In this document: positions 1 to 64,000 of the stretch, piece by piece
Position numbering within the stretch: the stretch's first letter is position 1
Layout: the number at the start of each line of letters is the position of its first letter
Assembly (NCBI GenBank): GCA_947453445.1
Contig: CANGGP010000010.1
Location: forward strand, 1-64,000
Direction: 5' to 3'
DNA: 64,000 bases
From: Sphingobacteriaceae bacterium
GTDB taxonomy: Bacteria > Bacteroidota > Bacteroidia > B-17B0 > Aurantibacillaceae
Translations under genes and position numbers: made by a program
Notes under the pieces: model-generated
What the model was told of the DNA's origin: nothing
What the model saw: the letters and a program-made list of their open reading frames with translations, nothing else
Database searches by the model: none

Positions 1-1388
1 AATAAATCAAAAATTTCAACTTCAATGTTTTCTTCAAAAGGTACATCAAAAAATAAAGTTTGCTGCGCCGGGTTAGGGAAACATTTTATTTGATTGCTTA
101 CATTTTTACCATTCTCGGTTAAACCAAGGGCATTGTAATTGCCATTGACATCGAGTTTAAGTAAAAAGGATTGACCGATGTTTGTCATGCCAATGCTAGT
201 CGCGTATGCTGAGTCATATCTTAGACCGGAAACAATTACATCATTGTTTATAAGTTTAATGTTGCCTGGCAGATAAAACATATCACCACCGAATTCTCTA
301 TTCCACCTAAGATTTCCTAAAGTGTCCATGTTTAATATAATTAGTTTAGTTTTTTGTTTTTGCTGGATTGGATTAATAGATTGAAAATTATAATTTATAC
401 AGCCAATGGTAAGAATTGTGTTTGATTTTATCGAGACTCCTTCAACTCTATTTATATGTCCTGTTGTTGCAACTGTGTTTGTGAATACAGTAGTTTTAAT
501 TGATTGATTATTGTTAATAATGCCAACAACCATACTTGTAATAGGCGGTTTACTTAATTCATAATAAATATATGTATTGCCAACCAAAATAAATTTTGTA
601 GATGAGCTTGAAATAAGTTTTGAATCATAGTACCTGATATCAACATTATTTGGCACGCCGTTTAATGAATAAATACTCAGATTAGAAGCTTCAAAGCAGG
701 AATTTATAGCGAATGATGTGTCTAATTTTAAAATTGTTTGTTTACCTGAATTTTGTATTGAACAACTTGTTGAAATACCACCGGTATTTATTAATAAGTT
801 GTTGCCGGCTCTGCAAAAATCAATTATTTCTCCATTAAATATTAATGAATCTAATTCTTGAAATTGTGCATTTAATTTGAATATTTTGCTATTTAAAAAG
901 TTATTATTGCTGTATTCATTTACTGCTAAATAATATCTAGATTGAATTTGAATTAAGTTTGAGGTGCTATGATTGTATGCGTTTGTGCTTGTAATAGCAT
1001 GTGAATTCAGATAATGGTATGAACTATCAAGTTCTAATATTGAAATGTTATTATTCAAACTTGATTGTGTGGTGTCAGAGTATGAACAAAGCCAAAATAG
1101 TTTGGAGTTTATTTTAAGCGGATTGTTAATTGGATAATACCCTTTTATTAGTTCAGTTGAATCTTTTAATGTGAGCGTTGGATTAAATTTTAGAATTTGA
1201 CACTTTTGTTGATTGTAAATGGATAAAGGATACCGAATGTTTAAAACCCTATAATTTGAGTCATTTGGGTAATCCAAAATCTGATGATAATAATTTTCTG
1301 GTGAAATTTGCCTTAAGCCAAAAAACTGAGCATTCAAGCTTTGAATATGAATTAATGCAATTGTTGTGATGATAATTAATTGCTTCAT
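1..1388 (-). CDS. Secreted protein with T9SS type A sorting signal (3' end outside window)
   Basis: The reading frame starts at ATG 1388 and stays open for 462 codons to the window edge, so the C-terminus is missing. The N-terminus is a signal peptide (MKQLIIITTIALIH, then a cleavage-like LNAQ near residue 21). The middle is rich in Asn, Ser, Ile and Tyr and has no domain I recognise; it alternates short hydrophobic strands, which would suit a beta-propeller or similar fold. The last visible part reads CFPNPAQQTLFFDVPF followed by acidic residues. That is the usual beginning of a type A T9SS C-terminal domain (the FPNP motif). Secretion across the outer membrane by T9SS is therefore likely, by family knowledge. 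The function of the mature part is unknown. Confidence 0.8.
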   Translation of the reverse strand, partial: MKQLIIITTIALIHIQSLNAQFFGLRQISPENYYHQILDYPNDSNYRVLNIRYPLSIYNQQKCQILKFNPTLTLKDSTELIKGYYPINNPLKINSKLFWLCSYSDTTQSSLNNNISILELDSSYHYLNSHAITSTNAYNHSTSNLIQIQSRYYLAVNEYSNNNFLNSKIFKLNAQFQELDSLIFNGEIIDFCRAGNNLLINTGGISTSCSIQNSGKQTILKLDTSFAINSCFEASNLSIYSLNGVPNNVDIRYYDSKLISSSSTKFILVGNTYIYYELSKPPITSMVVGIINNNQSIKTTVFTNTVATTGHINRVEGVSIKSNTILTIGCINYNFQSINPIQQKQKTKLIILNMDTLGNLRWNREFGGDMFYLPGNIKLINNDVIVSGLRYDSAYATSIGMTNIGQSFLLKLDVNGNYNALGLTENGKNVSNQIKCFPNPAQQTLFFDVPFEENIEVEIFDL

Positions 1389-1501
1389 AAAATCAGGTTC
1401 AGCTACTATTTAAAAGATTAATTCCCCGGTTAAGAAAAATTAATTGGATTTAATTCTTTATCTAAAATAGAAATAATTTTTGAATGCTTGGCGATTTAAT
1501 T

Positions 1502-2245
1502 TTAGCCTTGATTCCAAATCTCCCAACTCTTCTCCGCTTGCAATTGCAACATACTCAAACCGTTTACCACAATGGCAGCTTTAGCCGCAGCTTGCTTTAA
1601 AAAGGCTGTTTCCGCAGGATTGTAAACCAAATCATAAGCCAAATGTTGTGCCGTGAAATGGACAAAGGGTATATTCGGACATTCATTCACATTCGGGAAA
1701 GTACCCAGCGGGGTGGTATTTACAATTAATTTAAAGGCTTGCATGATATGCTCATTCAGTTCAGAATAAAAAAAAGTGTTTGTTGTTTTTTTGCTGTCAC
1801 TACTTGTGACAAAATACACATCAACACCTATGTTTCGCAACACGTGGGCCACCGCTTTACTTGCACCACCGGTGCCCAATATTAAAGCCCTTTGGTGATT
1901 GGGATCCAAAAAAGGTTTAATGCTTTGTGCAAAGCCATACACATCGGTATTGTGACCAATTTTTTTTCCGTTTTTGAATTGGATGCAATTAACGGCCGCA
2001 ATCGTTTCTGCTTCGGGACTTAGCTCGTCCAAAAAAGGCAAAATACTTTCTTTGTAAGGAATTGTTACGCTTAGTCCTTGTACGTTTTTTTCTGCTGCAA
2101 GCAAGGGCAAAAATTCGTCAATGCTTTGCAATTCGTAGTTCACAAAGGCACAATCACTCAGTTCTAATTGCGCAAATTTTTTCTCAAAATAATTTTTTGA
2201 AAATGAATGTCCCAGCGATTTGCCGATTAAACCATACAGTTTCAT
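1502..2245 (-). CDS. aroE: Shikimate dehydrogenase
   Basis: This 247-residue protein reduces 3-dehydroshikimate to shikimate with NADPH in the chorismate pathway. Family motifs are intact: GLIGKSLGHSFSKNYF at the N-terminus binds shikimate, Lys65 in VTIPYKES and Asp101 in HNTDVYGF are the catalytic pair, LILGTGGASKAV near residues 120-132 is the Rossmann NADP loop, and VNTTPLGTFPN and NGLSMLQLQAEKSWEIW follow. The length is slightly short of the usual 270 residues, as is common in Bacteroidetes. Its ATG shares one base with the stop codon of the upstream tex gene (TAATG), so the two are probably translated from one mRNA by coupled re-initiation. Confidence 0.95.
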   Translation of the reverse strand: MKLYGLIGKSLGHSFSKNYFEKKFAQLELSDCAFVNYELQSIDEFLPLLAAEKNVQGLSVTIPYKESILPFLDELSPEAETIAAVNCIQFKNGKKIGHNTDVYGFAQSIKPFLDPNHQRALILGTGGASKAVAHVLRNIGVDVYFVTSSDSKKTTNTFFYSELNEHIMQAFKLIVNTTPLGTFPNVNECPNIPFVHFTAQHLAYDLVYNPAETAFLKQAAAKAAIVVNGLSMLQLQAEKSWEIWNQG

Positions 2246-4494
2246 TATTTCTTGAATTTGTTTTTTAATGCTGCCAAGGCACTATTGATGTCGTTGGGAT
2301 CGTATTGCTCTTCTTTAACAGCCACTTTGCTTTTTACTTGTTTGGGCATTTGTAATTCGCCTTTCATGCTCAAGGCAATGCGTTTTCGTTTTTCATCCAC
2401 CTCTGTTACGTTCACCCACACTTTTTGTCCCACCTTCACCACCTTGTTGGGATCATCTACAAACTCATCGGCTAATTGCGAAATGTGTACCAAGCCATCT
2501 TGATGAACACCAATATCAACAAAGGCGCCAAAATTGGTCACATTGGTCACAATGCCCGGCAAACGCATGCCTTCACGCAAGTCGCGTATTTCGTGTACAT
2601 TTTCATCGAAGCTAAACAATTCAAAACTTTTACGCGGATCGCGACCAGGTTTTTCGAGTTCAGCGATAATGTCCTTTAATGTTGGTAAGCCAATGCTTTC
2701 AGTCACATAATTTTGAACCTGTATTTTTTTACGCAAGTCTTTGTTCTCAATTAAATCGTCAATACTGCAATTGAGATCCTTGGCCATTTTTTCTACAATG
2801 TGATACGATTCAGGATGAACGGCACTTTTATCCAAAGGATGTTCGCCTTCACGCAAACGCAAAAATCCCGCACATTGTTCGAATACTTTTTCGCCCATGC
2901 GCGGCACTTGCATCAAGGCTTTGCGTGATCTGAAGGCACCTGAATGATTGCGGTACTCCACAATGTTTTGTGCTAAACTTGGTCCGATGCCTGATACGTA
3001 TGAGAGTAATTCTTTAGAGGCCGTGTTTAACTCAACACCCACGGCATTTACACAGGAAGCCACCACTTCATCAAGTTTGTTTTTTAATAATGATTGGTCA
3101 ACATCGTGTTGGTATTGCCCTACGCCAATTGATTTGGGATCTATTTTCACCAATTCAGCCAATGGATCGGTTAAGCGACGACCAATGGATACAGCACCTC
3201 TAACGGTTACGTCCTTGTCGGGAAATTCTTCACGTGCAACATCCGATGCCGAATAAACAGATGCCCCGGCTTCACTCACCACAATCACCGGAATGCTTTT
3301 TGGCAATACATCGATGTTGCGAATAAATTGTTCGGTTTCGCGTGAGGCCGTGCCGTTACCAATGGCTATGGCTTCAATTTGGTGGCGCTGGCAATAGGCC
3401 AATACAACCATTTCAGCTTCTACCGTTTTGCGTTGCGGTTCATGTGGATATATTACTGTATCCTCTAATAATTTTCCTTCTTTATTTAACACCACTACTT
3501 TGCAACCGGATTTAAATCCCGGGTCTAATGCCAAAATGGTTTTTTGTCCCAATGGCGAACTCAATAATAATTCGCGTAAGTTATCTGCAAAAACCATAAT
3601 GGCTTTTTCGTCGGCTGCTTGTTTGGTCATTACGCGCATTTCGGCTTCAATAGAAGGTTGCAACAAACGTTTAAACCCTTCGGCAATGGCTTCTTTTATT
3701 TGATCGGCGCAATCGCCGCGCGATACAATGTATTTTTTTTCAATTAGTGCAGTGGCTTCATCCGCATCCACAATTAAGTCGAGAATTAAAACATCTTCTT
3801 TTTCTCCGCGGCGCATGGCTAGTAATCGGTGACTCGGACAATTCATTAATTTTTCTTCCCATTCAAAATAGTCCGAAAACTTTTCACCCACTTCTTCTTT
3901 GCCTCTAATTACGCGGGTTTTAATGATGCCGCTGCGTTTGTATAAGTCGCGCATTTGTTCTCTGATAATGGCATCTTCACTAACGGTTTCGGCAATGATG
4001 TCGCGGGCACCATGCAGGGCTTCGAGTACCGACTTCACTTCTTTTTCTTCGGAGATAAATTTTTCGGCTTCTTCAAAAAGTGGTAATTTGTTTTGTGCAA
4101 GAATAAACTGTGCCAATGGTTCTAATCCCTTTTCGCGGGCCATGGTGGCTTTGGTGCGGCGTTTTGGTTTGTAAGGCAAATACAAATCTTCTACTTGGGT
4201 TAAAGTTTCGGCGGCAATAATCAATGCTTGTAATTCGTCGGTTAATTTACCTTGCGATTCAATTGATTTTAAAACCGATTCTTTGCGTTGTTCGAGTTGG
4301 CGCAGGCGTTCAATTTCATCGCGAATTTGCATGATTTGAACTTCATCCAAACTGCCTGTGGCTTCTTTGCGGTAGCGTGAAATAAATGGTATGGTGCCTC
4401 CTTCGTCTAATAAACGAACGGTGGCGGTAACGTCTTTTGAATTTAAATTTAATAGGTCGGCAATTTTAAAGTGCAAGCGTGCTTCGTTGATCAT
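2245..4494 (-). CDS. tex: Tex-family RNA-binding transcription accessory protein
   Basis: A 749-residue cytosolic protein of the Tex/YhgF family, which acts on transcription complexes and nucleic acids. The family order is visible: a helical Tex N-domain (residues 1-200, including ATVRLLDEGGTIPFISRYRK), a YqgF/RNase H-like domain (ILALDPGFKSGCKVVVL near residue 320, then AIGNGTASRETEQFI), helix-hairpin-helix segments near 490-560 (LLSYVSGIGPSLAQNIVEYR; LMQVPRMGEKVFEQCAGFLR), and a C-terminal S1 domain (about 640-712, GIVTNVTNFGAFVDIGVHQD, LVHISQL). The C-terminal tail is basic. Length is close to the family norm. It lies directly upstream of aroE with a one-base overlap. Confidence 0.95.
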   Translation of the reverse strand: MINEARLHFKIADLLNLNSKDVTATVRLLDEGGTIPFISRYRKEATGSLDEVQIMQIRDEIERLRQLEQRKESVLKSIESQGKLTDELQALIIAAETLTQVEDLYLPYKPKRRTKATMAREKGLEPLAQFILAQNKLPLFEEAEKFISEEKEVKSVLEALHGARDIIAETVSEDAIIREQMRDLYKRSGIIKTRVIRGKEEVGEKFSDYFEWEEKLMNCPSHRLLAMRRGEKEDVLILDLIVDADEATALIEKKYIVSRGDCADQIKEAIAEGFKRLLQPSIEAEMRVMTKQAADEKAIMVFADNLRELLLSSPLGQKTILALDPGFKSGCKVVVLNKEGKLLEDTVIYPHEPQRKTVEAEMVVLAYCQRHQIEAIAIGNGTASRETEQFIRNIDVLPKSIPVIVVSEAGASVYSASDVAREEFPDKDVTVRGAVSIGRRLTDPLAELVKIDPKSIGVGQYQHDVDQSLLKNKLDEVVASCVNAVGVELNTASKELLSYVSGIGPSLAQNIVEYRNHSGAFRSRKALMQVPRMGEKVFEQCAGFLRLREGEHPLDKSAVHPESYHIVEKMAKDLNCSIDDLIENKDLRKKIQVQNYVTESIGLPTLKDIIAELEKPGRDPRKSFELFSFDENVHEIRDLREGMRLPGIVTNVTNFGAFVDIGVHQDGLVHISQLADEFVDDPNKVVKVGQKVWVNVTEVDEKRKRIALSMKGELQMPKQVKSKVAVKEEQYDPNDINSALAALKNKFKK

Positions 4495-4797
4495 TGGTTT
4501 AAATTAGTTTGTTTGAATTTAGGCAGCAATTGAGAAGTAGGCGCATTGATTTTTCAACATATTTCTTTTTATATGCTGAAAAATATTTAGAGCTTACATT
4601 TTTTTAAACAAAAATTTTATTTGGGCGCCTTAACGGGCTACTCCGGGCTTCGCTACGCTCCGGCTTTTTTCGCGCAAAGAGGCATGCGCGAAAAAGAGCT
4701 ACCCCTTCGTATCCCTGGCGCATAGCTTGTAATGTAATTGCTCGAACAGTTCGTATTTTGATTTTTATTTCTTTTGTTTCAAGGCAAAAAAACGCGA
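4495..4797. other. Intergenic region with GC-rich repeat and hairpins
   Basis: No gene is visible here. 4550-4583 forms an AT-rich hairpin (TTTTTCAACATAT against ATATGCTGAAAAA) upstream of tex, possibly a terminator for the small ORFs at 4798-4985 or a leader structure of tex. 4635-4725 is copy A of the GC-rich dispersed repeat. Inside it, 4666-4696 contains a strong 10-11 bp stem (TTTTTCGCGC against GCGCGAAAAA). Confidence 0.6.
4635..4725 (+). repeat. GC-rich dispersed intergenic repeat, copy A
   Basis: This copy shares with 13864-13955 the blocks GGGCTACT-CGGGCTTCGC, CGCTCCGGC, CGCAAAG and CCCTTCGTATCCCT in the same order. Its GC content is far above that of the surrounding DNA. The central part differs between copies and here forms a hairpin of its own. 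It has no coding potential that I would support. Confidence 0.7.
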
Positions 4798-4985
4798 TTA
4801 TTTGGCCTTAATTTTTTTTGAAGATGCACTTTTGTTAGGGCGCTTAGCCTTTTTATGCTGAACTTTTATTTTGCCGTTTTTTTTAAAATAGGCAATTGAT
4901 TCACTAATCATTTTTTTTCTTCTTTATTTAAAGGTATTGGATCCAAAATAAAATCAACGCCTTTAGGTTTACGGATTAGTCCCAT
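4798..4985 (-). pseudogene. Small basic protein gene split by a frame change at an A8 run (or an overlapping ORF pair)
   Basis: The first frame starts at ATG 4985 and encodes 25 residues (MGLIRKPKGVDFILDPIPLN, then KEEKK) before TGA at 4910-4908. The second frame starts with an ATG at 4911 that overlaps this stop (ATGA) and runs 37 residues to TAA at 4798, ending in a Lys-rich tail. Joined through the run of eight adenines, they give one 62-residue basic protein. It resembles, from memory, small Bacteroidetes proteins with a FVV-P-PLT-KE-K-IS pattern. The break could be a sequencing error in the homopolymer, a real mutation, a minus-one programmed frameshift at A-AAA-AAA, or translational coupling. 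No function can be assigned. Confidence 0.45.
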
Positions 4986-5246
4986 TTTATTTGAATTAAA
5001 AATATCTATTAATTAAAATATTAACAGCGTCACAAATAGACCAATCCTGCCTGCCGTCGCACGGGCTAAGCAATGGCAGGTTGGCTTTGCGTGCCCCTTA
5101 CGCAGCGCATATAAATGCAATAATGGTTGTAGTGTGATTTTTTTGAATTTTCACAACAAAACACTAATAACTCGATAAGTATTGGGTCAATTATTAACCC
5201 TTATTGGGTTAATTCTTAATTATTAATTTTTCATTTTTAATTAATT
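4986..5246. other. Intergenic region with repeat fragments
   Basis: No gene is seen. 5046-5105 has a GC-rich patch (CCTGCCTGCCG and CAATGGCAGG) resembling parts of the dispersed GC-rich repeats. 5180-5246 is an AT-rich run of TTATTGGGTTAATT and AATTTTTCATTTTTAATT units ending at the stop codon of the DUF3467 gene. Confidence 0.5.
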
Positions 5247-5552
5247 TTAAGCCTGCGCGGTTGGTCCGCCGAAACTCATTGGAAAAGGCGTGTCGATGTC
5301 TTTTATTTTGCCATTGGTTTGTTCAAATTTGGCAAGGTTTTCAGCCAAGGCTTTCACCAAACGTTTGGCATGTTGGGGCGTGAGTAAAATGCGCGATTTA
5401 ACGCGGGCTTTGGGCACACCGGGCATGATTTTAATAAAATCCAAAACAAATTCGCTTTGTGAGTGGGTGATGATGGCCAAGTTTGAATAAATACCTTCGG
5501 CGATTTCCTCGCTCAATTCAATGTCTAAATGTGGTTGTTGGTTATCTTCCAT
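5247..5552 (-). CDS. DUF3467 domain protein
   Basis: A 101-residue soluble protein matching the DUF3467 family in size and sequence. Recognisable parts are the N-terminal acidic LDIELSEEIAEGIYSNLAII, the central HSQSEFVLDFIKIMPGVPKA, and the helix SRILLTPQHAKRLVKALAEN. The family is widespread in Bacteroidetes and has no known biochemical role; an association with transcription has been suggested because of its genome contexts, but nothing in this sequence shows it. The gene follows pyrF on the same strand with a 30-base spacer made of AATTAAAAATT repeats. Confidence 0.85.
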   Translation of the reverse strand: MEDNQQPHLDIELSEEIAEGIYSNLAIITHSQSEFVLDFIKIMPGVPKARVKSRILLTPQHAKRLVKALAENLAKFEQTNGKIKDIDTPFPMSFGGPTAQA

Positions 5553-5582
5553 ATATTGAAATTAAAAATTAAAAATGATGAA

Positions 5583-6401
5583 TTAAAAATTAAGAATAAT
5601 TTGGCGCATGTCGTTGGCCATTTTTTCAGCTTCGGCGGAGGCTTTTTCGGCAAAGTCGGTACCGTTAGAGGCGTAAATAATGTTTCGGCTCGAATTCACC
5701 AATAAACCAATGTCTTTTGTTAAGCCGTATTTGCAAACTTCTTCCAAACTGCCACCTTGGGCGCCAACGCCGGGCACCAATAAAAAGTGATTGGGAATTA
5801 TTTTTCTGATCTCAACCAATAATTGCGCTTTGGTAGCACCCACCACAAACATCATGTTTTTATCGTTGCCCCATTGGGCGCAAGTTTCAATTACATGCAA
5901 ATACAATTCTTTGCCGTTTATTTGTTGTTGTTGAAAATCGGCTGAACCGGTATTGCTGGTTAATCCCAAAACAATGGCCCACTTGTTATCAAATTCCAAA
6001 AAGGGTTGAACTGAATCACTTCCCATATATGGCGCCACTGTTATGGCATCGGCATGCAAACGGTTAAAAAATGCCTTTGCATACATTTTACTGGTATTGC
6101 CAATGTCGCCACGTTTTGCATCAGCAATCACAAAATGATCGGGGTATTGGGTCTTAATGTAGCGTATGGTTTTTTCCAAACTTTCGATACCGCTTAAACC
6201 GTAGGCCTCATAAAAGGCATTGTTTGGTTTGTAACTCACACAAAATGCTGCCGTGGCATCAATAATTTGCTTGTTGAATTCAAAAATGGGGTCTTCTTCT
6301 TCCAACAAAAAGGCCGGTATTTTTTCAGTGTCGGGGTCAAGACCCACACACAAAAAAGATTTTTTTTCTTTGATTTGATTGATTATTTGTTCTCTTGTCA
6401 T
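5583..6401 (-). CDS. pyrF: Orotidine 5'-phosphate decarboxylase (type 2)
   Basis: This 272-residue enzyme converts OMP to UMP, the last step of de novo pyrimidine synthesis. It belongs to the longer type 2 PyrF group. Visible motifs are FLCVGLDPDTEKIP near residue 16, SYKPNNAFYEAYG near 57, the catalytic DAKRGDIGNTS (Lys96), DAITVAPYMGSDS, and the phosphate-binding LVPGVGAQGG near 208. The upstream nucleoside phosphorylase ends at 6402, directly against the pyrF ATG, so the two are one transcription unit that joins pyrimidine synthesis and salvage. The last codons and the stop fall in AATTAAAAATT repeat sequence. Confidence 0.95.
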   Translation of the reverse strand: MTREQIINQIKEKKSFLCVGLDPDTEKIPAFLLEEEDPIFEFNKQIIDATAAFCVSYKPNNAFYEAYGLSGIESLEKTIRYIKTQYPDHFVIADAKRGDIGNTSKMYAKAFFNRLHADAITVAPYMGSDSVQPFLEFDNKWAIVLGLTSNTGSADFQQQQINGKELYLHVIETCAQWGNDKNMMFVVGATKAQLLVEIRKIIPNHFLLVPGVGAQGGSLEEVCKYGLTKDIGLLVNSSRNIIYASNGTDFAEKASAEAEKMANDMRQIILNF

Positions 6402-7277
6402 TTAGCTTGTTAATTTGTTAAGGCAATGTTGAATGAGGCGCTCAACGCTATCATTGTAATTGGCCGTAAATGTTTTGGTTGCTCGGTTTGCAATGATTAC
6501 GCAGATAGTTAAACAGCGATGACCCAGTAATTTTCCCAAACCATACAATGCCGAGGTTTCCATTTCAAAATTAGTGATTCTATTTGTTTCAAACGCAAAG
6601 CTTGCCAATAAATCATTGAGTTCGGGTAGTGCTGCATTTAAACGAATTTGTCGTCCTTGCGGACCATAAAATCCCGGTGCGGTGGCGGTAATGCCTTGTA
6701 TTAAACCATCACCAAGATGATTCAACAAGCCGGTATTGGCAGCTACACAATAGGGGTAAGGTAGGTTTGATGGCCATTGGCAATGCTGTATAAATTGATC
6801 GCAAATGTTTTGTTCGTTCACCATTTGCCAATTTTGGTAAAAGGGCAATAAACCATCGAGACCAATGCCGTGGCTGCTTGCCAACAATGTGTTGACGGGC
6901 ATATCGGCGTGTAAGGCGCCGCTGGTGCCAAGGCGTATGATGTTTAATTGGCGCAAAGTAGGGTTTAGATGGCGTGTTTCGGGATTGATATTCACCGCTG
7001 CATCCAGTTCGTTGAGTACAATGTCGATGTTATCGGTGCCAATGCCGGTGCTGATTACGGTGATGCGTTTGCCCTTGTAAGTGCCTGTGTGGGTAATAAA
7101 TTCGCGGTGATTGGCTTTGAATTCAATTTTTGAAAAGTAGCGCGAAATTTGTTCCACCCGACCCGGATCACCTACTAAAATCACGTCATCGGCTATGTCT
7201 TCATTTTTTACATGCAAATGGTAAAGCCTTTTATCGGCGGTGAGTATGAGTTCGGTGTCGGGGAATGTTTGCATCAA
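6402..7277 (-). CDS. Nucleoside phosphorylase (uridine phosphorylase-like)
   Basis: A 291-residue protein of the PNP/UDP phosphorylase superfamily, which splits a nucleoside with phosphate into base and ribose 1-phosphate. Motifs: DVILVGDPGRVEQISRYF (phosphate-binding, near residue 32), ITVISTGIGTDNIDIVLNEL, IIRLGTSGALHADMPV, and NFEMETSALYGLG near 240, where Glu-Met-Glu binds ribose. The last motif, together with the adjacent pyrF, favours uridine as substrate, but purine nucleosides cannot be excluded. The first two codons are both Met, so the start could be one codon later. A minus-strand terminator lies just upstream (7307-7337), so this gene starts a new unit. Confidence 0.85.
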   Translation of the reverse strand: MMQTFPDTELILTADKRLYHLHVKNEDIADDVILVGDPGRVEQISRYFSKIEFKANHREFITHTGTYKGKRITVISTGIGTDNIDIVLNELDAAVNINPETRHLNPTLRQLNIIRLGTSGALHADMPVNTLLASSHGIGLDGLLPFYQNWQMVNEQNICDQFIQHCQWPSNLPYPYCVAANTGLLNHLGDGLIQGITATAPGFYGPQGRQIRLNAALPELNDLLASFAFETNRITNFEMETSALYGLGKLLGHRCLTICVIIANRATKTFTANYNDSVERLIQHCLNKLTS

Positions 7278-7306
7278 GGGTAAAGATATAATAAGTAAGG
7301 CTAAAT

Positions 7307-7337
7307 AAAAAAGCCTTTCCGTTTAGGGAAAGGCTTT
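7307..7337 (-). terminator. Rho-independent terminator of the lipoprotein gene
   Basis: On the minus strand an 11-bp perfect stem (AAAGCCTTTCC against GGAAAGGCTTT, five-base loop) is followed by TTTTTTATTT. It sits 23 bases after the stop codon of the gene at 7360-9096 and before the start of the nucleoside phosphorylase. Confidence 0.85.
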
Positions 7338-7359
7338 GATAAAATTTTTAATTTGAAGC

Positions 7360-9096
7360 TTAATTCACCAATGAAGTAAATCCGCTGTTGCTGCGTAATT
7401 TCAAAAATTCAGCATCATCTTTTGCATAAGCTTTTAAAGCACCATCTTTTTCAATGGCAGTTTTTAAGCTTGAAATAGCTTCAGCGCTGTTACCTTGACG
7501 GGCATAAGCGATGGCTTTTAAATAATGCGAATAAGCCATGTCTTTTTCTTTGCTGGCATCAATGGTGCTTACTGCGCCACTAGCATTGCCACCCATCAAT
7601 TGGGCCAAAGCTTTGTTATGACCATCAAACCCACCAAAATCAGTTTGCGCATCGGCGTATTTTCCGTTGCGAATTTCTAAAATGGCTTTGTTGTAATTAG
7701 TTTCAGCACTTCCACCGGCTTTGCTATAGTATTCCATTGCAGCAACACGGTTACCGTTTTTTGCTTCGATGGCGCCTAAGTTATTGTTTACTGCGCGTTC
7801 GTTTGCATTTGCTTTTGCTGCACGTTTAAATGCTTCGCCTGCTTCAGCCACTTTGTTTTGCATCAATAAAACACAACCCAAATTGTTTGAAGTTCTCCAA
7901 TCGTTAGGGTATTGTTTTTCGGCTGCTTTGTAAATGATGGCCAAATTATTTAAATCGTTGGTTAATTTACCGGCATACAATAATTCTTCAACCGATAAGC
8001 TATCAGGTGTAGATAAAGCCATGCGTGAAATTTGTTCATCGGTACGTGAATTTTTGTTCACATTCATGGTGATTTCGGCGCGACGTAATTTAGGCAATAC
8101 TTTATCTGCTAACTCTACATAGGTTTTAGATAAGTTTTTAATTTCTTTACGACGTTGCTCCGCATCAGTATACATGGTTAAAACACGTAAGATTAGTTCT
8201 TTGTCGCCAATGGTCGATTGCTCCATTAAACTTTTGAAACCAGACCAATCTTCTTCAGTAGTACCAACTTGGTATTGTTCTTTGGTTTTACCGAAAGTGA
8301 TGTTTTTGTCTTTGTTCTTTTTGAATTCATTCATCAAAGCCATTGAAGCAGATTTGGCGCGGTCTTTGGCAAGGTTGGTGTTTTTATCGGTTTCACCATC
8401 GGGTGAAGCGTAAGCTGAAACAGAGATGCCTTTAAATTCGTATGAAGGCAAGCTCAAATTGCTGGCGATAAAAGCATTGATGTTTTTCATTTCTTCGGTT
8501 TTCATTTCGCTGGCGCGAACATCCGAATTGTTGATTGTAAAATAAATGTGGGTACTTTGATTGGCAGGCACCACTTTTACAAAATTATCGGTGGCCATGA
8601 TGGTTTTTTCATCGTTGCGAACCAACAATGAAGTGGCCATTGTTCCGTCGCCCAAGGTTACGGCATCAAATTCTTTTGATTTTGATTTTACTTGACCAAC
8701 ACCTTTTACCACGATGGTAGCGTTGCGCATGGCCGGTTCGAAAGCAAATTTTTCGGAGGTATAGTTAAATGTACCGCCTGAAGAGAAGCCAATTTTTTGA
8801 CCACTGCCGGTGGCTTTTTCGCCGACTAAAACCACAGGTTTAAGGGCTTTTTCGCCGCCATTGTATTTAATGTATGGGGTAATGGTAAGCGTTACTTTCT
8901 TTTGAAATAACTTAGGGTTAAATTTGCCGGTTACGCTGAATTGTACGCTGTCGCCGTGCATTTCAATTGGATTTGGGCTGGAGGTGTATTTAATGTCTTT
9001 TTGTTTTTTCAACATCTTTTTTAATCCATCACAACTTGTTGTAAACAAGGCCAATGATAAACTTGCACCTAATGTTATTAATACTTTTGAATTCAT
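7360..9096 (-). CDS. Lipoprotein with OmpA-like middle domain and C-terminal TPR repeats
   Basis: A 578-residue exported protein. Residues 1-22 are a lipoprotein signal peptide ending in FTTSC, a Bacteroidetes-like lipobox. The next 170 residues look like beta-rich Ig-type domains (VQFSVTGKFNPKLF; VTLTITPYIKYNGG). Residues about 190-300 resemble an OmpA-type periplasmic fold (HIYFTINNSDVRASE; VSAYASPDGETDKNTNLAKD; DRAKSASMAL). Residues 380-560 are TPR-like helices (LNNLAIIYKAAEKQYPNDW; ASNNLGCVLLM-type units; YSHYLKAIAYARQGNSAEAI). This suggests an envelope scaffold that contacts peptidoglycan and other proteins. The exact role is unknown. A TACTTTTG promoter element lies 28 bases upstream and a strong terminator follows. 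Confidence 0.75.
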   Translation of the reverse strand: MNSKVLITLGASLSLALFTTSCDGLKKMLKKQKDIKYTSSPNPIEMHGDSVQFSVTGKFNPKLFQKKVTLTITPYIKYNGGEKALKPVVLVGEKATGSGQKIGFSSGGTFNYTSEKFAFEPAMRNATIVVKGVGQVKSKSKEFDAVTLGDGTMATSLLVRNDEKTIMATDNFVKVVPANQSTHIYFTINNSDVRASEMKTEEMKNINAFIASNLSLPSYEFKGISVSAYASPDGETDKNTNLAKDRAKSASMALMNEFKKNKDKNITFGKTKEQYQVGTTEEDWSGFKSLMEQSTIGDKELILRVLTMYTDAEQRRKEIKNLSKTYVELADKVLPKLRRAEITMNVNKNSRTDEQISRMALSTPDSLSVEELLYAGKLTNDLNNLAIIYKAAEKQYPNDWRTSNNLGCVLLMQNKVAEAGEAFKRAAKANANERAVNNNLGAIEAKNGNRVAAMEYYSKAGGSAETNYNKAILEIRNGKYADAQTDFGGFDGHNKALAQLMGGNASGAVSTIDASKEKDMAYSHYLKAIAYARQGNSAEAISSLKTAIEKDGALKAYAKDDAEFLKLRSNSGFTSLVN

Positions 9097-9123
9097 TTTC
9101 TACTATTGAATTGATTTAGCCAA

Positions 9124-9131
9124 CAAAAGTA
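9124..9131 (-). promoter_or_regulatory. Bacteroidetes-type -7 element of the TPR lipoprotein gene
   Basis: The minus strand reads TACTTTTG, an exact match to the Bacteroidetes -7 consensus TAnnTTTG. It is 28 bases from the ATG at 9096. I see no clear TTTG or TTG at -33. Confidence 0.5.
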
Positions 9132-9259
9132 GCAAAATTATTTATCTAAGAAAGTAAAAAACGTATTAATGTTAAAATTCTATTCACCACCATGTTTAAT
9201 CATTCGCAAGAGCGAACTTTATATTTAAGAAATTGTTTTAAGGAATAAAAATAAAGGAA

Positions 9260-9288
9260 TTGTATTCCTAAATTATATGCTAAATTTG
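9260..9288 (+). promoter_or_regulatory. Candidate promoter overlapping the cyoE start
   Basis: TTG at 9260-9262 and TAAATTTG at 9281-9288 match the Bacteroidetes -33 and -7 elements with an 18-base spacer. The -7 element overlaps codons 2-4 of cyoE as called from ATG 9277. If the promoter is real, translation starts downstream, for example at TTG 9295. Confidence 0.35.
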
Positions 9289-10194
9289 CCGCTTTTGGAA
9301 GAGGGTACCACACATATTGATCAAAAACTGCTGCAATATTCTACTGCATCGGCATATTTAAAGTTGTGCAAATTGCGTTTGGGTTCATTGGTTGTATTTT
9401 CGGCTGTTGTTACCTACGTAACCATTGCACCCGAAAAAAATTGGATGCAATTGATTGCGCTGGCCCTTGGCGGATTATTGGTGACTTCTGCCGCCAACGG
9501 ATTTAATCAAATTATTGAAAAAGATTTGGATAAATTGATGGAGCGTACAAAATTGCGTCCTTTACCGCTGCACATTATCAGTCCGCTGCAAGCCATGGTG
9601 TTTTGCTCCATATTGGGCATTTTGGGCACTGTTATTTTGTGGTTATACACCAATCCATTGAGTGGTATTTTGGGATTTTTGTCCATCATTTTATACGCTT
9701 TGGTTTACACACCCATGAAACGCATCACGCCCTTTTCGGTATTTGTTGGGGCTTTTCCGGGGGCCTTGCCCACTTTAATTGGTGGGGTGGCGGCCACAAA
9801 GGGTTTTGGAGAGATTGGCTTTTTTAGTTTGTTGCTTTTTCTCATTCAATTTGTTTGGCAATTTCCGCATTTTTGGTCATTGGCTTGGTTTAACAACGAA
9901 GATTATGCCCGCGCCGATTTTCATTTATTGCCTTCGAAAGGTGGTAAAGATGAATTTTCAAAATTTCAAATTCTATTGTATTCTGTGTTTTTATTGGTGG
10001 TATCCATACTGCCTTTTGTATTTGGTTTTGTAGGATTAATCAGCACCTTGGCTTGCGTTATTTGCGGCATGGCCTTGTTGCTGCAAGCATATAATTTTTA
10101 CCGATTGCCCAGCGATGCGTACGCCAAAAAATTGTTTTTGGTCACCTTGGTGTATTTACCCTTGGTGCAATTGGCTTTAATGACTAAATCGTAA
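9277..10194 (+). CDS. cyoE: Protohaem IX farnesyltransferase (haem O synthase)
   Basis: A 305-residue polytopic membrane enzyme of the UbiA family that adds a farnesyl group to protohaem to make haem O for cytochrome oxidase. The prenyl-diphosphate-binding Asp motif is visible as NGFNQIIEKDLDKLMERT near residue 75, followed by RPLPLHIISPLQAM. Later come YTPMKRITPFSVFVGAFPGALP (about 145-166) and DYARADFHLLPSKGG (about 209-223). Eight or nine hydrophobic segments are present. It starts an oxidase gene set with the next three genes. A promoter-like TAAATTTG lies inside the first codons, so the true start could be further downstream. Confidence 0.93.
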   Translation: MLNLPLLEEGTTHIDQKLLQYSTASAYLKLCKLRLGSLVVFSAVVTYVTIAPEKNWMQLIALALGGLLVTSAANGFNQIIEKDLDKLMERTKLRPLPLHIISPLQAMVFCSILGILGTVILWLYTNPLSGILGFLSIILYALVYTPMKRITPFSVFVGAFPGALPTLIGGVAATKGFGEIGFFSLLLFLIQFVWQFPHFWSLAWFNNEDYARADFHLLPSKGGKDEFSKFQILLYSVFLLVVSILPFVFGFVGLISTLACVICGMALLLQAYNFYRLPSDAYAKKLFLVTLVYLPLVQLALMTKS

Positions 10195-10212
10195 ATTTTG
10201 GAAACAACAAAA

Positions 10213-10800
10213 ATGAAGAATCCGAATCCACACAAAGCCGAGATTCGGGCAGCAGAGAGAAAAACAGCCAAACCATTATTGTACATTGGTATTGTGAGTA
10301 TTGTGATGTTATTTGCCGGACTCACCAGTGCCTATGTAGTACGTGCCGATAACGGCAATTGGTTGGTGTTTGATTTACCGAAAATTGTATTTGTAAGTAC
10401 CGCTGTGATCATTACCAGCAGTTTAACCATGTTGTTGGCCCAGCGTGCCGTTAAAAAGGGCAATTTAAATGCTACCGCGGCTTATTTGGCAGCCACTTTG
10501 CTTTTGGGTATTGCTTTTTTCTTCACACAAATTCAGGGCTGGAAAGATTTAACGGCCCAAGGCATTTATTTTGTTGGCAAGTACAGCAATGCTTCCGGCT
10601 CTTTTTTATACATCATTGCTTTGGTGCATTTGTTCCATATGATTGGGGGATTAATTGCCCTTGCGGTTTCATTAACAAAGAGCTTGTTGAAAAAATATTC
10701 AGCCTCTGATTACCTTGGTATTGAGTTAACTGCCATATATTGGCATTTTCTTGATTTGCTCTGGGTATATTTGTTTTTGTTTTTATATAATTATCGTTAA
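10213..10800 (+). CDS. Haem-copper oxidase subunit III family protein (first copy)
   Basis: About 195 residues with five predicted membrane helices in the subunit III fold, part of the cytochrome c oxidase complex in the inner membrane. Recognisable segments are LLYIGIVSIVMLFAGLTSAY near the N-terminus, the helix after FTQIQGWKDL, and the C-terminal HLFHMIGGLIAL and TAIYWHFLDLLWVYLFLFLY, where conserved His and Glu/Asp residues of the family lie. The ORF can start at TTG 10198; I chose ATG 10213, five codons later. It is short compared with the 240-residue second copy and has only five of the seven classical helices, as in other Bacteroidetes duplicated subunit III genes. Confidence 0.88.
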   Translation: MKNPNPHKAEIRAAERKTAKPLLYIGIVSIVMLFAGLTSAYVVRADNGNWLVFDLPKIVFVSTAVIITSSLTMLLAQRAVKKGNLNATAAYLAATLLLGIAFFFTQIQGWKDLTAQGIYFVGKYSNASGSFLYIIALVHLFHMIGGLIALAVSLTKSLLKKYSASDYLGIELTAIYWHFLDLLWVYLFLFLYNYR

Positions 10801-10825
10801 TATTGCAATCGAAATTTAATTTTAT

Positions 10826-11551
10826 ATGGCGCATACAGCAGAAATAGACGCAAAGGAAGCCTGGAGCGGCGGTCAGTCGCCTTTCAGACTGAGTTACGGA
10901 AAAATGTTCATGTGGTTCTTCCTTGTATCGGATGCCTTAACCTTTGGTGGTTTATTGGTTTCCTACGGGTTCATCAGGCATAAATATGCTGAGGTGTGGC
11001 CTAAGGCAGAACACGTGTTTACTCACTTTCCTTTTGTTGAACAACACATTCCTTTGGCCTATGTGGGTTTAATGACTTTTATCCTCATCATGTCGTCGGT
11101 TACCATGGTATTGGCTGTTGAAGCCGGTCACCGCATGGATAAAAAAGGCGTTATTTTATGGATGTTTTGGACCATTGTGGGTGGTGCAGCCTTTGTGGGC
11201 TCACAAGCTTGGGAATGGTATCACTTTATTGTAGGAACCGATGCAGGTGCTTTACGCAATGTGTGGGATCCGGCAACAGGTGCTTATGTGAAACAAATTT
11301 GGCATGGTGCCAATATGATCACCAATGAGTACGGTGTACCCCAATTTGCGAATTACTTCTTCTTTATTACAGGTTTCCACGGTACCCACGTATTTAGCGG
11401 TGTAGTGTTAAACTTGGTCATTTTCTTAAATGTTATCAAAGGTACTTACGAGCGCCGCGGTCATTACGAAATGGTTGAAAAGGTTGGTTTGTATTGGCAC
11501 TTTGTAGATTTGGTGTGGGTGTTTGTATTTACCTTCTTTTATCTATTGTAA
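10826..11551 (+). CDS. Cytochrome c oxidase subunit III (second copy)
   Basis: A 241-residue membrane protein of the COX3 family. Hydrophobic helices begin at MFMWFFLVSDALTFGGLLVS (about 28-47), IPLAYVGLMTFILIMSSVTM, and VILWMFWTIVGGAAFVGSQ, where WEWYH follows. The C-terminal half has the diagnostic FITGFHGTHVFSGVVLNL and GLYWHFVDLVWVFVFTFFYL. It differs from the gene before it mainly by the long loop in the middle (GALRNVWDPATGAYVKQIWH), probably periplasmic. Two subunit III paralogs in tandem are typical for Bacteroidetes caa3-type oxidase clusters. Confidence 0.92.
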   Translation: MAHTAEIDAKEAWSGGQSPFRLSYGKMFMWFFLVSDALTFGGLLVSYGFIRHKYAEVWPKAEHVFTHFPFVEQHIPLAYVGLMTFILIMSSVTMVLAVEAGHRMDKKGVILWMFWTIVGGAAFVGSQAWEWYHFIVGTDAGALRNVWDPATGAYVKQIWHGANMITNEYGVPQFANYFFFITGFHGTHVFSGVVLNLVIFLNVIKGTYERRGHYEMVEKVGLYWHFVDLVWVFVFTFFYLL

Positions 11552-11611
11552 TTTTTTAATTCAAACGATTAATTTTTAATTCCTCATTTTTAATTTTTAA
11601 TTTTTTTAAAT

Positions 11612-12091
11612 ATGTCAGATTTTCACGATCATTATCCTAATTACGAAGTCATGTCGAACCATGATGAAGAGCATGGTAAAAAAGCCCGTCGTACCTTATG
11701 GAACGTGTTTTGGGTGATGTTGGCCATTACCATTTTTGAATTGGTTGTCGGTTTTATGGCGCCAAGCAAAGGTTGGAGCGGTACCTGGTGGTTAAAAACC
11801 TTATTCATTTCATTAACCGTTGTAAAAGCTGCGGCCATTGTTTTATGGTTCATGCACTTGGGTCACGAAAAGAAAGTGTTTAAATACACCATTTTGATGC
11901 CTTACATTGTGTTTATGTTTTATTTAATCTTTATTGTATTAACCGAAGGTACTTATTCGGGTAAAGGCGGAAGATTGGCTAAAATTGATCCTATTTTTGT
12001 AGAACAACAAAAAGCATTGGCAAACGGTCACCATGGTGGCGGCGAAGCAGGCGAGCACCACGAAGCTGCCGGCGAAGAAGCCCACCACTAA
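11612..12091 (+). CDS. Cytochrome c oxidase subunit IV
   Basis: A 159-residue protein of the bacterial COX4 family with three membrane helices: LWNVFWVMLAITIFELVVGF, WWLKTLFISLTVVKAAAIVL and YIVFMFYLIFIVLTEGTYSG. Both ends are soluble and rich in His and Glu (SDFHDHYPNYEVMSNHDEEH at the start, GHHGGGEAGEHHEAAGEEAHH-type residues at the end), which could bind metal, perhaps copper for oxidase assembly; that is an inference. It ends the cyoE-COX3-COX3-COX4 set and is followed by a strong terminator. The spacer before it consists of AATTTTTAATT repeats. Confidence 0.9.
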   Translation: MSDFHDHYPNYEVMSNHDEEHGKKARRTLWNVFWVMLAITIFELVVGFMAPSKGWSGTWWLKTLFISLTVVKAAAIVLWFMHLGHEKKVFKYTILMPYIVFMFYLIFIVLTEGTYSGKGGRLAKIDPIFVEQQKALANGHHGGGEAGEHHEAAGEEAHH

Positions 12092-12098
12092 AAAAATT

Positions 12099-12129
12099 GA
12101 AGCTGCAATTATTTGCAGCTTTTTTTTTG
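12099..12129 (+). terminator. Rho-independent terminator after COX4
   Basis: A 9-bp stem (AAGCTGCAA at 12100-12108 against TTGCAGCTT at 12113-12121) with a four-base loop is followed by eight T. It lies 8 bases after the COX4 stop codon. Confidence 0.9.
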
Positions 12130-12191
12130 CCTTTACATTTTTGATTGCGTAGATATTTATCTAAATTTCAATTCTGAAGCAAGCATATTTT

Positions 12192-13781
12192 TTGAGCAAG
12201 CCAATACATTATCTCCGCCAAGGTTCTTACCTCCCTTTTTTAATCGGACTTTTATCGGGCTTGTATTTTATTGGGCTAAATGTCATTGGCAAAGACTTTA
12301 GCTTTTACCCGGGTGACTTAATCGACGGGCGCTTCAACAATTATATAATGGAGCATTGTTACCAATTTTTTAGCGGCAAAACAACTGAATTTTGGAATGC
12401 CGGTTTTATGTATCCCGAAAAAAATGTGGTGAGTTACTCCGATAATTTATTGGGCACCTCATTGTTTTACATGTTTTTTAGAGGCATCGGCGCCAACCGA
12501 GAAGCGGCCTTTCAATATTGGTATTTATTGATTTGTATTCTGAATTACAGCGCCGCTTATGTGCTCATGAAACATCTTTTTAAAAACACATACGCCGCTG
12601 TTTTAGGGGCCATGGTGTTTGCTTTTTCAATGGCATTGCAAAGTCAAATGGGACATGCACAAACCTATACCCGTTTTCCAATGGCACTTACTTTGTTGTT
12701 TGCATTAAAATACGCCGAGCGCTGGCAATTAAAATGGTTCTTTCTAACGGTTTTGGCCTTGGTGTATCAAATGTATTGTGGCATTTATTTGGGATTTTTA
12801 TTGTTGTTTCCGGCGGGAATTTTGTTGATCAGTTTGGTGTTGATGCAATGGAAAAGCGCAGCACCCCATTTTAAAAACAAGAATTATTTCATAAAGGTAG
12901 CGGGCTTACTGCTGCTGAATGCCTTGTTGTTATTACCTTTGATGCTGCCGTATTTAGAGAGGGCCAAACAATTGGGCTTTTATGATTACCACAACATTGT
13001 ATTTTCAATTCCTACACCCTTGTCGTATTTTTCGAGTTGGGGCGGCTCATTGTTTTGGGATGGACTAAAAGAAACCACCATTGCATACCCGGCTTTTTGG
13101 GACCACTTATTATTTGCGGGTGGCTTGGCAAGCATTGGTATTTTTGTTTTTTTATTGTTGATACGCAAAATAGAATCAGTTGCAGGCAATGAACTGAAGG
13201 GAAAAGAATTTTTAGCCCTTTGGCTCACTGCTTTATTTACCTTTTTATTTTTTATACGCATCAGTGATGTGTCGTTTTACCGTGTTTTGTTTTCATTCCC
13301 CGGTTATGGCTCTATGCGAGCCTTACAGCGAATCATTAATTTTGAATTGTTGTTTTTTGGCATGGGCTTGGCTTTTTTGGTGCAACAAATTACCCGCAAA
13401 AAAACATGGATGAATTATTTGGTTTTTATTTTCATGTTGGCATTATTTATTGCCGACAATTATGTAAAGCAAGATTTTGTGCACCACCGTTTGGTGAGTG
13501 AATCAAATGAAAGGATTGATGCATTGATTTTAAAAATAAAAGATTTGCCTAAAAACAGCATTGTGTCTTACGAACCCGATACTTTATTGTCGCGCTCAAT
13601 GGATTATCATTTGGATGCCATGTTGGCTTGTCAACAGCTGGGTTACAAAACTTTGAATGGCTACACCGCCACATCACCCGGCGGTTACGGCGATTATTGG
13701 GTGAAACCCGATGAAAGAAGCCGGAAGATTTGGTTGGAGAAAAACAACCAATTGAATACACCCGTGGTGGTGATACATTAA
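12192..13781 (+). CDS. Polytopic membrane protein, GT-C/YfhO-like
   Basis: A 529-residue protein with about 11-12 hydrophobic segments and a soluble C-terminal part. The first large outside loop reads DLIDGRFNNYIMEHCYQFFS and continues with FWNAGFMYPEKNVV; an acidic first loop of this kind is typical of GT-C glycosyltransferases that use lipid-linked sugars. The conserved-looking TYTRFPMALTLLFALKYAER and the late PGYGSMRALQRIINFELLFF also fit the YfhO-like group. Transfer of a sugar to lipid, polymer or protein is therefore possible, but no donor or acceptor can be named. The start codon is TTG; no ATG lies upstream in frame after the stop at 12162. It stands alone after the oxidase terminator. 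Confidence 0.6.
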   Translation: MSKPIHYLRQGSYLPFLIGLLSGLYFIGLNVIGKDFSFYPGDLIDGRFNNYIMEHCYQFFSGKTTEFWNAGFMYPEKNVVSYSDNLLGTSLFYMFFRGIGANREAAFQYWYLLICILNYSAAYVLMKHLFKNTYAAVLGAMVFAFSMALQSQMGHAQTYTRFPMALTLLFALKYAERWQLKWFFLTVLALVYQMYCGIYLGFLLLFPAGILLISLVLMQWKSAAPHFKNKNYFIKVAGLLLLNALLLLPLMLPYLERAKQLGFYDYHNIVFSIPTPLSYFSSWGGSLFWDGLKETTIAYPAFWDHLLFAGGLASIGIFVFLLLIRKIESVAGNELKGKEFLALWLTALFTFLFFIRISDVSFYRVLFSFPGYGSMRALQRIINFELLFFGMGLAFLVQQITRKKTWMNYLVFIFMLALFIADNYVKQDFVHHRLVSESNERIDALILKIKDLPKNSIVSYEPDTLLSRSMDYHLDAMLACQQLGYKTLNGYTATSPGGYGDYWVKPDERSRKIWLEKNNQLNTPVVVIH

Positions 13782-14272
13782 ACTTTTTCAATCCTTTCAT
13801 TCGGTTTATTTTTTTTGGCGTGTCCGCCTGCGATTTGTTATTCTGCTTGCCAAGCAGGCGGTCGGGCTACTGCGGGCTTCGCGTTCGCTCCGGCCTCCTC
13901 GCCCCGCAAAGGGCAGGCGGGTCTGCGGGGGCTAAACCCTTCGTATCCCTCACGCAAAATAAGGCCTGTGATATTTCGGAGAGCAAGGTGTTTTAGGATT
14001 TTGGCAAGTCAAAACGAAAAAATTAAAATACGGGCTGTTGCTGAATTTAAGGTTCTGCTGCATTAGGGACTGAACACCTGCCTGCCGGACAGGCAGGGAG
14101 GCCCGCCCGATGACAAGAAGCAAAATTTGTTGGGCGAGGAGGCAGCGCCACCGGAGCCATACATATTTGCTTTTTGGCAAGGGAGGCTGGAGTGAGGGCC
14201 CGGTGACCAAAGAGCAAAACATGCGAAGGTGTTTTTGGTTTTGCGGTTTGGGCAAATGCCCAACATATTTTT
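13782..14272. other. Intergenic region built of repeats
   Basis: No supported gene. 13843-13860 has a short inverted repeat (CTGCTTG and CAAGCAG). 13864-13955 is copy B of the GC-rich repeat. 14077-14097 is a near-perfect palindrome (CCTGCCTGCCGGACAGGCAGG). 14135-14260 resembles the outer part of the 53.4 kb repeat (GAGGAGGC, then GACCAAAGAGCAAAAC, then GGTTTTGCGGTTTGGGC). Several long overlapping frames here are artefacts of high GC. Confidence 0.6.
13864..13955 (+). repeat. GC-rich dispersed intergenic repeat, copy B
   Basis: It shares ordered blocks with copy A (GGGCTACT-CGGGCTTCGC; CGCTCCGGC; CCCTTCGTATCCCT) and with copy C (GGCCTCCTCG; CCTGCGGGGGCT). It stands between two convergent genes, the membrane protein and the Omp85-like protein. 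Confidence 0.75.
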
Positions 14273-15625
14273 TTAAAAAGCGTGGGCCAAATTAAAAAAG
14301 AATTGTTTGTCTTCTTTCGACACCGCGTAATCGAAACGTAAAATGGTGTTTACATTCCAAGCAATGCGGAGGCCAAGACCTGCATCGTATTTAAAATTAT
14401 TTTGTTGTACCACCCGTAGTAAATTGTCCCACACGGCACCGGCATCGGCAAAGGGCACGGCGCTAAAAGCCAAGTGTTGTTTGAGCAAAGTGCATTGCGC
14501 AAATCGATAGCGCAGTTCGAGGTTATTAAAACTCATGGCGCGACTTAAAAAACGCGACTGCTTAAAACCACGCAGGGTGGTGGCGCCGCCAAGTCCTTCA
14601 ATGCTGCCTTCAGAGCTCCATTCATCTTGGTATTCAAAAAAAGGAGAATTGAGTGCCGTGTAACCAAATGCCACGCGCGCTGCAATGACGAGTTTTTTAA
14701 ATGTGTTGGGCAGAATTTTTTTGTACAAATTAAAATGCGTGAATGTTTTATTAAAGTCGTACAAAGAACCTAGTGCTTGTAAGGAGGTTTCGTTGGTGAG
14801 TTCGGCGAAGATGCCATTGCTTGGGTCGGTTTCTAAATCGCGTGTATCATATATTAGTCCCACTTGCATTAATTCAACAAGGCCTTTTTTTAGTCCCACT
14901 ATTTTACCCGCATCGGCATCTTTGCGCAACAAGGAGTTGCCTGTAAAAGGACTGAAATCAACGTAAGCCAACTCATAACCAATTAAACAACGCAATTTAC
15001 CATCGAGGTATGAACGCTCGAGACTCACATTTAACACTGCTTCTTTTTTTGAGTAGTTGTTGTAAAAACGGTTGTTACCTACCAAACTGCTTTCGTATTG
15101 TTGGTACTCGGCATTGTTGATGGGTGCGGCACTGCTGTCGTTGTTGGGGTAATAACTTAGTCCATTGAGTGATTGTTCGCTGTTGCCAAAATACAGGTGA
15201 TTGGGATTGGCTTCGTAGCCGCCCTCGAGGCGCAGTCGCCATTTGCTATCGAAGATATAAGGCACATCGAGTTTGAGAAAAATTTCGCGTTGTTGGCGGG
15301 TGGTGTTAAATAGCACCAAGTCGAGTCGTGCGCGGTAAGGGGTGTAAGCAAAAAAGGGATCTGATTTTTTACCGTTAAAATAAATGGAGCCTTCGCCACC
15401 ATAGCCGAAACCATTCACCGGGTCGCTGCTGAGGTCGGGTGCACCGGTGAGGTAGAGACCTTCTTTTTTATTCGCCAAATCTTCGTCGGATAATTTTTTT
15501 TCTTTGGCGATGGCGAAGGGGAGGGGAATGCTATCGCTTTGTTGAGCTGTAAATGATGCGCTGAGAAACAGGAAGAACAAAGCAATGTGTTGCCAAGTGC
15601 GTTGAAAGGTAATATGATGGTGCAT
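14273..15625 (-). CDS. Omp85-family outer-membrane barrel protein
   Basis: A 450-residue outer-membrane beta-barrel protein. Residues 1-27 are a signal peptide. The segment after it (LYLTGAPDLSSDPVNGFGYG, then GGEGSIYFNGKKSDPFFAYT) resembles the DUF5982 N-terminal strand region of Bacteroidetes BamA-like proteins. The barrel follows with alternating strands, and GGATTLRGFKQSRF near residue 348 is the conserved Omp85 loop-6 RGF motif. The chain ends in Phe, as outer-membrane proteins do. There are no POTRA domains, so this is not BamA; it is closer to the POTRA-less surface-antigen group. Partner and substrate are unknown. The gene is alone and faces a repeat region. Confidence 0.82.
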   Translation of the reverse strand: MHHHITFQRTWQHIALFFLFLSASFTAQQSDSIPLPFAIAKEKKLSDEDLANKKEGLYLTGAPDLSSDPVNGFGYGGEGSIYFNGKKSDPFFAYTPYRARLDLVLFNTTRQQREIFLKLDVPYIFDSKWRLRLEGGYEANPNHLYFGNSEQSLNGLSYYPNNDSSAAPINNAEYQQYESSLVGNNRFYNNYSKKEAVLNVSLERSYLDGKLRCLIGYELAYVDFSPFTGNSLLRKDADAGKIVGLKKGLVELMQVGLIYDTRDLETDPSNGIFAELTNETSLQALGSLYDFNKTFTHFNLYKKILPNTFKKLVIAARVAFGYTALNSPFFEYQDEWSSEGSIEGLGGATTLRGFKQSRFLSRAMSFNNLELRYRFAQCTLLKQHLAFSAVPFADAGAVWDNLLRVVQQNNFKYDAGLGLRIAWNVNTILRFDYAVSKEDKQFFFNLAHAF

Positions 15626-16356
15626 GCAATAATCGACTAAGAAACAAATAACGAAGTAAACAATAAAACCCGATTGAGAAATAAAAAAGCGGTGAATTAA
15701 TGTTATGGTAATGTTGGGTTTAAGATTGGTTGATACACGCAGGTAGACCAGGACTATTTTCGAACTAAATTACTTAAGGTTCGACAAGAAGCGGAAAAGT
15801 CATTCCGGTATTAACGAAAGAATTTTTCTATTTCTGTGGAAGAATGGGCGAGGCTCGAACCCTCTATGTATCCAATCTGATTATTATTTTTTTAGGGCTT
15901 CAGCCGTACAAAATTTTGATTATTAAAGCGTTTCGAACAAAACCATAAGCAACATTATAATCCAATTGACCAATTATTTACAAATATTTTCAATGAATTC
16001 GTTTTTATACTTCAAGAAAATGTTAAAATTGAAAATAGGGTATTTCTACCCTTGACAATTGAATTTAGCCAAGGTAATATTACAGCAGATTTTAATTTAA
16101 GTGTGAATTTAATTGCAATTGACACTTTGCAAAAATTCAACTGATCTATTTTCTTTTCTATTGTTCTCGGATTGCCTTCTTTGATTGGGCGATAAAAAGT
16201 ACTGGTGTTCTAGCGTTCCGGATCTTGTAATTATTAAAAATTTAAATTTCTATCTCCATTTAATTTGATTTTCTCAAAACATAGCACCAACAATTAATAT
16301 AAAAATGTGATCCTCAACTAGTGAACTATTCAAAGAAAACCATAAATTTAAATAAA
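15626..16356. other. Intergenic region with gene debris
   Basis: No intact gene is present. 15845-15862 has a short tRNA T-arm-like stretch on the minus strand (GAGGGTTCGAGCCTC) without the rest of a tRNA. 15920-16144 is an open frame without a start codon, listed separately. The rest is AT-rich sequence in which I see nothing. The region looks like decayed genes between the Omp85-like gene and the T9SS protein. Confidence 0.5.
15920..16144 (+). pseudogene. Start-less coding remnant
   Basis: After a TGA at 15917 a frame of 74 codons stays open to TGA 16142-16144, with no ATG, GTG or TTG near its beginning. The translation is protein-like: NPIDQLFTNIFNEFVFILQE, then KIENRVFLPLTIEFSQGNIT and ADFNLSVNLIAIDTLQKFN. 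Its composition and alternating strands suggest the C-terminal part of a real protein that lost its 5' end. I do not recognise the family. Confidence 0.4.
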
Positions 16357-16419
16357 ATGAAAAAGTTTAATTTTTTATTCTTGATTATCCTTACATTGAA
16401 CATTCAAAATGTTAAATGA
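16357..16419 (+). CDS. Short signal-peptide-like leader ORF
   Basis: Twenty codons (MKKFNFLFLIILTLNIQNVK) end in TGA at 16417-16419, which overlaps the ATG of the T9SS protein (ATGA). The peptide is a typical Sec signal sequence with nothing after it. It is either the remnant of an older exported protein or a leader ORF translated with the next gene. No ribosome-binding-site evidence separates these options. Confidence 0.35.
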   Translation: MKKFNFLFLIILTLNIQNVK

Positions 16420-17699
16420 AAAAGTGGTTCAAAAACTTATTATCAATAAATAAGTTAAAATACATTTCTTTTATAACATTTGCCATTATTATTGAGTATA
16501 GTGCAAAGGCTCAAATAATTGCGAACGAAGTAACCAATGGTGGATTTGAAAAATTAATTTTCAGTTGCACAAATAAACTTCCCAGAATTAATCTCGCATT
16601 AGGTTGGCGCACAATAGATTCTAGCATTACTGGGGGCGTTCAACTGCTTAACAAATGCCTTAACAATATTCCTTATGGTGGTACTACAAATAATTTTCAA
16701 TATCCCTTTAAAGGTGATGGATTTGGAGGTGCAACTTTCTATTGCCCACCTCCATATTGCCCATCTTTTTCTAACAGATATTATTTCCGCAACCGCTTAA
16801 AAAAAGAATTAGAAACCGGGAAAACTTATTGCGTGAAATTTTATTATGTAGTTTCTAATGCTTCGAGCTATGGTATTTCAGATATTGCTGCTTATTTTGG
16901 AGATGATAATTTGGACACCATTAAAAAAGCTTTTGTTCCGTTAAACTATTTAAACCCCCAAATTAAAAATGCCCATGGTCATTATGCTACGGATACTTTG
17001 AACTGGACGGCCTTAACAGGTACTTTTATGGCACAAGGTATTGAGAAACATGTGGTGATTGGAAATTTTACCGCCAATAGTTTGGTTGATACAATTTTAA
17101 TAAACCCATCCTTAAAACCAAACACAGTCACTGATATTTGCATTGATCATGTAAGTTGCATCCCTATTGATTTAGCTGCCTATGCCGGTCCTGATAAAAG
17201 TTGCATTGCGGGGGATAGTGTATTTGTAGGCCGTGAGCCGGATGTGGAGATAGATGAAAGTTGTGTGTGGTACAAGCTCAATAACAATGGTACTTTGTCG
17301 GCACCCATTGATACGGTTGCGGGTTTATACATTAAACCAAAATACTTAAGCAGTAATACTGAAACTTTTGTGGTGCGGCAGCAGTTGTGGTGTAGCGGGG
17401 TGAAGTGGGATACAGTGTTGGTGCATCAGGATTTTGTGGGGTTCCCAACTGTCACTTCGAGCGGAGTCGAGAAGGACATACGGGTATTCCCCAACCCAAG
17501 CGCCGGCAAAATTACCTTTGAATACAAGAATGAGCTTCAATTACAATACATCAGCATTACAAACCTTTTAAGTGAAGAAGTGTTGATGATCTCAGAACCC
17601 ATAAAAGAAATAGATATTTCATTTCTTCCAACCGGGCTTTATTATTTAAGGATTGAGACGAATAAGGGGGCTACTGTTTTTAAGTTGCAGAAGGAGTAG
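16416..17699 (+). CDS. Secreted protein with T9SS type A sorting domain
   Basis: A 427-residue exported protein. A signal peptide covers residues 1-32 and ends with YSAKAQ. Residues 35-240 begin with NEVTNGGFEKLIFSC and contain several Cys and aromatic-rich strands, typical of the gliding-associated family of Bacteroidetes that start with an NGGFE carbohydrate-binding-like module. A second domain follows (about 252-340, YAGPDKSCIAGDSVFVG). The C-terminus (about residue 355 onward) is a T9SS type A domain: IRVFPNPSAGKITFEY, and it ends with GLYYLRIETNKGATVFKLQKE-type residues. A short repeat-like stretch (17448-17480) has entered the frame just before the sorting domain and encodes VTSSGVEKD. 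The function of the mature protein is unknown. Confidence 0.85.
   Translation: MKKWFKNLLSINKLKYISFITFAIIIEYSAKAQIIANEVTNGGFEKLIFSCTNKLPRINLALGWRTIDSSITGGVQLLNKCLNNIPYGGTTNNFQYPFKGDGFGGATFYCPPPYCPSFSNRYYFRNRLKKELETGKTYCVKFYYVVSNASSYGISDIAAYFGDDNLDTIKKAFVPLNYLNPQIKNAHGHYATDTLNWTALTGTFMAQGIEKHVVIGNFTANSLVDTILINPSLKPNTVTDICIDHVSCIPIDLAAYAGPDKSCIAGDSVFVGREPDVEIDESCVWYKLNNNGTLSAPIDTVAGLYIKPKYLSSNTETFVVRQQLWCSGVKWDTVLVHQDFVGFPTVTSSGVEKDIRVFPNPSAGKITFEYKNELQLQYISITNLLSEEVLMISEPIKEIDISFLPTGLYYLRIETNKGATVFKLQKE
17448..17480 (+). repeat. Palindromic repeat inside the T9SS gene
   Basis: The stretch contains CACTTCGAGCGGAGTCGAGA followed by AGGAC. Imperfect palindromes of this kind (TTCGAG and TCGAGAAG arms) recur between genes in Bacteroidetes genomes, by general knowledge. 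Here it is in frame in the linker before the sorting domain. Confidence 0.5.
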
Positions 17700-17719
17700 T
17701 TGTTACATTCAATGCTGAA

Positions 17720-17836
17720 TTAAATGAATTGAATTGTTATTATGTTGTGTTGCTTGATCCTAATGGATATATCTTCGCAACTGCCGTAATAATACCTGCC
17801 ATCTTTAATACTTTTGAGTATATAAGCAAAAAACAT
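17720..17836 (-). pseudogene. Truncated GIY-YIG nuclease copy
   Basis: From ATG 17836 the frame repeats the first 31 residues of the intact nuclease at 18173-18415 with one change (MFFAYILKSIKDGRYYYGSC and on to RIKQHN), then diverges into seven unrelated residues and stops at 17720. The copy keeps the upstream spacer too: about 150 bases (17745-17897) match 18326-18477 nearly perfectly. It lacks the C-terminal half with the catalytic Glu region, so it is a broken duplicate. Confidence 0.8.
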
Positions 17837-17897
17837 TAGTGTTTAAATAATGTTAGTTTAAAATGGGTTAATTCAAAAAAGCGGAGACGGCGAGATT
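17745..17897 (-). repeat. Direct repeat of tRNA-Ser 3' end, spacer and GIY-YIG 5' part
   Basis: 17745-17897 and 18326-18477 agree base for base apart from a few changes over about 150 bp, in the same orientation. The repeat unit contains the last bases of tRNA-Ser, the 45-base spacer, and the first 90 bases of the nuclease gene. Confidence 0.85.
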
Positions 17898-17926
17898 AAC
17901 TCCGTTGATCCCTTTGTCTCCCAGTT
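17882..17926 (-). pseudogene. Decayed tRNA-Ser remnant (short)
   Basis: On the minus strand GGGAGAC is followed by a short sequence and then GGAGTTAATCTCGCCGTCTCCG, which is the T-arm and 3' acceptor of the neighbouring tRNA-Ser with two bases lost from the T-loop. The D-arm, anticodon arm and variable arm are gone. Confidence 0.55.
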
Positions 17927-17940
17927 CACAATGCAAAAGT

Positions 17941-17966
17941 AAAACGCTTGGGCGTTTTGTTTTTTG
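17941..17966 (+). terminator. Hairpin with T tract
   Basis: AAAACGC and GCGTTTT pair across a four-base loop and are followed by GTTTTTTG. It could end transcripts coming from the T9SS gene about 240 bases upstream. Confidence 0.5.
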
Positions 17967-18017
17967 TTTTTATTTTTTCACTTACAAAAGCAGAGCTTTT
18001 GACGCTTACAAATAAAA

Positions 18018-18050
18018 ACAAAAAAGATTAAGCTATCGCTTAATCCTTTT
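18018..18050 (-). terminator. Terminator downstream of the tRNA-Ser/GIY-YIG transcript
   Basis: GATTAAGC (18026-18033) pairs with GCTTAATC (18038-18045) over a TATC loop. On the minus strand the stem is followed by TTTTTTG. It sits about 10 bases after the tRNA-like remnant at 18062 and would end the minus-strand transcript. Confidence 0.7.
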
Positions 18051-18061
18051 GTATTTATCCG

Positions 18062-18154
18062 CGGAGACTGAGGGATTCGAACCCTCGATACAGTTTCCCG
18101 TATACAAACTTTCTCCAAAGGAGTCCTTCGGACCAGGCTTGCTCGCTATGGACC
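18062..18154 (-). pseudogene. tRNA-Ser-like remnant with an insertion in the anticodon loop
   Basis: The minus strand shows GAGCAAGCCTGG, an extra segment of about 21 bases, then AAGTTTGTATACGGGAAACTG, TATCGAGGGTTCGAATCCCTC and AGTCTCCG. Apart from the extra segment this parallels tRNA-Ser(GGA) from the end of the D-arm to the discriminator base. The T-arm carries compensating changes (GAGGG with CCCTC), so it still pairs. The 5' acceptor and D-stem are absent. The insertion (18113-18133) consists of two small hairpins, GTCC-GAA-GGAC and CTCC-TTT-GGAG. It is not a usable tRNA as it stands. Confidence 0.65.
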
Positions 18155-18172
18155 TTAGAATTTTAATTTCTA

Positions 18173-18415
18173 TTAAATTATAGCTTTTTCTTTAAGCCAT
18201 TTGTATCCATCGATGCTTTTGAAAAAATGTTCTCTTCTGAATGCTTCGGATCTCGTACTAAATTCTTCTGAATAATGAAGTATAAATGGTTTTCGGTTTT
18301 TAGTAGATTTAACACTGCCTGAGTTATGTTGCTTGATCCTAATGGATATGTCTTCGCAACTGCCGTAATAATACCTGCCATCTTTAACACTTTTGAGTAT
18401 ATAAGCAAAAAACAT
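18173..18415 (-). CDS. GIY-YIG nuclease family protein
   Basis: An 80-residue single-domain protein of the GIY-YIG superfamily (UPF0213-like size). The motif appears as AYILKS followed by YYYGSCEDISIRIKQHNSG, giving the GIY/YIG strand pair with Tyr and the conserved Arg on the first helix, and FSTRSEAFRREHFFKS with the catalytic Glu later. The family cuts DNA or is inactive and regulatory; the target here is unknown. The gene lies 45 bases after tRNA-Ser and is followed within 20 bases by a tRNA-Ser remnant, so it is enclosed by tRNA-derived sequence. A truncated copy lies at 17720-17836. This suggests tandem duplication or homing of a tRNA-linked unit. Confidence 0.88.
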   Translation of the reverse strand: MFFAYILKSVKDGRYYYGSCEDISIRIKQHNSGSVKSTKNRKPFILHYSEEFSTRSEAFRREHFFKSIDGYKWLKEKAII

Positions 18416-18460
18416 TAGTGTTTAAATAATGTTAGTTTAAAATGGGTTAATTCAAAAAAG

Positions 18461-18547
18461 CGGAGACGGCGAGATTCGAACTCGCGATACAGTTACCCGC
18501 ATACAAACTTTCCAGGCTTGCTCCTTCAACCACTCGGACACGTCTCC
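18461..18547 (-). tRNA. tRNA-Ser(GGA)
   Basis: The minus strand begins GGAGACGTGTCCGAGTGG and ends CGTCTCCG, so the 7-bp acceptor stem closes with G as discriminator. The anticodon arm is CAAGC-CTGGAAA-GTTTG with anticodon GGA, a long variable arm follows (as in class II tRNAs), and the T-arm is GCGAGTTCGAATCTCGC. Length is 87 bases. CCA is not encoded. Confidence 0.95.
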
Positions 18548-18624
18548 AATAATAGCTTGCAATGATACGAAAATGATTGCATCTAATTGGAAGCTTTGAT
18601 TATTTATTTGTCGATTGTAAAACC

Positions 18625-19311
18625 CTAATTTTTTATCACCTTTAAACTTGTTCTTCTGTTTTTTGATCGGCCTTCCTCTGTTTGGTTATCTGCCACCGGT
18701 AACTTTGAACCGTAGCCTTTGGCTTGTATTAAATCGGCATTAATGCCTTTTGAAACCAAATATGTTTTCACAGCATTGGCCCTGTCTTCCGATAATTTTT
18801 GATTGGCTGCTTCATCACCTACATTATCAGTGTGGCCTTGAATTTCAATCACCATGGTGTTTTTAATTTTGAGTACTTCGGCCAAATCGTTGAGCGTTTT
18901 GTAAGAAGCCGGTTTGATGCTAGACTTACCGGTATCGAAAAAAACATCCTTCAAAATAAATTCACGGGGCGGATCAATTTTTATTTTCACATTGTAAGTG
19001 GCTTCCTTATCTGCCGGTACTTGCATCTTGGTGTAGTCCATGTCGCTGGTAAAGTTTTTGTACTTCAAAGCATAGGTGGCATTTACCGGAATTAAAATTT
19101 CAAAATTTCCCTTCGCGTCGGTAACAGCATTATACGAGCTCCTGCTGCTTTCATTCACGAAGACAATAATTTCTTTGGCTAAAATTTTACCGGCAAAGTT
19201 GGTGACATTTCCTTTCAACAGCGCCAATTGATCGGTTGGCACAAGGTTTTGGGCTTGCATCAATTGCAATGAACACCAAAAGGCTATAAAAAAAATTCGA
19301 ATTGTTTTCAT
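18625..19311 (-). CDS. OmpA-family outer-membrane protein
   Basis: A 228-residue exported protein. Residues 1-20 are a signal peptide ending LMQAQ. Residues about 30-105 form a carboxypeptidase-regulatory-like beta-sandwich (LKGNVTNFAGKILAKEIIVF; VTDAKGNFEILIPVNATY). Residues 115-228 are an OmpA C-terminal peptidoglycan-binding domain: DVFFDTGKSSIKPASYKTL, IEIQGHTDNVGDEAANQKLS, RANAVKTYLVSKGI, and NRRTSLKV with the conserved Arg. It probably links peptidoglycan to envelope proteins. It is transcribed in the same direction as dnaB with a 60-base gap. Confidence 0.88.
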   Translation of the reverse strand: MKTIRIFFIAFWCSLQLMQAQNLVPTDQLALLKGNVTNFAGKILAKEIIVFVNESSRSSYNAVTDAKGNFEILIPVNATYALKYKNFTSDMDYTKMQVPADKEATYNVKIKIDPPREFILKDVFFDTGKSSIKPASYKTLNDLAEVLKIKNTMVIEIQGHTDNVGDEAANQKLSEDRANAVKTYLVSKGINADLIQAKGYGSKLPVADNQTEEGRSKNRRTSLKVIKN

Positions 19312-19371
19312 CTGTGTTTTTTAACTATAAGTTTTTCGTTTTTAAAAGTTACAAAACACTGCAAGGAATTT

Positions 19372-20955
19372 TTAAAACGGCGGTTCGCTCAAATCTTCTA
19401 TGTCGTTGCGCTTAATGATGTCGATGCCACTGTCGTCGGTTTTATCCCAATTTTTAGAGGCTACGGTTTTGGTGCTGCTGCTTAAAAAATCCTCGTTTTG
19501 CGGTAAGCTGCTGCCTGTGGTTTGTGCGTAAATAATTTCTTGTCCTTCAGCATAATCCAAATCCGCAAATTTGGCGTACTGTCCAATGAAACGGAGTTTC
19601 ACCGTTTCAAGTGCACCGTGACGGTTTTTTGCGATAATCACTTCAGCACGTCCGCGGGTTGGTTCATTGTTTTCGTCAACCTCCAAACCGTAATATTCAG
19701 GACGGTAAATAAACATTACCATATCGGCATCTTGTTCAATGGCACCCGATTCACGTAAATCGCTTAATTGTGGTCGTTTGCTGCCACCAGGACGGTTTTC
19801 AACCTGACGGCTTAATTGAGATAATGCAATGATTGGTATTTCGAGTTCTTTGGCCAAACTTTTTAAGCCACGTGATATGTTACTAATTTCTTGTTCGCGG
19901 TTGCCTTTGCTGTCGGGACCGCCACTCATCAATTGTAAGTAATCGATAATGATTAATTCAACTTTTTGATTTTCTTTTAAGCGGCGTGCCTTGGCCCTGA
20001 GTTCAAAAATAGAAAGGGCCGGTGTATCATCAATAAACAATGGGGCAACCGATAATTTTTTGATGCGTTCGTTTAATTGAACAAATTCGTGGTTGTCTAA
20101 GTTTCCTTTTAAAATTTTGTCCTGTGTAATTTCGGTTTCACTCGAAATTAAACGTTTTACCAATTGTAAACTGCTCATCTCTAAGCTGAAAATGGCAACA
20201 GGTTTATTAAATTCAACCGCAGCGTTTTTTGCCATCGATACCACAAAAGCGGTTTTACCCATACCCGGACGAGCGGCCAAAATCATTAAATCAGATTTTT
20301 GCCAACCGCCTGTAATACGGTCTAGTGCCGTGAAACCGCTTGGTACACCCAGCAAACCATCAGTTTGATTGGCGGCCGCTTCAATTTCGTTAATGGCTTT
20401 GGCAATGAGTGTACTCATTTTATCGTGTTGTTTACGCACGTTTGAATCAAGTATCTCAAAAATATTTTTGGTGGTTTCGTCTAATAATTCAAATACATCG
20501 GTACCATCTTCATAAGCAGTTTTAATGGTGTCGGTGCTAATGCGAATGAGTTCGCGTTGTAAATATTTTTGCGCCACAATACGGGCGTGAAATTCGATGT
20601 TGGCCGAAGAAGCAATGCGGTTGGTAAGTGCCGATACATAATACGATCCGCCAACAAATTCAAGTTCGCCGGTGCGTTTCAGTTCTTGGGTAACAGTTAA
20701 AATATCTACAGGTTCAGAACGGTTAAACAAGGCCATCATGGCGCCGTAAACACGACCGTTTTGTTCTTTATAAAAAGCATCAGGACTTAAAATATCTATC
20801 ACGGTGCTTAAGGCTTCGCGTTCAAGCAACATGGCGCCTAATACGGCCTCTTCTAATTCAACAGCTTGTGGTGGTAATTTGCCAATTTCGCCTGTGTTTG
20901 AAATTGGTGAACTGATTAGTCTTTTTCTTAATTTATTTTGATTCTCTTGGCTCAT
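19372..20955 (-). CDS. dnaB: Replicative DNA helicase DnaB
   Basis: A 527-residue hexameric helicase that unwinds DNA at the replication fork. The N-terminal domain (PPQAVELEEAVLGAMLLERE, residues 24-120) binds primase. The RecA-like ATPase domain starts near residue 210 with GVPSGFTALDRITGGWQKSD, the Walker A loop is AARPGMGKTAF (about 224-234), and Walker B is ELIIIDYLQLMSGG; the arginine finger region RPQLSDLRESGAIEQDAD and the C-terminal KNRHGALETVKLRFIG are intact. The acidic C-terminal tail is longer than in E. coli. It lies upstream of the OmpA gene. Confidence 0.97.
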   Translation of the reverse strand: MSQENQNKLRKRLISSPISNTGEIGKLPPQAVELEEAVLGAMLLEREALSTVIDILSPDAFYKEQNGRVYGAMMALFNRSEPVDILTVTQELKRTGELEFVGGSYYVSALTNRIASSANIEFHARIVAQKYLQRELIRISTDTIKTAYEDGTDVFELLDETTKNIFEILDSNVRKQHDKMSTLIAKAINEIEAAANQTDGLLGVPSGFTALDRITGGWQKSDLMILAARPGMGKTAFVVSMAKNAAVEFNKPVAIFSLEMSSLQLVKRLISSETEITQDKILKGNLDNHEFVQLNERIKKLSVAPLFIDDTPALSIFELRAKARRLKENQKVELIIIDYLQLMSGGPDSKGNREQEISNISRGLKSLAKELEIPIIALSQLSRQVENRPGGSKRPQLSDLRESGAIEQDADMVMFIYRPEYYGLEVDENNEPTRGRAEVIIAKNRHGALETVKLRFIGQYAKFADLDYAEGQEIIYAQTTGSSLPQNEDFLSSSTKTVASKNWDKTDDSGIDIIKRNDIEDLSEPPF

Positions 20956-21234
20956 AAAATCCTATGCGGGGGTCAAATGTGCAATTAAAATGACGCATAT
21001 TAAATTTACGAAGACAGTGAAACTATTCATAAAATGTGCATAAATATATTGTATATGTTACATGCCAATGGTAGCGGCAGGTACAAGGCTTAGGTGATGT
21101 TCATAAGAATAAAAGTCAATTTTAAACATGGTGTATGTTAGAGAATTGTTAATTGATTAAGGTGATTCATTTTCAATTAATTAAAGAAATGTGCTGTATT
21201 TTGCGTTTGATTAATCAAAAAAAATTATAAAATC
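20956..21234. other. Divergent intergenic region
   Basis: This 279-base gap separates dnaB (minus) from the dehydrogenase gene (plus) and must hold promoters for both. I see only an imperfect -7-like TATTTTG near 21197-21204 and no clear operator or repeat. Confidence 0.4.
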
Positions 21235-22182
21235 ATGCGTGTTCTATTTGCCGATTCAAATCATCCTGTATTAAATGAATTGCTGCAACAAGCAGGCCAT
21301 ACTTGTGATTTGTTTTGGAATCAGTCGGCTGAACAATTGCAAAGCATATTGCCACAATATGATGCATTGGTGATTCGCAGTAAATTTAAATTGAGCAAGG
21401 AAGTTTTGGCCAAGGCTGAGCGATTAAAATGCATTGGCAGAGTGGGTGCAGGTTTAGAAAACATCGATTTAGCCTATGCGAAAGAAAAAGGCATCGTGTG
21501 TTTAAATGTGCCTGAAGGCAATCGTGATGCGGTTGGAGAGCATGCATTGGGTATGTTGTTGATGTTGTTAAATCACCTGAAGCGCGCCGATGCTGAAGTG
21601 CGAAATGGCATTTGGCGACGTGCCGAGAACCGTGGTACTGAAATTGGCGGCAAATGTGTTGGCATAATAGGTTATGGAAATATGGGTCAAAGTTTCGCCA
21701 AAAAATTATCGGGCTTTGATTGTGAGGTGCTGGCTTATGATAAATACAGAACGACATACTCAGATGCATATGCCAAGGAAAGCAGTTTGATGAACATTTT
21801 TGAAAAAGCGGATATTGTTAGTTTGCATGTGCCCTTAACAGAAGAAACAAAATACATGTTGAATGCCACTTTTTTTTCAAGCTTTAAAAAACCCATTTAC
21901 CTTATCAATACTGCTAGAGGCAAGTGTTTAAATACCACTGATTTGTTGGAAGCGCTTGAATCTGAGAAAGTGTTGGGAGCCTGTTTAGATGTGTTGGAAT
22001 TTGAATCGGTTTCCTTCGAAAAGGTGTCAGCTGAGGCATTGCCTCCTGCTTACGAGAATTTATTATTGAGTGATAAAGTGATTTTGAGTCCGCACATTGC
22101 AGGTTGGACACATGAAAGCAATTACAAGATGAGTAAGGGAATAGCTGAAAAAATGATTGCTGTATTGGCTACTAAAAATTGA
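21235..22182 (+). CDS. D-2-hydroxyacid dehydrogenase (phosphoglycerate dehydrogenase-like)
   Basis: A 315-residue NAD-dependent dehydrogenase. Visible motifs are LKCIGRVGAGLENIDLAYAK near residue 65, VPEGNRDAVGEHALGMLLML (about 98-117), the Rossmann loop GIIGYGNMGQSFAK (about 143-156), the substrate-binding region LINTARGKCLNTTDLLEALE with the active-site Arg, the Glu in CLDVLEFES, and the catalytic His in SPHIAGWTHES. It lacks the ACT domain of full SerA proteins. It may act on 3-phosphoglycerate or another 2-hydroxyacid; the substrate is not settled. Its 3' end overlaps the convergent lipoprotein gene by 11 bases. Confidence 0.88.
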   Translation: MRVLFADSNHPVLNELLQQAGHTCDLFWNQSAEQLQSILPQYDALVIRSKFKLSKEVLAKAERLKCIGRVGAGLENIDLAYAKEKGIVCLNVPEGNRDAVGEHALGMLLMLLNHLKRADAEVRNGIWRRAENRGTEIGGKCVGIIGYGNMGQSFAKKLSGFDCEVLAYDKYRTTYSDAYAKESSLMNIFEKADIVSLHVPLTEETKYMLNATFFSSFKKPIYLINTARGKCLNTTDLLEALESEKVLGACLDVLEFESVSFEKVSAEALPPAYENLLLSDKVILSPHIAGWTHESNYKMSKGIAEKMIAVLATKN

Positions 22183-22639
22183 GCGTGTAAATAGGTGAGG
22201 TAATGATATTGGATTTGTTTTTTGCCATATCAACCATAAATATTTTAAGCTGAATGATTTTTATTTTGTCGCTTGGTCTGAATGCTGCCAAAGGATAACT
22301 AATATCGCCTCTAATTGATTTTCCTTTGTAATAACCTTTATCGGGTTGAAAAACTTTGGTGGCTTCTGAGAGGTGTGTCACCATTTTAGCAGAATCAGGA
22401 TTGTAATACATGTAGGTGATCACCAAATTGGAAGGGTCGCTTGAGTTATCGGCAAATAAATTGCCGTCACCATCCTGATAACTAATTACCAAAGTCGCTG
22501 TATCTGAATTGTCGCGGTTTTTTTTGCCTAAGTCCTTCAAATTTTTGTATTCTAATATGGGAATTGGGTCTTTACTTGCCGGCTTCACGCAAGAAAAAAC
22601 AACAAAACAAATAATTACTATGAAAATGGAGAAACGCAT
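22172..22639 (-). CDS. Small predicted lipoprotein
   Basis: A 155-residue exported protein of unknown family. Residues 1-17 are a lipoprotein signal with the lipobox VFSC. The mature part contains LVISYQDGDGNLFADNSSD, an Asp/Gly-rich turn that could bind calcium or close a beta-hairpin, then VITYMYYNPDSAKMVTHLSE and a C-terminal strand IIQLKIFMVDMAKNKSNIIT. Similar short lipoproteins with a YxDGDGN sequence occur in Bacteroidetes. It faces the LuxE-like gene with only eight bases between the two start codons and overlaps the preceding gene's 3' end. Confidence 0.65.
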   Translation of the reverse strand: MRFSIFIVIICFVVFSCVKPASKDPIPILEYKNLKDLGKKNRDNSDTATLVISYQDGDGNLFADNSSDPSNLVITYMYYNPDSAKMVTHLSEATKVFQPDKGYYKGKSIRGDISYPLAAFRPSDKIKIIQLKIFMVDMAKNKSNIITSPIYTLNF

Positions 22640-22647
22640 GCTTTCAA

Positions 22648-23682
22648 TTGATAAATTTACAAAAATTAATTCCTTTAAAGTTTAGGCACTTGTTAAAAAA
22701 CAAAAATACCCTGTTTGATATTAAAACCGAGGCAGAATTTGAAGCTGCCTGTATTGCAGTTTTTCATTATCAAGCCAAGGAGAACGCTGTTTATAAACGT
22801 TGGTTAGAAGCCTTGAAGGTATCGCCGGAGTCAATAAAGCGCGTGATCGATATACCTTTTTTGCCCATTTCTTTTTTTAAAAACCATGCTGTTATTTGCG
22901 GAAATACTGGTGTTTCAGACACAGTGTTTACGAGCAGCAGCACCACATCGCAAATTCCTTCGAAACACATTGTGAAAGACATTAAGCTTTATGAAAACAG
23001 TTATTTGAAATGCTTTGAACAATTTTATGGGCAGGCCAATGAACTGGTGGTATTGGCTTTGCTGCCCAATTATTTACAAAGGCAAGGCTCATCGTTGGTG
23101 TATATGGTGAATGATTTAATTCAGCGCACAGCAAATAAACACAGTGGATTTTATTTAGATGATTTAGTAGCCTTAAAACAAAAAATTGAATCTTTAAAAA
23201 AAACGAATCAAAAGGTATTGTTGATTGGTGTTACTTATGCGCTATTGGATTTATGTGCAATGGATATTTTTTTAAACGAAAATTTTATTGTGATGGAAAC
23301 GGGCGGTATGAAGGGGCGCCGAAAAGAGATGATTAAGGAAGAGTTGCATACCGTTTTAAAAGCAGGATTTAAAATTCAAAACATACATAGTGAGTATGGC
23401 ATGACGGAATTATTGAGTCAGGCTTACAGTAAGGGCAACGGCGTGTTTGAAAATCCGCCCTGGATGCGTTTTTTAATCCGCGACATTGATGATCCCTTCC
23501 ATTTAAAGTTGAATGGTAAAACCGGGGGCATCAATGTAATTGACTTAGCCAATGTTGAATCTTGCAGTTTTATTGCCACACAGGATTTGGGAAAAATCAA
23601 TGAAAAAAATCAACTCGAATTGATGGGGCGCTTTGATCACAGCGATGTGCGGGGTTGTAATTTGATGGTGTCGAATATTTAG
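22648..23682 (+). CDS. LuxE/PaaK-family acyl-protein synthetase-like protein
   Basis: A 344-residue member of the LuxE acyl-protein synthetase group of the ANL (acyl-adenylate) superfamily. Family features are ACIAVFHYQAKENAVYKRWL near residue 30, the ATP-binding FTSSSTTSQIPSKHIVKD near 95-112, HSEYGMTELLSQAYS (about 248-262), and TQDLGKINEKNQLELMGRFD near the C-terminus. It should activate a fatty acid or aryl acid as an acyl-adenylate and pass it on; in Bacteroidetes such genes often serve amino-sugar or lipid modification pathways. No partner gene is adjacent. The start is TTG 22648; there is no upstream in-frame ATG. Confidence 0.8.
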   Translation: MINLQKLIPLKFRHLLKNKNTLFDIKTEAEFEAACIAVFHYQAKENAVYKRWLEALKVSPESIKRVIDIPFLPISFFKNHAVICGNTGVSDTVFTSSSTTSQIPSKHIVKDIKLYENSYLKCFEQFYGQANELVVLALLPNYLQRQGSSLVYMVNDLIQRTANKHSGFYLDDLVALKQKIESLKKTNQKVLLIGVTYALLDLCAMDIFLNENFIVMETGGMKGRRKEMIKEELHTVLKAGFKIQNIHSEYGMTELLSQAYSKGNGVFENPPWMRFLIRDIDDPFHLKLNGKTGGINVIDLANVESCSFIATQDLGKINEKNQLELMGRFDHSDVRGCNLMVSNI

Positions 23683-23754
23683 GTCTACTTTCCTCAAAAT
23701 AAGGATGTTAAATTGTTTTTGTATTACAATTTTAATTATCTTTATTTCTTATTC

Positions 23755-26700
23755 TTGGAACTGAAAAACTCTAGCAAATATTTACTATTAATTTTCCTGG
23801 TACTCTCCGGTATAATGGTTTCACAAAATGAAACCAAGAAATGGTATTTTGGTTATGGTGCCGGTTTAAACTTTTCGAACAATCCACCCACACCTTTGGC
23901 GCTCAGTTCAATGTCGACCACCGGTGCTTGCTCATCCATTTCAGACAATAGTGGAAATTTGATTTTTTACACAGGTGCAGGGAATGTTTACAACTCTTCA
24001 CATACGGTTATCCCCAATGGTTCCGGGGTTGGATTCAGTGCTAACTCCTGGTCGAGTAATTTAATTTTAAAGAAACCGGGTTCGACTTCCATCTATTATA
24101 TTTTTAATGTGGTTTATTCCTCATCGCAGGGATTTAATTATTCGATTGTTGACATGAGTTTGGCCGCAGGGCAGGGTAGTGTAACGGTTAAGAATCAACC
24201 GCTTGTAAATGGCTATGTGTGCGATAAATTAACGGCCACCAAGCATTGTAATGGCACCGATTATTGGGTGGTGGTGCGTGATTTGTGTTTTAATAACACG
24301 AATTGTAGTGGGGCCTATAGTTTCATGGCATATCAATTGAGTGCGGCCGGAATTAGTACGGTGCCGGTAAATTCACCTTATACTTATATCTGGAACAATA
24401 CCACTAATTTTGGCTGGTATCAAGGTTACGTTGGCCAAATGAAAATTTCTCCAAACGGGAAAAAATTGGCCTGTGCCAATTACGGGAATTGGTCGAGTAG
24501 CCAAACTTGGACAACCAATGCCGGCACTTTTGAATTATATGATTTCGACATCTCTACGGGTGTGGTTAGTAATTCTTTGGTGTTGATGAATCAAAATTGG
24601 ACGAGTTCAAATTGGAATAATTATGGCATGGGGGCTGAATTTTCGCCCGATTGTACCAAGTTATATGGCTCGCTTTGGTACAACAATTCAACAGGCGGTA
24701 ATTTGTTTCAATGGGATTTGTGCGCAGGTTCTCCTTCTGCAGTGGCTGCTTCAATAGCCACCATTGCCAATACTTATTCGAATAACAGTAATTACCTTTC
24801 ACAATTGCAAATGGCCAGCGATGGTAAAATTTATTGCGCCCAATGGTGGAATGCCAGCCAAAGTACTTCCATTAGTGTGATTAATAATCCAAACAATTTG
24901 GGTAGTGCATGTAATTTTTCATTGTCGTCGCAATCGGTTGCGCCTGGTTTATGTTATTATAAACTTCCCAATTTTAGTAGCAATAGTTTTCTGCAACATC
25001 CCACGCCACCGCCATTTACACATACAGTAAGTAATTCTTTTGGTTGCCAGTCGGCTGCCTTCAGTGCCACGGCCATTTCCACTTTCACCCAATTGTCGTG
25101 TGCGGCTTTGGGTTATTCAATTGTTGGTTTACAATGGAATTTTGGCGATCCTGCATCAGGTTCGGCGAACACGGCCACTATCACAAATCCTATACATGCT
25201 TATACAACCTTGGGCACATACACTGCCCAATTGGTTATTCAATACAGTTGTGGTGGTGGAACTGATACTTTAAAACAGACAATTAATGTGAATCAACCAT
25301 GCATCAGTGTAAACAGTACTTCCATTACATGCTCACATTTGGGCTCAGCTACAGTGCAAGCCACCGGGGGTATTGGTCCATTTTCCTATACTTGGATGCC
25401 GACCAACCAAACCAATTCTGTTGCAACCGGTTTAAGTCCGGGTACATACACCCTCACGGTTTTTGATTTTGGAAATAATTTCACTTATACAGCCACAACT
25501 ACTTTTAATTCCTTGATTCCGTTGACAGGGAACTTAAGCAACAGCTCTAGCATTACTTGCAATGGGGCGGCCACAGGTACTGCGGCTTATACCGGCATTG
25601 CAGGTGGATCTACTTTACAAATTTATTCGTGGACCAATGGCGTCAATACTTATACTTCTACAAATCCAAACATTAACACCTTAAGCGCGGGGGTATGGAG
25701 TTCAACGGTTACCGATGCATTAACGGGTTGTACTTTGAATAATTTATTGATGATATTACAACCACCGGCCTTAACGCTTAACATTGCAGCCAATACCCCA
25801 ACCGCTTGTGCCGGCAGCAGCATTGCCCTTACAGGAAACGTTTCGGGTGGTTCACCCGGATATACTTATGCTTGGCAAGGCGCAGGCACTGCTTCCTTGC
25901 AAGTTGTGAGTCAGGCCATGGCCGGACCTTACACTTATACACTTAATGCCTATGACACTTACGGTTGCGTTAAGGTCAATACCGTTGGTGTTAATTTTAT
26001 TCCGAATCCCACTTTAACTGTCAGTAATCCTTTTATTTGTCCGCTTCAAACGGCCAGTCTTACAGTGAGTGGTGCCGGCAATTATACTTGGAATCCGTCC
26101 TCTTCTTCCTTAAGCCTTACCGGTAGTAGTTTTACGGTGAGTCCGAACACCTCACAGTTTTATTCGGTGATTGGAGAATCCTTGGCCTGTACATCGATTG
26201 ATTCGGGTTATGTTTCCATCAAACCACTGCCAAATCCAATGTTTGTGTCGAATATTCCTGTATGTGAGGGTAAAACTTTAACCATGAGCTGTAATTCAGG
26301 CACGGCTTATGTTTGGACAGGACCAAATAATTTCACATCCACTGCAGCCAGCATTAATTTTCCTTCGGTAGCATTAAACGCCAACGGGGTTTATAATGTT
26401 ACAGTAACGGCATTAAATAGCTGTACCGCCGCTACTTCCGGCACAGTGCTCATTAAGCCATTGCCAAGTTTGGTGATTAGTCCTTCTACCCAAAGTTTGT
26501 GTGTTGGATTACAAACCGTGAATTTAACCGCAAGTGGCACGGGTACTTCATACACATGGAGTCCGAATCAAAATATTTCAAACAACACAGCAGCTTCTAT
26601 TTTTGCGTATCCATCGGTAACAAAAATTTATACTGCCACAGCTGCCTTAAATGCTTGTACCACCGTGGCCACTGCCACTGTTTATGTGGTTTCGCCGCCG

Positions 26701-28482
26701 AGTCCTTATTTAAGTTTAAGTAGTCAAACCACCTGCGCGCAAGCATTAAACGGATCACCCAATAACATTGTATTAACGCCTTATGGTGCTACATCTTATA
26801 CATTATTGAGTTCGCCATTATTCAACAATTCAAATCCAAATGGTCCTGTTTGTCCTTTGAATTTATCACCGCCATACACCTTTAGCGGTGCTGCAACGGC
26901 CACTTTGCTGGGTTCGAACGGGGTATGTACTTTAAGCAATACTGCCGTGTTTTCGGTGGTGCCAAATCCGAGTGTGTTAATTGTGAATGCAACTCCAACC
27001 ATTTGTGCCGGCGAAAATTATACATTCACTGCCTCGGGTGCCATGTCGTACACATGGAACAGTTTAAGTGCCGGAGCAACCATTAATGGCAATGGTTACA
27101 CAGCAGTTGCCAATACCTCTGCTTTTGCGGTTTTTTCGGTGTATGGCGAAGACAAAGGCTGTTTTTCAGCCACCAAACAGGCAAGTATAACGGTTAACCC
27201 ATTGCCGCAAATTTCTATTTCGCCGAATCCAACTTTTGTGTGTTTGGGTAACAGCACAAGTTTAACTGCCAATGGCAATGCTACTTCGTTTTTATGGTCG
27301 CCGGTTAATTCTTTAAATTTTAACAGTGGTCAAGTCGTTCAAGCACATCCGGTAAAACAAGAAACCTATACTGTGCTTGGCACCTTGAATAATTGTACCG
27401 CTACAGCTGTGGCAGTGGTATCGGTAATGGCATTGCCGCAACCAAGTATTTTTGTAAACAAAACCAGTTTTTGTTTAAATGAAGATTTGGATTTAAGCGC
27501 TGCCGGTGCTTTATATTATCACTGGGTGGCACCAAACAAATTATTGTATCAAGGACAAAAGGTACATGTGCCGATGAACAATTTAACCTTTAACGGTCAA
27601 TTTACTTTAACGGCCATCGACAGCAATGCCTGTGAAGCCAAAACAAGCACCAATATTCAAGTTTGGGATTTGCCTTCAGGTTATTTGCGCAGCAGTAAAA
27701 ATGAGGCCTGTGTGCCGTTTTGTAGCAATTTTCAGTTCATATCGAATGCGGCAAGCAGCGGAAGTGTTGCACAGTTTTCTTGGAAATTAAATAACAAACA
27801 AATTGCGAGTGCCGGTAGTTTCTCCTATTGTTTTAATACAGCGGGTACTTATAGCATTAAGGGTGATTTATCAGGCAGTACGGGTTGTTTTAACAGTGTT
27901 GTTTTAAATTTAAAGGCCTATCCAAAACCAAAAGCTGATTTTAGTTTTACACCTGATAAACCAATTGCAAATACCGATGAGGTATACTTTGAAGCCAACC
28001 AAGAAGGCATTAGCAAATTTAATTGGTCGATGCCGGCCAATGCATTTGCGACAGAAGACATGTCATCATCAACTGCAACATCATTCAAACGTATCTTCCC
28101 TTCTGAGGGCGCGTATCCCATCGCTTTGGTGGTTTCAAATGCATACAACTGTGTGGACACTGTTGTTCGTTCATTGTTGGTGTATCCTGATTTAACGGTA
28201 TTTGTGCCAAGTGCCTTTACGCCCAATGGTGATCATGTAAACGATACATTTTATCCGGTGATGCGCGCTGTGCAGGCCTTTAAACTAGAGGTGTTTGATC
28301 GTTGGGGAGAAAAAGTGTTTGAAACAAGCGACATCAATCATACCTGGGATGGTAATTACCATGGCGAGGCCTGTAAATCTGATGTGTATGTTTGGAAATT
28401 AAAAATTCAAAGCAATCAAAACAACGTATCGTCGGGCAATGCAGAGAAATTATATGCAGGAGATGTTACGCTGATTCGGTAA
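23755..28482 (+). CDS. Giant secreted protein with gliding-motility-type (T9SS type B) C-terminal domain
   Basis: About 1575 residues from TTG 23755, which gives a good signal peptide (MELKNSSKYLLLIFLVLSGI and VSQ); the frame is open from TTG 23713. Residues about 25-430 resemble a beta-propeller (KWYFGYGAGLNFSNNPPTPL; LYGSLWYNNSTGGNLFQWDL; KIYCAQWWNASQS). A PKD-like domain follows (LQWNFGDPASGSANTATITN) and then about eight Ig-like modules of 80-100 residues, each with a Cys pair and YTW or YVW strands. The end is the type B sorting domain: VFVPSAFTPNGDHVNDTFYP, FDRWGEKVFETSD, WDGNYHGEACKSDVYVWKLK. It is probably a surface adhesin or motility-related filament protein like the SprB-related group. 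Composition is rich in Ser, Thr, Asn and Ala. Confidence 0.88.
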   Translation: MELKNSSKYLLLIFLVLSGIMVSQNETKKWYFGYGAGLNFSNNPPTPLALSSMSTTGACSSISDNSGNLIFYTGAGNVYNSSHTVIPNGSGVGFSANSWSSNLILKKPGSTSIYYIFNVVYSSSQGFNYSIVDMSLAAGQGSVTVKNQPLVNGYVCDKLTATKHCNGTDYWVVVRDLCFNNTNCSGAYSFMAYQLSAAGISTVPVNSPYTYIWNNTTNFGWYQGYVGQMKISPNGKKLACANYGNWSSSQTWTTNAGTFELYDFDISTGVVSNSLVLMNQNWTSSNWNNYGMGAEFSPDCTKLYGSLWYNNSTGGNLFQWDLCAGSPSAVAASIATIANTYSNNSNYLSQLQMASDGKIYCAQWWNASQSTSISVINNPNNLGSACNFSLSSQSVAPGLCYYKLPNFSSNSFLQHPTPPPFTHTVSNSFGCQSAAFSATAISTFTQLSCAALGYSIVGLQWNFGDPASGSANTATITNPIHAYTTLGTYTAQLVIQYSCGGGTDTLKQTINVNQPCISVNSTSITCSHLGSATVQATGGIGPFSYTWMPTNQTNSVATGLSPGTYTLTVFDFGNNFTYTATTTFNSLIPLTGNLSNSSSITCNGAATGTAAYTGIAGGSTLQIYSWTNGVNTYTSTNPNINTLSAGVWSSTVTDALTGCTLNNLLMILQPPALTLNIAANTPTACAGSSIALTGNVSGGSPGYTYAWQGAGTASLQVVSQAMAGPYTYTLNAYDTYGCVKVNTVGVNFIPNPTLTVSNPFICPLQTASLTVSGAGNYTWNPSSSSLSLTGSSFTVSPNTSQFYSVIGESLACTSIDSGYVSIKPLPNPMFVSNIPVCEGKTLTMSCNSGTAYVWTGPNNFTSTAASINFPSVALNANGVYNVTVTALNSCTAATSGTVLIKPLPSLVISPSTQSLCVGLQTVNLTASGTGTSYTWSPNQNISNNTAASIFAYPSVTKIYTATAALNACTTVATATVYVVSPPSPYLSLSSQTTCAQALNGSPNNIVLTPYGATSYTLLSSPLFNNSNPNGPVCPLNLSPPYTFSGAATATLLGSNGVCTLSNTAVFSVVPNPSVLIVNATPTICAGENYTFTASGAMSYTWNSLSAGATINGNGYTAVANTSAFAVFSVYGEDKGCFSATKQASITVNPLPQISISPNPTFVCLGNSTSLTANGNATSFLWSPVNSLNFNSGQVVQAHPVKQETYTVLGTLNNCTATAVAVVSVMALPQPSIFVNKTSFCLNEDLDLSAAGALYYHWVAPNKLLYQGQKVHVPMNNLTFNGQFTLTAIDSNACEAKTSTNIQVWDLPSGYLRSSKNEACVPFCSNFQFISNAASSGSVAQFSWKLNNKQIASAGSFSYCFNTAGTYSIKGDLSGSTGCFNSVVLNLKAYPKPKADFSFTPDKPIANTDEVYFEANQEGISKFNWSMPANAFATEDMSSSTATSFKRIFPSEGAYPIALVVSNAYNCVDTVVRSLLVYPDLTVFVPSAFTPNGDHVNDTFYPVMRAVQAFKLEVFDRWGEKVFETSDINHTWDGNYHGEACKSDVYVWKLKIQSNQNNVSSGNAEKLYAGDVTLIR

Positions 28483-28517
28483 CAAGCAATTAAGAAATAA
28501 AAATTAGGAGTTAAAAA

Positions 28518-29468
28518 TTAATTGCCTTGTCGGCCGGCGAGCAAAAACATTACCGCCATGCGCACGGCAACACCATTTTCAACTTGATCTAAAATAATGG
28601 ATTGCTGGCTGTCGGCTACATCGCTGGTTATTTCCACACCGCGGTTAATTGGTCCGGGATGCATCACCACAATTTTTTTACTTAGACTATCTAATATTTC
28701 TTTATTCAAACCATACATCATGGTGTATTCACGAAGGGTAGGGAAGTATTTAATGTCTTGACGTTCTAACTGAATGCGAAGCATATTCGCCACATCACAC
28801 CATTCGAGGGCTTTGCGTAAATCACTTTCAACTTCAACACCCAGTGAGGTAATAAATTTTGGAATTAAGGTTTGTGGTCCGCATACCTTAACATGCGCAC
28901 CTAATTTTTGTAGGCAGAAAATATTTGAAAGGGCAACACGAGAATGAAGGATATCCCCAACAATTACAATTTTTTTGCCTTTGATGCTTCCTAATTTTTC
29001 TTGAATGGAGAAAGCATCCAAAAGCGCTTGGGTAGGATGTTCGTGTGCGCCATCACCGGCGTTGATGATTTTGGCGTTCACGCGTTTTGCTAAAAATATG
29101 GCAGCACCGGGACTGGCATGACGCATTACCACCATATCAACCTTCATGGCTAAAATATTGTTTACAGTATCTACAAGTGTTTCTCCTTTTTTAACCGAGG
29201 AATTGGATGCTGAGAAATTAACCACATCGGCGCTAAGGCGCTTTTGTGCCAGTTCGAAGGAAAGGCGCGTGCGGGTAGAGTTTTCGAAAAACAAATTGGC
29301 CACCGTTAAGTCGCGCAATGAGGGTACTTTTTTAATGGGACGGTTGATGACTTCTTTAAAATTTTGAGCGGTGTTTAAAATGAGTTCAATGTCGTTTTTG
29401 TTTAATTGTTTTATTCCGAGGAGGTGGTTGACACTAAGATGACTCATTCTTTTTTGACTTTGATTCAA
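28518..29468 (-). CDS. pyrB: Aspartate carbamoyltransferase catalytic subunit
   Basis: This 316-residue enzyme makes carbamoyl-aspartate in pyrimidine synthesis. Carbamoyl-phosphate site residues appear as FENSTRTRLSFELA (about 58-71). NSSVKKGETLVDTVN, DGAHEHPTQALLDAFSI and MHPGPINRGVEITSDV are all intact. No regulatory subunit is visible in the window. It is the last gene of the unit that includes pyrR and a DinB protein, and its stop codon merges into an AATTTTTAA repeat. Confidence 0.96.
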   Translation of the reverse strand: MNQSQKRMSHLSVNHLLGIKQLNKNDIELILNTAQNFKEVINRPIKKVPSLRDLTVANLFFENSTRTRLSFELAQKRLSADVVNFSASNSSVKKGETLVDTVNNILAMKVDMVVMRHASPGAAIFLAKRVNAKIINAGDGAHEHPTQALLDAFSIQEKLGSIKGKKIVIVGDILHSRVALSNIFCLQKLGAHVKVCGPQTLIPKFITSLGVEVESDLRKALEWCDVANMLRIQLERQDIKYFPTLREYTMMYGLNKEILDSLSKKIVVMHPGPINRGVEITSDVADSQQSIILDQVENGVAVRMAVMFLLAGRQGN

Positions 29469-29500
29469 AAATTAAATATAAGTGTAATATTGATTGAAGA

Positions 29501-30016
29501 CTAAAAATCTTTTAAATATTTTTCTTTAATCACTTGCATGTGATGATTGGCGTGCCCGCAAATCATGTATCCCAATGATAGAACAGTTGTTTCGCCACTT
29601 GCCATGAAACCTGTCCTTAGCAAGGCTTCTTCATTTAAACTTTTAAAAAGGAAAATGTTCGACCATCTTAAGGCTTCGAGTTCAGCCATTAAATCGCCAA
29701 GGTTTCGGTTTGTTACATCAGCTACTGAAGCATAAGCATCTTCGTCGAAGGCGACAAGTGCTTGGGGGTCTTTTCTGGCAAAGCGAAGGGCGCGGTAAGC
29801 AAAAATGCGCTCGCAATCCAAGATGTGGTTCAAAACCTGTTTGATGGTCCATTTACCTTGGGCATAAGCGCTATTTTCTTTGTCGGCGGGGATGCTTTTA
29901 AAGAACTGCTTACAAGCTTGTAAATTATTGTGAAGGGCAATGAGCACATCATCTTCAGTCACCTTGCTGATATATGTTTCAAAATAAGCCGGGTAACTGC
30001 CTTTGATGGGTTTCAT
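29501..30016 (-). CDS. DinB-family protein
   Basis: A 171-residue four-helix protein of the DinB/YfiT-like superfamily. The usual metal-ligand positions are visible: His in TIKQVLNHILDCERIF near residue 65, and the C-terminal HANHHMQVIKEKYL near 155. Members include thiol S-transferases and many proteins of unknown role. It lies between pyrR and pyrB, and its ATG shares a base with the pyrR stop (TAATG), so the three genes are likely co-expressed. A role in pyrimidine metabolism cannot be inferred from sequence. Confidence 0.82.
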   Translation of the reverse strand: MKPIKGSYPAYFETYISKVTEDDVLIALHNNLQACKQFFKSIPADKENSAYAQGKWTIKQVLNHILDCERIFAYRALRFARKDPQALVAFDEDAYASVADVTNRNLGDLMAELEALRWSNIFLFKSLNEEALLRTGFMASGETTVLSLGYMICGHANHHMQVIKEKYLKDF

Positions 30017-30549
30017 TATTTGTCTTTTAAGGTAATTTTATCTTTGCCGTCAATTTCTTTCCACTCCACTTTTACATTTTGTGTGGTGATTGAATCAATG
30101 GTCATGCCAATGTATTTTGCTTGAATGGGCACATGGCGTGATAAACGACGATCAACAAGTACAAGTAATTCAACGTCGTTTGGGCGGCCAAAAGCCAACA
30201 TGGCGTCTAGTCCGGCGCGAATGGTGCGTCCTGTAAAAAGCACATCGTCGACTAAAATTACGTTCTTATCTTCAATGATAAAATCGATGTTGGTGCGGTT
30301 AGGGATGAGTTCTTTTTTGCGAAAATCGTCGCGGTAAAATGTGATATCAAGTTCACCGCAATGCACGGTTTTGTTTTTTAAAATACTTTGCAATTCTTTT
30401 TGAATGCGGCGAGCCAAATAAATGCCACGTGGCTGAAGGCCAATAATGACTGTATTTGAAAAATCGTTGTGCACCTCAATTAATTGATGACACAAACGTT
30501 TGATTGTAATGTCGAATTTATTTTTTTCGAGTATTATTTTTGCCTGCAC
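30016..30549 (-). CDS. pyrR: PyrR bifunctional pyr regulator / uracil phosphoribosyltransferase
   Basis: A 177-residue phosphoribosyltransferase. The PRPP-binding loop is VILVDDVLFTGRTIRAGLDA (about 95-114), and NTVIIGLQPRGIYLARRIQ and LVLVDRRLSRHVPIQAKYIG are family hallmarks. It can make UMP from uracil, and in many bacteria it also binds pyr mRNA. Upstream of this gene I do not see a convincing PyrR-binding attenuator hairpin, so the RNA-binding role is uncertain here. It is followed by DinB and pyrB with one-base and 32-base spacing. Confidence 0.93.
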   Translation of the reverse strand: MQAKIILEKNKFDITIKRLCHQLIEVHNDFSNTVIIGLQPRGIYLARRIQKELQSILKNKTVHCGELDITFYRDDFRKKELIPNRTNIDFIIEDKNVILVDDVLFTGRTIRAGLDAMLAFGRPNDVELLVLVDRRLSRHVPIQAKYIGMTIDSITTQNVKVEWKEIDGKDKITLKDK

Positions 30550-30641
30550 TTGAATTGCTTTTAAAAGATAAAGATAATTATTAAAGTTTTATGGTCTACG
30601 CTTTTGTTTAAAATGAATCAGTAATTATCATTCAACATTTA

Positions 30642-31094
30642 TCATTCTTTCATCTTGCTATCCATAATGATGGTAACCGGACCATCATTGATTAATGCAA
30701 TTTGCATATCGGCGCCAAAGCTCCCTGTTTGTGGGTTTTGCCCATGTTGTTTGGCAATTTCGGTAATAAATAACCGATACATATGTTCTGCCTTTTCGGG
30801 TTTAGCTGCTTTAATAAAGGAAGGGCGGTTGCCTTTTTTTGTGGAGGCATGTAAAGTAAATTGACTAACCAATAAAATTTGTCCATGCACCTGTTTCACA
30901 TCCAAGTTCATTTTTCCATCTTCATCTGAAAAAATGCGCAAGGCAATTAGTTTTGAAACCAGATAATTGATGTCGTCTGTATTGTCATCTTCTTCAATGC
31001 CAAGCAATACCAGCAAACCCTTTTGAATACTTGACTTTTGTATGGCATTAATGCTAACCGATGCTTGGCTTACGCGTTGAATGACCAGGCGCAT
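30642..31094 (-). CDS. dtd: D-aminoacyl-tRNA deacylase
   Basis: A 150-residue enzyme that removes D-amino acids (and Gly from tRNA-Ala) from charged tRNA. The family start MRLVIQRVSQASVSI is exact; the cross-subunit motif QFTLHASTKKGNRPSFIKA carries the SQFTLxA active-site element, and the C-terminal GPVTIIMDS supplies the second active-site motif (Gly-cisPro in NDGPVTI). Length is normal. It directly abuts the upstream enoyl-CoA hydratase gene without a spacer. Confidence 0.96.
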   Translation of the reverse strand: MRLVIQRVSQASVSINAIQKSSIQKGLLVLLGIEEDDNTDDINYLVSKLIALRIFSDEDGKMNLDVKQVHGQILLVSQFTLHASTKKGNRPSFIKAAKPEKAEHMYRLFITEIAKQHGQNPQTGSFGADMQIALINDGPVTIIMDSKMKE

Positions 31095-31853
31095 CTATGC
31101 TTTCTTTTTAAATTGATTGATGGCGTTTACAGTAAAATCGCTTAATACCAATTTACCGCTCATGCCGGCGCGTTCAATTAATAATTCATCCCAATGTTCG
31201 GTGCCTTGCCAAATTACTTTTTTGAGCATGGTCATGGCTTCAGGATTACTGTTGGCCAATTTATCGGCCAATACTTGAATGCCTTTGTCCATGTCGTCTG
31301 TATTGCTAAATAATTCAGCATACAAACCTTTTTCTTTGGCCCATTGGGCACTTTGCCATTCGGTGGCGTTGATGGTGAGTTGTGCAAAGGCTGCATTTCC
31401 AACTTTGCGTTCAACAGCAGGACCAACCACAAAAGGTCCGATGCCTACCGCCAATTCGCTTAGTTTTACTTGCGCTGCTTCGGTGGCGAATGTGTAATCG
31501 GCTGATGAAGCTATGCCCACGCCGCCGCCAACTGCCTTGCCTTGAATGCGGGCAATGATAAATTTTGGTGCTTTACGCATGGCATTGATCACCGCAGCAA
31601 AACCCGAGAAAAATTTTAATCCCGTGTCGATGTCTTTAATGGCAATGAGTTCGTCGAAACTGGCGCCGGCGCAAAAGGCTTTATCGCCTTCACTTTTTAA
31701 AACGATCACTTTTACCTGATCATCTTTGCCAAGTTTTTCAATTTCTGCGGCTAAATTTCTTAATTGTGTTCCCGGCATGGAATTACTTTGGGGATGAAAA
31801 AAAGTAATGCTGCCAATGCCATTGTTGATGTTTGATTTTACAAATGCTTCCAT
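31095..31853 (-). CDS. Enoyl-CoA hydratase/isomerase family protein
   Basis: A 252-residue crotonase-fold protein. The CoA- and oxyanion-binding segments are present: GDKAFCAGASFDELIAIKD near residue 57 and RIQGKAVGGGVGIASSADYT near 100. The second usual catalytic Glu region reads AVGIGPFVVGPAVERKVGNA. It probably hydrates or isomerises an unsaturated acyl-CoA in fatty acid or amino acid breakdown. The exact substrate is not readable. It sits in a unit downstream of pdhC, nine bases after the lipoprotein gene. Confidence 0.85.
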   Translation of the reverse strand: MEAFVKSNINNGIGSITFFHPQSNSMPGTQLRNLAAEIEKLGKDDQVKVIVLKSEGDKAFCAGASFDELIAIKDIDTGLKFFSGFAAVINAMRKAPKFIIARIQGKAVGGGVGIASSADYTFATEAAQVKLSELAVGIGPFVVGPAVERKVGNAAFAQLTINATEWQSAQWAKEKGLYAELFSNTDDMDKGIQVLADKLANSNPEAMTMLKKVIWQGTEHWDELLIERAGMSGKLVLSDFTVNAINQFKKKA

Positions 31854-31862
31854 AATAATGCC

Positions 31863-32621
31863 TTAAAGATATTCCTTTAATAAATACTCTATTTGTTTTT
31901 TTAGATATTTTCTTTGCATGGGATGAATTTGTTCCCACATAAAAAATTGTTGGCGGTAAAAGGTGAATCTTCCGCTTGACTTGGTGTAAATAAGGGCGTA
32001 TAGGTTTGAGCCTTGGGCGTGGATGTTTTGTCCGGTTGGAAAATAAATAAAATTGACAGAGCTTAGGTTTACCAAGGAGGCCACGGCAATGCCGGCACCA
32101 ATGATATTTAAAAGGTTTTGTTTTTTGTATTGTTGTTCATACATCTGTACCAAATTGGCACCGGTGCGGGTATAACCTGTGGGTACCAAAAATAAAAATT
32201 TGTCATAGTTAAGCTTGTCGGTTAAGCGAGCAAAAACTTCATTGGCTCTGAATTTTTTAATGCTTTCTTTTTGAATGGCAAGGTTGATGATTTCAACAAA
32301 ATCGCGTGCCATTAATCTGGCATCGGCTGAGTCGCTAACAAAATTGGTATTTAAACGGGGTAATTTTTTAAGTGAAGATTTAAGGATAGAATCACAAATT
32401 AAATTACTCAAACGACTTGTTGAATCGTTGAACAGGGTGAAATTGTTTTTGCCATAGGTGATAAAGGAAGAATAAGTGCCACAATACACCGGGGCTTTGA
32501 TACGCGATAAATCTTCATCGGGCTCGGTGAGCAAAGTTTTTGTTTGCATGCAGGCGTTTGTGATCAAGCATATCAAACCAATCACAAGGTAGTGTATGCG
32601 TGAAGTCATCATGCGCCTCAT
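31863..32621 (-). CDS. Predicted lipoprotein, unknown function
   Basis: A 252-residue exported protein. The signal peptide ends in a lipobox (LITNAC, after residue 23). The mature part contains VYCGTYSSFITYGKNNFTLF and later FLFLVPTGYTRTGANLVQMY, then a hydrophobic Gly-rich segment (LLNIIGAGIAVASLVNLSSV) that may be a short membrane or barrel-inserting helix, and a basic, aromatic end. No family is recognised. It overlaps nothing and lies between pdhC and the enoyl-CoA hydratase gene with spacers of 12 and 9 bases. Confidence 0.65.
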   Translation of the reverse strand: MRRMMTSRIHYLVIGLICLITNACMQTKTLLTEPDEDLSRIKAPVYCGTYSSFITYGKNNFTLFNDSTSRLSNLICDSILKSSLKKLPRLNTNFVSDSADARLMARDFVEIINLAIQKESIKKFRANEVFARLTDKLNYDKFLFLVPTGYTRTGANLVQMYEQQYKKQNLLNIIGAGIAVASLVNLSSVNFIYFPTGQNIHAQGSNLYALIYTKSSGRFTFYRQQFFMWEQIHPMQRKYLKKQIEYLLKEYL

Positions 32622-32633
32622 GAAACACAGGCA

Positions 32634-34223
32634 TTAAGCCAACATGGTAACAGGGTTTTCCAAGAAACCTTTTAGTGTTTGCAAAAAGGCTGCTCCTGTT
32701 GCACCATCTACTGTGCGGTGGTCGCAAGCAAGTGTTAACTTCATCACATTGCCCGGCACTACGGCGCCATTTTTAACCACCGGAATTTGACGGATGGCTC
32801 CAACAGAAAGTATACAAGACTCAGGCGTATTGATAATTGAAGTAAATGATTCAATGCCAAACATGCCAAGATTCGAAACTGTAAATGTATTGCCTTCCCA
32901 ATCGGACGGTTGTAGTTTTTTGTCCTTTGCTCTTTTGCCTAGATCTTTTGCTTCGGTTGCAATTTGCGTGTATGATTTTTGGTCGGCAAAACGAATAACA
33001 GGCACCAATAATCCATCTTCAACAGCTACTGCCATGCCAATGTGAATGTGTGCGTAGCTGCGAATTTTATCGCCCAACCAACTGGTGTTTACTTTCGGGT
33101 GTTTGCGCAATGCAGCAGCACAAGCCTTTATCACCATGTCGTTAAACGAAATTTTGGTATCAGGAATGGCATTGATGCTGTTGCGGGCAGCAATGGCATT
33201 GTCCATATCCACTTCAATATTTAATACAAAGCTTGGTGCGCCGTTGGTGCTTTCGAGTAAGCGACGGGCAATGGTTTTGCGCATTTGTGATACCGCTTCG
33301 TCGGTGTATGATTCAGTACCGAGTGCCAAGTTGCCTGATGATTTACCGGCGGCTGCAACAGGTTTATAATTTTCAATATCTGCTTTTGTGATGCGGCCGT
33401 TTTCGGCGCTGCCATGCACTTTGCTGAGGTCGATGCCTTTTTCTCTGGCCAATGCTTTTGCAAGCGGAGAGGCTTTGATGCGCGCATCTGAATTTTGAGA
33501 GTGGGTGGCTGGGCCGTTTGAAGCCACTGCCACAGCTGGTGTTTTATTTTCTTGTGGTTTATTTTCTTGCGAATTACTTCCGTCTGAATTTACAGAGGCC
33601 AAAATGGCTTGCACATTTTCTCCGCCTTTTCCTAAAATGGCCAACACGCTGTTTACCGCAGCACTTCCGCCTTCGGCGATGCCTTGGTGCAGCAACACGC
33701 CATCTTGAAACGATTCAAATTCCATCGTGGCTTTATCGGTTTCAATATCTGCCAATAAATCGCCGCTCTTCACTTTGTCGCCCACTTTTTTGTGCCATTT
33801 GGCCACCACACCATCGGTCATGGTATCGCTTAATTTTGGCATGCGCACAATTTCAACACCGGCAGGAATGGGTGCTGCGTTGCTTGTTGCAGGTTTAGGT
33901 GCTTCTGCAGTTGTTGCACTTGCAGTATTTTGATTCATGGCAGATCCAGATCCGGCACCGCTTAACAATGCAGCAATGTCTTCCCCTTGTTTTCCAAGGA
34001 TGGCAATGATGCTATCTACAGGCACAGTTCCTTTTTCAGGTACACCAATGTGCAACAATACGCCATCTTGAAACGATTCGAATTCCATTGTTGCTTTGTC
34101 GGTTTCAATATCCGCCAACAAATCACCACTCTTCACCTTGTCCCCAACCTTTTTATGCCATTTAGCAATCACACCATCTGTCATGGTATCACTTAGTTTG
34201 GGCATTCGTACTATTTCAGCCAT
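32634..34223 (-). CDS. pdhC: Pyruvate dehydrogenase E2 (dihydrolipoamide acetyltransferase), two lipoyl domains
   Basis: A 529-residue core protein of the pyruvate dehydrogenase complex, which transfers acetyl groups from lipoate to CoA. It carries two near-identical lipoyl domains (residues 1-80 and 125-205), each with the lipoylation site ETDKATMEF; the linkers are rich in Ala, Thr and Asn. The peripheral-subunit-binding domain is at about 245-285 (IKASPLAKALAREKGIDLSK; VHGSAENGRITKADI). The catalytic acetyltransferase domain ends with LTLACDHRTVDGATGAAFLQ, containing the active-site His and Asp. Two lipoyl domains in a row are common in Bacteroidetes. The E1 alpha gene is upstream, separated by a small gene. 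Confidence 0.95.
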   Translation of the reverse strand: MAEIVRMPKLSDTMTDGVIAKWHKKVGDKVKSGDLLADIETDKATMEFESFQDGVLLHIGVPEKGTVPVDSIIAILGKQGEDIAALLSGAGSGSAMNQNTASATTAEAPKPATSNAAPIPAGVEIVRMPKLSDTMTDGVVAKWHKKVGDKVKSGDLLADIETDKATMEFESFQDGVLLHQGIAEGGSAAVNSVLAILGKGGENVQAILASVNSDGSNSQENKPQENKTPAVAVASNGPATHSQNSDARIKASPLAKALAREKGIDLSKVHGSAENGRITKADIENYKPVAAAGKSSGNLALGTESYTDEAVSQMRKTIARRLLESTNGAPSFVLNIEVDMDNAIAARNSINAIPDTKISFNDMVIKACAAALRKHPKVNTSWLGDKIRSYAHIHIGMAVAVEDGLLVPVIRFADQKSYTQIATEAKDLGKRAKDKKLQPSDWEGNTFTVSNLGMFGIESFTSIINTPESCILSVGAIRQIPVVKNGAVVPGNVMKLTLACDHRTVDGATGAAFLQTLKGFLENPVTMLA

Positions 34224-34259
34224 TTTTAAAATTTTAAATTTTGAATGATAAATTTTAAA

Positions 34260-34610
34260 TTAATTTGCACCTGATGTTTTAACGATTTTACTGATAATGT
34301 TGATTATTTCGTCAATTTCCTTCAGCAACATTTGAACATCAATTCCACTTATGTTTGTTTCATTTAATAATCGTAACCAATATTTTGTTTCTCTCGCTTC
34401 CTTGGCTGCAATGCTCATTTTAGATATAAAATCTTTTTTTGATTGAGCAGCTTGTGCTTCCTCCACATTGGCCCCTATGCTTGTTCCTGATTTAAATAAC
34501 TGGCTTGCAAGTTCATATATTTTATCTTTTTTTAATTCAATGTAAAGTTTTGTAATGTCTTTTGCGAAGTTGAACGTTCTTGTTAAAATGATGTTTTCTG
34601 TCTTTGTCAT
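34260..34610 (-). CDS. Four-helix-bundle protein (S23/IVS-type)
   Basis: About 116 residues from ATG 34610 (MTKTENIILTRTFNFAKDIT); the frame can begin at ATG 34631, but the extra seven residues fall in a flanking repeat. It belongs to the four-helix-bundle family named after the 23S rRNA intervening-sequence protein: YELASQLFKSGTSIGANVEE, AQAAQSKKDFISKMSIAAKE and ETKYWLRLLNET are the hallmark helices. The family is common as orphan genes in Bacteroidetes; its function is unknown. It stands inside the pdhA-pdhC unit, with AATGTTGAATG repeats on one side and AATTTTAAATTTTGAATG on the other, which suggests insertion of the gene with its repeats. Confidence 0.85.
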   Translation of the reverse strand: MTKTENIILTRTFNFAKDITKLYIELKKDKIYELASQLFKSGTSIGANVEEAQAAQSKKDFISKMSIAAKEARETKYWLRLLNETNISGIDVQMLLKEIDEIINIISKIVKTSGAN

Positions 34611-34656
34611 CCAAAATTCTTCATTTAGCATTCAACATTCAACATTCAAAATTTCA

Positions 34657-35676
34657 CTACTCCACAATAAACGGATAATTCGGTTCAGCGTAAACGTCTT
34701 TGTACAATTCATCGGCTTCGGGGTATGGACTTTCTTCTGCGAACTGAACTGATTCGTTAACGATGGCTTTTATTTTTTCTTCCATTACTTCAATGGCTGC
34801 GTCATCAATCCAGCCATTTTTCTTTAATGTATTGATCACCTTTTCAATGGGATCTTGTTGTTGGTATTCTTTAACTTCTTCTTTGGTACGGTATGTTTGG
34901 GCATCGCTCATACTGTGACCTTTGTAACGGTATGTTTTCATTTCTAAGAAAGTAGGACCGTCGCCTCTGCGGGCTCTGTTTACAGCTTCTTCCATGGCTT
35001 CGTGCACGGCTTCAACGTTTAATCCGTCAACCGGCTTGCTTGGCATATCGTAGGCTAAACCTAATTTCCACAAATCATGCACGTTCGAAGTTCTTTCAAC
35101 CGAGGTACCCATGGCATACATGTTGTTTTCAACAATGAAAATTACAGGTAGCTTCCAGGTCATGGCCATGTTAAAGGCTTCGTGCAAAGCGCCTTGACGA
35201 ACAGCGCCATCACCCATTGAGCAAACACAAACGTTATCGGTACCCAAGTATTTTTCGGCAAAAGCAATGCCGGCACCCAATGGTACCTGACCGCCCACAA
35301 TACCGTGGCCACCCACAAAATTATGTTCCTTACTAAAAATATGCATACTACCGCCTTTGCCCTTGCTGCAGCCGGTTATTTTGGCATACATTTCGGCCAT
35401 CACATATTTTGGATGAAGTCCCAAACCAATGGGATGGGCGTGATCGCGGTAAGCGGTGATGTGTTTATCGTCTTTTTTAGTGGCGCTTACAGTGCCTGCT
35501 ACGATGGCTTCCTGACCAATGTACAAGTGACAAAAACCTTTGATTTTTTGCTGCACATATACCTGTCCGGTTTTTTCTTCAAAGCGACGCATTAACAGCA
35601 TCGACTCATACCATTTTAAATATTGTTCCTTGGTGAACTTTAGCTTTTTATCAGCCACTGCTTTAGTTGTTGCCAT
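34657..35676 (-). CDS. pdhA: Pyruvate dehydrogenase E1 component, alpha subunit
   Basis: A 339-residue thiamine-diphosphate enzyme subunit that decarboxylates pyruvate and passes the acetyl group to lipoate. The TPP-Mg motif GDGAVRQGALHEAFNMA and the following NNMYAMGTSVERTS (about 160-195) are intact, and RYKGHSMSDAQTYR near 250 is the phosphorylation-loop region of the family. The N-terminal MLLMRRFEEKTGQVYVQQKI and HLYIGQEAIVAGTVSA are typical. The beta subunit is not in the window. A -7 promoter element (complement 35690-35697) lies 14 bases from the ATG, so this gene opens the long minus-strand unit. Confidence 0.95.
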   Translation of the reverse strand: MATTKAVADKKLKFTKEQYLKWYESMLLMRRFEEKTGQVYVQQKIKGFCHLYIGQEAIVAGTVSATKKDDKHITAYRDHAHPIGLGLHPKYVMAEMYAKITGCSKGKGGSMHIFSKEHNFVGGHGIVGGQVPLGAGIAFAEKYLGTDNVCVCSMGDGAVRQGALHEAFNMAMTWKLPVIFIVENNMYAMGTSVERTSNVHDLWKLGLAYDMPSKPVDGLNVEAVHEAMEEAVNRARRGDGPTFLEMKTYRYKGHSMSDAQTYRTKEEVKEYQQQDPIEKVINTLKKNGWIDDAAIEVMEEKIKAIVNESVQFAEESPYPEADELYKDVYAEPNYPFIVE

Positions 35677-35689
35677 AAATGTTAAAACA

Positions 35690-35697
35690 CAAAAATA
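35690..35697 (-). promoter_or_regulatory. Bacteroidetes-type -7 element of pdhA
   Basis: The minus strand reads TATTTTTG, an exact TAnnTTTG match, ending 14 bases from the pdhA ATG. A leader this short implies a transcript that starts only a few bases before the gene. Confidence 0.45.
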
Positions 35698-35765
35698 ACA
35701 GAAAAATGGATACTAAATGTGATTAATTCGTTTAAAGATCATGGAGCCTAAATGCCAAATTATTA

Positions 35766-35773
35766 TACTTTTG
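35766..35773 (+). promoter_or_regulatory. Bacteroidetes-type -7 element of the O-acetyltransferase gene
   Basis: TACTTTTG matches TAnnTTTG and lies 17 bases before the ATG at 35790. The -33 region is not clear. Confidence 0.5.
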
Positions 35774-35789
35774 TGGCTCTTAAAATTTT

Positions 35790-37202
35790 ATGGTTTTTAG
35801 CAGCATTACTTTTTTGGTTTATTTCTTGCCGGCATTCCTGTTGCTTTACCATTTGGTTCCGCACAAGTTTAAAAACGCCGTTATTCTTTTGGCAAGTATC
35901 TATTTCTATTCTTGGGGTGGTCCAAAATTTGTATTTGTTATTTTAGGCACCACTTTTTTGGATTTCTTTTTGGTGAATGCCATGCATAACCAAAAGACCC
36001 AAAAAGCAAAATTGACCTTTTTAATACTTTCCCTTAGCCTCAACCTTGGTCTTTTATTCTACTTTAAATATTGTAACTTTTTTATTGAAAACCTCAATGC
36101 TTTGTTTGGCACCGAAATTACCTGGTTAAAGGTGGTGTTACCCATTGGCATTTCGTTTTACACTTTCGAAAGCTTAACCTACGTGGTGGATGTTTACCGA
36201 GGCATTCATAAACCTTTGAAAAACTTTTGGCATTACCAAACTTACATTTTGTTGTTTCCAAAATTAATTGCCGGTCCTATTGTTCGTTACCACGACATTG
36301 CCGATCAAATTACCAACCGCGAAAAAAACTACACAGCCTCGATTAAATTAAGCGGCTTTTTAATTTTTTGTTTGGGCTTGGCCAAAAAAACCATCATTGC
36401 CAATACCCTTGGTATGCAAGCCGATGCGGTATTTAAATTGGCCCCTGAACAATTGGATACAGTGGCAGCATGGGTGGGCGCCTTGGCCTATACCTTTCAA
36501 ATTTATTTTGATTTCAGCGGTTACAGCGATATGGCCATTGGCTTATCAAAAATCATGGGCTTTAGATTACCTGAGAACTTCAACAATCCATACGTTTCGG
36601 GAAGCATCACCGAGTTTTGGCGTCGTTGGCACATCACATTGGGTGCTTGGATGAAAAACTATTTGTACATCCCTTTAGGTGGCAACAAAGTATCGAAGTT
36701 AAAATTGTATCGCAATTTATTTGTGGTGTTTTTGTTATCGGGATTATGGCATGGCGCCAGCTGGAATTTTGTTTTATGGGGCGCTTACCACGGTGTGTTT
36801 TTGGTGATGGAACGCCTGTTTTTGGGTGATGTACTTAAAAAATTTGGGAAATTTATTTCGGTGCCTTTTACATTTTTGGTTTTGGTAACAGGTTGGGTGT
36901 TGTTTAGAAATGAAGATTTAAGTTATGCTTTGAAAGTGATTCAACAGATGTTTAATTTCAATTTGGCAGATGGTAAGTTTGCCATGAACAACGATTTTAT
37001 GATCATGGCCTTGATTGCTTTGTTCTTTTCGATGTTTACCCTTTTCACACCATTCAAACAATTTCAAGAAAAAGTTTATGGTGAGCAGTTTGAAGGTAAG
37101 GCACAATGGTATGCCGCCTTATTGGGCATTGTGTTGTTTTATGTGTCGCTTAGTTATGTGGCCGCATTAGATTTTAATCCATTTATCTATTTCCGATTTT
37201 AA
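35790..37202 (+). CDS. MBOAT-family O-acyltransferase (AlgI-like)
   Basis: A 470-residue polytopic membrane protein of the MBOAT family with about 11 membrane segments. It opens with VFSSITFLVYFLPAFLLLYH and contains the family motifs PIGISFYTFESLTYVVDVYR (about 115-135), FQIYFDFSGYSDMAIGLSKI and SITEFWRRWHITLGAWMKNY. The catalytic His is His321 in SGLWHGASWNFVLWGAYHG. AlgI-like proteins pass acetyl groups through the membrane to a periplasmic partner that acetylates a polysaccharide. The partner gene follows with a one-base overlap (TAATG). No polysaccharide synthesis genes are next to it, so the acceptor is unknown. Confidence 0.93.
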   Translation: MVFSSITFLVYFLPAFLLLYHLVPHKFKNAVILLASIYFYSWGGPKFVFVILGTTFLDFFLVNAMHNQKTQKAKLTFLILSLSLNLGLLFYFKYCNFFIENLNALFGTEITWLKVVLPIGISFYTFESLTYVVDVYRGIHKPLKNFWHYQTYILLFPKLIAGPIVRYHDIADQITNREKNYTASIKLSGFLIFCLGLAKKTIIANTLGMQADAVFKLAPEQLDTVAAWVGALAYTFQIYFDFSGYSDMAIGLSKIMGFRLPENFNNPYVSGSITEFWRRWHITLGAWMKNYLYIPLGGNKVSKLKLYRNLFVVFLLSGLWHGASWNFVLWGAYHGVFLVMERLFLGDVLKKFGKFISVPFTFLVLVTGWVLFRNEDLSYALKVIQQMFNFNLADGKFAMNNDFMIMALIALFFSMFTLFTPFKQFQEKVYGEQFEGKAQWYAALLGIVLFYVSLSYVAALDFNPFIYFRF

Positions 37203-38551
37203 TGGCTGCAAAACAAAAAACATATTCATTGCTACACGTGTTCATATTACTGGCCATTTCGATGCCTGCACTATTGGCTTGGCTGAAATTTGTAAACCGT
37301 GAATCGAAGGAAGATGTGACTTATAACAAACCAAATTTAGTAGGTTTGGTAATCAGCGACGATAAACCAAAATTTACTTTGAAAGAATGGTTGAGCGGCG
37401 ATTATCAAAAGCTGAGTGATGATTACGATAACGACCATTGGAGTTTAAAAGAACTCATGGTGCGATTAAACAACCAATTTTATTACAAAGCTTTTAATCA
37501 AATTCGGGTAAATAATTTTGTGATTGGTAAACAAGATTATGTGTTTAGTGAAGGTTATATTTTTTCTGCTTATGGCGATGATTTGATGAAAGAAGAAAAG
37601 GTGAAAGAACTATTGCGAAAGGCAAAGGTGGTGCAAGATACTTTAAAAAAGAAGGGCATCGATTTGTTGTTGGTGTATGCGCCGGGTAAAGGCATGGGTT
37701 GCAGGGAATTTGTAGAAGATAAATATGTACACCCTTATACCCAAACCAACCATGATTTGTTTGCGTCAAACAGCCAACAGCTAGGAGTGCAATATTTAGA
37801 TTTATATGCTTATTTTGAAAAACTAAAACCTGTTTCACCTTATCCTTTGTTCCCAAAATTTGGGCATCATTGGAGTTATTACGGCGAATGCCTGGCCGTG
37901 GATACCATCATTAAGCACATTGAAAACATTCACCATTGTGATATGCCCGGTATTCGTTGGCAAACAATTGATGTGGTGGATACAGCAAGAAGTCGTGATG
38001 CCGACGTGTTAAAAAGCATGAACTTGTATGCCAATCCTGAACAAAACATGAAATTGGCTTATCCAAATATTGAATTTGAATCTGATAGCGGAAAAAGTAA
38101 TACACGTGTATTAACGGTTTCTGATAGTTATTGGTATGGTCCGGTTTACATGGGCATTGGTGCCAATTGTTTTGCAGGCGGACAATTTTGGTATTATTAT
38201 AACAAGGTGATTCCATCGCCTATTCAAGGACAAAAAGTGGAGGTATGGGAATTGGATTTAAAAAAGGAAGTTGAAAGCAACCAAGTGATTATGCTTTTGT
38301 ATTCGGATGGTAATTTGTCGGGTTTTGGAAATAATTTTATTCCGGATGTTTACGAAATGTACACCTCACCGCAGACCTATTACGCACGTTACGCGCGCAA
38401 CAAACAAATTCAAAGCTATGCCAAACAAATACGCGAAACCCCTTTATTACTTAAAAAATCAACAAGCTTAAGTGACGAACGCAATATTACTTTGGATAGT
38501 GCAATACGTTATGATGCGGCGAAGATGGCGGGTTTAGGAAATGTTAAATGA
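37202..38551 (+). CDS. AlgJ/AlgX-like SGNH acyltransferase
   Basis: A 449-residue protein with one N-terminal membrane anchor (LLHVFILLAISMPALLAWLK) and a periplasmic domain of the SGNH hydrolase-like acetyltransferase group found beside AlgI. VLTVSDSYWYGPVYMG near residue 305 is the serine-containing block I, and FPKFGHHWSYYGECLAVDT near 220 is the DHxxH-like block. VNNFVIGKQDYVFSEGYIFS precedes. It should take the acetyl group delivered by the MBOAT partner and place it on a periplasmic polysaccharide, by analogy with AlgJ. Its ATG overlaps the MBOAT stop by one base. Confidence 0.85.
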   Translation: MAAKQKTYSLLHVFILLAISMPALLAWLKFVNRESKEDVTYNKPNLVGLVISDDKPKFTLKEWLSGDYQKLSDDYDNDHWSLKELMVRLNNQFYYKAFNQIRVNNFVIGKQDYVFSEGYIFSAYGDDLMKEEKVKELLRKAKVVQDTLKKKGIDLLLVYAPGKGMGCREFVEDKYVHPYTQTNHDLFASNSQQLGVQYLDLYAYFEKLKPVSPYPLFPKFGHHWSYYGECLAVDTIIKHIENIHHCDMPGIRWQTIDVVDTARSRDADVLKSMNLYANPEQNMKLAYPNIEFESDSGKSNTRVLTVSDSYWYGPVYMGIGANCFAGGQFWYYYNKVIPSPIQGQKVEVWELDLKKEVESNQVIMLLYSDGNLSGFGNNFIPDVYEMYTSPQTYYARYARNKQIQSYAKQIRETPLLLKKSTSLSDERNITLDSAIRYDAAKMAGLGNVK

Positions 38552-38577
38552 TAAATTTTGAATGTTAAATTAATTTC

Positions 38578-40728
38578 ATGATGAAAAGAATAATAATGGT
38601 TTTGGTCTTGATTGCGAATATTGCAAAAGCCGATGAGGGCATGTGGTTGCCGCAGTTAATAGAAGCGATGAATTTTGCCGACATGAAAAAGAACGGCTTT
38701 AAGTTAACGGCGCAACAGATATACAGCATCAACAAGGCAAGCATGAAAGATGCAGTGGCTATTTTTGGCGGTGGTTGCACCTCGGAGGTAATTTCAACCA
38801 ACGGTTTAATTTTAACCAATCACCATTGTGGTTATGGCGCCATTGCAGCATTGAGCAGCGTTGATAACGATTATTTGAAGAACGGCTTTTTCGCCATGAC
38901 CGCCAGCGATGAAATATACTGCAAGGGCTTAAGCGTAACATTTATCAAGCGAATTGACGATGTAACGGCGCAAGTTTTTAAAAATGTAAAAAGCGGTATT
39001 TCGGAAGTGCAGAAAGATTCCATCATGCAAGCCAACATTAAACGCATTGAAACAGAAGCCAAGGCCGGTAACCAGTATGAAACATTCGTACGTCCTTTTT
39101 ATTATGGCAATGAATTTTATTTGTTTACCACCGAAGTATACAAAGACATTCGTTTGGTAGCAGCACCGCCTGAAAGCATTGGTAAATTTGGTGGTGAAAC
39201 CGACAACTGGGTATGGCCACGCCACAATGCTGATTTTAGCATGTTTAGAATATATGCTGATGTCAATAATAAACCTGCTGAATTTAGTGTTCAAAACAAA
39301 CCTTATCATCCTGCTTATTCCTTTCCAATTTCTTTAAAGGGCACTGAATTGGGTGATTTTACAATGGTGTATGGTTTTCCGGGACGTACGCAAGAATATT
39401 TGACTTCATATGCCGTTGATTTATTGGTGAATCAACAAGATCCTTTGCGTGTTAAATTGCGTGAGCAACGTTTAAATGTGATGGAAGCCGATATGAAAAA
39501 AAATGACACCATCAGGCTGATGTATGCGAACCGTTATGCCGGTGTGGCCAATGCCTATAAAAAATGGAGCGGAGAAATGATTGGTTTAAAAAAATCGGAT
39601 GCCGTAAACAAGAAGAAAAAATTTGAAGCTGATTTTTTGAAATTGACAGAAAGTGATCCGGCCAAGAAGGAAAAATATTTTAATTTATTTAAACAATTTG
39701 AAAAAGCCTTTGGCGATTACGCCCCTTTGAGTAAACAATACGATTATTACAGCGAGTGTTTGATGGGTGTTGATGGGTTTAGAATGGCGGCCGGTATTAG
39801 CAATGTAATGCTTGAATTAAAAAAGAAGCAAGCAGGAAAAGACAATAAGTTCGCAACATTAAGTAAAGAGGGAATGCCAAGTTTACCTTTTAAAAACTAC
39901 AACAAGGCAACCGACAAAAAATTGTGTTTAACCATGTTGCAAATATATTTAAACGAAGTAGACCGCAGTTTAATGCCTATTTATTTGGATTCTTTATTCA
40001 AAGTATACAAAAACAATGTGGCGGATTTAACAGATTATTTATATCAAAATTCGAATATGTTAGACAATGAGAAGGCGAAAAATTTATATAGTGACGTTGA
40101 AAAAAATGCCGGTTTAATTGAGAAGGATCCGATGTATCAATTGGCGCTTGCCATTAATCAGCATTATCAAAAAGCCGTGGTGCCGCAAACAGCGTACTTG
40201 GAAAAACAAATTGCTCAATTGCAAAAAGAATACATGTTGAGCTTGAAAGAAAATATTAAAACTAAAAAATTCTATCCCGACGCCAATGGTACGCTTCGTG
40301 TGGCTTATGGTAAGGTGTCGGATTATGATGGCAAGGATGGCATCCATTATAAACACTATACCACCATGGATGGCTTAATTGAAAAAAATCAAACAGGTGA
40401 GGAGGATTTTTATGTGAAGCAAAGACTTATTGAACTTTACAATAAAAAAGATTTTGGTCAGTATGCCGATAAAAATGGTCAGTTGCGTACTGCCTTTATT
40501 GCCAGTAACCATACAACAGGCGGCAACAGCGGATCGCCGGTGTTAAACGCAAAAGGTGAATTAATTGGCACCAATTTCGATCGCAATTGGGAAGGCACCA
40601 TGAGTGATGTGATGTACAATGTGAGTTTTTGCAGAAACATTACACTGGATGTGCGTTACACCTTGTGGGTGATTGATAAATATGCCGGTGCGGGCTATTT
40701 ACTCAATGAAATGAAAATCGTTAAATAA
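38578..40728 (+). CDS. S46-family dipeptidyl peptidase, DPP11-like
   Basis: A 716-residue exported serine protease of family S46. Residues 1-18 are a signal peptide. The catalytic His is in LILTNHHCGYGAI (His82/83), the Asp region is NADFSMFRIY near residue 219, and the nucleophile is Ser651 in GGNSGSPVLN. The specificity residue 18 positions after the Ser is Arg669 in NFDRNWEGTMSD. In the characterised Porphyromonas gingivalis enzymes an Arg here marks DPP11 (Asp/Glu at P1), while DPP7 has Gly, so release of acidic dipeptides is predicted. It would act in the periplasm on imported peptides. It is preceded by an AlgI/AlgJ pair and followed by an MFS transporter on the same strand. Confidence 0.93.
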   Translation: MMKRIIMVLVLIANIAKADEGMWLPQLIEAMNFADMKKNGFKLTAQQIYSINKASMKDAVAIFGGGCTSEVISTNGLILTNHHCGYGAIAALSSVDNDYLKNGFFAMTASDEIYCKGLSVTFIKRIDDVTAQVFKNVKSGISEVQKDSIMQANIKRIETEAKAGNQYETFVRPFYYGNEFYLFTTEVYKDIRLVAAPPESIGKFGGETDNWVWPRHNADFSMFRIYADVNNKPAEFSVQNKPYHPAYSFPISLKGTELGDFTMVYGFPGRTQEYLTSYAVDLLVNQQDPLRVKLREQRLNVMEADMKKNDTIRLMYANRYAGVANAYKKWSGEMIGLKKSDAVNKKKKFEADFLKLTESDPAKKEKYFNLFKQFEKAFGDYAPLSKQYDYYSECLMGVDGFRMAAGISNVMLELKKKQAGKDNKFATLSKEGMPSLPFKNYNKATDKKLCLTMLQIYLNEVDRSLMPIYLDSLFKVYKNNVADLTDYLYQNSNMLDNEKAKNLYSDVEKNAGLIEKDPMYQLALAINQHYQKAVVPQTAYLEKQIAQLQKEYMLSLKENIKTKKFYPDANGTLRVAYGKVSDYDGKDGIHYKHYTTMDGLIEKNQTGEEDFYVKQRLIELYNKKDFGQYADKNGQLRTAFIASNHTTGGNSGSPVLNAKGELIGTNFDRNWEGTMSDVMYNVSFCRNITLDVRYTLWVIDKYAGAGYLLNEMKIVK

Positions 40729-40774
40729 TAAACAAAATTGGGCAAGTTCTGTTGCTTTTTAAAACACCTTTCAA

Positions 40775-42037
40775 ATGAATAAGCAGCAAGATGCAATAGG
40801 TTTTAGTTCTTATCAAGTTTTTGTCATTGTTATTTTGGCATTATTGCAATTCACCATTGTTTTAGATTTTATGATTTTGTCGCCATTGGGCGACATTCTC
40901 ATGAAAAAATTAAACATGAGCACACAACAATTTGGATCGGTGGTGTCGGCTTACGCCATTAGTGCGGGTATTTCGGGTTTTTTGGCGGCAGGCTTCGCCG
41001 ATAAATTTGACAGAAAAAAATTGCTCTTGTTTTTTTACATTGGGTTTATTGTTGGTACTATATTTTGCGGATTGGCCAACTCATATCATACCTTGTTTGT
41101 TGCGCGAATGGTTACGGGTGTGTTTGGTGGTGTAATTGGTTCGGTGTCGATGGCCATCATCACCGATATTTTTAATATTCAGCAAAGGGGTCGCGTAATG
41201 GGTTATGTGCAAATGGCATTTGCAGGCAGTCAAATTTTGGGAATACCCATCGGTTTATTTATTGCCGATAAATTGGGTTGGAACTACACCTTTTTTATGG
41301 TGGTTATTCTTGCCTTGATGATAGGCATTGCCGTTGTATTAAAATTAAAACCGCTTACCGAACATTTAAAAATTCGAAACGATAAAAATGCCATTCAACA
41401 TTTGTGGCATGCAATTAAGAAAAAAAATTACCGCATTGGTTTTATGGCCACCGCCTTATTATCGATGGGTGGATTTATGTTAATGCCCTTTACCAGTGCT
41501 TTTTTGGTAAACAACGTGCTGATTCCCCAAAAGAATTTGCCCTTGATTTTTTTGTTCACAGGTCTCTCCTCAATCATTATCATGCCAATTATTGGTCGCA
41601 TCAGTGATAAAATCGACAAGTTTAAACTCTTTACCATTGGCTCCTTGTTGGCTTGTGTGATGATTGTGATTTACACAAACTTAACACCGGTGCCAATTTG
41701 GTTGGTGATTATCATTAACATGGTTTTATTTATGGGTATTATGAGCAGAATGGTGCCTGCCACGGCATTGAGTTCGGCTGTGCCCGACATGATCGACAAA
41801 GGCGCCTACATGAGTGTAAATTCATCGCTTCAACAAATGGCAGGCGGTTTGGCGGCTATTTTTGCAGGCCTCGTGGTGTCGCAACCCTCAAAAACAGGTC
41901 CGATTGAAAATTTTAATGTGTTGGGATTTGTGATGGTGGGATTAATTTTATGGTGTGTGTATTTAATGAGTAGGGTGAGTAAGATTGTAAAATCGAAGCA
42001 AGTTGAGGCCGCTCAGCATGCCGCCAAAACGACATAA
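40775..42037 (+). CDS. MFS transporter
   Basis: A 420-residue permease of the major facilitator superfamily with 12 membrane helices. FGSVVSAYAISAGISGFLAA and the loop-2/3 motif GFADKFDRKKLLLFFYIGF (DRKK, residues 74-77) mark the family; ITDIFNIQQRGRVMGYVQMA is the matching later loop. The first residues (MNKQQDAIGFSSYQVFVIVI) are cytosolic. Substrate cannot be read; the pattern resembles drug or metabolite efflux (DHA1) members. It follows the peptidase after 46 bases and might export or import peptides' products, but this is only proximity. Confidence 0.85.
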   Translation: MNKQQDAIGFSSYQVFVIVILALLQFTIVLDFMILSPLGDILMKKLNMSTQQFGSVVSAYAISAGISGFLAAGFADKFDRKKLLLFFYIGFIVGTIFCGLANSYHTLFVARMVTGVFGGVIGSVSMAIITDIFNIQQRGRVMGYVQMAFAGSQILGIPIGLFIADKLGWNYTFFMVVILALMIGIAVVLKLKPLTEHLKIRNDKNAIQHLWHAIKKKNYRIGFMATALLSMGGFMLMPFTSAFLVNNVLIPQKNLPLIFLFTGLSSIIIMPIIGRISDKIDKFKLFTIGSLLACVMIVIYTNLTPVPIWLVIIINMVLFMGIMSRMVPATALSSAVPDMIDKGAYMSVNSSLQQMAGGLAAIFAGLVVSQPSKTGPIENFNVLGFVMVGLILWCVYLMSRVSKIVKSKQVEAAQHAAKTT

Positions 42038-42096
42038 GCTTTTACAAGGCGCAGCATTATTACCGCGCTAATGATTCAAATTAAACAAGCAAATGC

Positions 42097-42390
42097 TTAA
42101 TGTGATTTAGTACTGTTGTGCATTTTGCCAATGGCGCAACTCACATAAGATTTTGCGTGCGTACTTAGTTTTTCGAAGCCATGCACGGTATCTTTTTCAG
42201 GATAGCCCAAAGATTTTAATCTGTCTTTAACGATATTAAGGTCTGAACCTTCTTCGCTTTCAACCAGCACCAAATCATGTTCGCTGTCGATTTGCACTTT
42301 TTGAACGTCGCTTAGTTTTTGTAATTCTGTGACAATGGTAGTGGCACATCCGCCGCATTTTAAATTGTCGATATAAATTTGTGATAGCAT
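42097..42390 (-). CDS. Heavy-metal-associated (HMA) domain protein
   Basis: A 97-residue soluble protein with an HMA (copper-chaperone-like) fold. It starts MLSQIYIDNLKCGGCATTIV, with the metal-binding CGGC, and contains VQIDSEHDLVLVESEEGSDL and LKSLGYPEKD. The C-terminal 30 residues are an extension beyond the usual 70-residue domain and hold a further Cys and several His. I chose ATG 42390: the frame is open upstream, but that extension would be translated from the terminator hairpin at 42435-42458. The gene is therefore probably its own unit, after the terminator of the upstream operon. Confidence 0.85.
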   Translation of the reverse strand: MLSQIYIDNLKCGGCATTIVTELQKLSDVQKVQIDSEHDLVLVESEEGSDLNIVKDRLKSLGYPEKDTVHGFEKLSTHAKSYVSCAIGKMHNSTKSH

Positions 42391-42424
42391 AATTATAAAA
42401 TTTGCTGCAACAAAGGTACTGATC

Positions 42425-42458
42425 AAAAAAAAAAGGCTTGTGATTTGTGTCACAAGCC
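42425..42458 (-). terminator. Terminator of the TIR-like/nSTAND operon
   Basis: On the minus strand GGCTTGTGA (42458-42450) pairs perfectly with TCACAAGCC (42443-42435), followed by ten T. It lies 23 bases after the stop codon of the DinB-like gene and before the HMA gene. Confidence 0.92.
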
Positions 42459-42481
42459 AGATATGATTAAAAGCAGTAATT

Positions 42482-42973
42482 TTAGTTTTGCACCAAAGTC
42501 CATGCTTCACGGGTACTTAAATCGGTGTGCCCGTTCATTTTAAGATACAAAAAAAGTTCCATGCGATAAGCCGATAGCCATTTAATGGGGGCGTGGATAA
42601 TGGCGGCACCTAGCGCCATTTTTTCTTTTGTGGGCAAAGTGGCTTGTTTAAGTAATAAATCTTCTTCGCTGATTAAGGCCATGTATGATTGAATTTCCTC
42701 CCATTGGCGATCGATGCGTTCACTAAAATTTTGGATGCTCAAGGTGCTTCTATATTCGCGTATTTCTGCTCGCACTTCATCAGTGATGTCGTCTTTTACC
42801 AGCCAACGCATCATGTATGAGCCAATGGTTGATAGGTATTGCATGAGTTCATAGGTGCTGCGCACTTTTTCATGCGGACGGTATTGAAGGTCTTCTTCTT
42901 TGATAAAAGTGCCCAATTGTTTAAGCAGCATTAATTCGCGGCTCATGTTGAGGAGGAGGTGTTCTTTGTACAT
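42482..42973 (-). CDS. DinB-like helical protein
   Basis: A 163-residue helical protein of the DinB-like superfamily. It starts with MYKEHLLLNMSRELMLLKQL and has DLQYRPHEKVRSTYELMQYL, a typical first conserved helix pair, and later AIIHAPIKWLSAYRMELFLY. The classical three-His metal site is only partly seen. Its role is unknown. It follows the SpoIIE phosphatase after 28 bases and ends at the terminator, so it is the last gene of the operon. Confidence 0.7.
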   Translation of the reverse strand: MYKEHLLLNMSRELMLLKQLGTFIKEEDLQYRPHEKVRSTYELMQYLSTIGSYMMRWLVKDDITDEVRAEIREYRSTLSIQNFSERIDRQWEEIQSYMALISEEDLLLKQATLPTKEKMALGAAIIHAPIKWLSAYRMELFLYLKMNGHTDLSTREAWTLVQN

Positions 42974-43001
42974 GTGACTAGTTTTTAAGCTAATTTAAAG
43001 A

Positions 43002-44183
43002 TTAAATTCGAACGCCAATGATACAAACATCATCAACTTGTTCATGATTGCCTTTCCAATCCATAAAATTTTGTTCGATGGTGTTTTTTATCTCGTCAAG
43101 ATTTTTATTGGCAAGCGATAAAATCAACTCCTTTAGCGGTTTATACATAAATTTTTTCCCTTTAGGCCCGCCAAATTGGTCTGCCATTCCATCGGTTATC
43201 ATGATGATTAAATCGTTTTTTTGTGTCGTAAACTTATGTTGCGTAAATGGCAAAATCTCCCCCATTGGTTTTCCAACCGGCATTTTATCGGCTTTGTACT
43301 CAATGAGTTCATTTTGTCTAATGATCCACAATGGATTGTTGGCGGCAGCAAATGCGATTTCGTTACTTTGAAAATTAAAATTACAAATAATGGCGTCCAT
43401 GCCATCTTTACCACCTTCTTCACTGCCATCATTGGCCATGTGTTCCATGATTCGTTTTCGAGTGTAATTCAGAATTTGATCGGGTTCAATGAGGTGTTGC
43501 GCATTAACGGCTTCATTCAAGCACGAAATGTTTAATATACTCATAATGGCACCCGGCACACCATGTCCTGTACTGTCGGCCGTAACAATCGAAAAACTGC
43601 CATCTGCCAGTTTATGTGCCCAATAAAAGTCACCACTCACAATATCCTTTGGCATAAACAAAACAAAGTACTGTGGCAAATTTTCATCCAATAACTTTTT
43701 ATTGGCCAGCAATGCCTTTTGTATGCGTTGTGCATAATTTACACTGTCGAGTATTTCCTGGTGTTTATGCTCTATGTGAATTTTAAGTTCATTGATTCTT
43801 TCTTTTTCTTTGTGGATGACAGTACTGGTATTCCAAAGTTTTTTTACTTTTTCATCTAGTTTTTGTTTGGCTAATTCTAACTTTTGTTTTTCCTGTTGGA
43901 GAAGTTCATTTTGTTCTTCTATCTTTTTTCGTTCTTTGTGAACGGTTTCGCTCATTTGCCAAAGCTTGCGATTTTTTTCTTCGAGTTTTTTAAGCTCAGT
44001 TTCGCTTTCAATCTTTTTAGGTTCCTCAAGTGCCTTTTGATTTTTTATTTTTTCAACTAACAAAGCTTTTTCGTGCGTTAAGTTTGCCACTTTTTTTTTG
44101 TTACATACAATCAAAATGACTGCGCTAAGTATCAGCATAATAATTAAAGCAATCAAAAATATTATTTGTAATGAGGGGTTCAT
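43002..44183 (-). CDS. Membrane-anchored SpoIIE/PP2C-type protein phosphatase
   Basis: A 393-residue protein. Residues 5-27 form one membrane helix, residues 30-150 a long coiled coil, and 160-393 a PP2C-like phosphatase domain of the SpoIIE/RsbU type. Metal and catalytic motifs are DIVSGDFYWAHKLADGSFSI, TADSTGHGVPGAIMSILN, GGKDGMDAIICN, ITDGMADQFGGPKG and DDVCIIG, all with the expected Asp residues. The coiled coil contains two similar units (KLEEKNRKLWQMSETVHKE, and KLDEKVKKLWNTSTVIHKE about 45 residues later). It should remove phosphate from a protein partner in response to a membrane signal. It begins directly where the polytopic membrane protein gene ends. No anti-sigma or STAS partner is nearby. 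Confidence 0.9.
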   Translation of the reverse strand: MNPSLQIIFLIALIIMLILSAVILIVCNKKKVANLTHEKALLVEKIKNQKALEEPKKIESETELKKLEEKNRKLWQMSETVHKERKKIEEQNELLQQEKQKLELAKQKLDEKVKKLWNTSTVIHKEKERINELKIHIEHKHQEILDSVNYAQRIQKALLANKKLLDENLPQYFVLFMPKDIVSGDFYWAHKLADGSFSIVTADSTGHGVPGAIMSILNISCLNEAVNAQHLIEPDQILNYTRKRIMEHMANDGSEEGGKDGMDAIICNFNFQSNEIAFAAANNPLWIIRQNELIEYKADKMPVGKPMGEILPFTQHKFTTQKNDLIIMITDGMADQFGGPKGKKFMYKPLKELILSLANKNLDEIKNTIEQNFMDWKGNHEQVDDVCIIGVRI

Positions 44184-45137
44184 TTATGGGACATTGTTAC
44201 TGTTTTTACAATGTTCAATAAAATTAATATAGGCTTCCGCAATTTCATCCGATTTTTCGGCATCTTCTTCTTTTCCACTGTTTCTTAGGTCTGCAACTAC
44301 TTGAGGGAATCGGTTTTCGTAAAAACCTGGGGCGATGCCTTGCATACTAAAAAATATGTGTATGATGCGAATGGTCATGACCATAAATAAGAAAATAACA
44401 TGGGTATTTGGGATTTTTAAAAATTGAAGGACTGTAATTTTTTCTCCGGTGTTTTTGTGTTTTGGAATCAAAAGCAAAAAGATGATTACAATGGCATTGA
44501 TGAGTAAGCCAAACATCATCAGAAAATTAGCACCGGGATAATGCATGGTTTTAAAAACTGCGCTTAAGCCCACTATACAAACTGAAATGTAAATACTAGT
44601 AAGCACAAATTTACCGGATTTGTTTAGTGCTGTTTCTTGCTTCTTTTTTATGGCTCTGTAAAAATAAAATGGAATGAACAAGAGGATGCAAGTTGCAACA
44701 GTCATAGGGCCTGTGCCGTCCTTATGTAGGTTGAGAAAACCTAAGCAAGCGAATGACAGGAAGAGCACATAGTTTTCAAACACCCCTGATTGATAGTCTT
44801 GTTGATTTTTTTTTCTCTTTTTAATAATGAATAAATCTATAATTTGAGCCATCAACAGGCAAAAGTATGTAATGAACATCAAAATTGTAAAATCAAGAAC
44901 CATACTCAATAATAAATTACTGCTCAAGGTTAAAATTAAAAGATTAAAAACTTTATTTTGTTTTAATCGAATTCGGTCGACAAGGAGCATTGTCATTTCG
45001 CTAAAAAAGCTGAGGGCAAGTATTAATTGACAAATCAAAACTAGCGTTAAACCCCAGGCATTTTGCGCAAAGTTTGCGAATGATCCAAATATCATGGCCG
45101 CCGTTATTAAAATTCTTATCCTGTTTAGTTGCTTCAT
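44184..45137 (-). CDS. Polytopic membrane protein, unknown function
   Basis: A 317-residue protein with about nine hydrophobic segments and a short acidic C-terminal tail (NSGKEEDAEKSDEIAEAYIN). The helices start near residues 8, 30, 60, 82, 120, 143, 175, 200 and 240. The segment VFKTMHYPGANFLMMFGLLI resembles the FKxMHxPGA helix of Bacteroidetes GldL-like motor proteins, a weak hint of an ion-conducting or sensing role. No enzymatic motif is visible. It lies between the nSTAND NTPase (15 bases upstream) and the SpoIIE phosphatase (no gap), so it probably belongs to the same complex. Confidence 0.6.
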   Translation of the reverse strand: MKQLNRIRILITAAMIFGSFANFAQNAWGLTLVLICQLILALSFFSEMTMLLVDRIRLKQNKVFNLLILTLSSNLLLSMVLDFTILMFITYFCLLMAQIIDLFIIKKRKKNQQDYQSGVFENYVLFLSFACLGFLNLHKDGTGPMTVATCILLFIPFYFYRAIKKKQETALNKSGKFVLTSIYISVCIVGLSAVFKTMHYPGANFLMMFGLLINAIVIIFLLLIPKHKNTGEKITVLQFLKIPNTHVIFLFMVMTIRIIHIFFSMQGIAPGFYENRFPQVVADLRNSGKEEDAEKSDEIAEAYINFIEHCKNSNNVP

Positions 45138-45152
45138 GCTTTCAAACCTATG

Positions 45153-48100
45153 TTATTGATCAGTATCTAAAATAAAATATCCGAAATCATCTTCAAAAAT
45201 TGAATTAATCCAATGGTGTGTAATCAGTTGTGGATTAAAATCTTTTTTTCGCCATAATTCAGCATTAATTATAGCTGTATATAATTGCAATTGTGAATTG
45301 GAGGACAAATGATCGTTTATTTCAGTGTAAGCTTCAAAATACTTTCCACTTGCGGCTAAACCTTTGATGTAATTGTGTAAACAGTCGTATTTAACTTTTT
45401 CAGTTCGATCTTTAATTAATTTGAAGTTCAAGTTGTTGATGTAATTGGTGCTTATTTTACCCAAAACAAAACACAAGTATGAACCCCAATTTTGTGAACG
45501 GGGTAAATAGGTGTTAATGAGTGTGTCAAGCGCAACTAAACTAATGTTAGCCTTATTTCTTATGAGCAAAGTATCAGATGCTTTTATCAAGAAATTTCTA
45601 ATAAACATTTGTGAAGGGATTTTTCCAAGCGATTCGAAAGTTTTTTTATAAGTCGTATCAAATAGCAGCTTCGAAAAGTAAAAACTTTCATATAGAGCCC
45701 GATAGTTTTGTTTTAATTCATCATTATTCTTGTACTTTGAATCATCCGTTAGTTTAGAAAAATCAATTTTGGATTCAATTTGATTGGCGAGAAAATTTTG
45801 ATGTCGTTTAAAATAATAAGCACTCAAGTACATGTTCAATGCATTATTGTCGAATTCAGATTCCGGAAGTTGACTGGTGGCAAGGTTTACAAGAGAATTG
45901 TGATTTATTTTACTTTTTTTGTTTAGGTTATAAAAGTTCGAATAATATTTTAATAAATAATTGTTTAGTGTTTTTAAATCCGCTGATGTGTTATAAAACT
46001 TCTGTACACCTATCTCCTTATCGATAATCGATATAAAGTCTTGGATATCATATAATCCTTGGCTTGAATTAAGATTTAATAAATTGCAGTTATCAGGGGT
46101 TTTAAATAAGGCTGAGCGGATAATTTTTTCAGGATTACCTGAATTACTAACTATTTCAATTGATTCAGTTAAATATTGTGTTGAAATTTTTCGATAATTT
46201 TCAAGTGACTGAATGATGTAATAACGGAATTTTGTAGAATCATACGCACTGTATCTGTTATACGCAAAGGCAAAATTTTTATACGCAAGGGCTTTAAGAT
46301 AGAATGCCTCATCAGACTTATATTTGGTGTTTATTGAGTTTAATATTCCATCTAACAAATATTTTAAATCAATATCCCTTAAAAATTCGTGCTGTGTTTG
46401 TAAGTCTCTGGCATAAACCTTAAATGGGTCATTAGGTTTGTTTAAATCATTGATTCGCCAAGAATTATAATCAGAGACATCATGATTAACAATTTCATTC
46501 AATAATATGAGATCGTTAGGTAGTTTTTTCTTATTCACTTGTTTTTGGCACAAATAATTTAAAAATACTTGACCATCTTCACTATATAAAGTGTGCTTAT
46601 TAACTAAAAGCAACAGTATTTTTTGATAATTAAAGTTTGGTTCTTCAGTCACAAAATTTTGATTGTATTTATATAATGTATCTATACATCTAGTTGCGTC
46701 TTTAAAATTATTAACCAGCAGAAAGTAATTTGTCAAAAAGTAATAAGCGCCACCGTAATTAAATTCGTTGCGTGACCAGGAAGCACTAATTTTTGCGCTC
46801 TCAGGAAATAATTTTTGGAAATTGCTATTTGATTTATTTGTGAATGGATTTAAAATTGAAATAAATCTTAGAATTTGAGTGCTGTCATTTTCGCACAGCA
46901 AGGGCACAGTAAGCAGTATTTTGCCTATCGATTCAGTTCGAGAAGCGATGTTAAACTCATTCTTTTTAAAAATCTCTTCAAATCTATTAAGATGTATTTT
47001 GTACAATTGACGGATTGAATCTTGTGTGTTTTGACCTGCAATTTCCAAATGACGTTTGTTGATGCGAGTTATGGCATGGGTAACAGTGAGTATGTTCGAT
47101 AAATAAGTGTCGAAATAATTAGGTGCTATTTTTTTTGTTTGAGCATCCTTATAACTCGTATTAATAAAATCATGAAGCAATTTATTAAGCAAGGGATTAA
47201 ACTTTTTTGTTCGATCGATACCATCTTGGCGTAGCAGACAATCACCTATCATGATTCTCTGAACTTCAACGCGTTCTGAATCGGATGAAATTGAATTGAT
47301 TAATTTACTGTATTCACTTAGATTTAAATTGGCTTGTGCTTCTATAAATTTTGATTTCACATCCAATTTTACGTGGCGGGATTTGATTATTTTACTGCCA
47401 TTGGCTTGAATTAGCGCCAGTACCTTGTGGTTCTGTTTAGCACTTGAATCAAAATAGAAATAGACGCATCCAAACAAGACTAATAAAATCACAAAACCAA
47501 CCATGATATTATCCGCCCCATATTTCAAAACTGTGCGGCTTAAGAATAATCGGTTTGCGCTTTTTCTTAGAAATTTAGTCGCATTTTCAATGGTTTGAGC
47601 CGCGTCGGCAATTTTATCTTCAGCTGATATTTCACGGTCATCATAACGGGCCAACCAGTATTTATTGGGCTTAGAAGTTTTAAACCAATTTTCGAAAAAG
47701 GTTAAAGGTCCAATTGGTAATAGATAACCTGAAGATTTATCATTCTTTACCCAACGTTCAAGTTGTTTATTAAAATCCAACCATGTACTATAGTTTTCGT
47801 GTTCTTCTTGTGCCCAATCAGTGAGTTTATTCCAGTTGCGAATTAAACTTTCGTGGGTAATGTCTAAAACGCTGTCGGGATTTAAGCCTTGTGAAGACTG
47901 TTCGTCAAAAATGAAAGGTTTTATAAAGGTGTTGCCTTGCCGGCGGAACACAGTTAAGGTTTTCGACACTTTTTCGATGCCTATGGCATTGTCATTAATA
48001 ATGTTGGTGATTTCCTGCAAGGTCATTCGGTTCCTTACTGCACGCGATTCGTCGATTTTTGTAAGGCATTTAAAGGTTGTTTCTACTATGCGTTTTGCCT

Positions 48101-49199
48101 CTTCGTTGCTTACTAATTCTTCAAAACCAGAATTGGCAGTTTGATACAGTTCATTGGCGTGTGCATCCAATACATCACCCAATGAAGAATGACTAAAAAG
48201 GTGTTTTTTGAATTCAGGGAGATTTTCAAACCATTGGTCGAACAAAAGTTGATCGTTTTTGCTTAAGTGTTCACGGGAAATACCATTTATCTTCGCAAAG
48301 TGAATGAGGTCCATTTCCACCCGGCCCATATCGGCTTTCATCCAAATTTGATTGAGGGCATGTTGTAAAACGGGCAACTGATCTATACCATCGTTCATTT
48401 CATTGATCAGCATCTCCACCAAACGTTTCGAAATTTTGTTAGCGTTTAATAAAGCCGGTTCCTCAATTACTTGATAAATTTCTTTGCGTTTTAAACGGGG
48501 CACAAAAAACTGACTATAACCAATATACTCCGGCAAACCTCTAAAGGATGCACATTGGCCGATATAATCAGATCGCATGGTGCAAATGATATAAATAGGA
48601 ATGTCTTGTTCGATAGCCAATCTGGCAGTTTCGAGCAAAACGTTCACTACTGTTTGTGAAGCCAAAGATGTTTTACCGTGAATGTAGTTTTCGGGATTGG
48701 TGAAAAATTCTTCGAATTGATCAACCAGAATTAAAAGGTTCGCGCCTTTGCGCTTTATTTTCTTCTGCTCATCTGCATTTAAACCTAAAAATGCCTCAGA
48801 GTTTTGATCCACCCAAAAGGCAGAAGATTTGTACAAATCAATTAAAGATGAAAAACCGTAACTTAATTCTCTTTCTACTTTTTGAAGGTCATTTATTTTT
48901 AATTGCTGATTGATGCTAATCGCCATATTGGCGAGTGGTTCACGCTCAGGTCTAAAATCGGCCACCACCCAATTGTTGAATTTGGCTTTAAAAAAACCGG
49001 CTCTCGCATTTGGAATTAATCCTGCATAAACTAAAGAGGACTTTCCATCACCGGATGCACCGGTTAACATCAAGAATTTTTTTTCTTCAAGTTGCTTTAC
49101 AATTTGTTCAATATGTTCATCGCGCCCTTTAAAGAAAATAGATTCATCTTCATTAAAAGGCCTTAAACCGGGATATGGACAAATTATATGTTCTTGCAT
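45153..49199 (-). CDS. Membrane-anchored nSTAND-type NTPase with long helical C-terminus
   Basis: A 1348-residue protein of the novel STAND (nSTAND1) group. It begins MQEHIICPYPGLRPFNEDES, the hallmark of the group, with FFKGRDEHIEQIVKQLEEK next. The Walker A loop is LTGASGDGKSSLVYAGLIP (about 42-60), Walker B is LLILVDQFEEFFTNPE (about 150-165), and CTMRSDYIGQCASFRGLPEY is the sensor region. Helical domains follow to about residue 530. One membrane helix (NIMVGFVILLVLFGCVYFYF, about 562-582) separates the ATPase from a 760-residue helical, TPR-like C-terminus that lies on the far side of the membrane. STAND proteins are ATP-driven switches used in defence and signalling. Here the sensor end would face the periplasm. 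The TIR-like gene ends two bases upstream. Confidence 0.88.
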   Translation of the reverse strand: MQEHIICPYPGLRPFNEDESIFFKGRDEHIEQIVKQLEEKKFLMLTGASGDGKSSLVYAGLIPNARAGFFKAKFNNWVVADFRPEREPLANMAISINQQLKINDLQKVERELSYGFSSLIDLYKSSAFWVDQNSEAFLGLNADEQKKIKRKGANLLILVDQFEEFFTNPENYIHGKTSLASQTVVNVLLETARLAIEQDIPIYIICTMRSDYIGQCASFRGLPEYIGYSQFFVPRLKRKEIYQVIEEPALLNANKISKRLVEMLINEMNDGIDQLPVLQHALNQIWMKADMGRVEMDLIHFAKINGISREHLSKNDQLLFDQWFENLPEFKKHLFSHSSLGDVLDAHANELYQTANSGFEELVSNEEAKRIVETTFKCLTKIDESRAVRNRMTLQEITNIINDNAIGIEKVSKTLTVFRRQGNTFIKPFIFDEQSSQGLNPDSVLDITHESLIRNWNKLTDWAQEEHENYSTWLDFNKQLERWVKNDKSSGYLLPIGPLTFFENWFKTSKPNKYWLARYDDREISAEDKIADAAQTIENATKFLRKSANRLFLSRTVLKYGADNIMVGFVILLVLFGCVYFYFDSSAKQNHKVLALIQANGSKIIKSRHVKLDVKSKFIEAQANLNLSEYSKLINSISSDSERVEVQRIMIGDCLLRQDGIDRTKKFNPLLNKLLHDFINTSYKDAQTKKIAPNYFDTYLSNILTVTHAITRINKRHLEIAGQNTQDSIRQLYKIHLNRFEEIFKKNEFNIASRTESIGKILLTVPLLCENDSTQILRFISILNPFTNKSNSNFQKLFPESAKISASWSRNEFNYGGAYYFLTNYFLLVNNFKDATRCIDTLYKYNQNFVTEEPNFNYQKILLLLVNKHTLYSEDGQVFLNYLCQKQVNKKKLPNDLILLNEIVNHDVSDYNSWRINDLNKPNDPFKVYARDLQTQHEFLRDIDLKYLLDGILNSINTKYKSDEAFYLKALAYKNFAFAYNRYSAYDSTKFRYYIIQSLENYRKISTQYLTESIEIVSNSGNPEKIIRSALFKTPDNCNLLNLNSSQGLYDIQDFISIIDKEIGVQKFYNTSADLKTLNNYLLKYYSNFYNLNKKSKINHNSLVNLATSQLPESEFDNNALNMYLSAYYFKRHQNFLANQIESKIDFSKLTDDSKYKNNDELKQNYRALYESFYFSKLLFDTTYKKTFESLGKIPSQMFIRNFLIKASDTLLIRNKANISLVALDTLINTYLPRSQNWGSYLCFVLGKISTNYINNLNFKLIKDRTEKVKYDCLHNYIKGLAASGKYFEAYTEINDHLSSNSQLQLYTAIINAELWRKKDFNPQLITHHWINSIFEDDFGYFILDTDQ

Positions 49200-49201
49200 G
49201 A

Positions 49202-50149
49202 TTACACGGCCGACTCTAATACTTTATCGAATTGAACTTTAATTTCTAATGGAATTAATTCACCTGCAACAATTAAGGAAACCACTTTAGGGGCTTTGAA
49301 CTTTACGTTCATGTTTGTTTCAGGGTCCTCATCGCCAATTAATAGAATTGGTGTATGTGAGGAGGCGCCACCTATTTTTTTCCAAATCTGTTGGGTAAAA
49401 GGAAGGGCCCAATCGGCTGATTCTTTAAAATAAACAACAGCTAATTTGCTTTTGCCTATTTGTTGAACACAAAATTCGGAATAATCGAGGTCGCTATCTT
49501 GAACGATGTTAAGTTTTTCAACGGGTATAATGTCACTCAGCATGTCGGCTACTTCAGCAGCTTCAAAATCATCTAATTGATTGTAAACCAAAAACACATC
49601 GGTGTCTTTAATGTCGAATGATTGTTTTTGATTTGTTTTAACGCTTAATCTTAAATCATCAGCGAGTTGAATGGCAGAAGGTGTATTACTAAAGTTAATG
49701 CCGCTAACTATGTTGTTTCGAATTTCGGCAATAAATTGTTTTTGAGCTTCATCTTGAATGTCGTTTACATTAAAAGGAAACCACACAAAAAGCCTGAATT
49801 CAGGATCTTGTTTTAATTTTTCAAGGGCCGCTAAATATTGATAATGTTCAATGCTTTGATTATTCATGAGTAGCGCCCCATAGTTTAAACCCAATATGTG
49901 TAAAGAAGCATTTGCTGCGTCAAGGTTTTGTTGAATCACGCCAGTGTTGCCATTAAATTCTAAATCCGAAGGAAAGCTTTGCAAACCTGATTTAACCAAT
50001 GTGTTTAGAAGTTGCGTTCTGCTCTCAAGAAGATGATTGGAGTTGAATGCTAAATAAATTCCCGCCATAATCAGAGTTTGTAATAACAAATATATAGGAT
50101 TTATTATAGGAAACAAATGTTGACGCAGATTTTCAATAAAAATGGTCAT
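49202..50149 (-). CDS. Membrane-anchored TIR-like domain protein
   Basis: A 315-residue protein with a single N-terminal hydrophobic segment (NPIYLLLQTLIMAGIYLAFN, about 17-36). Residues 60-170 form an alpha/beta domain (ANASLHILGLNYGALLMNNQ; FRLFVWFPFNVNDIQDEAQK). Residues 183-300 are TIR-like: DVFLVYNQLDDFEAAEVADM, LNIVQDSDLDYSEFCVQQIG, KSKLAVVYFKESADWALPF. The position after the Trp, where NADase TIR domains usually have a catalytic Glu, reads ALPFTQQ, so catalysis is doubtful. It may act as an adaptor for the nSTAND protein, whose gene starts two bases downstream. Confidence 0.7.
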   Translation of the reverse strand: MTIFIENLRQHLFPIINPIYLLLQTLIMAGIYLAFNSNHLLESRTQLLNTLVKSGLQSFPSDLEFNGNTGVIQQNLDAANASLHILGLNYGALLMNNQSIEHYQYLAALEKLKQDPEFRLFVWFPFNVNDIQDEAQKQFIAEIRNNIVSGINFSNTPSAIQLADDLRLSVKTNQKQSFDIKDTDVFLVYNQLDDFEAAEVADMLSDIIPVEKLNIVQDSDLDYSEFCVQQIGKSKLAVVYFKESADWALPFTQQIWKKIGGASSHTPILLIGDEDPETNMNVKFKAPKVVSLIVAGELIPLEIKVQFDKVLESAV

Positions 50150-50152
50150 GCA

Positions 50153-51226
50153 TCAAGATCGATCCCTCAAATCCATGACCGGTTTTTCGAAAAAGCGGTA
50201 CCATAAATAAGACACAAAGTAAATGCCAATCCAAATGGCCACAAACACCGCAATGTTATAGGTGGCTGGTAACTTTTCAATCTGTGGTTTAAAAATGAGA
50301 ATTAAAGGTAAGTTGATCAAATACATGGCGTATGAAATTTTTGCAGTAAAACGAAAAGGCCGCAGTGGTATTTTTTCAGTGCCCAATGAATTTAAAAAAG
50401 GCAATAATAATAAAATGCTGAAGGCTTCTATACTTCCAAAATAAGTTTTGTAAAAATCGGGATGGTAATTTTCACCGAAGCGAAATAAATACAACATTAA
50501 CATAATACCTGTGATGAACGCAGGGTATTTGAATTTGTACCACACCTTAGGATAATACATGTGAAAAAAAGCTGCCAATAAGCCAAATGCAATGGTGTCG
50601 AGGCGGGCGAGCACCATGCGGCGGAAATATACCTCGTGTTGCACGTATATATTTAAACAATGTAATCTCCATATTAACGGCAAAATCACCATCAAAAGCA
50701 CAGCGCCTAAAAAAGCAAACTTCAAGCGTATTTTGAAGAAACCGTGTGAAAACAAAAGTAAAAATGGGAATAGTAAATAGAACCATTCTTCTACCGCTAA
50801 ACTCCAGGATTCCCAGAAGAAAAAGTCGAAGGATTTATAAAAATTTTGAAAAAAGGCGAAGTAGGTGATGGCGTATTTGTTAATGGTGCCATATAATACA
50901 CCGCTGCTGACCAAAACAAGGTTCAATACTAAAAACACATAATAACTTGGCAGGGTTTTAAACCAACGGCGTTTTAAAAATTGAAATACAATACCGGTAC
51001 TGATGTTCTGTTTTGCTTGAATTTGTTGCAGAAGCAAGGTGCCGATTAAAAATCCGCTCAACACAAAAAACAAATCTACACCATCGGGTGTGGGTATGTA
51101 AGGAAAGCCCGGAAAAGAAGGTTGTAAAATAAAGGCCGTGTGCGATAAGATAACGATACCAATGGCGATGCTTCGCAGCAAATCTAAACCAAAGATGGGT
51201 TCCTTATGCGCAGTAAGGCTTTGCAT
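50153..51226 (-). CDS. Acyltransferase 3 family membrane protein
   Basis: A 357-residue protein with about ten membrane helices of the acyltransferase-3 (OafA/NodX) family. It opens with FGLDLLRSIAIGIVILSHTA, containing the usual catalytic His region, and DGVDLFFVLSGFLIGTLLLQ, the second hallmark. Later WSLAVEEWFYLLFPFLLLFS carries the conserved Trp-Ser/Glu motif. It would acylate a cell-surface sugar or lipid. It lies three bases upstream of the TIR-like gene on the same strand and may be co-transcribed, though a functional link is unproven. Confidence 0.9.
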   Translation of the reverse strand: MQSLTAHKEPIFGLDLLRSIAIGIVILSHTAFILQPSFPGFPYIPTPDGVDLFFVLSGFLIGTLLLQQIQAKQNISTGIVFQFLKRRWFKTLPSYYVFLVLNLVLVSSGVLYGTINKYAITYFAFFQNFYKSFDFFFWESWSLAVEEWFYLLFPFLLLFSHGFFKIRLKFAFLGAVLLMVILPLIWRLHCLNIYVQHEVYFRRMVLARLDTIAFGLLAAFFHMYYPKVWYKFKYPAFITGIMLMLYLFRFGENYHPDFYKTYFGSIEAFSILLLLPFLNSLGTEKIPLRPFRFTAKISYAMYLINLPLILIFKPQIEKLPATYNIAVFVAIWIGIYFVSYLWYRFFEKPVMDLRDRS

Positions 51227-51233
51227 TCAAAAA

Positions 51234-51656
51234 TTAAGCTTGCAATAAAGTGGCGATGTCGAATTTCTTCATTTTCAAAAAGGCCTGCATCACACGCGGA
51301 CCTTTTTCTTTGTCGCCCATTAGTTGACTCAATATTTTTGGGATCACTTGCCAAGAAACACCGTATTTATCTTTACACCAGCCACACTGGCTTTCTTTGC
51401 CCTCTTTGGTGAACGCATTCCAATAGTGGTCAATGTCTTCTTGTGTATCGCATTCAATCACAAACGAAACCGATTCGTTGAACTTGAATTGATCGCCGCC
51501 ATTCAAGCCCATGAATTTAAAACCATTCAATTCAAACATCACCACCATGGGATTTTGGGAAGTAATTTTTGAATCTTTAAAAATACTACAGTAATAGTCG
51601 GCTGCTTCTTTGGCATTGTTATTAAACCAAAGGCAGGTGTAAAGCGGGTGTTGCAT
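51234..51656 (-). CDS. VOC-fold protein (PhnB-like)
   Basis: A 140-residue protein of the vicinal-oxygen-chelate superfamily, PhnB-like/3-demethylubiquinone methyltransferase-related type. It starts MQHPLYTCLWFNNNAKEAAD and YYCSIFKDSKI, then NPMVVMFELNGFKFMGLNGG and WNAFTKEGKESQCGWCKDKY; GVSWQVIPKILSQLM precedes the C-terminal helix. One or two metal ligands (His3, Glu46) are in the usual places. Its reaction is not known. It lies seven bases upstream of the acyltransferase gene and could be the first gene of that transcript. Confidence 0.85.
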   Translation of the reverse strand: MQHPLYTCLWFNNNAKEAADYYCSIFKDSKITSQNPMVVMFELNGFKFMGLNGGDQFKFNESVSFVIECDTQEDIDHYWNAFTKEGKESQCGWCKDKYGVSWQVIPKILSQLMGDKEKGPRVMQAFLKMKKFDIATLLQA

Positions 51657-51760
51657 AATTTTTATTTATATGGTGAATCTTATTCATTAAATGTAAATAA
51701 ATATTGTTTGGGTTTTAAACAATAGATTGGAATAAATATTATTAATGGTGCTTTTTTGCT

Positions 51761-51792
51761 ATTTGTGTTAATTCGTGTAATTCGTGGCAAAT
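51761..51792 (+). repeat. Short dispersed repeat (TTCGTG type)
   Basis: ATTTGTGTTAATTCGTGTAA is followed by TTCGTGGCAAAT. Strings of this kind recur between genes of many Bacteroidetes, from general knowledge. Only one copy is present here. Confidence 0.35.
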
Positions 51793-51802
51793 AATGGACA
51801 AA

Positions 51803-51832
51803 AAAAAGCAAGCCTTTGGGGCCTGCTTTTAA
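51803..51832 (-). terminator. Terminator of the cold-shock gene
   Basis: On the minus strand GCAGGCC and GGCTTGC pair (with G-T pairs) around a short loop and are followed by TTTTTTTT. It lies about 25 bases after the stop codon of the cold-shock gene. Confidence 0.75.
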
Positions 51833-51851
51833 TTTGCTCGAATTGTATTTA

Positions 51852-52043
51852 TTAATTAGCTAGAGAAACGTTTACAGCGTTTAAGCCTTTTTTTCCTTTT
51901 TCTGTTTCATAAATAACTTCATCATTTTCGCGGATGTCTTCGTTTAAACCTGTAACGTGCACGAAGATTTCTTCGCCGTTTTCACCTTTAATAAATCCGA
52001 AGCCTTTGGCATCGTTGAAAAATTTTACTGTTCCTTTGTTCAT
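51852..52043 (-). CDS. Cold-shock protein (CspA family)
   Basis: A 63-residue OB-fold nucleic-acid chaperone. It has RNP1 (KGFGFIKGENGEEIF) and RNP2 (FVHVTGL) and starts MNKGTVKFFNDAKGFGFI as the family does. It keeps RNA single-stranded in the cytosol, especially in the cold. The mRNA probably starts near 52205, giving a leader of about 160 bases, which is the usual arrangement for temperature-controlled csp genes. Confidence 0.96.
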   Translation of the reverse strand: MNKGTVKFFNDAKGFGFIKGENGEEIFVHVTGLNEDIRENDEVIYETEKGKKGLNAVNVSLAN

Positions 52044-52205
52044 TTTGTTTTGTTTTTTGATTCGATACTACCGAACCGGTTTATATTTTATTAACTGTTT
52101 AACATGCAACAAAAAATTGCCTGCCCTTGAATAAAAAATGTAAAATTAATTGGATTGTGTTTTGAATGACAAACTGATCGAGAATACTATCTTCTATTGA
52201 AGGAT
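52044..52205 (-). promoter_or_regulatory. Long 5' leader of the cold-shock gene
   Basis: The stretch between the proposed promoter and the ATG at 52043 has no gene. It includes TTTAATAAAATATAAACCGG and other AT-rich sequence that could fold. Its length fits a thermosensing cold-shock leader, but no conserved cold box was recognised. Confidence 0.4.
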
Positions 52206-52206
52206 A

Positions 52207-52214
52207 CAAATATA
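52207..52214 (-). promoter_or_regulatory. Bacteroidetes-type -7 element of the cold-shock gene
   Basis: The minus strand reads TATATTTG, an exact TAnnTTTG match, about 165 bases from the ATG. It is the best promoter match in the 250-base gap between the cold-shock and methyltransferase genes. Confidence 0.5.
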
Positions 52215-52292
52215 CGCATTATTAATTAATAATTGAGAATTAAAAATTAAAAATTAAAAATATATGGTTTTTCATGCAAAATTCAACAATTA

Positions 52293-53210
52293 TCATTTTT
52301 TTAAATTGCCCCACACGCCCAGTGGCAGCTTAACACCGCTGCTTGCATTTAAATACAATTCGCCGATGCTTAGGTCAGATTTGTGTTTTTGTGCAAATGG
52401 TCGCAGTAAATTTTCAGGCACCAAGGCTGAAAAGCCCAGTGAGTAGGCGTTTAAAATTAAAAGGTGTTGTGCGGGATCCAATATTTGTAAAACAGTTTCC
52501 ATCATTTCGGCAATGTTGTCTTCCAATTTCCACTTTTCGCCATTTGGACCATGACCAAAGGCCGGAGGATCTAAAATGATGCCTTGGTAGGTATTGCCAC
52601 GGCGTTGTTCTTTCTTGGCAAATTTTAAAGCATCATCCACCAACCAACGAATATTGTCGAGTTTACTTTTTTGCATGTTTTCGTTGGCCCAGGTTACCAC
52701 TTGTTTAATGCTGTCGACATGCGTTACATCTGCTCCTGCAGCCCTTGCCGCAAGCGAAGCACCGCCGGTATAGGCAAATAAATTTAAGAACTTTGCTTTT
52801 GGCTTGTCTTTTAAAAACCCATAAATTTTATCCCAATTCACCGCTTGTTCAGGAAAAACACCCACATGTTTAAATGAAGTCAATCCCAAACGAAATGTAA
52901 TGTCTTCTCCTTGCGCACTGCCTCCTGCTTTTTGTTTATCGCCTCTTGTCTCTTGATTCTTCAGCCGATATGTGATCTCCCATTGATCAGGCATTTGTTT
53001 TAATTTTTGCCAATCACCGCTGCTGCTGTTTTTAGGTATAAATTTTACATGCGCTTGTTTTTCCCAGTCTTTTTTACCCATCACCGATGGCCAAACAGCT
53101 TGTGGTTCGGGACGAATGGTGATGTATTTTCCGAATCTTTCGAGTTTTTCGAAATTACCGCAGTCGATGAGCTCGTAGTCGTTAAAATTGCTAGGACTTA
53201 ATAATTGCAT
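52293..53210 (-). CDS. RlmI/RlmK-like SAM-dependent methyltransferase
   Basis: A 305-residue class I methyltransferase of the rRNA cytosine-methyltransferase (RlmI/K-like) group, expected to methylate 23S rRNA or a related RNA. SAM-binding motif I is FLNLFAYTGGASLAARAAGA near residue 140, and the catalytic-type LDPPAFGHGPNGEKW is near 217. The N-terminal part KLERFGKYITIRPEPQAVWP is typical of these proteins, although a PUA domain is absent. In the usual place of a short linker before LGLTSFKHVGVFPEQAVNWD, residues about 80-100 (LKNQETRGDKQKAGGSAQGE) look inserted. The gene stands alone upstream of the cold-shock gene. Confidence 0.85.
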   Translation of the reverse strand: MQLLSPSNFNDYELIDCGNFEKLERFGKYITIRPEPQAVWPSVMGKKDWEKQAHVKFIPKNSSSGDWQKLKQMPDQWEITYRLKNQETRGDKQKAGGSAQGEDITFRLGLTSFKHVGVFPEQAVNWDKIYGFLKDKPKAKFLNLFAYTGGASLAARAAGADVTHVDSIKQVVTWANENMQKSKLDNIRWLVDDALKFAKKEQRRGNTYQGIILDPPAFGHGPNGEKWKLEDNIAEMMETVLQILDPAQHLLILNAYSLGFSALVPENLLRPFAQKHKSDLSIGELYLNASSGVKLPLGVWGNLKK

Positions 53211-53549
53211 GGATAAAATTTATTTTCAAATTTACGAATTAAGCTTCAGGAATGTGCTTATTTTTTATCGGGTGATTCACAGTATAAAGTGAATTTAAAG
53301 ATTGCGCTGTTGCGATAAATTTAAGAACCGAAATGCTGCGACAGGGATGCGAAGGGGGAGCCCCCGCAGGCACGGCGCAGCGTAGCGAAGCCATGTGACG
53401 AGGAGGCCGAAGCCCGAAGCAGCCCGGCCACCAAAGAAAAAAAACTTGGGTGCATGATTATGGTTTTTTTGCTTTGGGGGGGCGCCCTTATCAGGCATAA
53501 AATTTAAAAAAATGAATGCTATTAAAAAAGAATGTACTAATTTAATGGT
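53211..53549. other. Intergenic region with reverse copy of the GC-rich repeat
   Basis: The region separates the methyltransferase from a small lipoprotein gene. 53343-53425 is copy C of the GC-rich repeat, reversed. 53425-53500 continues with CCGGCCACCAAAGAAAAAAAA and GGTTTTTTTGCTTTGGGG, similar to 14200-14260. Nothing else is seen. Confidence 0.6.
53343..53425 (-). repeat. GC-rich dispersed intergenic repeat, copy C (reverse)
   Basis: Reverse complement shares GGGCT-CT-CGGGCTTCG, GGCCTCCTCG, CCTGCGGGGGCT and CCCTTCGCATCCCT with copy B. It lies 133 bases after the start side of the methyltransferase gene. Confidence 0.7.
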
Positions 53550-53789
53550 ATGAAAAGAAATGCTCTCCAATTAAAAAAAACACAACAATTTTTTTTGATG
53601 TTGTTGTTCTTTTCTTTGTTTTCGTGTGAACGAAATTACACCTGCAGCTGCAAAGGTCCTGACACTGAATTTACAGCAGTAATTAAAAGTGATAGTTGGG
53701 ATAAAGCCTATGATCTTTGTGTAAAACAAGAGAACATGAATGATAGTACTGCTTGTGAGATTTTGGAAACACAAAGAAAGTGTTATTGA
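53550..53789 (+). CDS. Small Cys-containing lipoprotein
   Basis: A 79-residue exported protein. The signal peptide ends in a lipobox (SLFSC near residue 26). The mature part has four more Cys (NYTCSCKGPDTEFTAVI; LCVKQENMNDSTACE; KCY at the end), which suggests disulfides in the periplasm. No family is recognised. The start at 53550 follows AT-rich sequence without a clear promoter. It stands alone between two larger genes. Confidence 0.6.
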   Translation: MKRNALQLKKTQQFFLMLLFFSLFSCERNYTCSCKGPDTEFTAVIKSDSWDKAYDLCVKQENMNDSTACEILETQRKCY

Positions 53790-53888
53790 GCGCCGCATTA
53801 AACTGTTTGCTTTTGTTTAGGCGATCATCTGCGTGTCTTAAAAATTATTTTTAATCTTTAAAAATTGGTTTTCGTTTTTAGGATTGAA

Positions 53889-55352
53889 ATGTTACATTGG
53901 GATAAATTTAACCGTTTATCTATGCAAGCAAAGCGCTCTCAATTTATTACCTTAATTACTGTTTTTTTCTTCTGGGGATTTGTAGCCGCCAGCAATGATA
54001 TTTTAATTCCGGTGTTTAAAGAAAAGTTGCACTTGGAACAATGGCAAAGTCAGTTGATTTCAGTAGCCTTTTATGTGGCTTACACTGTTGGTTCTATTTT
54101 ATATATTTTATTGTCGAAATTAAACGGCGGCGATATATTAAACAAGTTGGGTTATAAAAATGGCATTGCTTTAGGACTAACGATTTCCGCTGTTGGTACT
54201 TTGTTATTTTATCCTGCTGCAGAAATGGTTTCATTTGGTTTAATGATAAGCGGTTTGTTTATTGTGGCACTTGGTTTTTCATTACAACAAACTGCTGCCA
54301 ATCCTTTGGTGATTGTGATGGGCGAGTCTTCAAAAGGCTCACAGCGTTTGAGTTTGGCGGGTGGTATTAATAACGTAGGTACAACAATTGGTCCCTTGGT
54401 GGTAAGTTTTGCCATATTTGGACAAGTGGGAAGTGGTTTAAAATTAAATGACATTGGCGCGGTGAAATTTCCGTATTTGATTTTGGGTGCTGCCTTTTTA
54501 ATTGTGGCCGTCATTTTTAAAATGTCGAATTTGCCCAATCAAATTTTTAATGATGAGGATGCAAAGGATGCACCGCAAACAAAAACACGCAGTGGTTCCT
54601 TAAAATACCCGCAACTGAGTTTGGGCATGTTGGCCATTTTTTTGTATGTGGGCGTTGAGGTATCAACGGCTTCGAACTTGCCGGAATATATGAAACAATA
54701 CATTCACATTGAAACTTCGCAAGCAGCGCCGTATATTTCTTTGTTTTGGGCCAGTTTGATGATTGGTCGCTGGACAGGCTCTGCCGGGGCTTTTACAACA
54801 TCAGGACAAATTAAAAGTGTGTTGCGATTTATCATGCCATATCTTGCATTTGGGGTTTTTATGCTTGTGAATGCCATTGCAAAAAGTGATTTAACGGTAT
54901 TTTATCCATATGTGTTTGTGATTTTGGTAATGATTATTGCTGACATGATGAGTGGCGGAAATCCTGCGCGACAATTATTGATTTATTCGTTATGCGGCAT
55001 TGCAGCCTTGGTGACAGGTATGATTAGCAGTGGTCTAATGAGTGTGTATGCTTTTATTAGTGTGGGATTGTTTTGTTCTACTTTGTGGCCTTGTATTTTT
55101 ACTTTGGCCATTGCCGGCTTGGGAAAATTTACCAACCAAGGTTCGAGTTATTTAATTATGATGATTATGGGTGGTGGCTTGGTGAGCTGGTTGCAAGGCT
55201 GGTTGGCGGGTTCGAACTTGCTCGGCATTAAATACAGTTATGTGGTTGGTGTGATGTGTTTTACTTATTTGGCATTTTATGGTTGGAAAGTAAAAGGCAT
55301 TTTAAAACAACAAGACATTGATTTATCAGCCCCACAAAATTTAAGTCATTAA
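53889..55352 (+). CDS. Sugar MFS transporter (FucP/NagP-like)
   Basis: About 487 residues from ATG 53889 (MLHWDKFNRLSMQAKRSQFI); the frame is open from TTG 53865, and ATG 53922 is another possible start. It has 12 membrane helices of the fucose/GlcNAc permease group: FFWGFVAASNDILIPVFKEK in helix 1, and the conserved LSLAGGINNVGTTIGPLVVS and QQTAANPLVIVMGES. In a locus with GlcNAc-releasing enzymes, uptake of N-acetylglucosamine is the best guess, with fucose or glucose as alternatives. It is followed after four bases by the GH20 gene, so it opens the operon. Confidence 0.88.
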   Translation: MLHWDKFNRLSMQAKRSQFITLITVFFFWGFVAASNDILIPVFKEKLHLEQWQSQLISVAFYVAYTVGSILYILLSKLNGGDILNKLGYKNGIALGLTISAVGTLLFYPAAEMVSFGLMISGLFIVALGFSLQQTAANPLVIVMGESSKGSQRLSLAGGINNVGTTIGPLVVSFAIFGQVGSGLKLNDIGAVKFPYLILGAAFLIVAVIFKMSNLPNQIFNDEDAKDAPQTKTRSGSLKYPQLSLGMLAIFLYVGVEVSTASNLPEYMKQYIHIETSQAAPYISLFWASLMIGRWTGSAGAFTTSGQIKSVLRFIMPYLAFGVFMLVNAIAKSDLTVFYPYVFVILVMIIADMMSGGNPARQLLIYSLCGIAALVTGMISSGLMSVYAFISVGLFCSTLWPCIFTLAIAGLGKFTNQGSSYLIMMIMGGGLVSWLQGWLAGSNLLGIKYSYVVGVMCFTYLAFYGWKVKGILKQQDIDLSAPQNLSH

Positions 55353-55356
55353 TATA

Positions 55357-57624
55357 ATGAAACATTTATTGCTTTTCTTTTTTGCCATTTGTTTGTTGCC
55401 CAATTTAGCGCAAAGTAAATTTGAATGGCCTGTGATTCCTTTGCCTAATCAGTATCAATTAAAAAGTGGCAGTTTTTTATTGTCGTCGAAAACGCAAGTT
55501 TTTTTTACTTCGCGCAAATTAGAAAATTCATACGATAATTTGAATGTTTACTTAAAACAACAATTGGGTTTTAATCTTTCGAGGAGCAATGATAGTACGC
55601 AGGCAAATTGTGTTGTTTTACAGCTAAGGTCTGCATCGCTTCAGTCTGCCGAAGCATATACATTAAACATTACCGCAAATAAAATTTTGATTCAGGGTGA
55701 TACCAGTGGTATTTTTTATGGTATTCAAACATTAAAACAGTTGATCAATGCTGATACTAAAAGTCAAATTCAATTGCCTTGTTTAAGTATACAAGATCAA
55801 CCGCGTTTTACTTGGCGTGGTATGCACTTGGATGTGTGTCGGCATTTTTTTCCGACTAGTTTTATCAAGCGATACATTGATTTTTTGGCGATGTACAAAA
55901 TGAATACTTTTCATTGGCATTTAACCGAGGACCAAGGTTGGCGCATTGAAATAAAAAAATATCCTAATTTGACCAAGGTGGGGGCATTCCGCAAAGGCAG
56001 TATGGTTGGCAAGTACAGCGATAGTAAATTTGACACTTTGAATTATGGCGGATATTATACCCAGGAGGAAGTGAAAGAAATTGTGGCTTATGCCCAAGCC
56101 AGGCAAATTACCGTTGTGCCCGAAATTGAAATGCCTGGGCATTCGCAAGCAGCCATTTCGGCTTATCCATGGTTATCGTGCAGCGGCAAGGCACAGGATG
56201 TTGCTAAAGGTTGGGGTGTTTTTGAAGATGTATTTTGCAGTAAGGATTCTACCTATCATTTTTTAACCGATGTGTTGGATGAGGTGATGGCTTTGTTTCC
56301 CGGAAAATACATTCACATAGGCGGAGATGAATGTCCGAAAACCCGCTGGAAAACTTGTACCCAATGCCAAGCCTTGATTCAGCGCGAGCATTTAAAAGAT
56401 GAACATGCCTTACAGAGTTATTTTATCACACGCATTGAAAAATATGTGAATGCAAAGGGTAAACAAATTATAGGTTGGGATGAAATTTTGGAAGGTGGTT
56501 TGGCACCCAATGCGGCGGTGATGAGTTGGCGTGGTGAAGATGGAGGCATTGCTGCAGCAAAACAAAATCACAAAGTGGTGATGTCGCCGGGTAGTCATTG
56601 TTATTTCGACCATTACCAAGCTTCGCCGGGAGATGAACCATTGGCCATTGGCGGTTTTACGCCTTTGGAAAAAGTGTATGCTTATAATCCGATACCGAAA
56701 TCACTCAATGCACAAGAAGCGCAATACATTATGGGCGCTCAGGCCAATGTGTGGACAGAATATATTTTAAATGAAAAGCATGTTGAATACATGAGTATGC
56801 CTCGAATGGCAGCTTTGGCTGAAGTATTGTGGACCAATGTTGAAAATAAAAATGAGGCTAATTTTTTAAAGCGCTTGCAAAAACATTTTGCTTTGTTGGA
56901 TAAAATGCAAGTGAATTATGCCAAGGGGATTTATCAGGTAAATTATAAAGTGCGCAATGATGTAAAAGGCAATGATGTGTATTTGGAATTGTTGGCCAAT
57001 CCTTATTTGGGGGAGATTCGTTTTACACGCGATGGCTCTGATCCGCGCATGGAGTCGGAAAAATATACTGCGCCCATTGCCTTAACAGGTAACATTCAAA
57101 TTAAAGCAGCTTTGTTTCAGGATGGTAAAATTAAAAGTAGAATTTTGGTTCGCAACTTCGATAACAATAAGGCGACAAATAAAAATTTAATTTTTACAAA
57201 AGAACCTAGCAAATATTACAATGCCGGCCATTTTGTGATGGTGAATGGAGAAAGTGCAAGTTTGCCCCGCATGAATGATCAGTGGCTGGGTTGGAGCGGT
57301 GATGATATGGAGGTGGTTTTAGATTTAAAACAAGTGGAGCAAATGCAGCAGATAGAGATTGGTTTTTTAAAGGAAGAATTAAATTGGATTTATTTACCAA
57401 GGGAGGTTCAGGTTTTTGTGTCGCAAGATGGCAAGTTGTATACGCCTGTTGGACATTTGGCAAGCGCTGAAATTGTTGACGAACGCCATGCTATTTTTAA
57501 ACTGGCGCCAACCAAAGCAAGATACATTAAGGTATTGGCAAAAAACAAGGGCAAAATAGTAGCGGGAATGCCCGGCGCCGGTGAAGACGCCTGGTTGTTT
57601 TGTGATGAAATAAAAGTGAAATAA
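55357..57624 (+). CDS. GH20 beta-N-acetylhexosaminidase
   Basis: A 755-residue exported enzyme. Residues 1-20 are a signal peptide. A GH20b-like domain (about 30-150) precedes the catalytic barrel; RGMHLDVCRHFFPTSFIKRY and NTFHWHLTEDQGWRIEIKKY lead to the catalytic Asp324-Glu325 in HIGGDECPK. VMSWRGEDGGIAAAK and WTEYILNEKHVEYMSMPRMA follow. The C-terminal 180 residues contain a chitobiase/Fn3-like module (IRFTRDGSDPRMESEKYTAP) and an F5/8-type carbohydrate-binding domain. It removes terminal GlcNAc or GalNAc from glycans. It lies between the transporter and the glycosylasparaginase. Confidence 0.94.
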   Translation: MKHLLLFFFAICLLPNLAQSKFEWPVIPLPNQYQLKSGSFLLSSKTQVFFTSRKLENSYDNLNVYLKQQLGFNLSRSNDSTQANCVVLQLRSASLQSAEAYTLNITANKILIQGDTSGIFYGIQTLKQLINADTKSQIQLPCLSIQDQPRFTWRGMHLDVCRHFFPTSFIKRYIDFLAMYKMNTFHWHLTEDQGWRIEIKKYPNLTKVGAFRKGSMVGKYSDSKFDTLNYGGYYTQEEVKEIVAYAQARQITVVPEIEMPGHSQAAISAYPWLSCSGKAQDVAKGWGVFEDVFCSKDSTYHFLTDVLDEVMALFPGKYIHIGGDECPKTRWKTCTQCQALIQREHLKDEHALQSYFITRIEKYVNAKGKQIIGWDEILEGGLAPNAAVMSWRGEDGGIAAAKQNHKVVMSPGSHCYFDHYQASPGDEPLAIGGFTPLEKVYAYNPIPKSLNAQEAQYIMGAQANVWTEYILNEKHVEYMSMPRMAALAEVLWTNVENKNEANFLKRLQKHFALLDKMQVNYAKGIYQVNYKVRNDVKGNDVYLELLANPYLGEIRFTRDGSDPRMESEKYTAPIALTGNIQIKAALFQDGKIKSRILVRNFDNNKATNKNLIFTKEPSKYYNAGHFVMVNGESASLPRMNDQWLGWSGDDMEVVLDLKQVEQMQQIEIGFLKEELNWIYLPREVQVFVSQDGKLYTPVGHLASAEIVDERHAIFKLAPTKARYIKVLAKNKGKIVAGMPGAGEDAWLFCDEIKVK

Positions 57625-57625
57625 T

Positions 57626-58618
57626 ATGAAAACAAGCAGAAGAGCATTTTTAAAATTATCGGCACTAACGGCTTCGGTATTTACGGTGAGTAAATCAAAA
57701 GCGACCAACATGGTTTTGGAAAACAGTAAAAAGAATATTAAACCCATTGTTATGTCAACTTGGCGATTTGGCATTCAGGCCAATGCAGCGGCTTGGGAGT
57801 TCTTGTCGAAAAATGGAACAGCCTTGGATGCTGTTGAAGCAGGGGTGAAAATTCCGGAAGGCGATCCCAATGAACGCAGTGTGGGTTTGGGTGGTCGGCC
57901 TGATCGCGATGGCAGAGTCACTCTAGATGCGTGTATCATGGACCATTTGGGTAACATCGGTTCAGTGGCTTGCCTTGAAAATATTGTTCATCCAATTTCG
58001 GTAGCTAGGGCTGTGATGGAAAAAACACCGCACGTGATGATTGTTGGGGGTGGTGCTTTGGATTTTGCCTTGAGTCAAGGATTTAAAAAAGAAAATTTGC
58101 TTACGCCCGAATCAGAAGCAGAGTGGAAGGAATGGTTAAAAAAGTCGGAATACAAACCAAAAGTAAATATTGAAAACCATGATACCATTGGCATGATTGC
58201 CTTGGACGCCAATGGCAATTTATCAGGCGCTTGCACCACCAGTGGCATGGCTTTTAAAATGCATGGTAGAGTGGGTGATTCGCCAATTATTGGGGCCGGA
58301 CTTTTTGTTGACAATGAAGTGGGCGCTGCAACAGCCACTGGTCATGGTGAAGAAGTAATTCGCATTGCGGGCTGTCATACAGTGGTTGAATTAATGCGTC
58401 AGGGATTATCGCCGCAAGAGGCTTGTAAAAAGGCTGTAGAGCGAATTATTGTGAGTGCGAAAAACCGAAATAAACCATTAAATGAATTGCAAATTGGTTT
58501 TATCGCCATTAATAAAAAGGGTGAGCACGGTGCCTATTGTTTACAAAAGGGATTTAATTATGCTGTGTATTCACCTGAAATCAATAATCAATTGATTGAT
58601 GCCGCTAGTTTGATGTGA
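57626..58618 (+). CDS. N4-(beta-N-acetylglucosaminyl)-L-asparaginase
   Basis: A 330-residue amidase of the Ntn-hydrolase family that cuts the GlcNAc-Asn bond of N-glycoproteins. The N-terminus carries a twin-arginine signal (MKTSRRAFLKLSALTASVFT), so it is folded before export. The autoprocessing Thr187 follows the Asp in NHDTIGMIALDANGNLSGAC, and IIGAGLFVDNEVGAATATGH and GEEVIRIAGCHTVVELMRQG complete the active site. It starts one base after the GH20 gene and overlaps the next gene. With hexosaminidase and beta-mannosidase nearby it indicates growth on host or plant-type N-glycans or glycoprotein debris. Confidence 0.95.
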   Translation: MKTSRRAFLKLSALTASVFTVSKSKATNMVLENSKKNIKPIVMSTWRFGIQANAAAWEFLSKNGTALDAVEAGVKIPEGDPNERSVGLGGRPDRDGRVTLDACIMDHLGNIGSVACLENIVHPISVARAVMEKTPHVMIVGGGALDFALSQGFKKENLLTPESEAEWKEWLKKSEYKPKVNIENHDTIGMIALDANGNLSGACTTSGMAFKMHGRVGDSPIIGAGLFVDNEVGAATATGHGEEVIRIAGCHTVVELMRQGLSPQEACKKAVERIIVSAKNRNKPLNELQIGFIAINKKGEHGAYCLQKGFNYAVYSPEINNQLIDAASLM

Positions 58619-59301
58619 TGCAAAAAACAGTGCTCGAAATAGCTTGTTTTAATATACAGTCGGCCATTGTTGCGCAGGCTGCCGGTGCCGATCGCATTGA
58701 ACTGTGTCGCGATTACATGGTGGGTGGCCTTACACCGCTGAAAGAAGATATTTTATCAGCAAAGGAACAATTGCATTTGCCTTTTTTTGTGATGGTTCGT
58801 TGTCGTGAAGGGAATTTTGTTTACAACGAAGAGGAAATAAATGAAATGTGTAACATGGTTTTGTATTGTAAAAATCTTGGGGTGCAAGGCATTGTTTTTG
58901 GGGCTTTAACCGCAAATAATCACATTGATTTAAATGCTTGCAAAAAAATTGTAGAGGCCGCCGGGCCAATGCAAATTACCTTTCATCGGGCCATTGATGC
59001 ATGTGTAAATGCGAATGAAGGCATTGAAGAAATTATCAGTTTGGGCTTCACCCGTGTTTTGAGCAGTGGCCTTCAAAAAAATGCTTTGTTGGGCAGCAAG
59101 CAATTAAACGAATGGCGACACAGGTGCCAAAACAAATTGGGCATATTGGCCGGTGGCGGTATTCGTGCGGCAAACATTGGTGCTATTCGTTCACAAACCG
59201 CATGTACTGAATTTCATTCTGCCGCAATCACCAGCAATGCTTTGTGCTGCGATGCCGATGAAATAAAAAATATGAAACAAGTATTATCGCAACATGATTA
59301 A
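58618..59301 (+). CDS. cutC: CutC-family TIM-barrel protein
   Basis: About 227 residues from ATG 58618, which shares a base with the asparaginase stop codon (TGATG); GTG 58615 just before it is less likely. The family is marked by MQKTVLEIACFNIQSAIVAQ, AGADRIELCRDYMVGGLTPL, MVRCREGNFVYNEEE, GIVFGALTANNHIDLNACKK and ITFHRAIDACVN. CutC was named for copper handling in E. coli, but its enzymatic activity is not established. Here it sits inside a glycan-degradation operon between an asparaginase and a mannosidase, which hints at a carbohydrate role. It overlaps the next gene by eight bases. Confidence 0.92.
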   Translation: MQKTVLEIACFNIQSAIVAQAAGADRIELCRDYMVGGLTPLKEDILSAKEQLHLPFFVMVRCREGNFVYNEEEINEMCNMVLYCKNLGVQGIVFGALTANNHIDLNACKKIVEAAGPMQITFHRAIDACVNANEGIEEIISLGFTRVLSSGLQKNALLGSKQLNEWRHRCQNKLGILAGGGIRAANIGAIRSQTACTEFHSAAITSNALCCDADEIKNMKQVLSQHD

Positions 59302-61813
59302 GTTTTGTCAATTGCTGATAATTTGTTGGGGCTGCTTCATATCTGTAAAAGCGCAAGTAAAAGAACTGCTGTTAAGCGAAGGTTGGGAATTTAAACAAAG
59401 TGATCAATCAAATTGGATGCCGGCCACAGTGCCCGGTAATGTTTATCTTGATTTATATAAACAGAATAAAATTCCGAATCCTTATTTTGCCGATAACCAT
59501 ACCAAACTAAATTGGGTGGAAGAAAAAAACTGGGAATACCAATGTAAATTTAAGCTTGATAGTAATTTTTTAGCTGTTCACCATTGTGATTTGGTTTTAG
59601 AAGGCTTAGATACCTATGCCAATGTGAGTTTAAACGGTTCGCCTTTACTTGAAGCGAATAACATGTTTCGCACTTGGCAGGCAGAGGTAAGCACCAAATT
59701 AAAAATTGGGATGAATGTATTAAACATTCGTTTTAGTTCTGCCATTCAAATGGAACAATTTGCGGCAAAAAATTTATCCTATCAATTACCCGAAGGTACG
59801 CGTGTTTTTAGCCGTAAAGCGCAGTTTCAGTATGGCTGGGATTTTGCCCCGCGCTTTGTTTCGTGTGGTATATGGAAACCGGTAAAATTGCGAATTTGGA
59901 ACAATCTTCAAATTACCGATTGCCATTATCAATTGCAATCGCTGACAGATAGTTTAGCGAACGTAAACATTGTTCTTCATTCAAAATCGGATGTGAACAG
60001 AAGTTTTTTGTACGAATTGAGTTTTGCCGATCAAGATAAGTACGGTGCTTCAGTAAAAAAAATTAGCAAAAGGGTAATGGTGCATGAAGGGCTGAACTGT
60101 GACACCATTTCGTTTTCAATCAATCGTCCGCGTTTGTGGTGGAGCAATGGTGCCGGTGCCGCAAATTTGTACCATTTTAAAATTAAACTCCTTGACGGCA
60201 AATTCAAATTGGCTGAAACAGATCTGAATGTTGGCATCCGCAAATTAGAATGGATGCAAGAGCATGACAGCATTGGTCAATCATTTTATTTTAAACTAAA
60301 CAACCGGAAGGTTTTTGTGAAAGGTGCCAATTATGTGCCTACTGATGTACTATTAAAACATCAAGCAGTTGAAGAGATAAATGATTTTGTGAAACAACTT
60401 AAAGCGGCAAACATCAATATGATACGTTTGTGGGGCGGCGGTGTATATGCCAATGAGGCATTGTTAGATGCCTGTGATAAATATGGTATCATGCTTTGGC
60501 AGGATTTTGCATTTGCTTGTGCGATGTATCCGGGTGATACATCGTTTTTTGAAAACGTAAAAGAAGAAGTGAAAGAACAAACAATTCACTTGCGCAACCA
60601 TGCTTGTTTGGCTTTGTATTGCGGCAACAACGAAATCGATGAAGCTTGGCACAATTGGGGATGGCAAAAACAATTTGCTTATTCCACTTCAGATTCGGCA
60701 AAAATTTGGCAAGACTATCAAAAACTGTTTCACGAAATTATTCCACAAACTTTAAGTACGTATGATCCCGGTGCCCATTATTGGCCATCATCGCCTTCAA
60801 TCGGCTGGGGACATGAAGAAAGTTTAAAATTAGGCGATTCGCATTATTGGGGCGTTTGGTGGGGCATGCAAGAATTTAATGTGTATACAAAAAAAGTTGG
60901 ACGTTTTATGTCAGAGTATGGATTTCAATCCATGCCATCATTGGCAACATGCAAACAGTTTTGTGCAGAGGCAGATTTGAGTCTTCAATCAAAAGCCATG
61001 AAAGCCCATCAAAAACATAAAACCGGATTTGAAACGATTGAGACGTATATGCAAAGGGATTATAAGGTGCCAAAAGATTTATCGAAGTATATTTATGTTT
61101 CGCAATTGTTGCAGCGCGATGGCATGAAAACAGCCATTGAAGCGCATCGCAGCAATCAACCTTATTGCATGGGGACCATGTTTTGGCAATTGAACGATTG
61201 TTGGCCGGGCATTTCATGGTCTGCTTTAGAATATGATGGCACGCCTAAGGCCTTGTTTTATCATTTAAAATACTTGTACCATCCGCATTTACTGCATGTG
61301 TCAAACAATCAACAATCAATTCAGGTAAGCATAGTAAGTGACAGCATTCAGGCATTTCAAGCCAAGCTGCACATTTGTTTGAAAAATTTTAAATCGCAAA
61401 TTCTTTGGGAAACCGAACAAAACATAAGTCTTGATGTGTTAAAAGTAGGACAAATTAAGATTGATAAAAAAGCATTACCAATTTTTGATAGTGCGGCTGT
61501 TTATTTACAAGTTGAATTAAAAAGTGATCTGGGAACAATAGCGAAAACAAATTACTTCTATACCAGTCCACAAAATTTAAAATTAATGCCGTCAAAAATT
61601 AAAATGCAAGATATGGGCAATGGCTTATACAGCCTTCATTCGGATGTGTTTGCAAAAGATGTGTATGTATTTAGCGAAACACAAAACTATATCTTTTCAG
61701 ATAATTTTTTTGATTTGGAAGCGGGGCAAACAAAATATATTCGACTTGAAAAATGCAAAGGGATTAAAAGTACATTACAATTACGATACATGAGTTTGGT
61801 TGATGCATTTTAG
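59294..61813 (+). CDS. GH2 beta-mannosidase
   Basis: An 839-residue exported glycosidase. A signal peptide covers the first 20 residues (ending FISVKAQ). A sugar-binding GH2 domain follows (LLSEGWEFKQSDQSNWMPAT; GLDTYANVSLNGSPLLEANN), then an Ig-like domain and the catalytic barrel from about residue 340 (NMIRLWGGGVYANEALLDAC). The acid/base is Glu447 in GNNEIDEAWHNWGW and the nucleophile is Glu541 in MSEYGFQSMPS. These motifs are those of beta-mannosidases (MANBA-like), not beta-galactosidases. It would remove the beta-1,4-linked Man from the N-glycan core. It is the last gene of the operon. Confidence 0.93.
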   Translation: MIKFCQLLIICWGCFISVKAQVKELLLSEGWEFKQSDQSNWMPATVPGNVYLDLYKQNKIPNPYFADNHTKLNWVEEKNWEYQCKFKLDSNFLAVHHCDLVLEGLDTYANVSLNGSPLLEANNMFRTWQAEVSTKLKIGMNVLNIRFSSAIQMEQFAAKNLSYQLPEGTRVFSRKAQFQYGWDFAPRFVSCGIWKPVKLRIWNNLQITDCHYQLQSLTDSLANVNIVLHSKSDVNRSFLYELSFADQDKYGASVKKISKRVMVHEGLNCDTISFSINRPRLWWSNGAGAANLYHFKIKLLDGKFKLAETDLNVGIRKLEWMQEHDSIGQSFYFKLNNRKVFVKGANYVPTDVLLKHQAVEEINDFVKQLKAANINMIRLWGGGVYANEALLDACDKYGIMLWQDFAFACAMYPGDTSFFENVKEEVKEQTIHLRNHACLALYCGNNEIDEAWHNWGWQKQFAYSTSDSAKIWQDYQKLFHEIIPQTLSTYDPGAHYWPSSPSIGWGHEESLKLGDSHYWGVWWGMQEFNVYTKKVGRFMSEYGFQSMPSLATCKQFCAEADLSLQSKAMKAHQKHKTGFETIETYMQRDYKVPKDLSKYIYVSQLLQRDGMKTAIEAHRSNQPYCMGTMFWQLNDCWPGISWSALEYDGTPKALFYHLKYLYHPHLLHVSNNQQSIQVSIVSDSIQAFQAKLHICLKNFKSQILWETEQNISLDVLKVGQIKIDKKALPIFDSAAVYLQVELKSDLGTIAKTNYFYTSPQNLKLMPSKIKMQDMGNGLYSLHSDVFAKDVYVFSETQNYIFSDNFFDLEAGQTKYIRLEKCKGIKSTLQLRYMSLVDAF

Positions 61814-61886
61814 ATTGATGGCTATTGGTGTTTTTAATAAAGCATATTATAGTCAAAAGCTTTAAATTTATTAAATTGCCTTTGTT

Positions 61887-62918
61887 TTGGAAGAAGAAGA
61901 AAAATACCGGAAATATTATGAGGCAGTGAATCGACTGCTTTTCTGGGTTCGCTTTTTATTATTTGCCATTGTTATTTTGTTGTTTTATCTATTTATTGCC
62001 TACAAAGGTGAAGGAGCACCCAAATGGTTTCAAAACGAAGAAGTTCTTATCACTGATTCTGTTAAGTCACCCAATGATTCCATTTGGCAAGCACCTGATA
62101 CAAGTGCATGGCAAAATGAGCCGAATGTAAATGAATTGCGCTATGGTAGAAATTTAATCGCCAATACAGCACACTATTATGGGCCAAAGGGCACAATTCA
62201 ACACAGCAGCAATGGCATGAATTGTCAGAACTGCCATTTAGACGCAGGCACCAAAGCCTTTGGCAATAACTATGGTGCCGTGTATTCAACTTATCCCAAG
62301 TTTCGCGAACGATCAGGTAAAATGGAGAGCATTCCCAAGCGCATCAACGATTGTTTTATGCGCAGTTTAAACGGACAAGCCATCGACAGCAATGGCAAAG
62401 AAATGAAGGCCATGGTGGCTTACATGAAATGGTTGGGCAAGGATGTTAAAAAAGGAGAGCGACCCAAAGGTGCCGGCTTAAAGGAACTTAATTTTTTAAA
62501 CAGAGCTGCCTCTCCCGAAAATGGCAAGACCTTGTTTGCAATAAAATGTGTTAGCTGTCATCAAGCAAACGGAGCGGGTAAAAAAAACAGTGACAGCGCG
62601 TCTTTTCAATATCCGCCATTATGGGGTATAAACAGTTATAACCGTGGTGCCGGTTTGCATCGCATTATTCGATTTACATCTTTTATCAAATACAATATGC
62701 CGCAAGGGGCCACATTTAAAAATCCGCAATTAAGTGACGAAGAAGCTTGGGACATTGCCGCATTTGTAAATTCACAAGAACGCCCAAACATGGATTTAAG
62801 CCATGATTGGCCAAACCTGAAAACCAAACCAATTGATTATCCTTATGGTCCTTATGCGGATAAATTCACCGAACAAGCGCATAAATATGGACCATTTGAA
62901 AAACTCAAAAAAAAATGA
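61887..62918 (+). CDS. Dihaem c-type cytochrome (thiosulfate dehydrogenase TsdA-like)
   Basis: A 343-residue protein with one N-terminal membrane anchor (LLFWVRFLLFAIVILLFYLF) and two haem sites: Cys113-Gln-Asn-Cys-His117 and Cys221-Val-Ser-Cys-His225. The surrounding sequence (NCQNCHLDAGTKAFGNNYGA; PKRINDCFMRSLNGQAID) fits TsdA, which joins two thiosulfate molecules to tetrathionate or works in reverse. In TsdA a Cys or Met near the first haem serves as axial ligand; I cannot settle the ligand here. The start is TTG; no better start is in frame. YeeE/YedE genes follow, so sulfur-compound metabolism is likely. Confidence 0.85.
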   Translation: MEEEEKYRKYYEAVNRLLFWVRFLLFAIVILLFYLFIAYKGEGAPKWFQNEEVLITDSVKSPNDSIWQAPDTSAWQNEPNVNELRYGRNLIANTAHYYGPKGTIQHSSNGMNCQNCHLDAGTKAFGNNYGAVYSTYPKFRERSGKMESIPKRINDCFMRSLNGQAIDSNGKEMKAMVAYMKWLGKDVKKGERPKGAGLKELNFLNRAASPENGKTLFAIKCVSCHQANGAGKKNSDSASFQYPPLWGINSYNRGAGLHRIIRFTSFIKYNMPQGATFKNPQLSDEEAWDIAAFVNSQERPNMDLSHDWPNLKTKPIDYPYGPYADKFTEQAHKYGPFEKLKKK

Positions 62919-62953
62919 AAAGAAAATAGTAACATTAACATTAAAATTGAATT

Positions 62954-63514
62954 ATGAATTTTCTAACACAACCCTGGCCTTGGTATATTGCCGGCCCTTT
63001 AATCGGATTAATGGTGCCTGCTTTATTATTAACCGGTAATAAAACCTTTGGCATTTCTTCAACGCTCAGGCATATTTGTGCCGCTTGCATTCCAACGAGC
63101 TCTGAGTTTTTTAAATACGATTGGAGAGGACATTCGTGGAATTTGTTTTTTGCATTTGGCATTATCATGGGTGGATTTTTTGCCGGTGTGTTATTACAAA
63201 ATCCAAATCCAGTTCAATTAAATGAAGCTGCTGTTGCAAGTATGAATCAATATGGAATTAAAGAATATTCAGGTTTGATGCCCCAAGAATTTTTTAATTG
63301 GCATGCCTTACTGACACTGAGAGGATTTATTTTAATTGTGGTAGGCGGATTTATGGTTGGCTTTGGAACACGCTATGCCGGGGGTTGTACTTCCGGTCAT
63401 TCCATCATGGGGATTTCAAATTTACAATGGCCTTCGCTTATTGCCACCTGTTGTTTTTTTATTGGCGGCCTACTCATGACCTGGTTTGTGTTGCCTTATA
63501 TCATGCATTTGTAA
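62954..63514 (+). CDS. YeeE/YedE-family membrane protein, first half
   Basis: A 186-residue membrane protein with about five helices. The signature Cys motif is [20 protein letters not shown] (about 136-155). YeeE/YedE (TsuA-like) proteins move thiosulfate or related sulfur compounds through the membrane; the Cys residues form the path. The first region also has [20 protein letters not shown]. It is half the size of the fused E. coli-type protein and is followed after 32 bases by the second half. Confidence 0.88.
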
Positions 63515-63546
63515 TTCGTCATCATCAAATTAATTTTTAGAAAAAA

Positions 63547-63957
63547 ATGAAAAGCATAAAATATTTATTTATCGGCATGATTTTCGGGTTTATCCTTGTT
63601 AAATCAGAAGTGGTATCATGGTATCGCATTCAAGAAATGTTTCGCTTTCAATCTTTCCACATGTATGGTGTTTTAACATCGGCCATTGTGGTGGGTTTAA
63701 TCTCCATTCAAATTCTCAAAAGACTTAAAGTGAAGACAATTAATGGTGAAGAAATAACCATCGAGAAAAAAGAGTTTAACAAAGGAAATATTTTCGGTGG
63801 TTTAATTTTTGGTTTTGGATGGGCTTTAACAGGGGCTTGTCCCGGACCCTTATACGCCTTGGTAGGCTCGGGTGCCAGCATTATGTTGGTTGCTTTACTA
63901 AGCGCTGTTTTTGGTACTTATGTGTATGGTGTAATTAGAGACCGTTTACCTCATTAA
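63547..63957 (+). CDS. YeeE/YedE-family membrane protein, second half (DUF6691-like)
   Basis: A 136-residue protein with about four membrane helices. The conserved Cys motif is FGFGWALTGACPGPLYALVG near residues 95-114. It pairs with the upstream protein to rebuild a complete YeeE/YedE transporter, as in many Bacteroidetes where the gene is split in two. A further ORF begins seven bases downstream. Confidence 0.88.
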   Translation: MKSIKYLFIGMIFGFILVKSEVVSWYRIQEMFRFQSFHMYGVLTSAIVVGLISIQILKRLKVKTINGEEITIEKKEFNKGNIFGGLIFGFGWALTGACPGPLYALVGSGASIMLVALLSAVFGTYVYGVIRDRLPH

Positions 63958-63963
63958 ATTCAG

Positions 63964-64000
63964 ATGGAGAAAGAAAAATGTCATATTCCCGGTTGTCAAT
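63964..64000 (+). CDS. Start of a further gene (cut by window end)
   Basis: ATG 63964 opens a frame (MEKEKCHIPGCQ) that runs off the window. It lies seven bases after the split YeeE/YedE pair on the same strand. Two Cys and a His spaced C-x4-C are notable, but twelve residues are too few to name the family. Confidence 0.5.
   Translation, partial: MEKEKCHIPGCQ

Follow-up and report, generated by a model that had tools for sequence, protein, structure and literature searches.

What do a TIR-like protein, an nSTAND1 ATPase, a polytopic membrane protein (TM9) and a SpoIIE phosphatase do side by side? In the window (the whole 64,000-nucleotide stretch of contig CANGGP010000010.1 from a Sphingobacteriaceae bacterium that was analysed) their genes form an operon on the minus strand, in that order, within a run of seven minus-strand open reading frames from 51656 to 42482 (Table 1). 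The gaps among the four are 2 (TIR/STAND), 15 (STAND/TM9) and 0 bases (TM9/SpoIIE), as the first-pass annotation had stated; 28 bases separate SpoIIE from a DinB-like gene, and the terminator claimed behind that gene is present. The tight packing claimed for the operon holds for these four core genes (0–15 bases) and is doubtful toward the upstream genes, because the corrected start of the TIR-like gene (below) leaves 84 bases to the acyltransferase gene and because the VOC, acyltransferase and DinB-like genes are all absent from the homologous operons. That absence ruled out all three as parts of the system, and the DinB-like gene is probably a co-transcribed passenger outside the conserved core. 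The best explanation of the layout is a core of four genes (50068-43002).

Table 1. Coordinates of the operon and its features in the window
Feature	Position	Strand	Evidence
VOC / 3-demethylubiquinone-9 3-methyltransferase-like gene, upstream	51234..51656	-	PF06983 E 1.9e-38; not conserved with core
Acyltransferase 3 family gene, upstream	50153..51226	-	PF01757 E 5e-24; not conserved with core
Candidate Bacteroidota-type -33/-7 promoter, 18 bases upstream of corrected TIR start	50087..50117	-	Position
TIR-like protein, corrected start, 288 aa, soluble	49202..50068	-	Start of homologues, no TM, AF2 pLDDT 92.1
TIR-like domain A, aa 1-146, DUF4062/TIR/DNPH1-like fold	~50068-49631	-	Structure comparison
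TIR-like domain B, aa 155-288, Rossmann/TIR-like	~49606-49205	-	Structure comparison
nSTAND1 ATPase, 1348 aa	45153..49199	-	PF20703 E 1.6e-69, best stretch aa 8-309; GASGDGKS, LILVDQFEE
Single strong TM helix of STAND, aa 565-583	47507-47451	-	Hydropathy
Predicted periplasmic part of STAND (765 aa), largely helical and solenoid-like, GC 30.5%	45156..47450	-	AF2 pLDDT 73.8, pTM 0.71
Polytopic membrane protein TM9, 317 aa	44184..45137	-	PF22827 E 4.9e-5, TIGR03513 0.0014
Last hairpins of TM9, GldL-like, FKTMHYPG motif, aa 184-228	44588-44454	-	Profile score exceeds shuffled controls
Membrane-anchored coiled-coil SpoIIE (PP2C-type) phosphatase, 393 aa	43002..44183	-	PF07228 E 4e-21
DinB-like gene, co-directional, 28 bases after SpoIIE	42482..42973	-	DinB_2 0.0077; missing in the homologous operons
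Intrinsic terminator, 9-bp stem + T10, after DinB	42435..42458	-	Sequence

The same four genes occur in the same order in two genomes of one other genus (G075 and G080), at about 30-70% identity per protein, and reduced or extended forms of the operon were found in many more genomes. A GTDB-wide scan gave 48 related loci, and in nearly every readable one the two-domain TIR-like gene adjoins an nSTAND1 gene with one transmembrane (TM) helix; on a check of co-occurrence the four genes proved to recur together, with homologues that are not scattered. SpoIIE lies downstream in 10 of the 13 loci with a short TIR-like protein versus none of the 13 loci, mostly from Hymenobacter, with a long one. The short proteins that pair with SpoIIE lack the TIR glutamate, and the long ones, which carry an extra TIR domain, never occur with SpoIIE; this sister clade keeps the TIR W-x-x-E motif. 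Since the exclusivity of SpoIIE and the extra TIR domain corresponds to one split in the tree, it counts as a single evolutionary event. Against the reading favored below, the extra TIR domain is missing and no SpoIIE was detected at L076 and L081, labelled Bacteroidales and Rikenella; in its favor, TIR-AB is followed directly by SpoIIE with no STAND between at L093 and L095. One Hymenobacter plasmid carries the long-TIR pair. That the genes are ordinary co-directional neighbours with no common function is a reading that stands for the three flanking genes, which look unrelated, but is already contradicted for the four core genes by their short gaps, by an order conserved across genera and by the recurrence of SpoIIE, and as an account of the operon it is very improbable.

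The first-pass annotation had taken all four central products to be membrane-bound, the TIR-like protein by one N-terminal helix. Homologues of this protein begin at about the residue equivalent to its Met28 (window 50068), which makes 50068 most likely the start of the gene, not 50149, and the membrane helix would therefore be an artefact of the wrong start codon. Read from Met28 the protein has no hydrophobic segment, ruling out the anchor, and appears to be soluble, with two TIR-fold/Rossmann-like domains in tandem; the hydrophobic segments of the STAND, TM9 and SpoIIE proteins uphold the claim for those three. Within the stretch earlier read as the anchor falls the promoter candidate TTTG-N19-TATATTTG (50117-50087), a motif no rarer in the window than chance (3 found versus 4.1 expected), so that its position is the argument for it. 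The protein has the alternating beta-alpha fold of the TIR superfamily: in AF2 models domain A matched the plant TIR RUN1 (Z 13.1; plant TIRs about 13) and DNPH1 (Z 14), and domain B matched generic Rossmann folds only (Z under 11); a sequence search for solved relatives found none. Judged from sequence, neither domain carries the catalytic Glu (W-x-x-E / S..E region) that defines a TIR NADase effector. The consensus Glu of domain A, kept in many homologues, is Ala80 in the window protein, and domain B has an invariant WALPF without Glu.

STAND/TIR pairs are usually read as immune (cell-suicide immunity), and because of this we leave some room for a defence role, specifically anti-phage abortive infection, in which growth would be stopped by the phosphatase or the TIR-like protein once the STAND sensed a component of an invader or damage done to the envelope by a phage. 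The distribution is indeed patchy, with a TIR-like match in 8 of 87 family genomes (five of them strong), the operon is AT-rich for the window, the sister clade has its W-x-x-E motif, and nSTAND1 (PF20703) takes its name from work on predicted conflict systems (PMC8195603). Against this stand the missing glutamate in both domains and the ten neighbour genes in the window, which were examined for a defence island and are all metabolic or housekeeping. No PADLOC model (2023 library) matched at E<=1 except for coiled-coil noise on SpoIIE, no homologues were found in phages or viral contigs, and the partner genes code for proteins of the envelope instead of nucleases or membrane toxins. The suggestion of an abortive-infection module is weakened by these results, and we regard it as unlikely.

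The ATPase agrees with its first description, having 1348 residues, one strong central TM helix and a predicted periplasmic part close to the claimed ~760 residues that is mostly helical in the AF2 model. It scored 235.8 bits against PF20703 (cut-off 27.1), with Walker A and B motifs present by sequence and conserved in its homologues. Intact STANDs of the family have one TM at about 560–600 with a positive N-terminal flank, and the predicted topology, judged by hydropathy only, is N-in/C-out, with the NTPase in the cytoplasm and a large C-terminal region outside. A structure search with the AF2 model of this outside part, which is of moderate confidence (pLDDT 73.8), gave no match in the PDB at E <= 0.001, a result that is not evidence for a new fold; sequence searches for solved relatives of the STAND returned chance-level matches only, and a profile search found none of the GldM_2nd/3rd/4th domains after its TM. 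Across the family the outside half is exchangeable, being helical (as in the window), WD40 or GldM domains 2-4, the last matching GldM_2nd/3rd/4th with E 1.1e-11 to 4.5e-14, together with TonB_C, in the single-contig genome G003; these GldM domains are present in loci L038/L059 and L039. GldM is the shaft of the type IX secretion (T9SS)/gliding motor. Other envelope genes in related operons code for GldM_3rd-4th proteins, a GldL_N+GldM_1st fusion, an OMP barrel, Kelch/PKD proteins, OmpA/FG-GAP proteins (L071) and T9SS CTD cargo (L063 and L093). With the predicted N-in/C-out STANDs, these partners lend support to the envelope sensor that the first-pass annotation had named as the other possibility.

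TM9, described earlier as a nine-helix protein, has about 8–9 hydrophobic segments by our count. Its GldL_N score (PF22827; 23.9 bits) is just under the gathering cut-off of 24, and in the FKTMHYPG hairpin it has Asn at the equivalent of Glu49 in GldL TMH2, a residue strictly conserved in GldL and needed for the motor (PMC8986121). The profile comparison nevertheless supports TM9 as a relative of GldL, though not a GldL: it scored 41 against genuine GldL versus no more than 17 in 120 shuffled and 8 reversed controls. We relied on this control because in the mixed alignment A3, whose real score was 86, a single column-shuffle reached 135. A mobile element as the carrier of the system was rejected, since besides the missing phage and viral-contig matches no plasmid match was found for TM9.

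The Gld parts might instead belong to a regulator or checkpoint of type IX secretion/gliding, contacting or mimicking the GldLM motor or its cargo and reporting its state via SpoIIE. The GldM_2-4 fusions to STAND in relatives, the GldL-like hairpins of TM9 and the T9SS-CTD proteins fit this reading, as does the position of the operon directly downstream of gldKLMN in G075 and G080; these two genomes are of one genus, however, and the gldN-TIR gap holds a terminator-like hairpin. The window's own genome has gldKLMN on another contig, most genomes of the family lack the system, and several WD40-type members are without any Gld part, which together make such a regulator quite improbable.

The SpoIIE protein bears out the claim of a membrane-bound PP2C phosphatase on a coiled coil, with a single TM at its N-terminus (7-25), a coiled coil and a catalytic domain (aa 194-392) in which the motifs GDFYW, DSTGHG, TDGMAD and VDD, with the conserved Asp metal ligands, are intact; the phosphatase motifs are also conserved in homologues. 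Its best NCBIfam match, SiaA, is far below the cut-off (147.8 versus 700 bits). Family searches counted 9 SpoIIE genes in 3.7 Mb of the window's own genome, the background for its presence at 10 of 13 short-TIR loci, and also one lone STAS protein and one RsbW-like kinase, the last two on contigs other than that of the operon, and no STAS or anti-sigma gene adjoins the operon.

We favor a STAND signalling complex that spans the envelope and has the PP2C-type phosphatase as its output, a reading to which we assign a probability of roughly 55%. The nSTAND1 NTPase, predicted to be cytoplasmic with its large C-terminal region outside, would rest inactive in its ADP state, and its one TM helix would pack against the GldL-like membrane protein as GldM does inside GldL. 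A change outside, such as damage to the envelope, contact of an invader with it, or an alteration of the surface or the T9SS machinery, would be relayed by this TM unit, upon which the STAND NTPase would exchange its nucleotide and oligomerise. The soluble two-domain TIR-like protein could then act as a non-enzymatic adaptor between STAND and the membrane-anchored SpoIIE, which, once switched on, would dephosphorylate a target, e.g., an RsbV-type STAS protein. The system would be a sister of those TIR-STAND pairs in which a candidate TIR enzyme is retained, with SpoIIE in that enzyme's place. More tentatively, the STAND ATPase may have been joined to components of the rotary motor of type IX secretion/gliding, the GldL-/GldM-like modules serving as a transenvelope input (possibly sensing force or a proton gradient) and the phosphatase taking over the output from the TIR enzyme, by which a switch of immune type would have become a receptor for envelope signalling; this is possible rather than probable.

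The family suggests that in Bacteroidota an immune-type STAND/TIR switch has been remodelled into a transmembrane receptor, which has a phosphatase and not an NAD-destroying enzyme as output and an outside part that is swapped among helical domains, beta-propellers and the shaft domains of the secretion motor. If true, this would connect signalling of the immune type with the gliding/type IX secretion machinery, and the family would offer a clear case of one output module substituting for another. In the open literature searched we found no relevant paper joining nSTAND with GldM, or GldM with SpoIIE, and no description of the system; the main text of PMC7159879 and PMC8195603 has no SpoIIE or Gld terms.

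Compared with known systems, the operon shares with TIR + nSTAND1 conflict pairs an nSTAND1 whose Walker motifs are intact, adjacent to a TIR-superfamily protein, and a variable C-terminal sensor (WD40 in some), but it lacks their N-terminal catalytic-type TIR domain, adds SpoIIE and an envelope module, and has a sensor region predicted to be periplasmic. With the GldLM motor (PMC8986121; PMC9389320) it has in common the GldL_N-type hairpin with FK-x-x-H-x-PG in TM9 and, on related STANDs, the three GldM shaft domains; it differs in that TM9 is without the Glu49 equivalent, the relatives' shaft domains are joined to an ATPase and the operon has no GldK/GldN counterpart. The phosphatase resembles RsbU/SpoIIE partner-switching phosphatases in its PP2C-type domain, acidic metal-binding motifs, membrane anchor and coiled coil, and departs from them in its distance from the SiaA cut-off, in having no STAS/anti-sigma gene adjacent and in its hypothesized control by STAND and a TIR-like adaptor. 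Zorya, finally, couples the ZorAB motor to cytosolic effectors, and the likeness is that a candidate stress/defence operon joins a membrane unit of the 5:2-motor type with a cytosolic NTPase; here, in contrast, TM9 is without the motor glutamate, the parts are of GldL/GldM type, not MotAB type, and the output is a phosphatase.

The tight packing of the four central genes in the first-pass annotation was confirmed, with intergenic gaps of 2, 15 and 0 bases, and the terminator it had placed at the close of the operon was also present.

Features of the operon in the window
Feature	Position	Strand	Pfam or remark
VOC	51656-51234	minus	
Acyltransferase	51226-50153	minus	
TIR-like gene	ends 49202; ORF first read from 50149	minus	weak DUF4062 only
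nSTAND1	49199-45153	minus	E 1.6e-69
Polytopic protein (TM9)	45137-44184	minus	borderline GldL_N, 4.9e-5, 23.9 of 24 bits
SpoIIE	44183-43002	minus	4e-21
DinB-like gene	42973-42482	minus	
Terminator	42458-42435		end of the run, after DinB-like gene

The N-terminal membrane helix that the same annotation gave the TIR-like protein was not upheld, as no hydrophobic segment is left from Met28. Because homologues at three loci (L036, L055 and L056) begin MSGIYLAF, the counterpart of MAGIYLAF at Met28, the remaining short homologues start at about the same point, and a promoter candidate (TTTG-N19-TATATTTG) lies at 50117-50087, the protein is most likely soluble and 288 residues long. AlphaFold2 gave two compact domains (pLDDT 92.1); in this model, the fold of domain A is similar to those of plant TIRs and DNPH1, and domain B has a generic Rossmann/TIR-like fold. 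Domain B is the family's most conserved part (invariant WALPF, Q, W and GGA), and despite this conservation sequence comparison found no glutamate at the TIR position; at the candidate glutamate position of domain A, the window protein has Ala.

The four-gene core is a real, recurrent and modular system. Matches to the TIR-like protein occur in 8 of 87 genomes of the family (five strong, the own genome among them), and TM9 has full-length homologues in G000, G075 and G080 and shorter ones in G001 and G057. When co-occurrence was checked, the order TIR-STAND-TM9-SpoIIE was found again in G075 and G080, two genomes of one other genus, immediately 3' of gldKLMN, genes of the type IX secretion (T9SS)/gliding machinery; a terminator-like hairpin separates gldN from the TIR gene, which makes their co-transcription appear doubtful. 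A small ParE-type pair interrupts the TIR/STAND junction in G080. The toxin gene (PF05016) and its small upstream partner (L037:11850-12397; also L055:10888-11435) are not inserted at this junction in G075. The pairing of the two-domain TIR-like protein (TIR-AB) with nSTAND1 is widespread among 48 loci from a GTDB-wide scan, the two adjoining in nearly all loci readable on both sides; exceptions include L093 and L095, where SpoIIE comes directly after TIR-AB.

Intact STANDs have a single main TM helix around residues 560-620, with higher positive charge before than after it in nearly all, which predicts that the NTPase lies in the cytoplasm and the C-terminal half in the periplasm. The outside part of the window STAND was modelled with moderate confidence as a mainly helical chain, and a PDB search with it gave no significant match. 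C-terminal to the TM helix, the STANDs of G003 (L039, on one 4.6-Mb contig) and G028 (L038 = L059) carry GldM_2nd, GldM_3rd and GldM_4th, each above gathering, with TonB_C in addition in L039. GldL_N and GldM_1st lie within one protein in L042 and L070 (GldL_N weak in the latter), and L061 has two separate GldM_3rd-4th proteins, one of them identified by similarity. The window TM9 can be aligned to GldL hairpins, with a profile score of 41 against genuine GldL (controls: at most 17 in 120 shuffles, 8 reversed). TM9 shares with GldL these hairpins and the FK-x-x-H-x-PG motif, but sequence comparison found it to lack the GldL glutamate, which is reported to be strictly conserved and required for the motor (PMC8986121); with match and motif present and the glutamate absent, TM9 is related to GldL, yet not a GldL. 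Control of T9SS or gliding, the alternative that these findings would favour, seems unlikely overall. At L043-L049 and L054, GldL_N-type hairpin proteins, one with GldM_1st fused, are repeatedly clustered with a small gene that looks like a regulator, often close to SpoIIE genes, and the own genome encodes an orphan GldL_N-GldM_1st fusion (contig C17, L105:9513-10535) apart from gldKLMN and any STAND.

Among loci where 8 kb or more could be read downstream, SpoIIE was present in 10 of 13 with a short TIR protein versus 0 of 13 with a long one, which has an extra N-terminal TIR domain (Fisher p 1e-4). A TIR-type W-x-x-E motif was detected in all long proteins except that of L077. Since the tree separates the short and long groups once (support 99/97), the difference is one exchange and not many independent ones; we infer its direction. 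TM9 occurs on both sides of this split: Balneolaceae loci L075, L078 and L079 lack SpoIIE and combine two tandem nSTAND1 genes and a TM9 homologue with a long TIR protein. Across the homologues, the metal-site motifs of SpoIIE and the Walker motifs of the STANDs are mostly intact. A partner-switch route for the SpoIIE output is possible because the own genome encodes, besides nine SpoIIE genes, an RsbW-like protein and a lone STAS protein.

The first-pass annotation had offered an envelope-stress sensor or abortive infection. Defence is unlikely: ten neighbouring genes tested in the window are metabolic or housekeeping, and PADLOC returned only coiled-coil matches for the window operon. A search of phages and viral contigs found no homologues, and the operon is among the window's most AT-rich 7-kb stretches, weak evidence of transfer. 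The TIR-STAND run of L081 (8538-16024) includes a type ISP restriction protein as well as an AAA_15/LRR protein, which gives it a more defence-like setting. Elsewhere in the window (35790-38551), an MBOAT O-acyltransferase and, immediately after it, an AlgX-like SGNH protein form a candidate pair for surface polysaccharide acetylation.

Envelope signalling is the best explanation, at a probability of roughly 0.55. Partner genes at six loci point to the cell envelope: in L064 an OMP-type barrel and PKD/Kelch proteins come after the WD40-type STAND, the same partner kinds recur in L063, L067 and L093 (with T9SS-sorted proteins in L063 and L093), an OMP barrel with SPOR occurs in L072, and L071 has OmpA and FG-GAP/OmpA proteins. 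At L093:4444-10654 and L083:4851-10891, arrays of similar ~300-residue genes separate the TIR-like gene from an nSTAND fragment; the single member tested has PCMD and a T9SS sorting tail. Our search of the open literature found no description of the four-gene system. Relative to TIR-nSTAND1 systems, that of the window is a variant: its sensor is predicted to be periplasmic, some of its parts resemble the T9SS motor, and a phosphatase takes the TIR enzyme's place.
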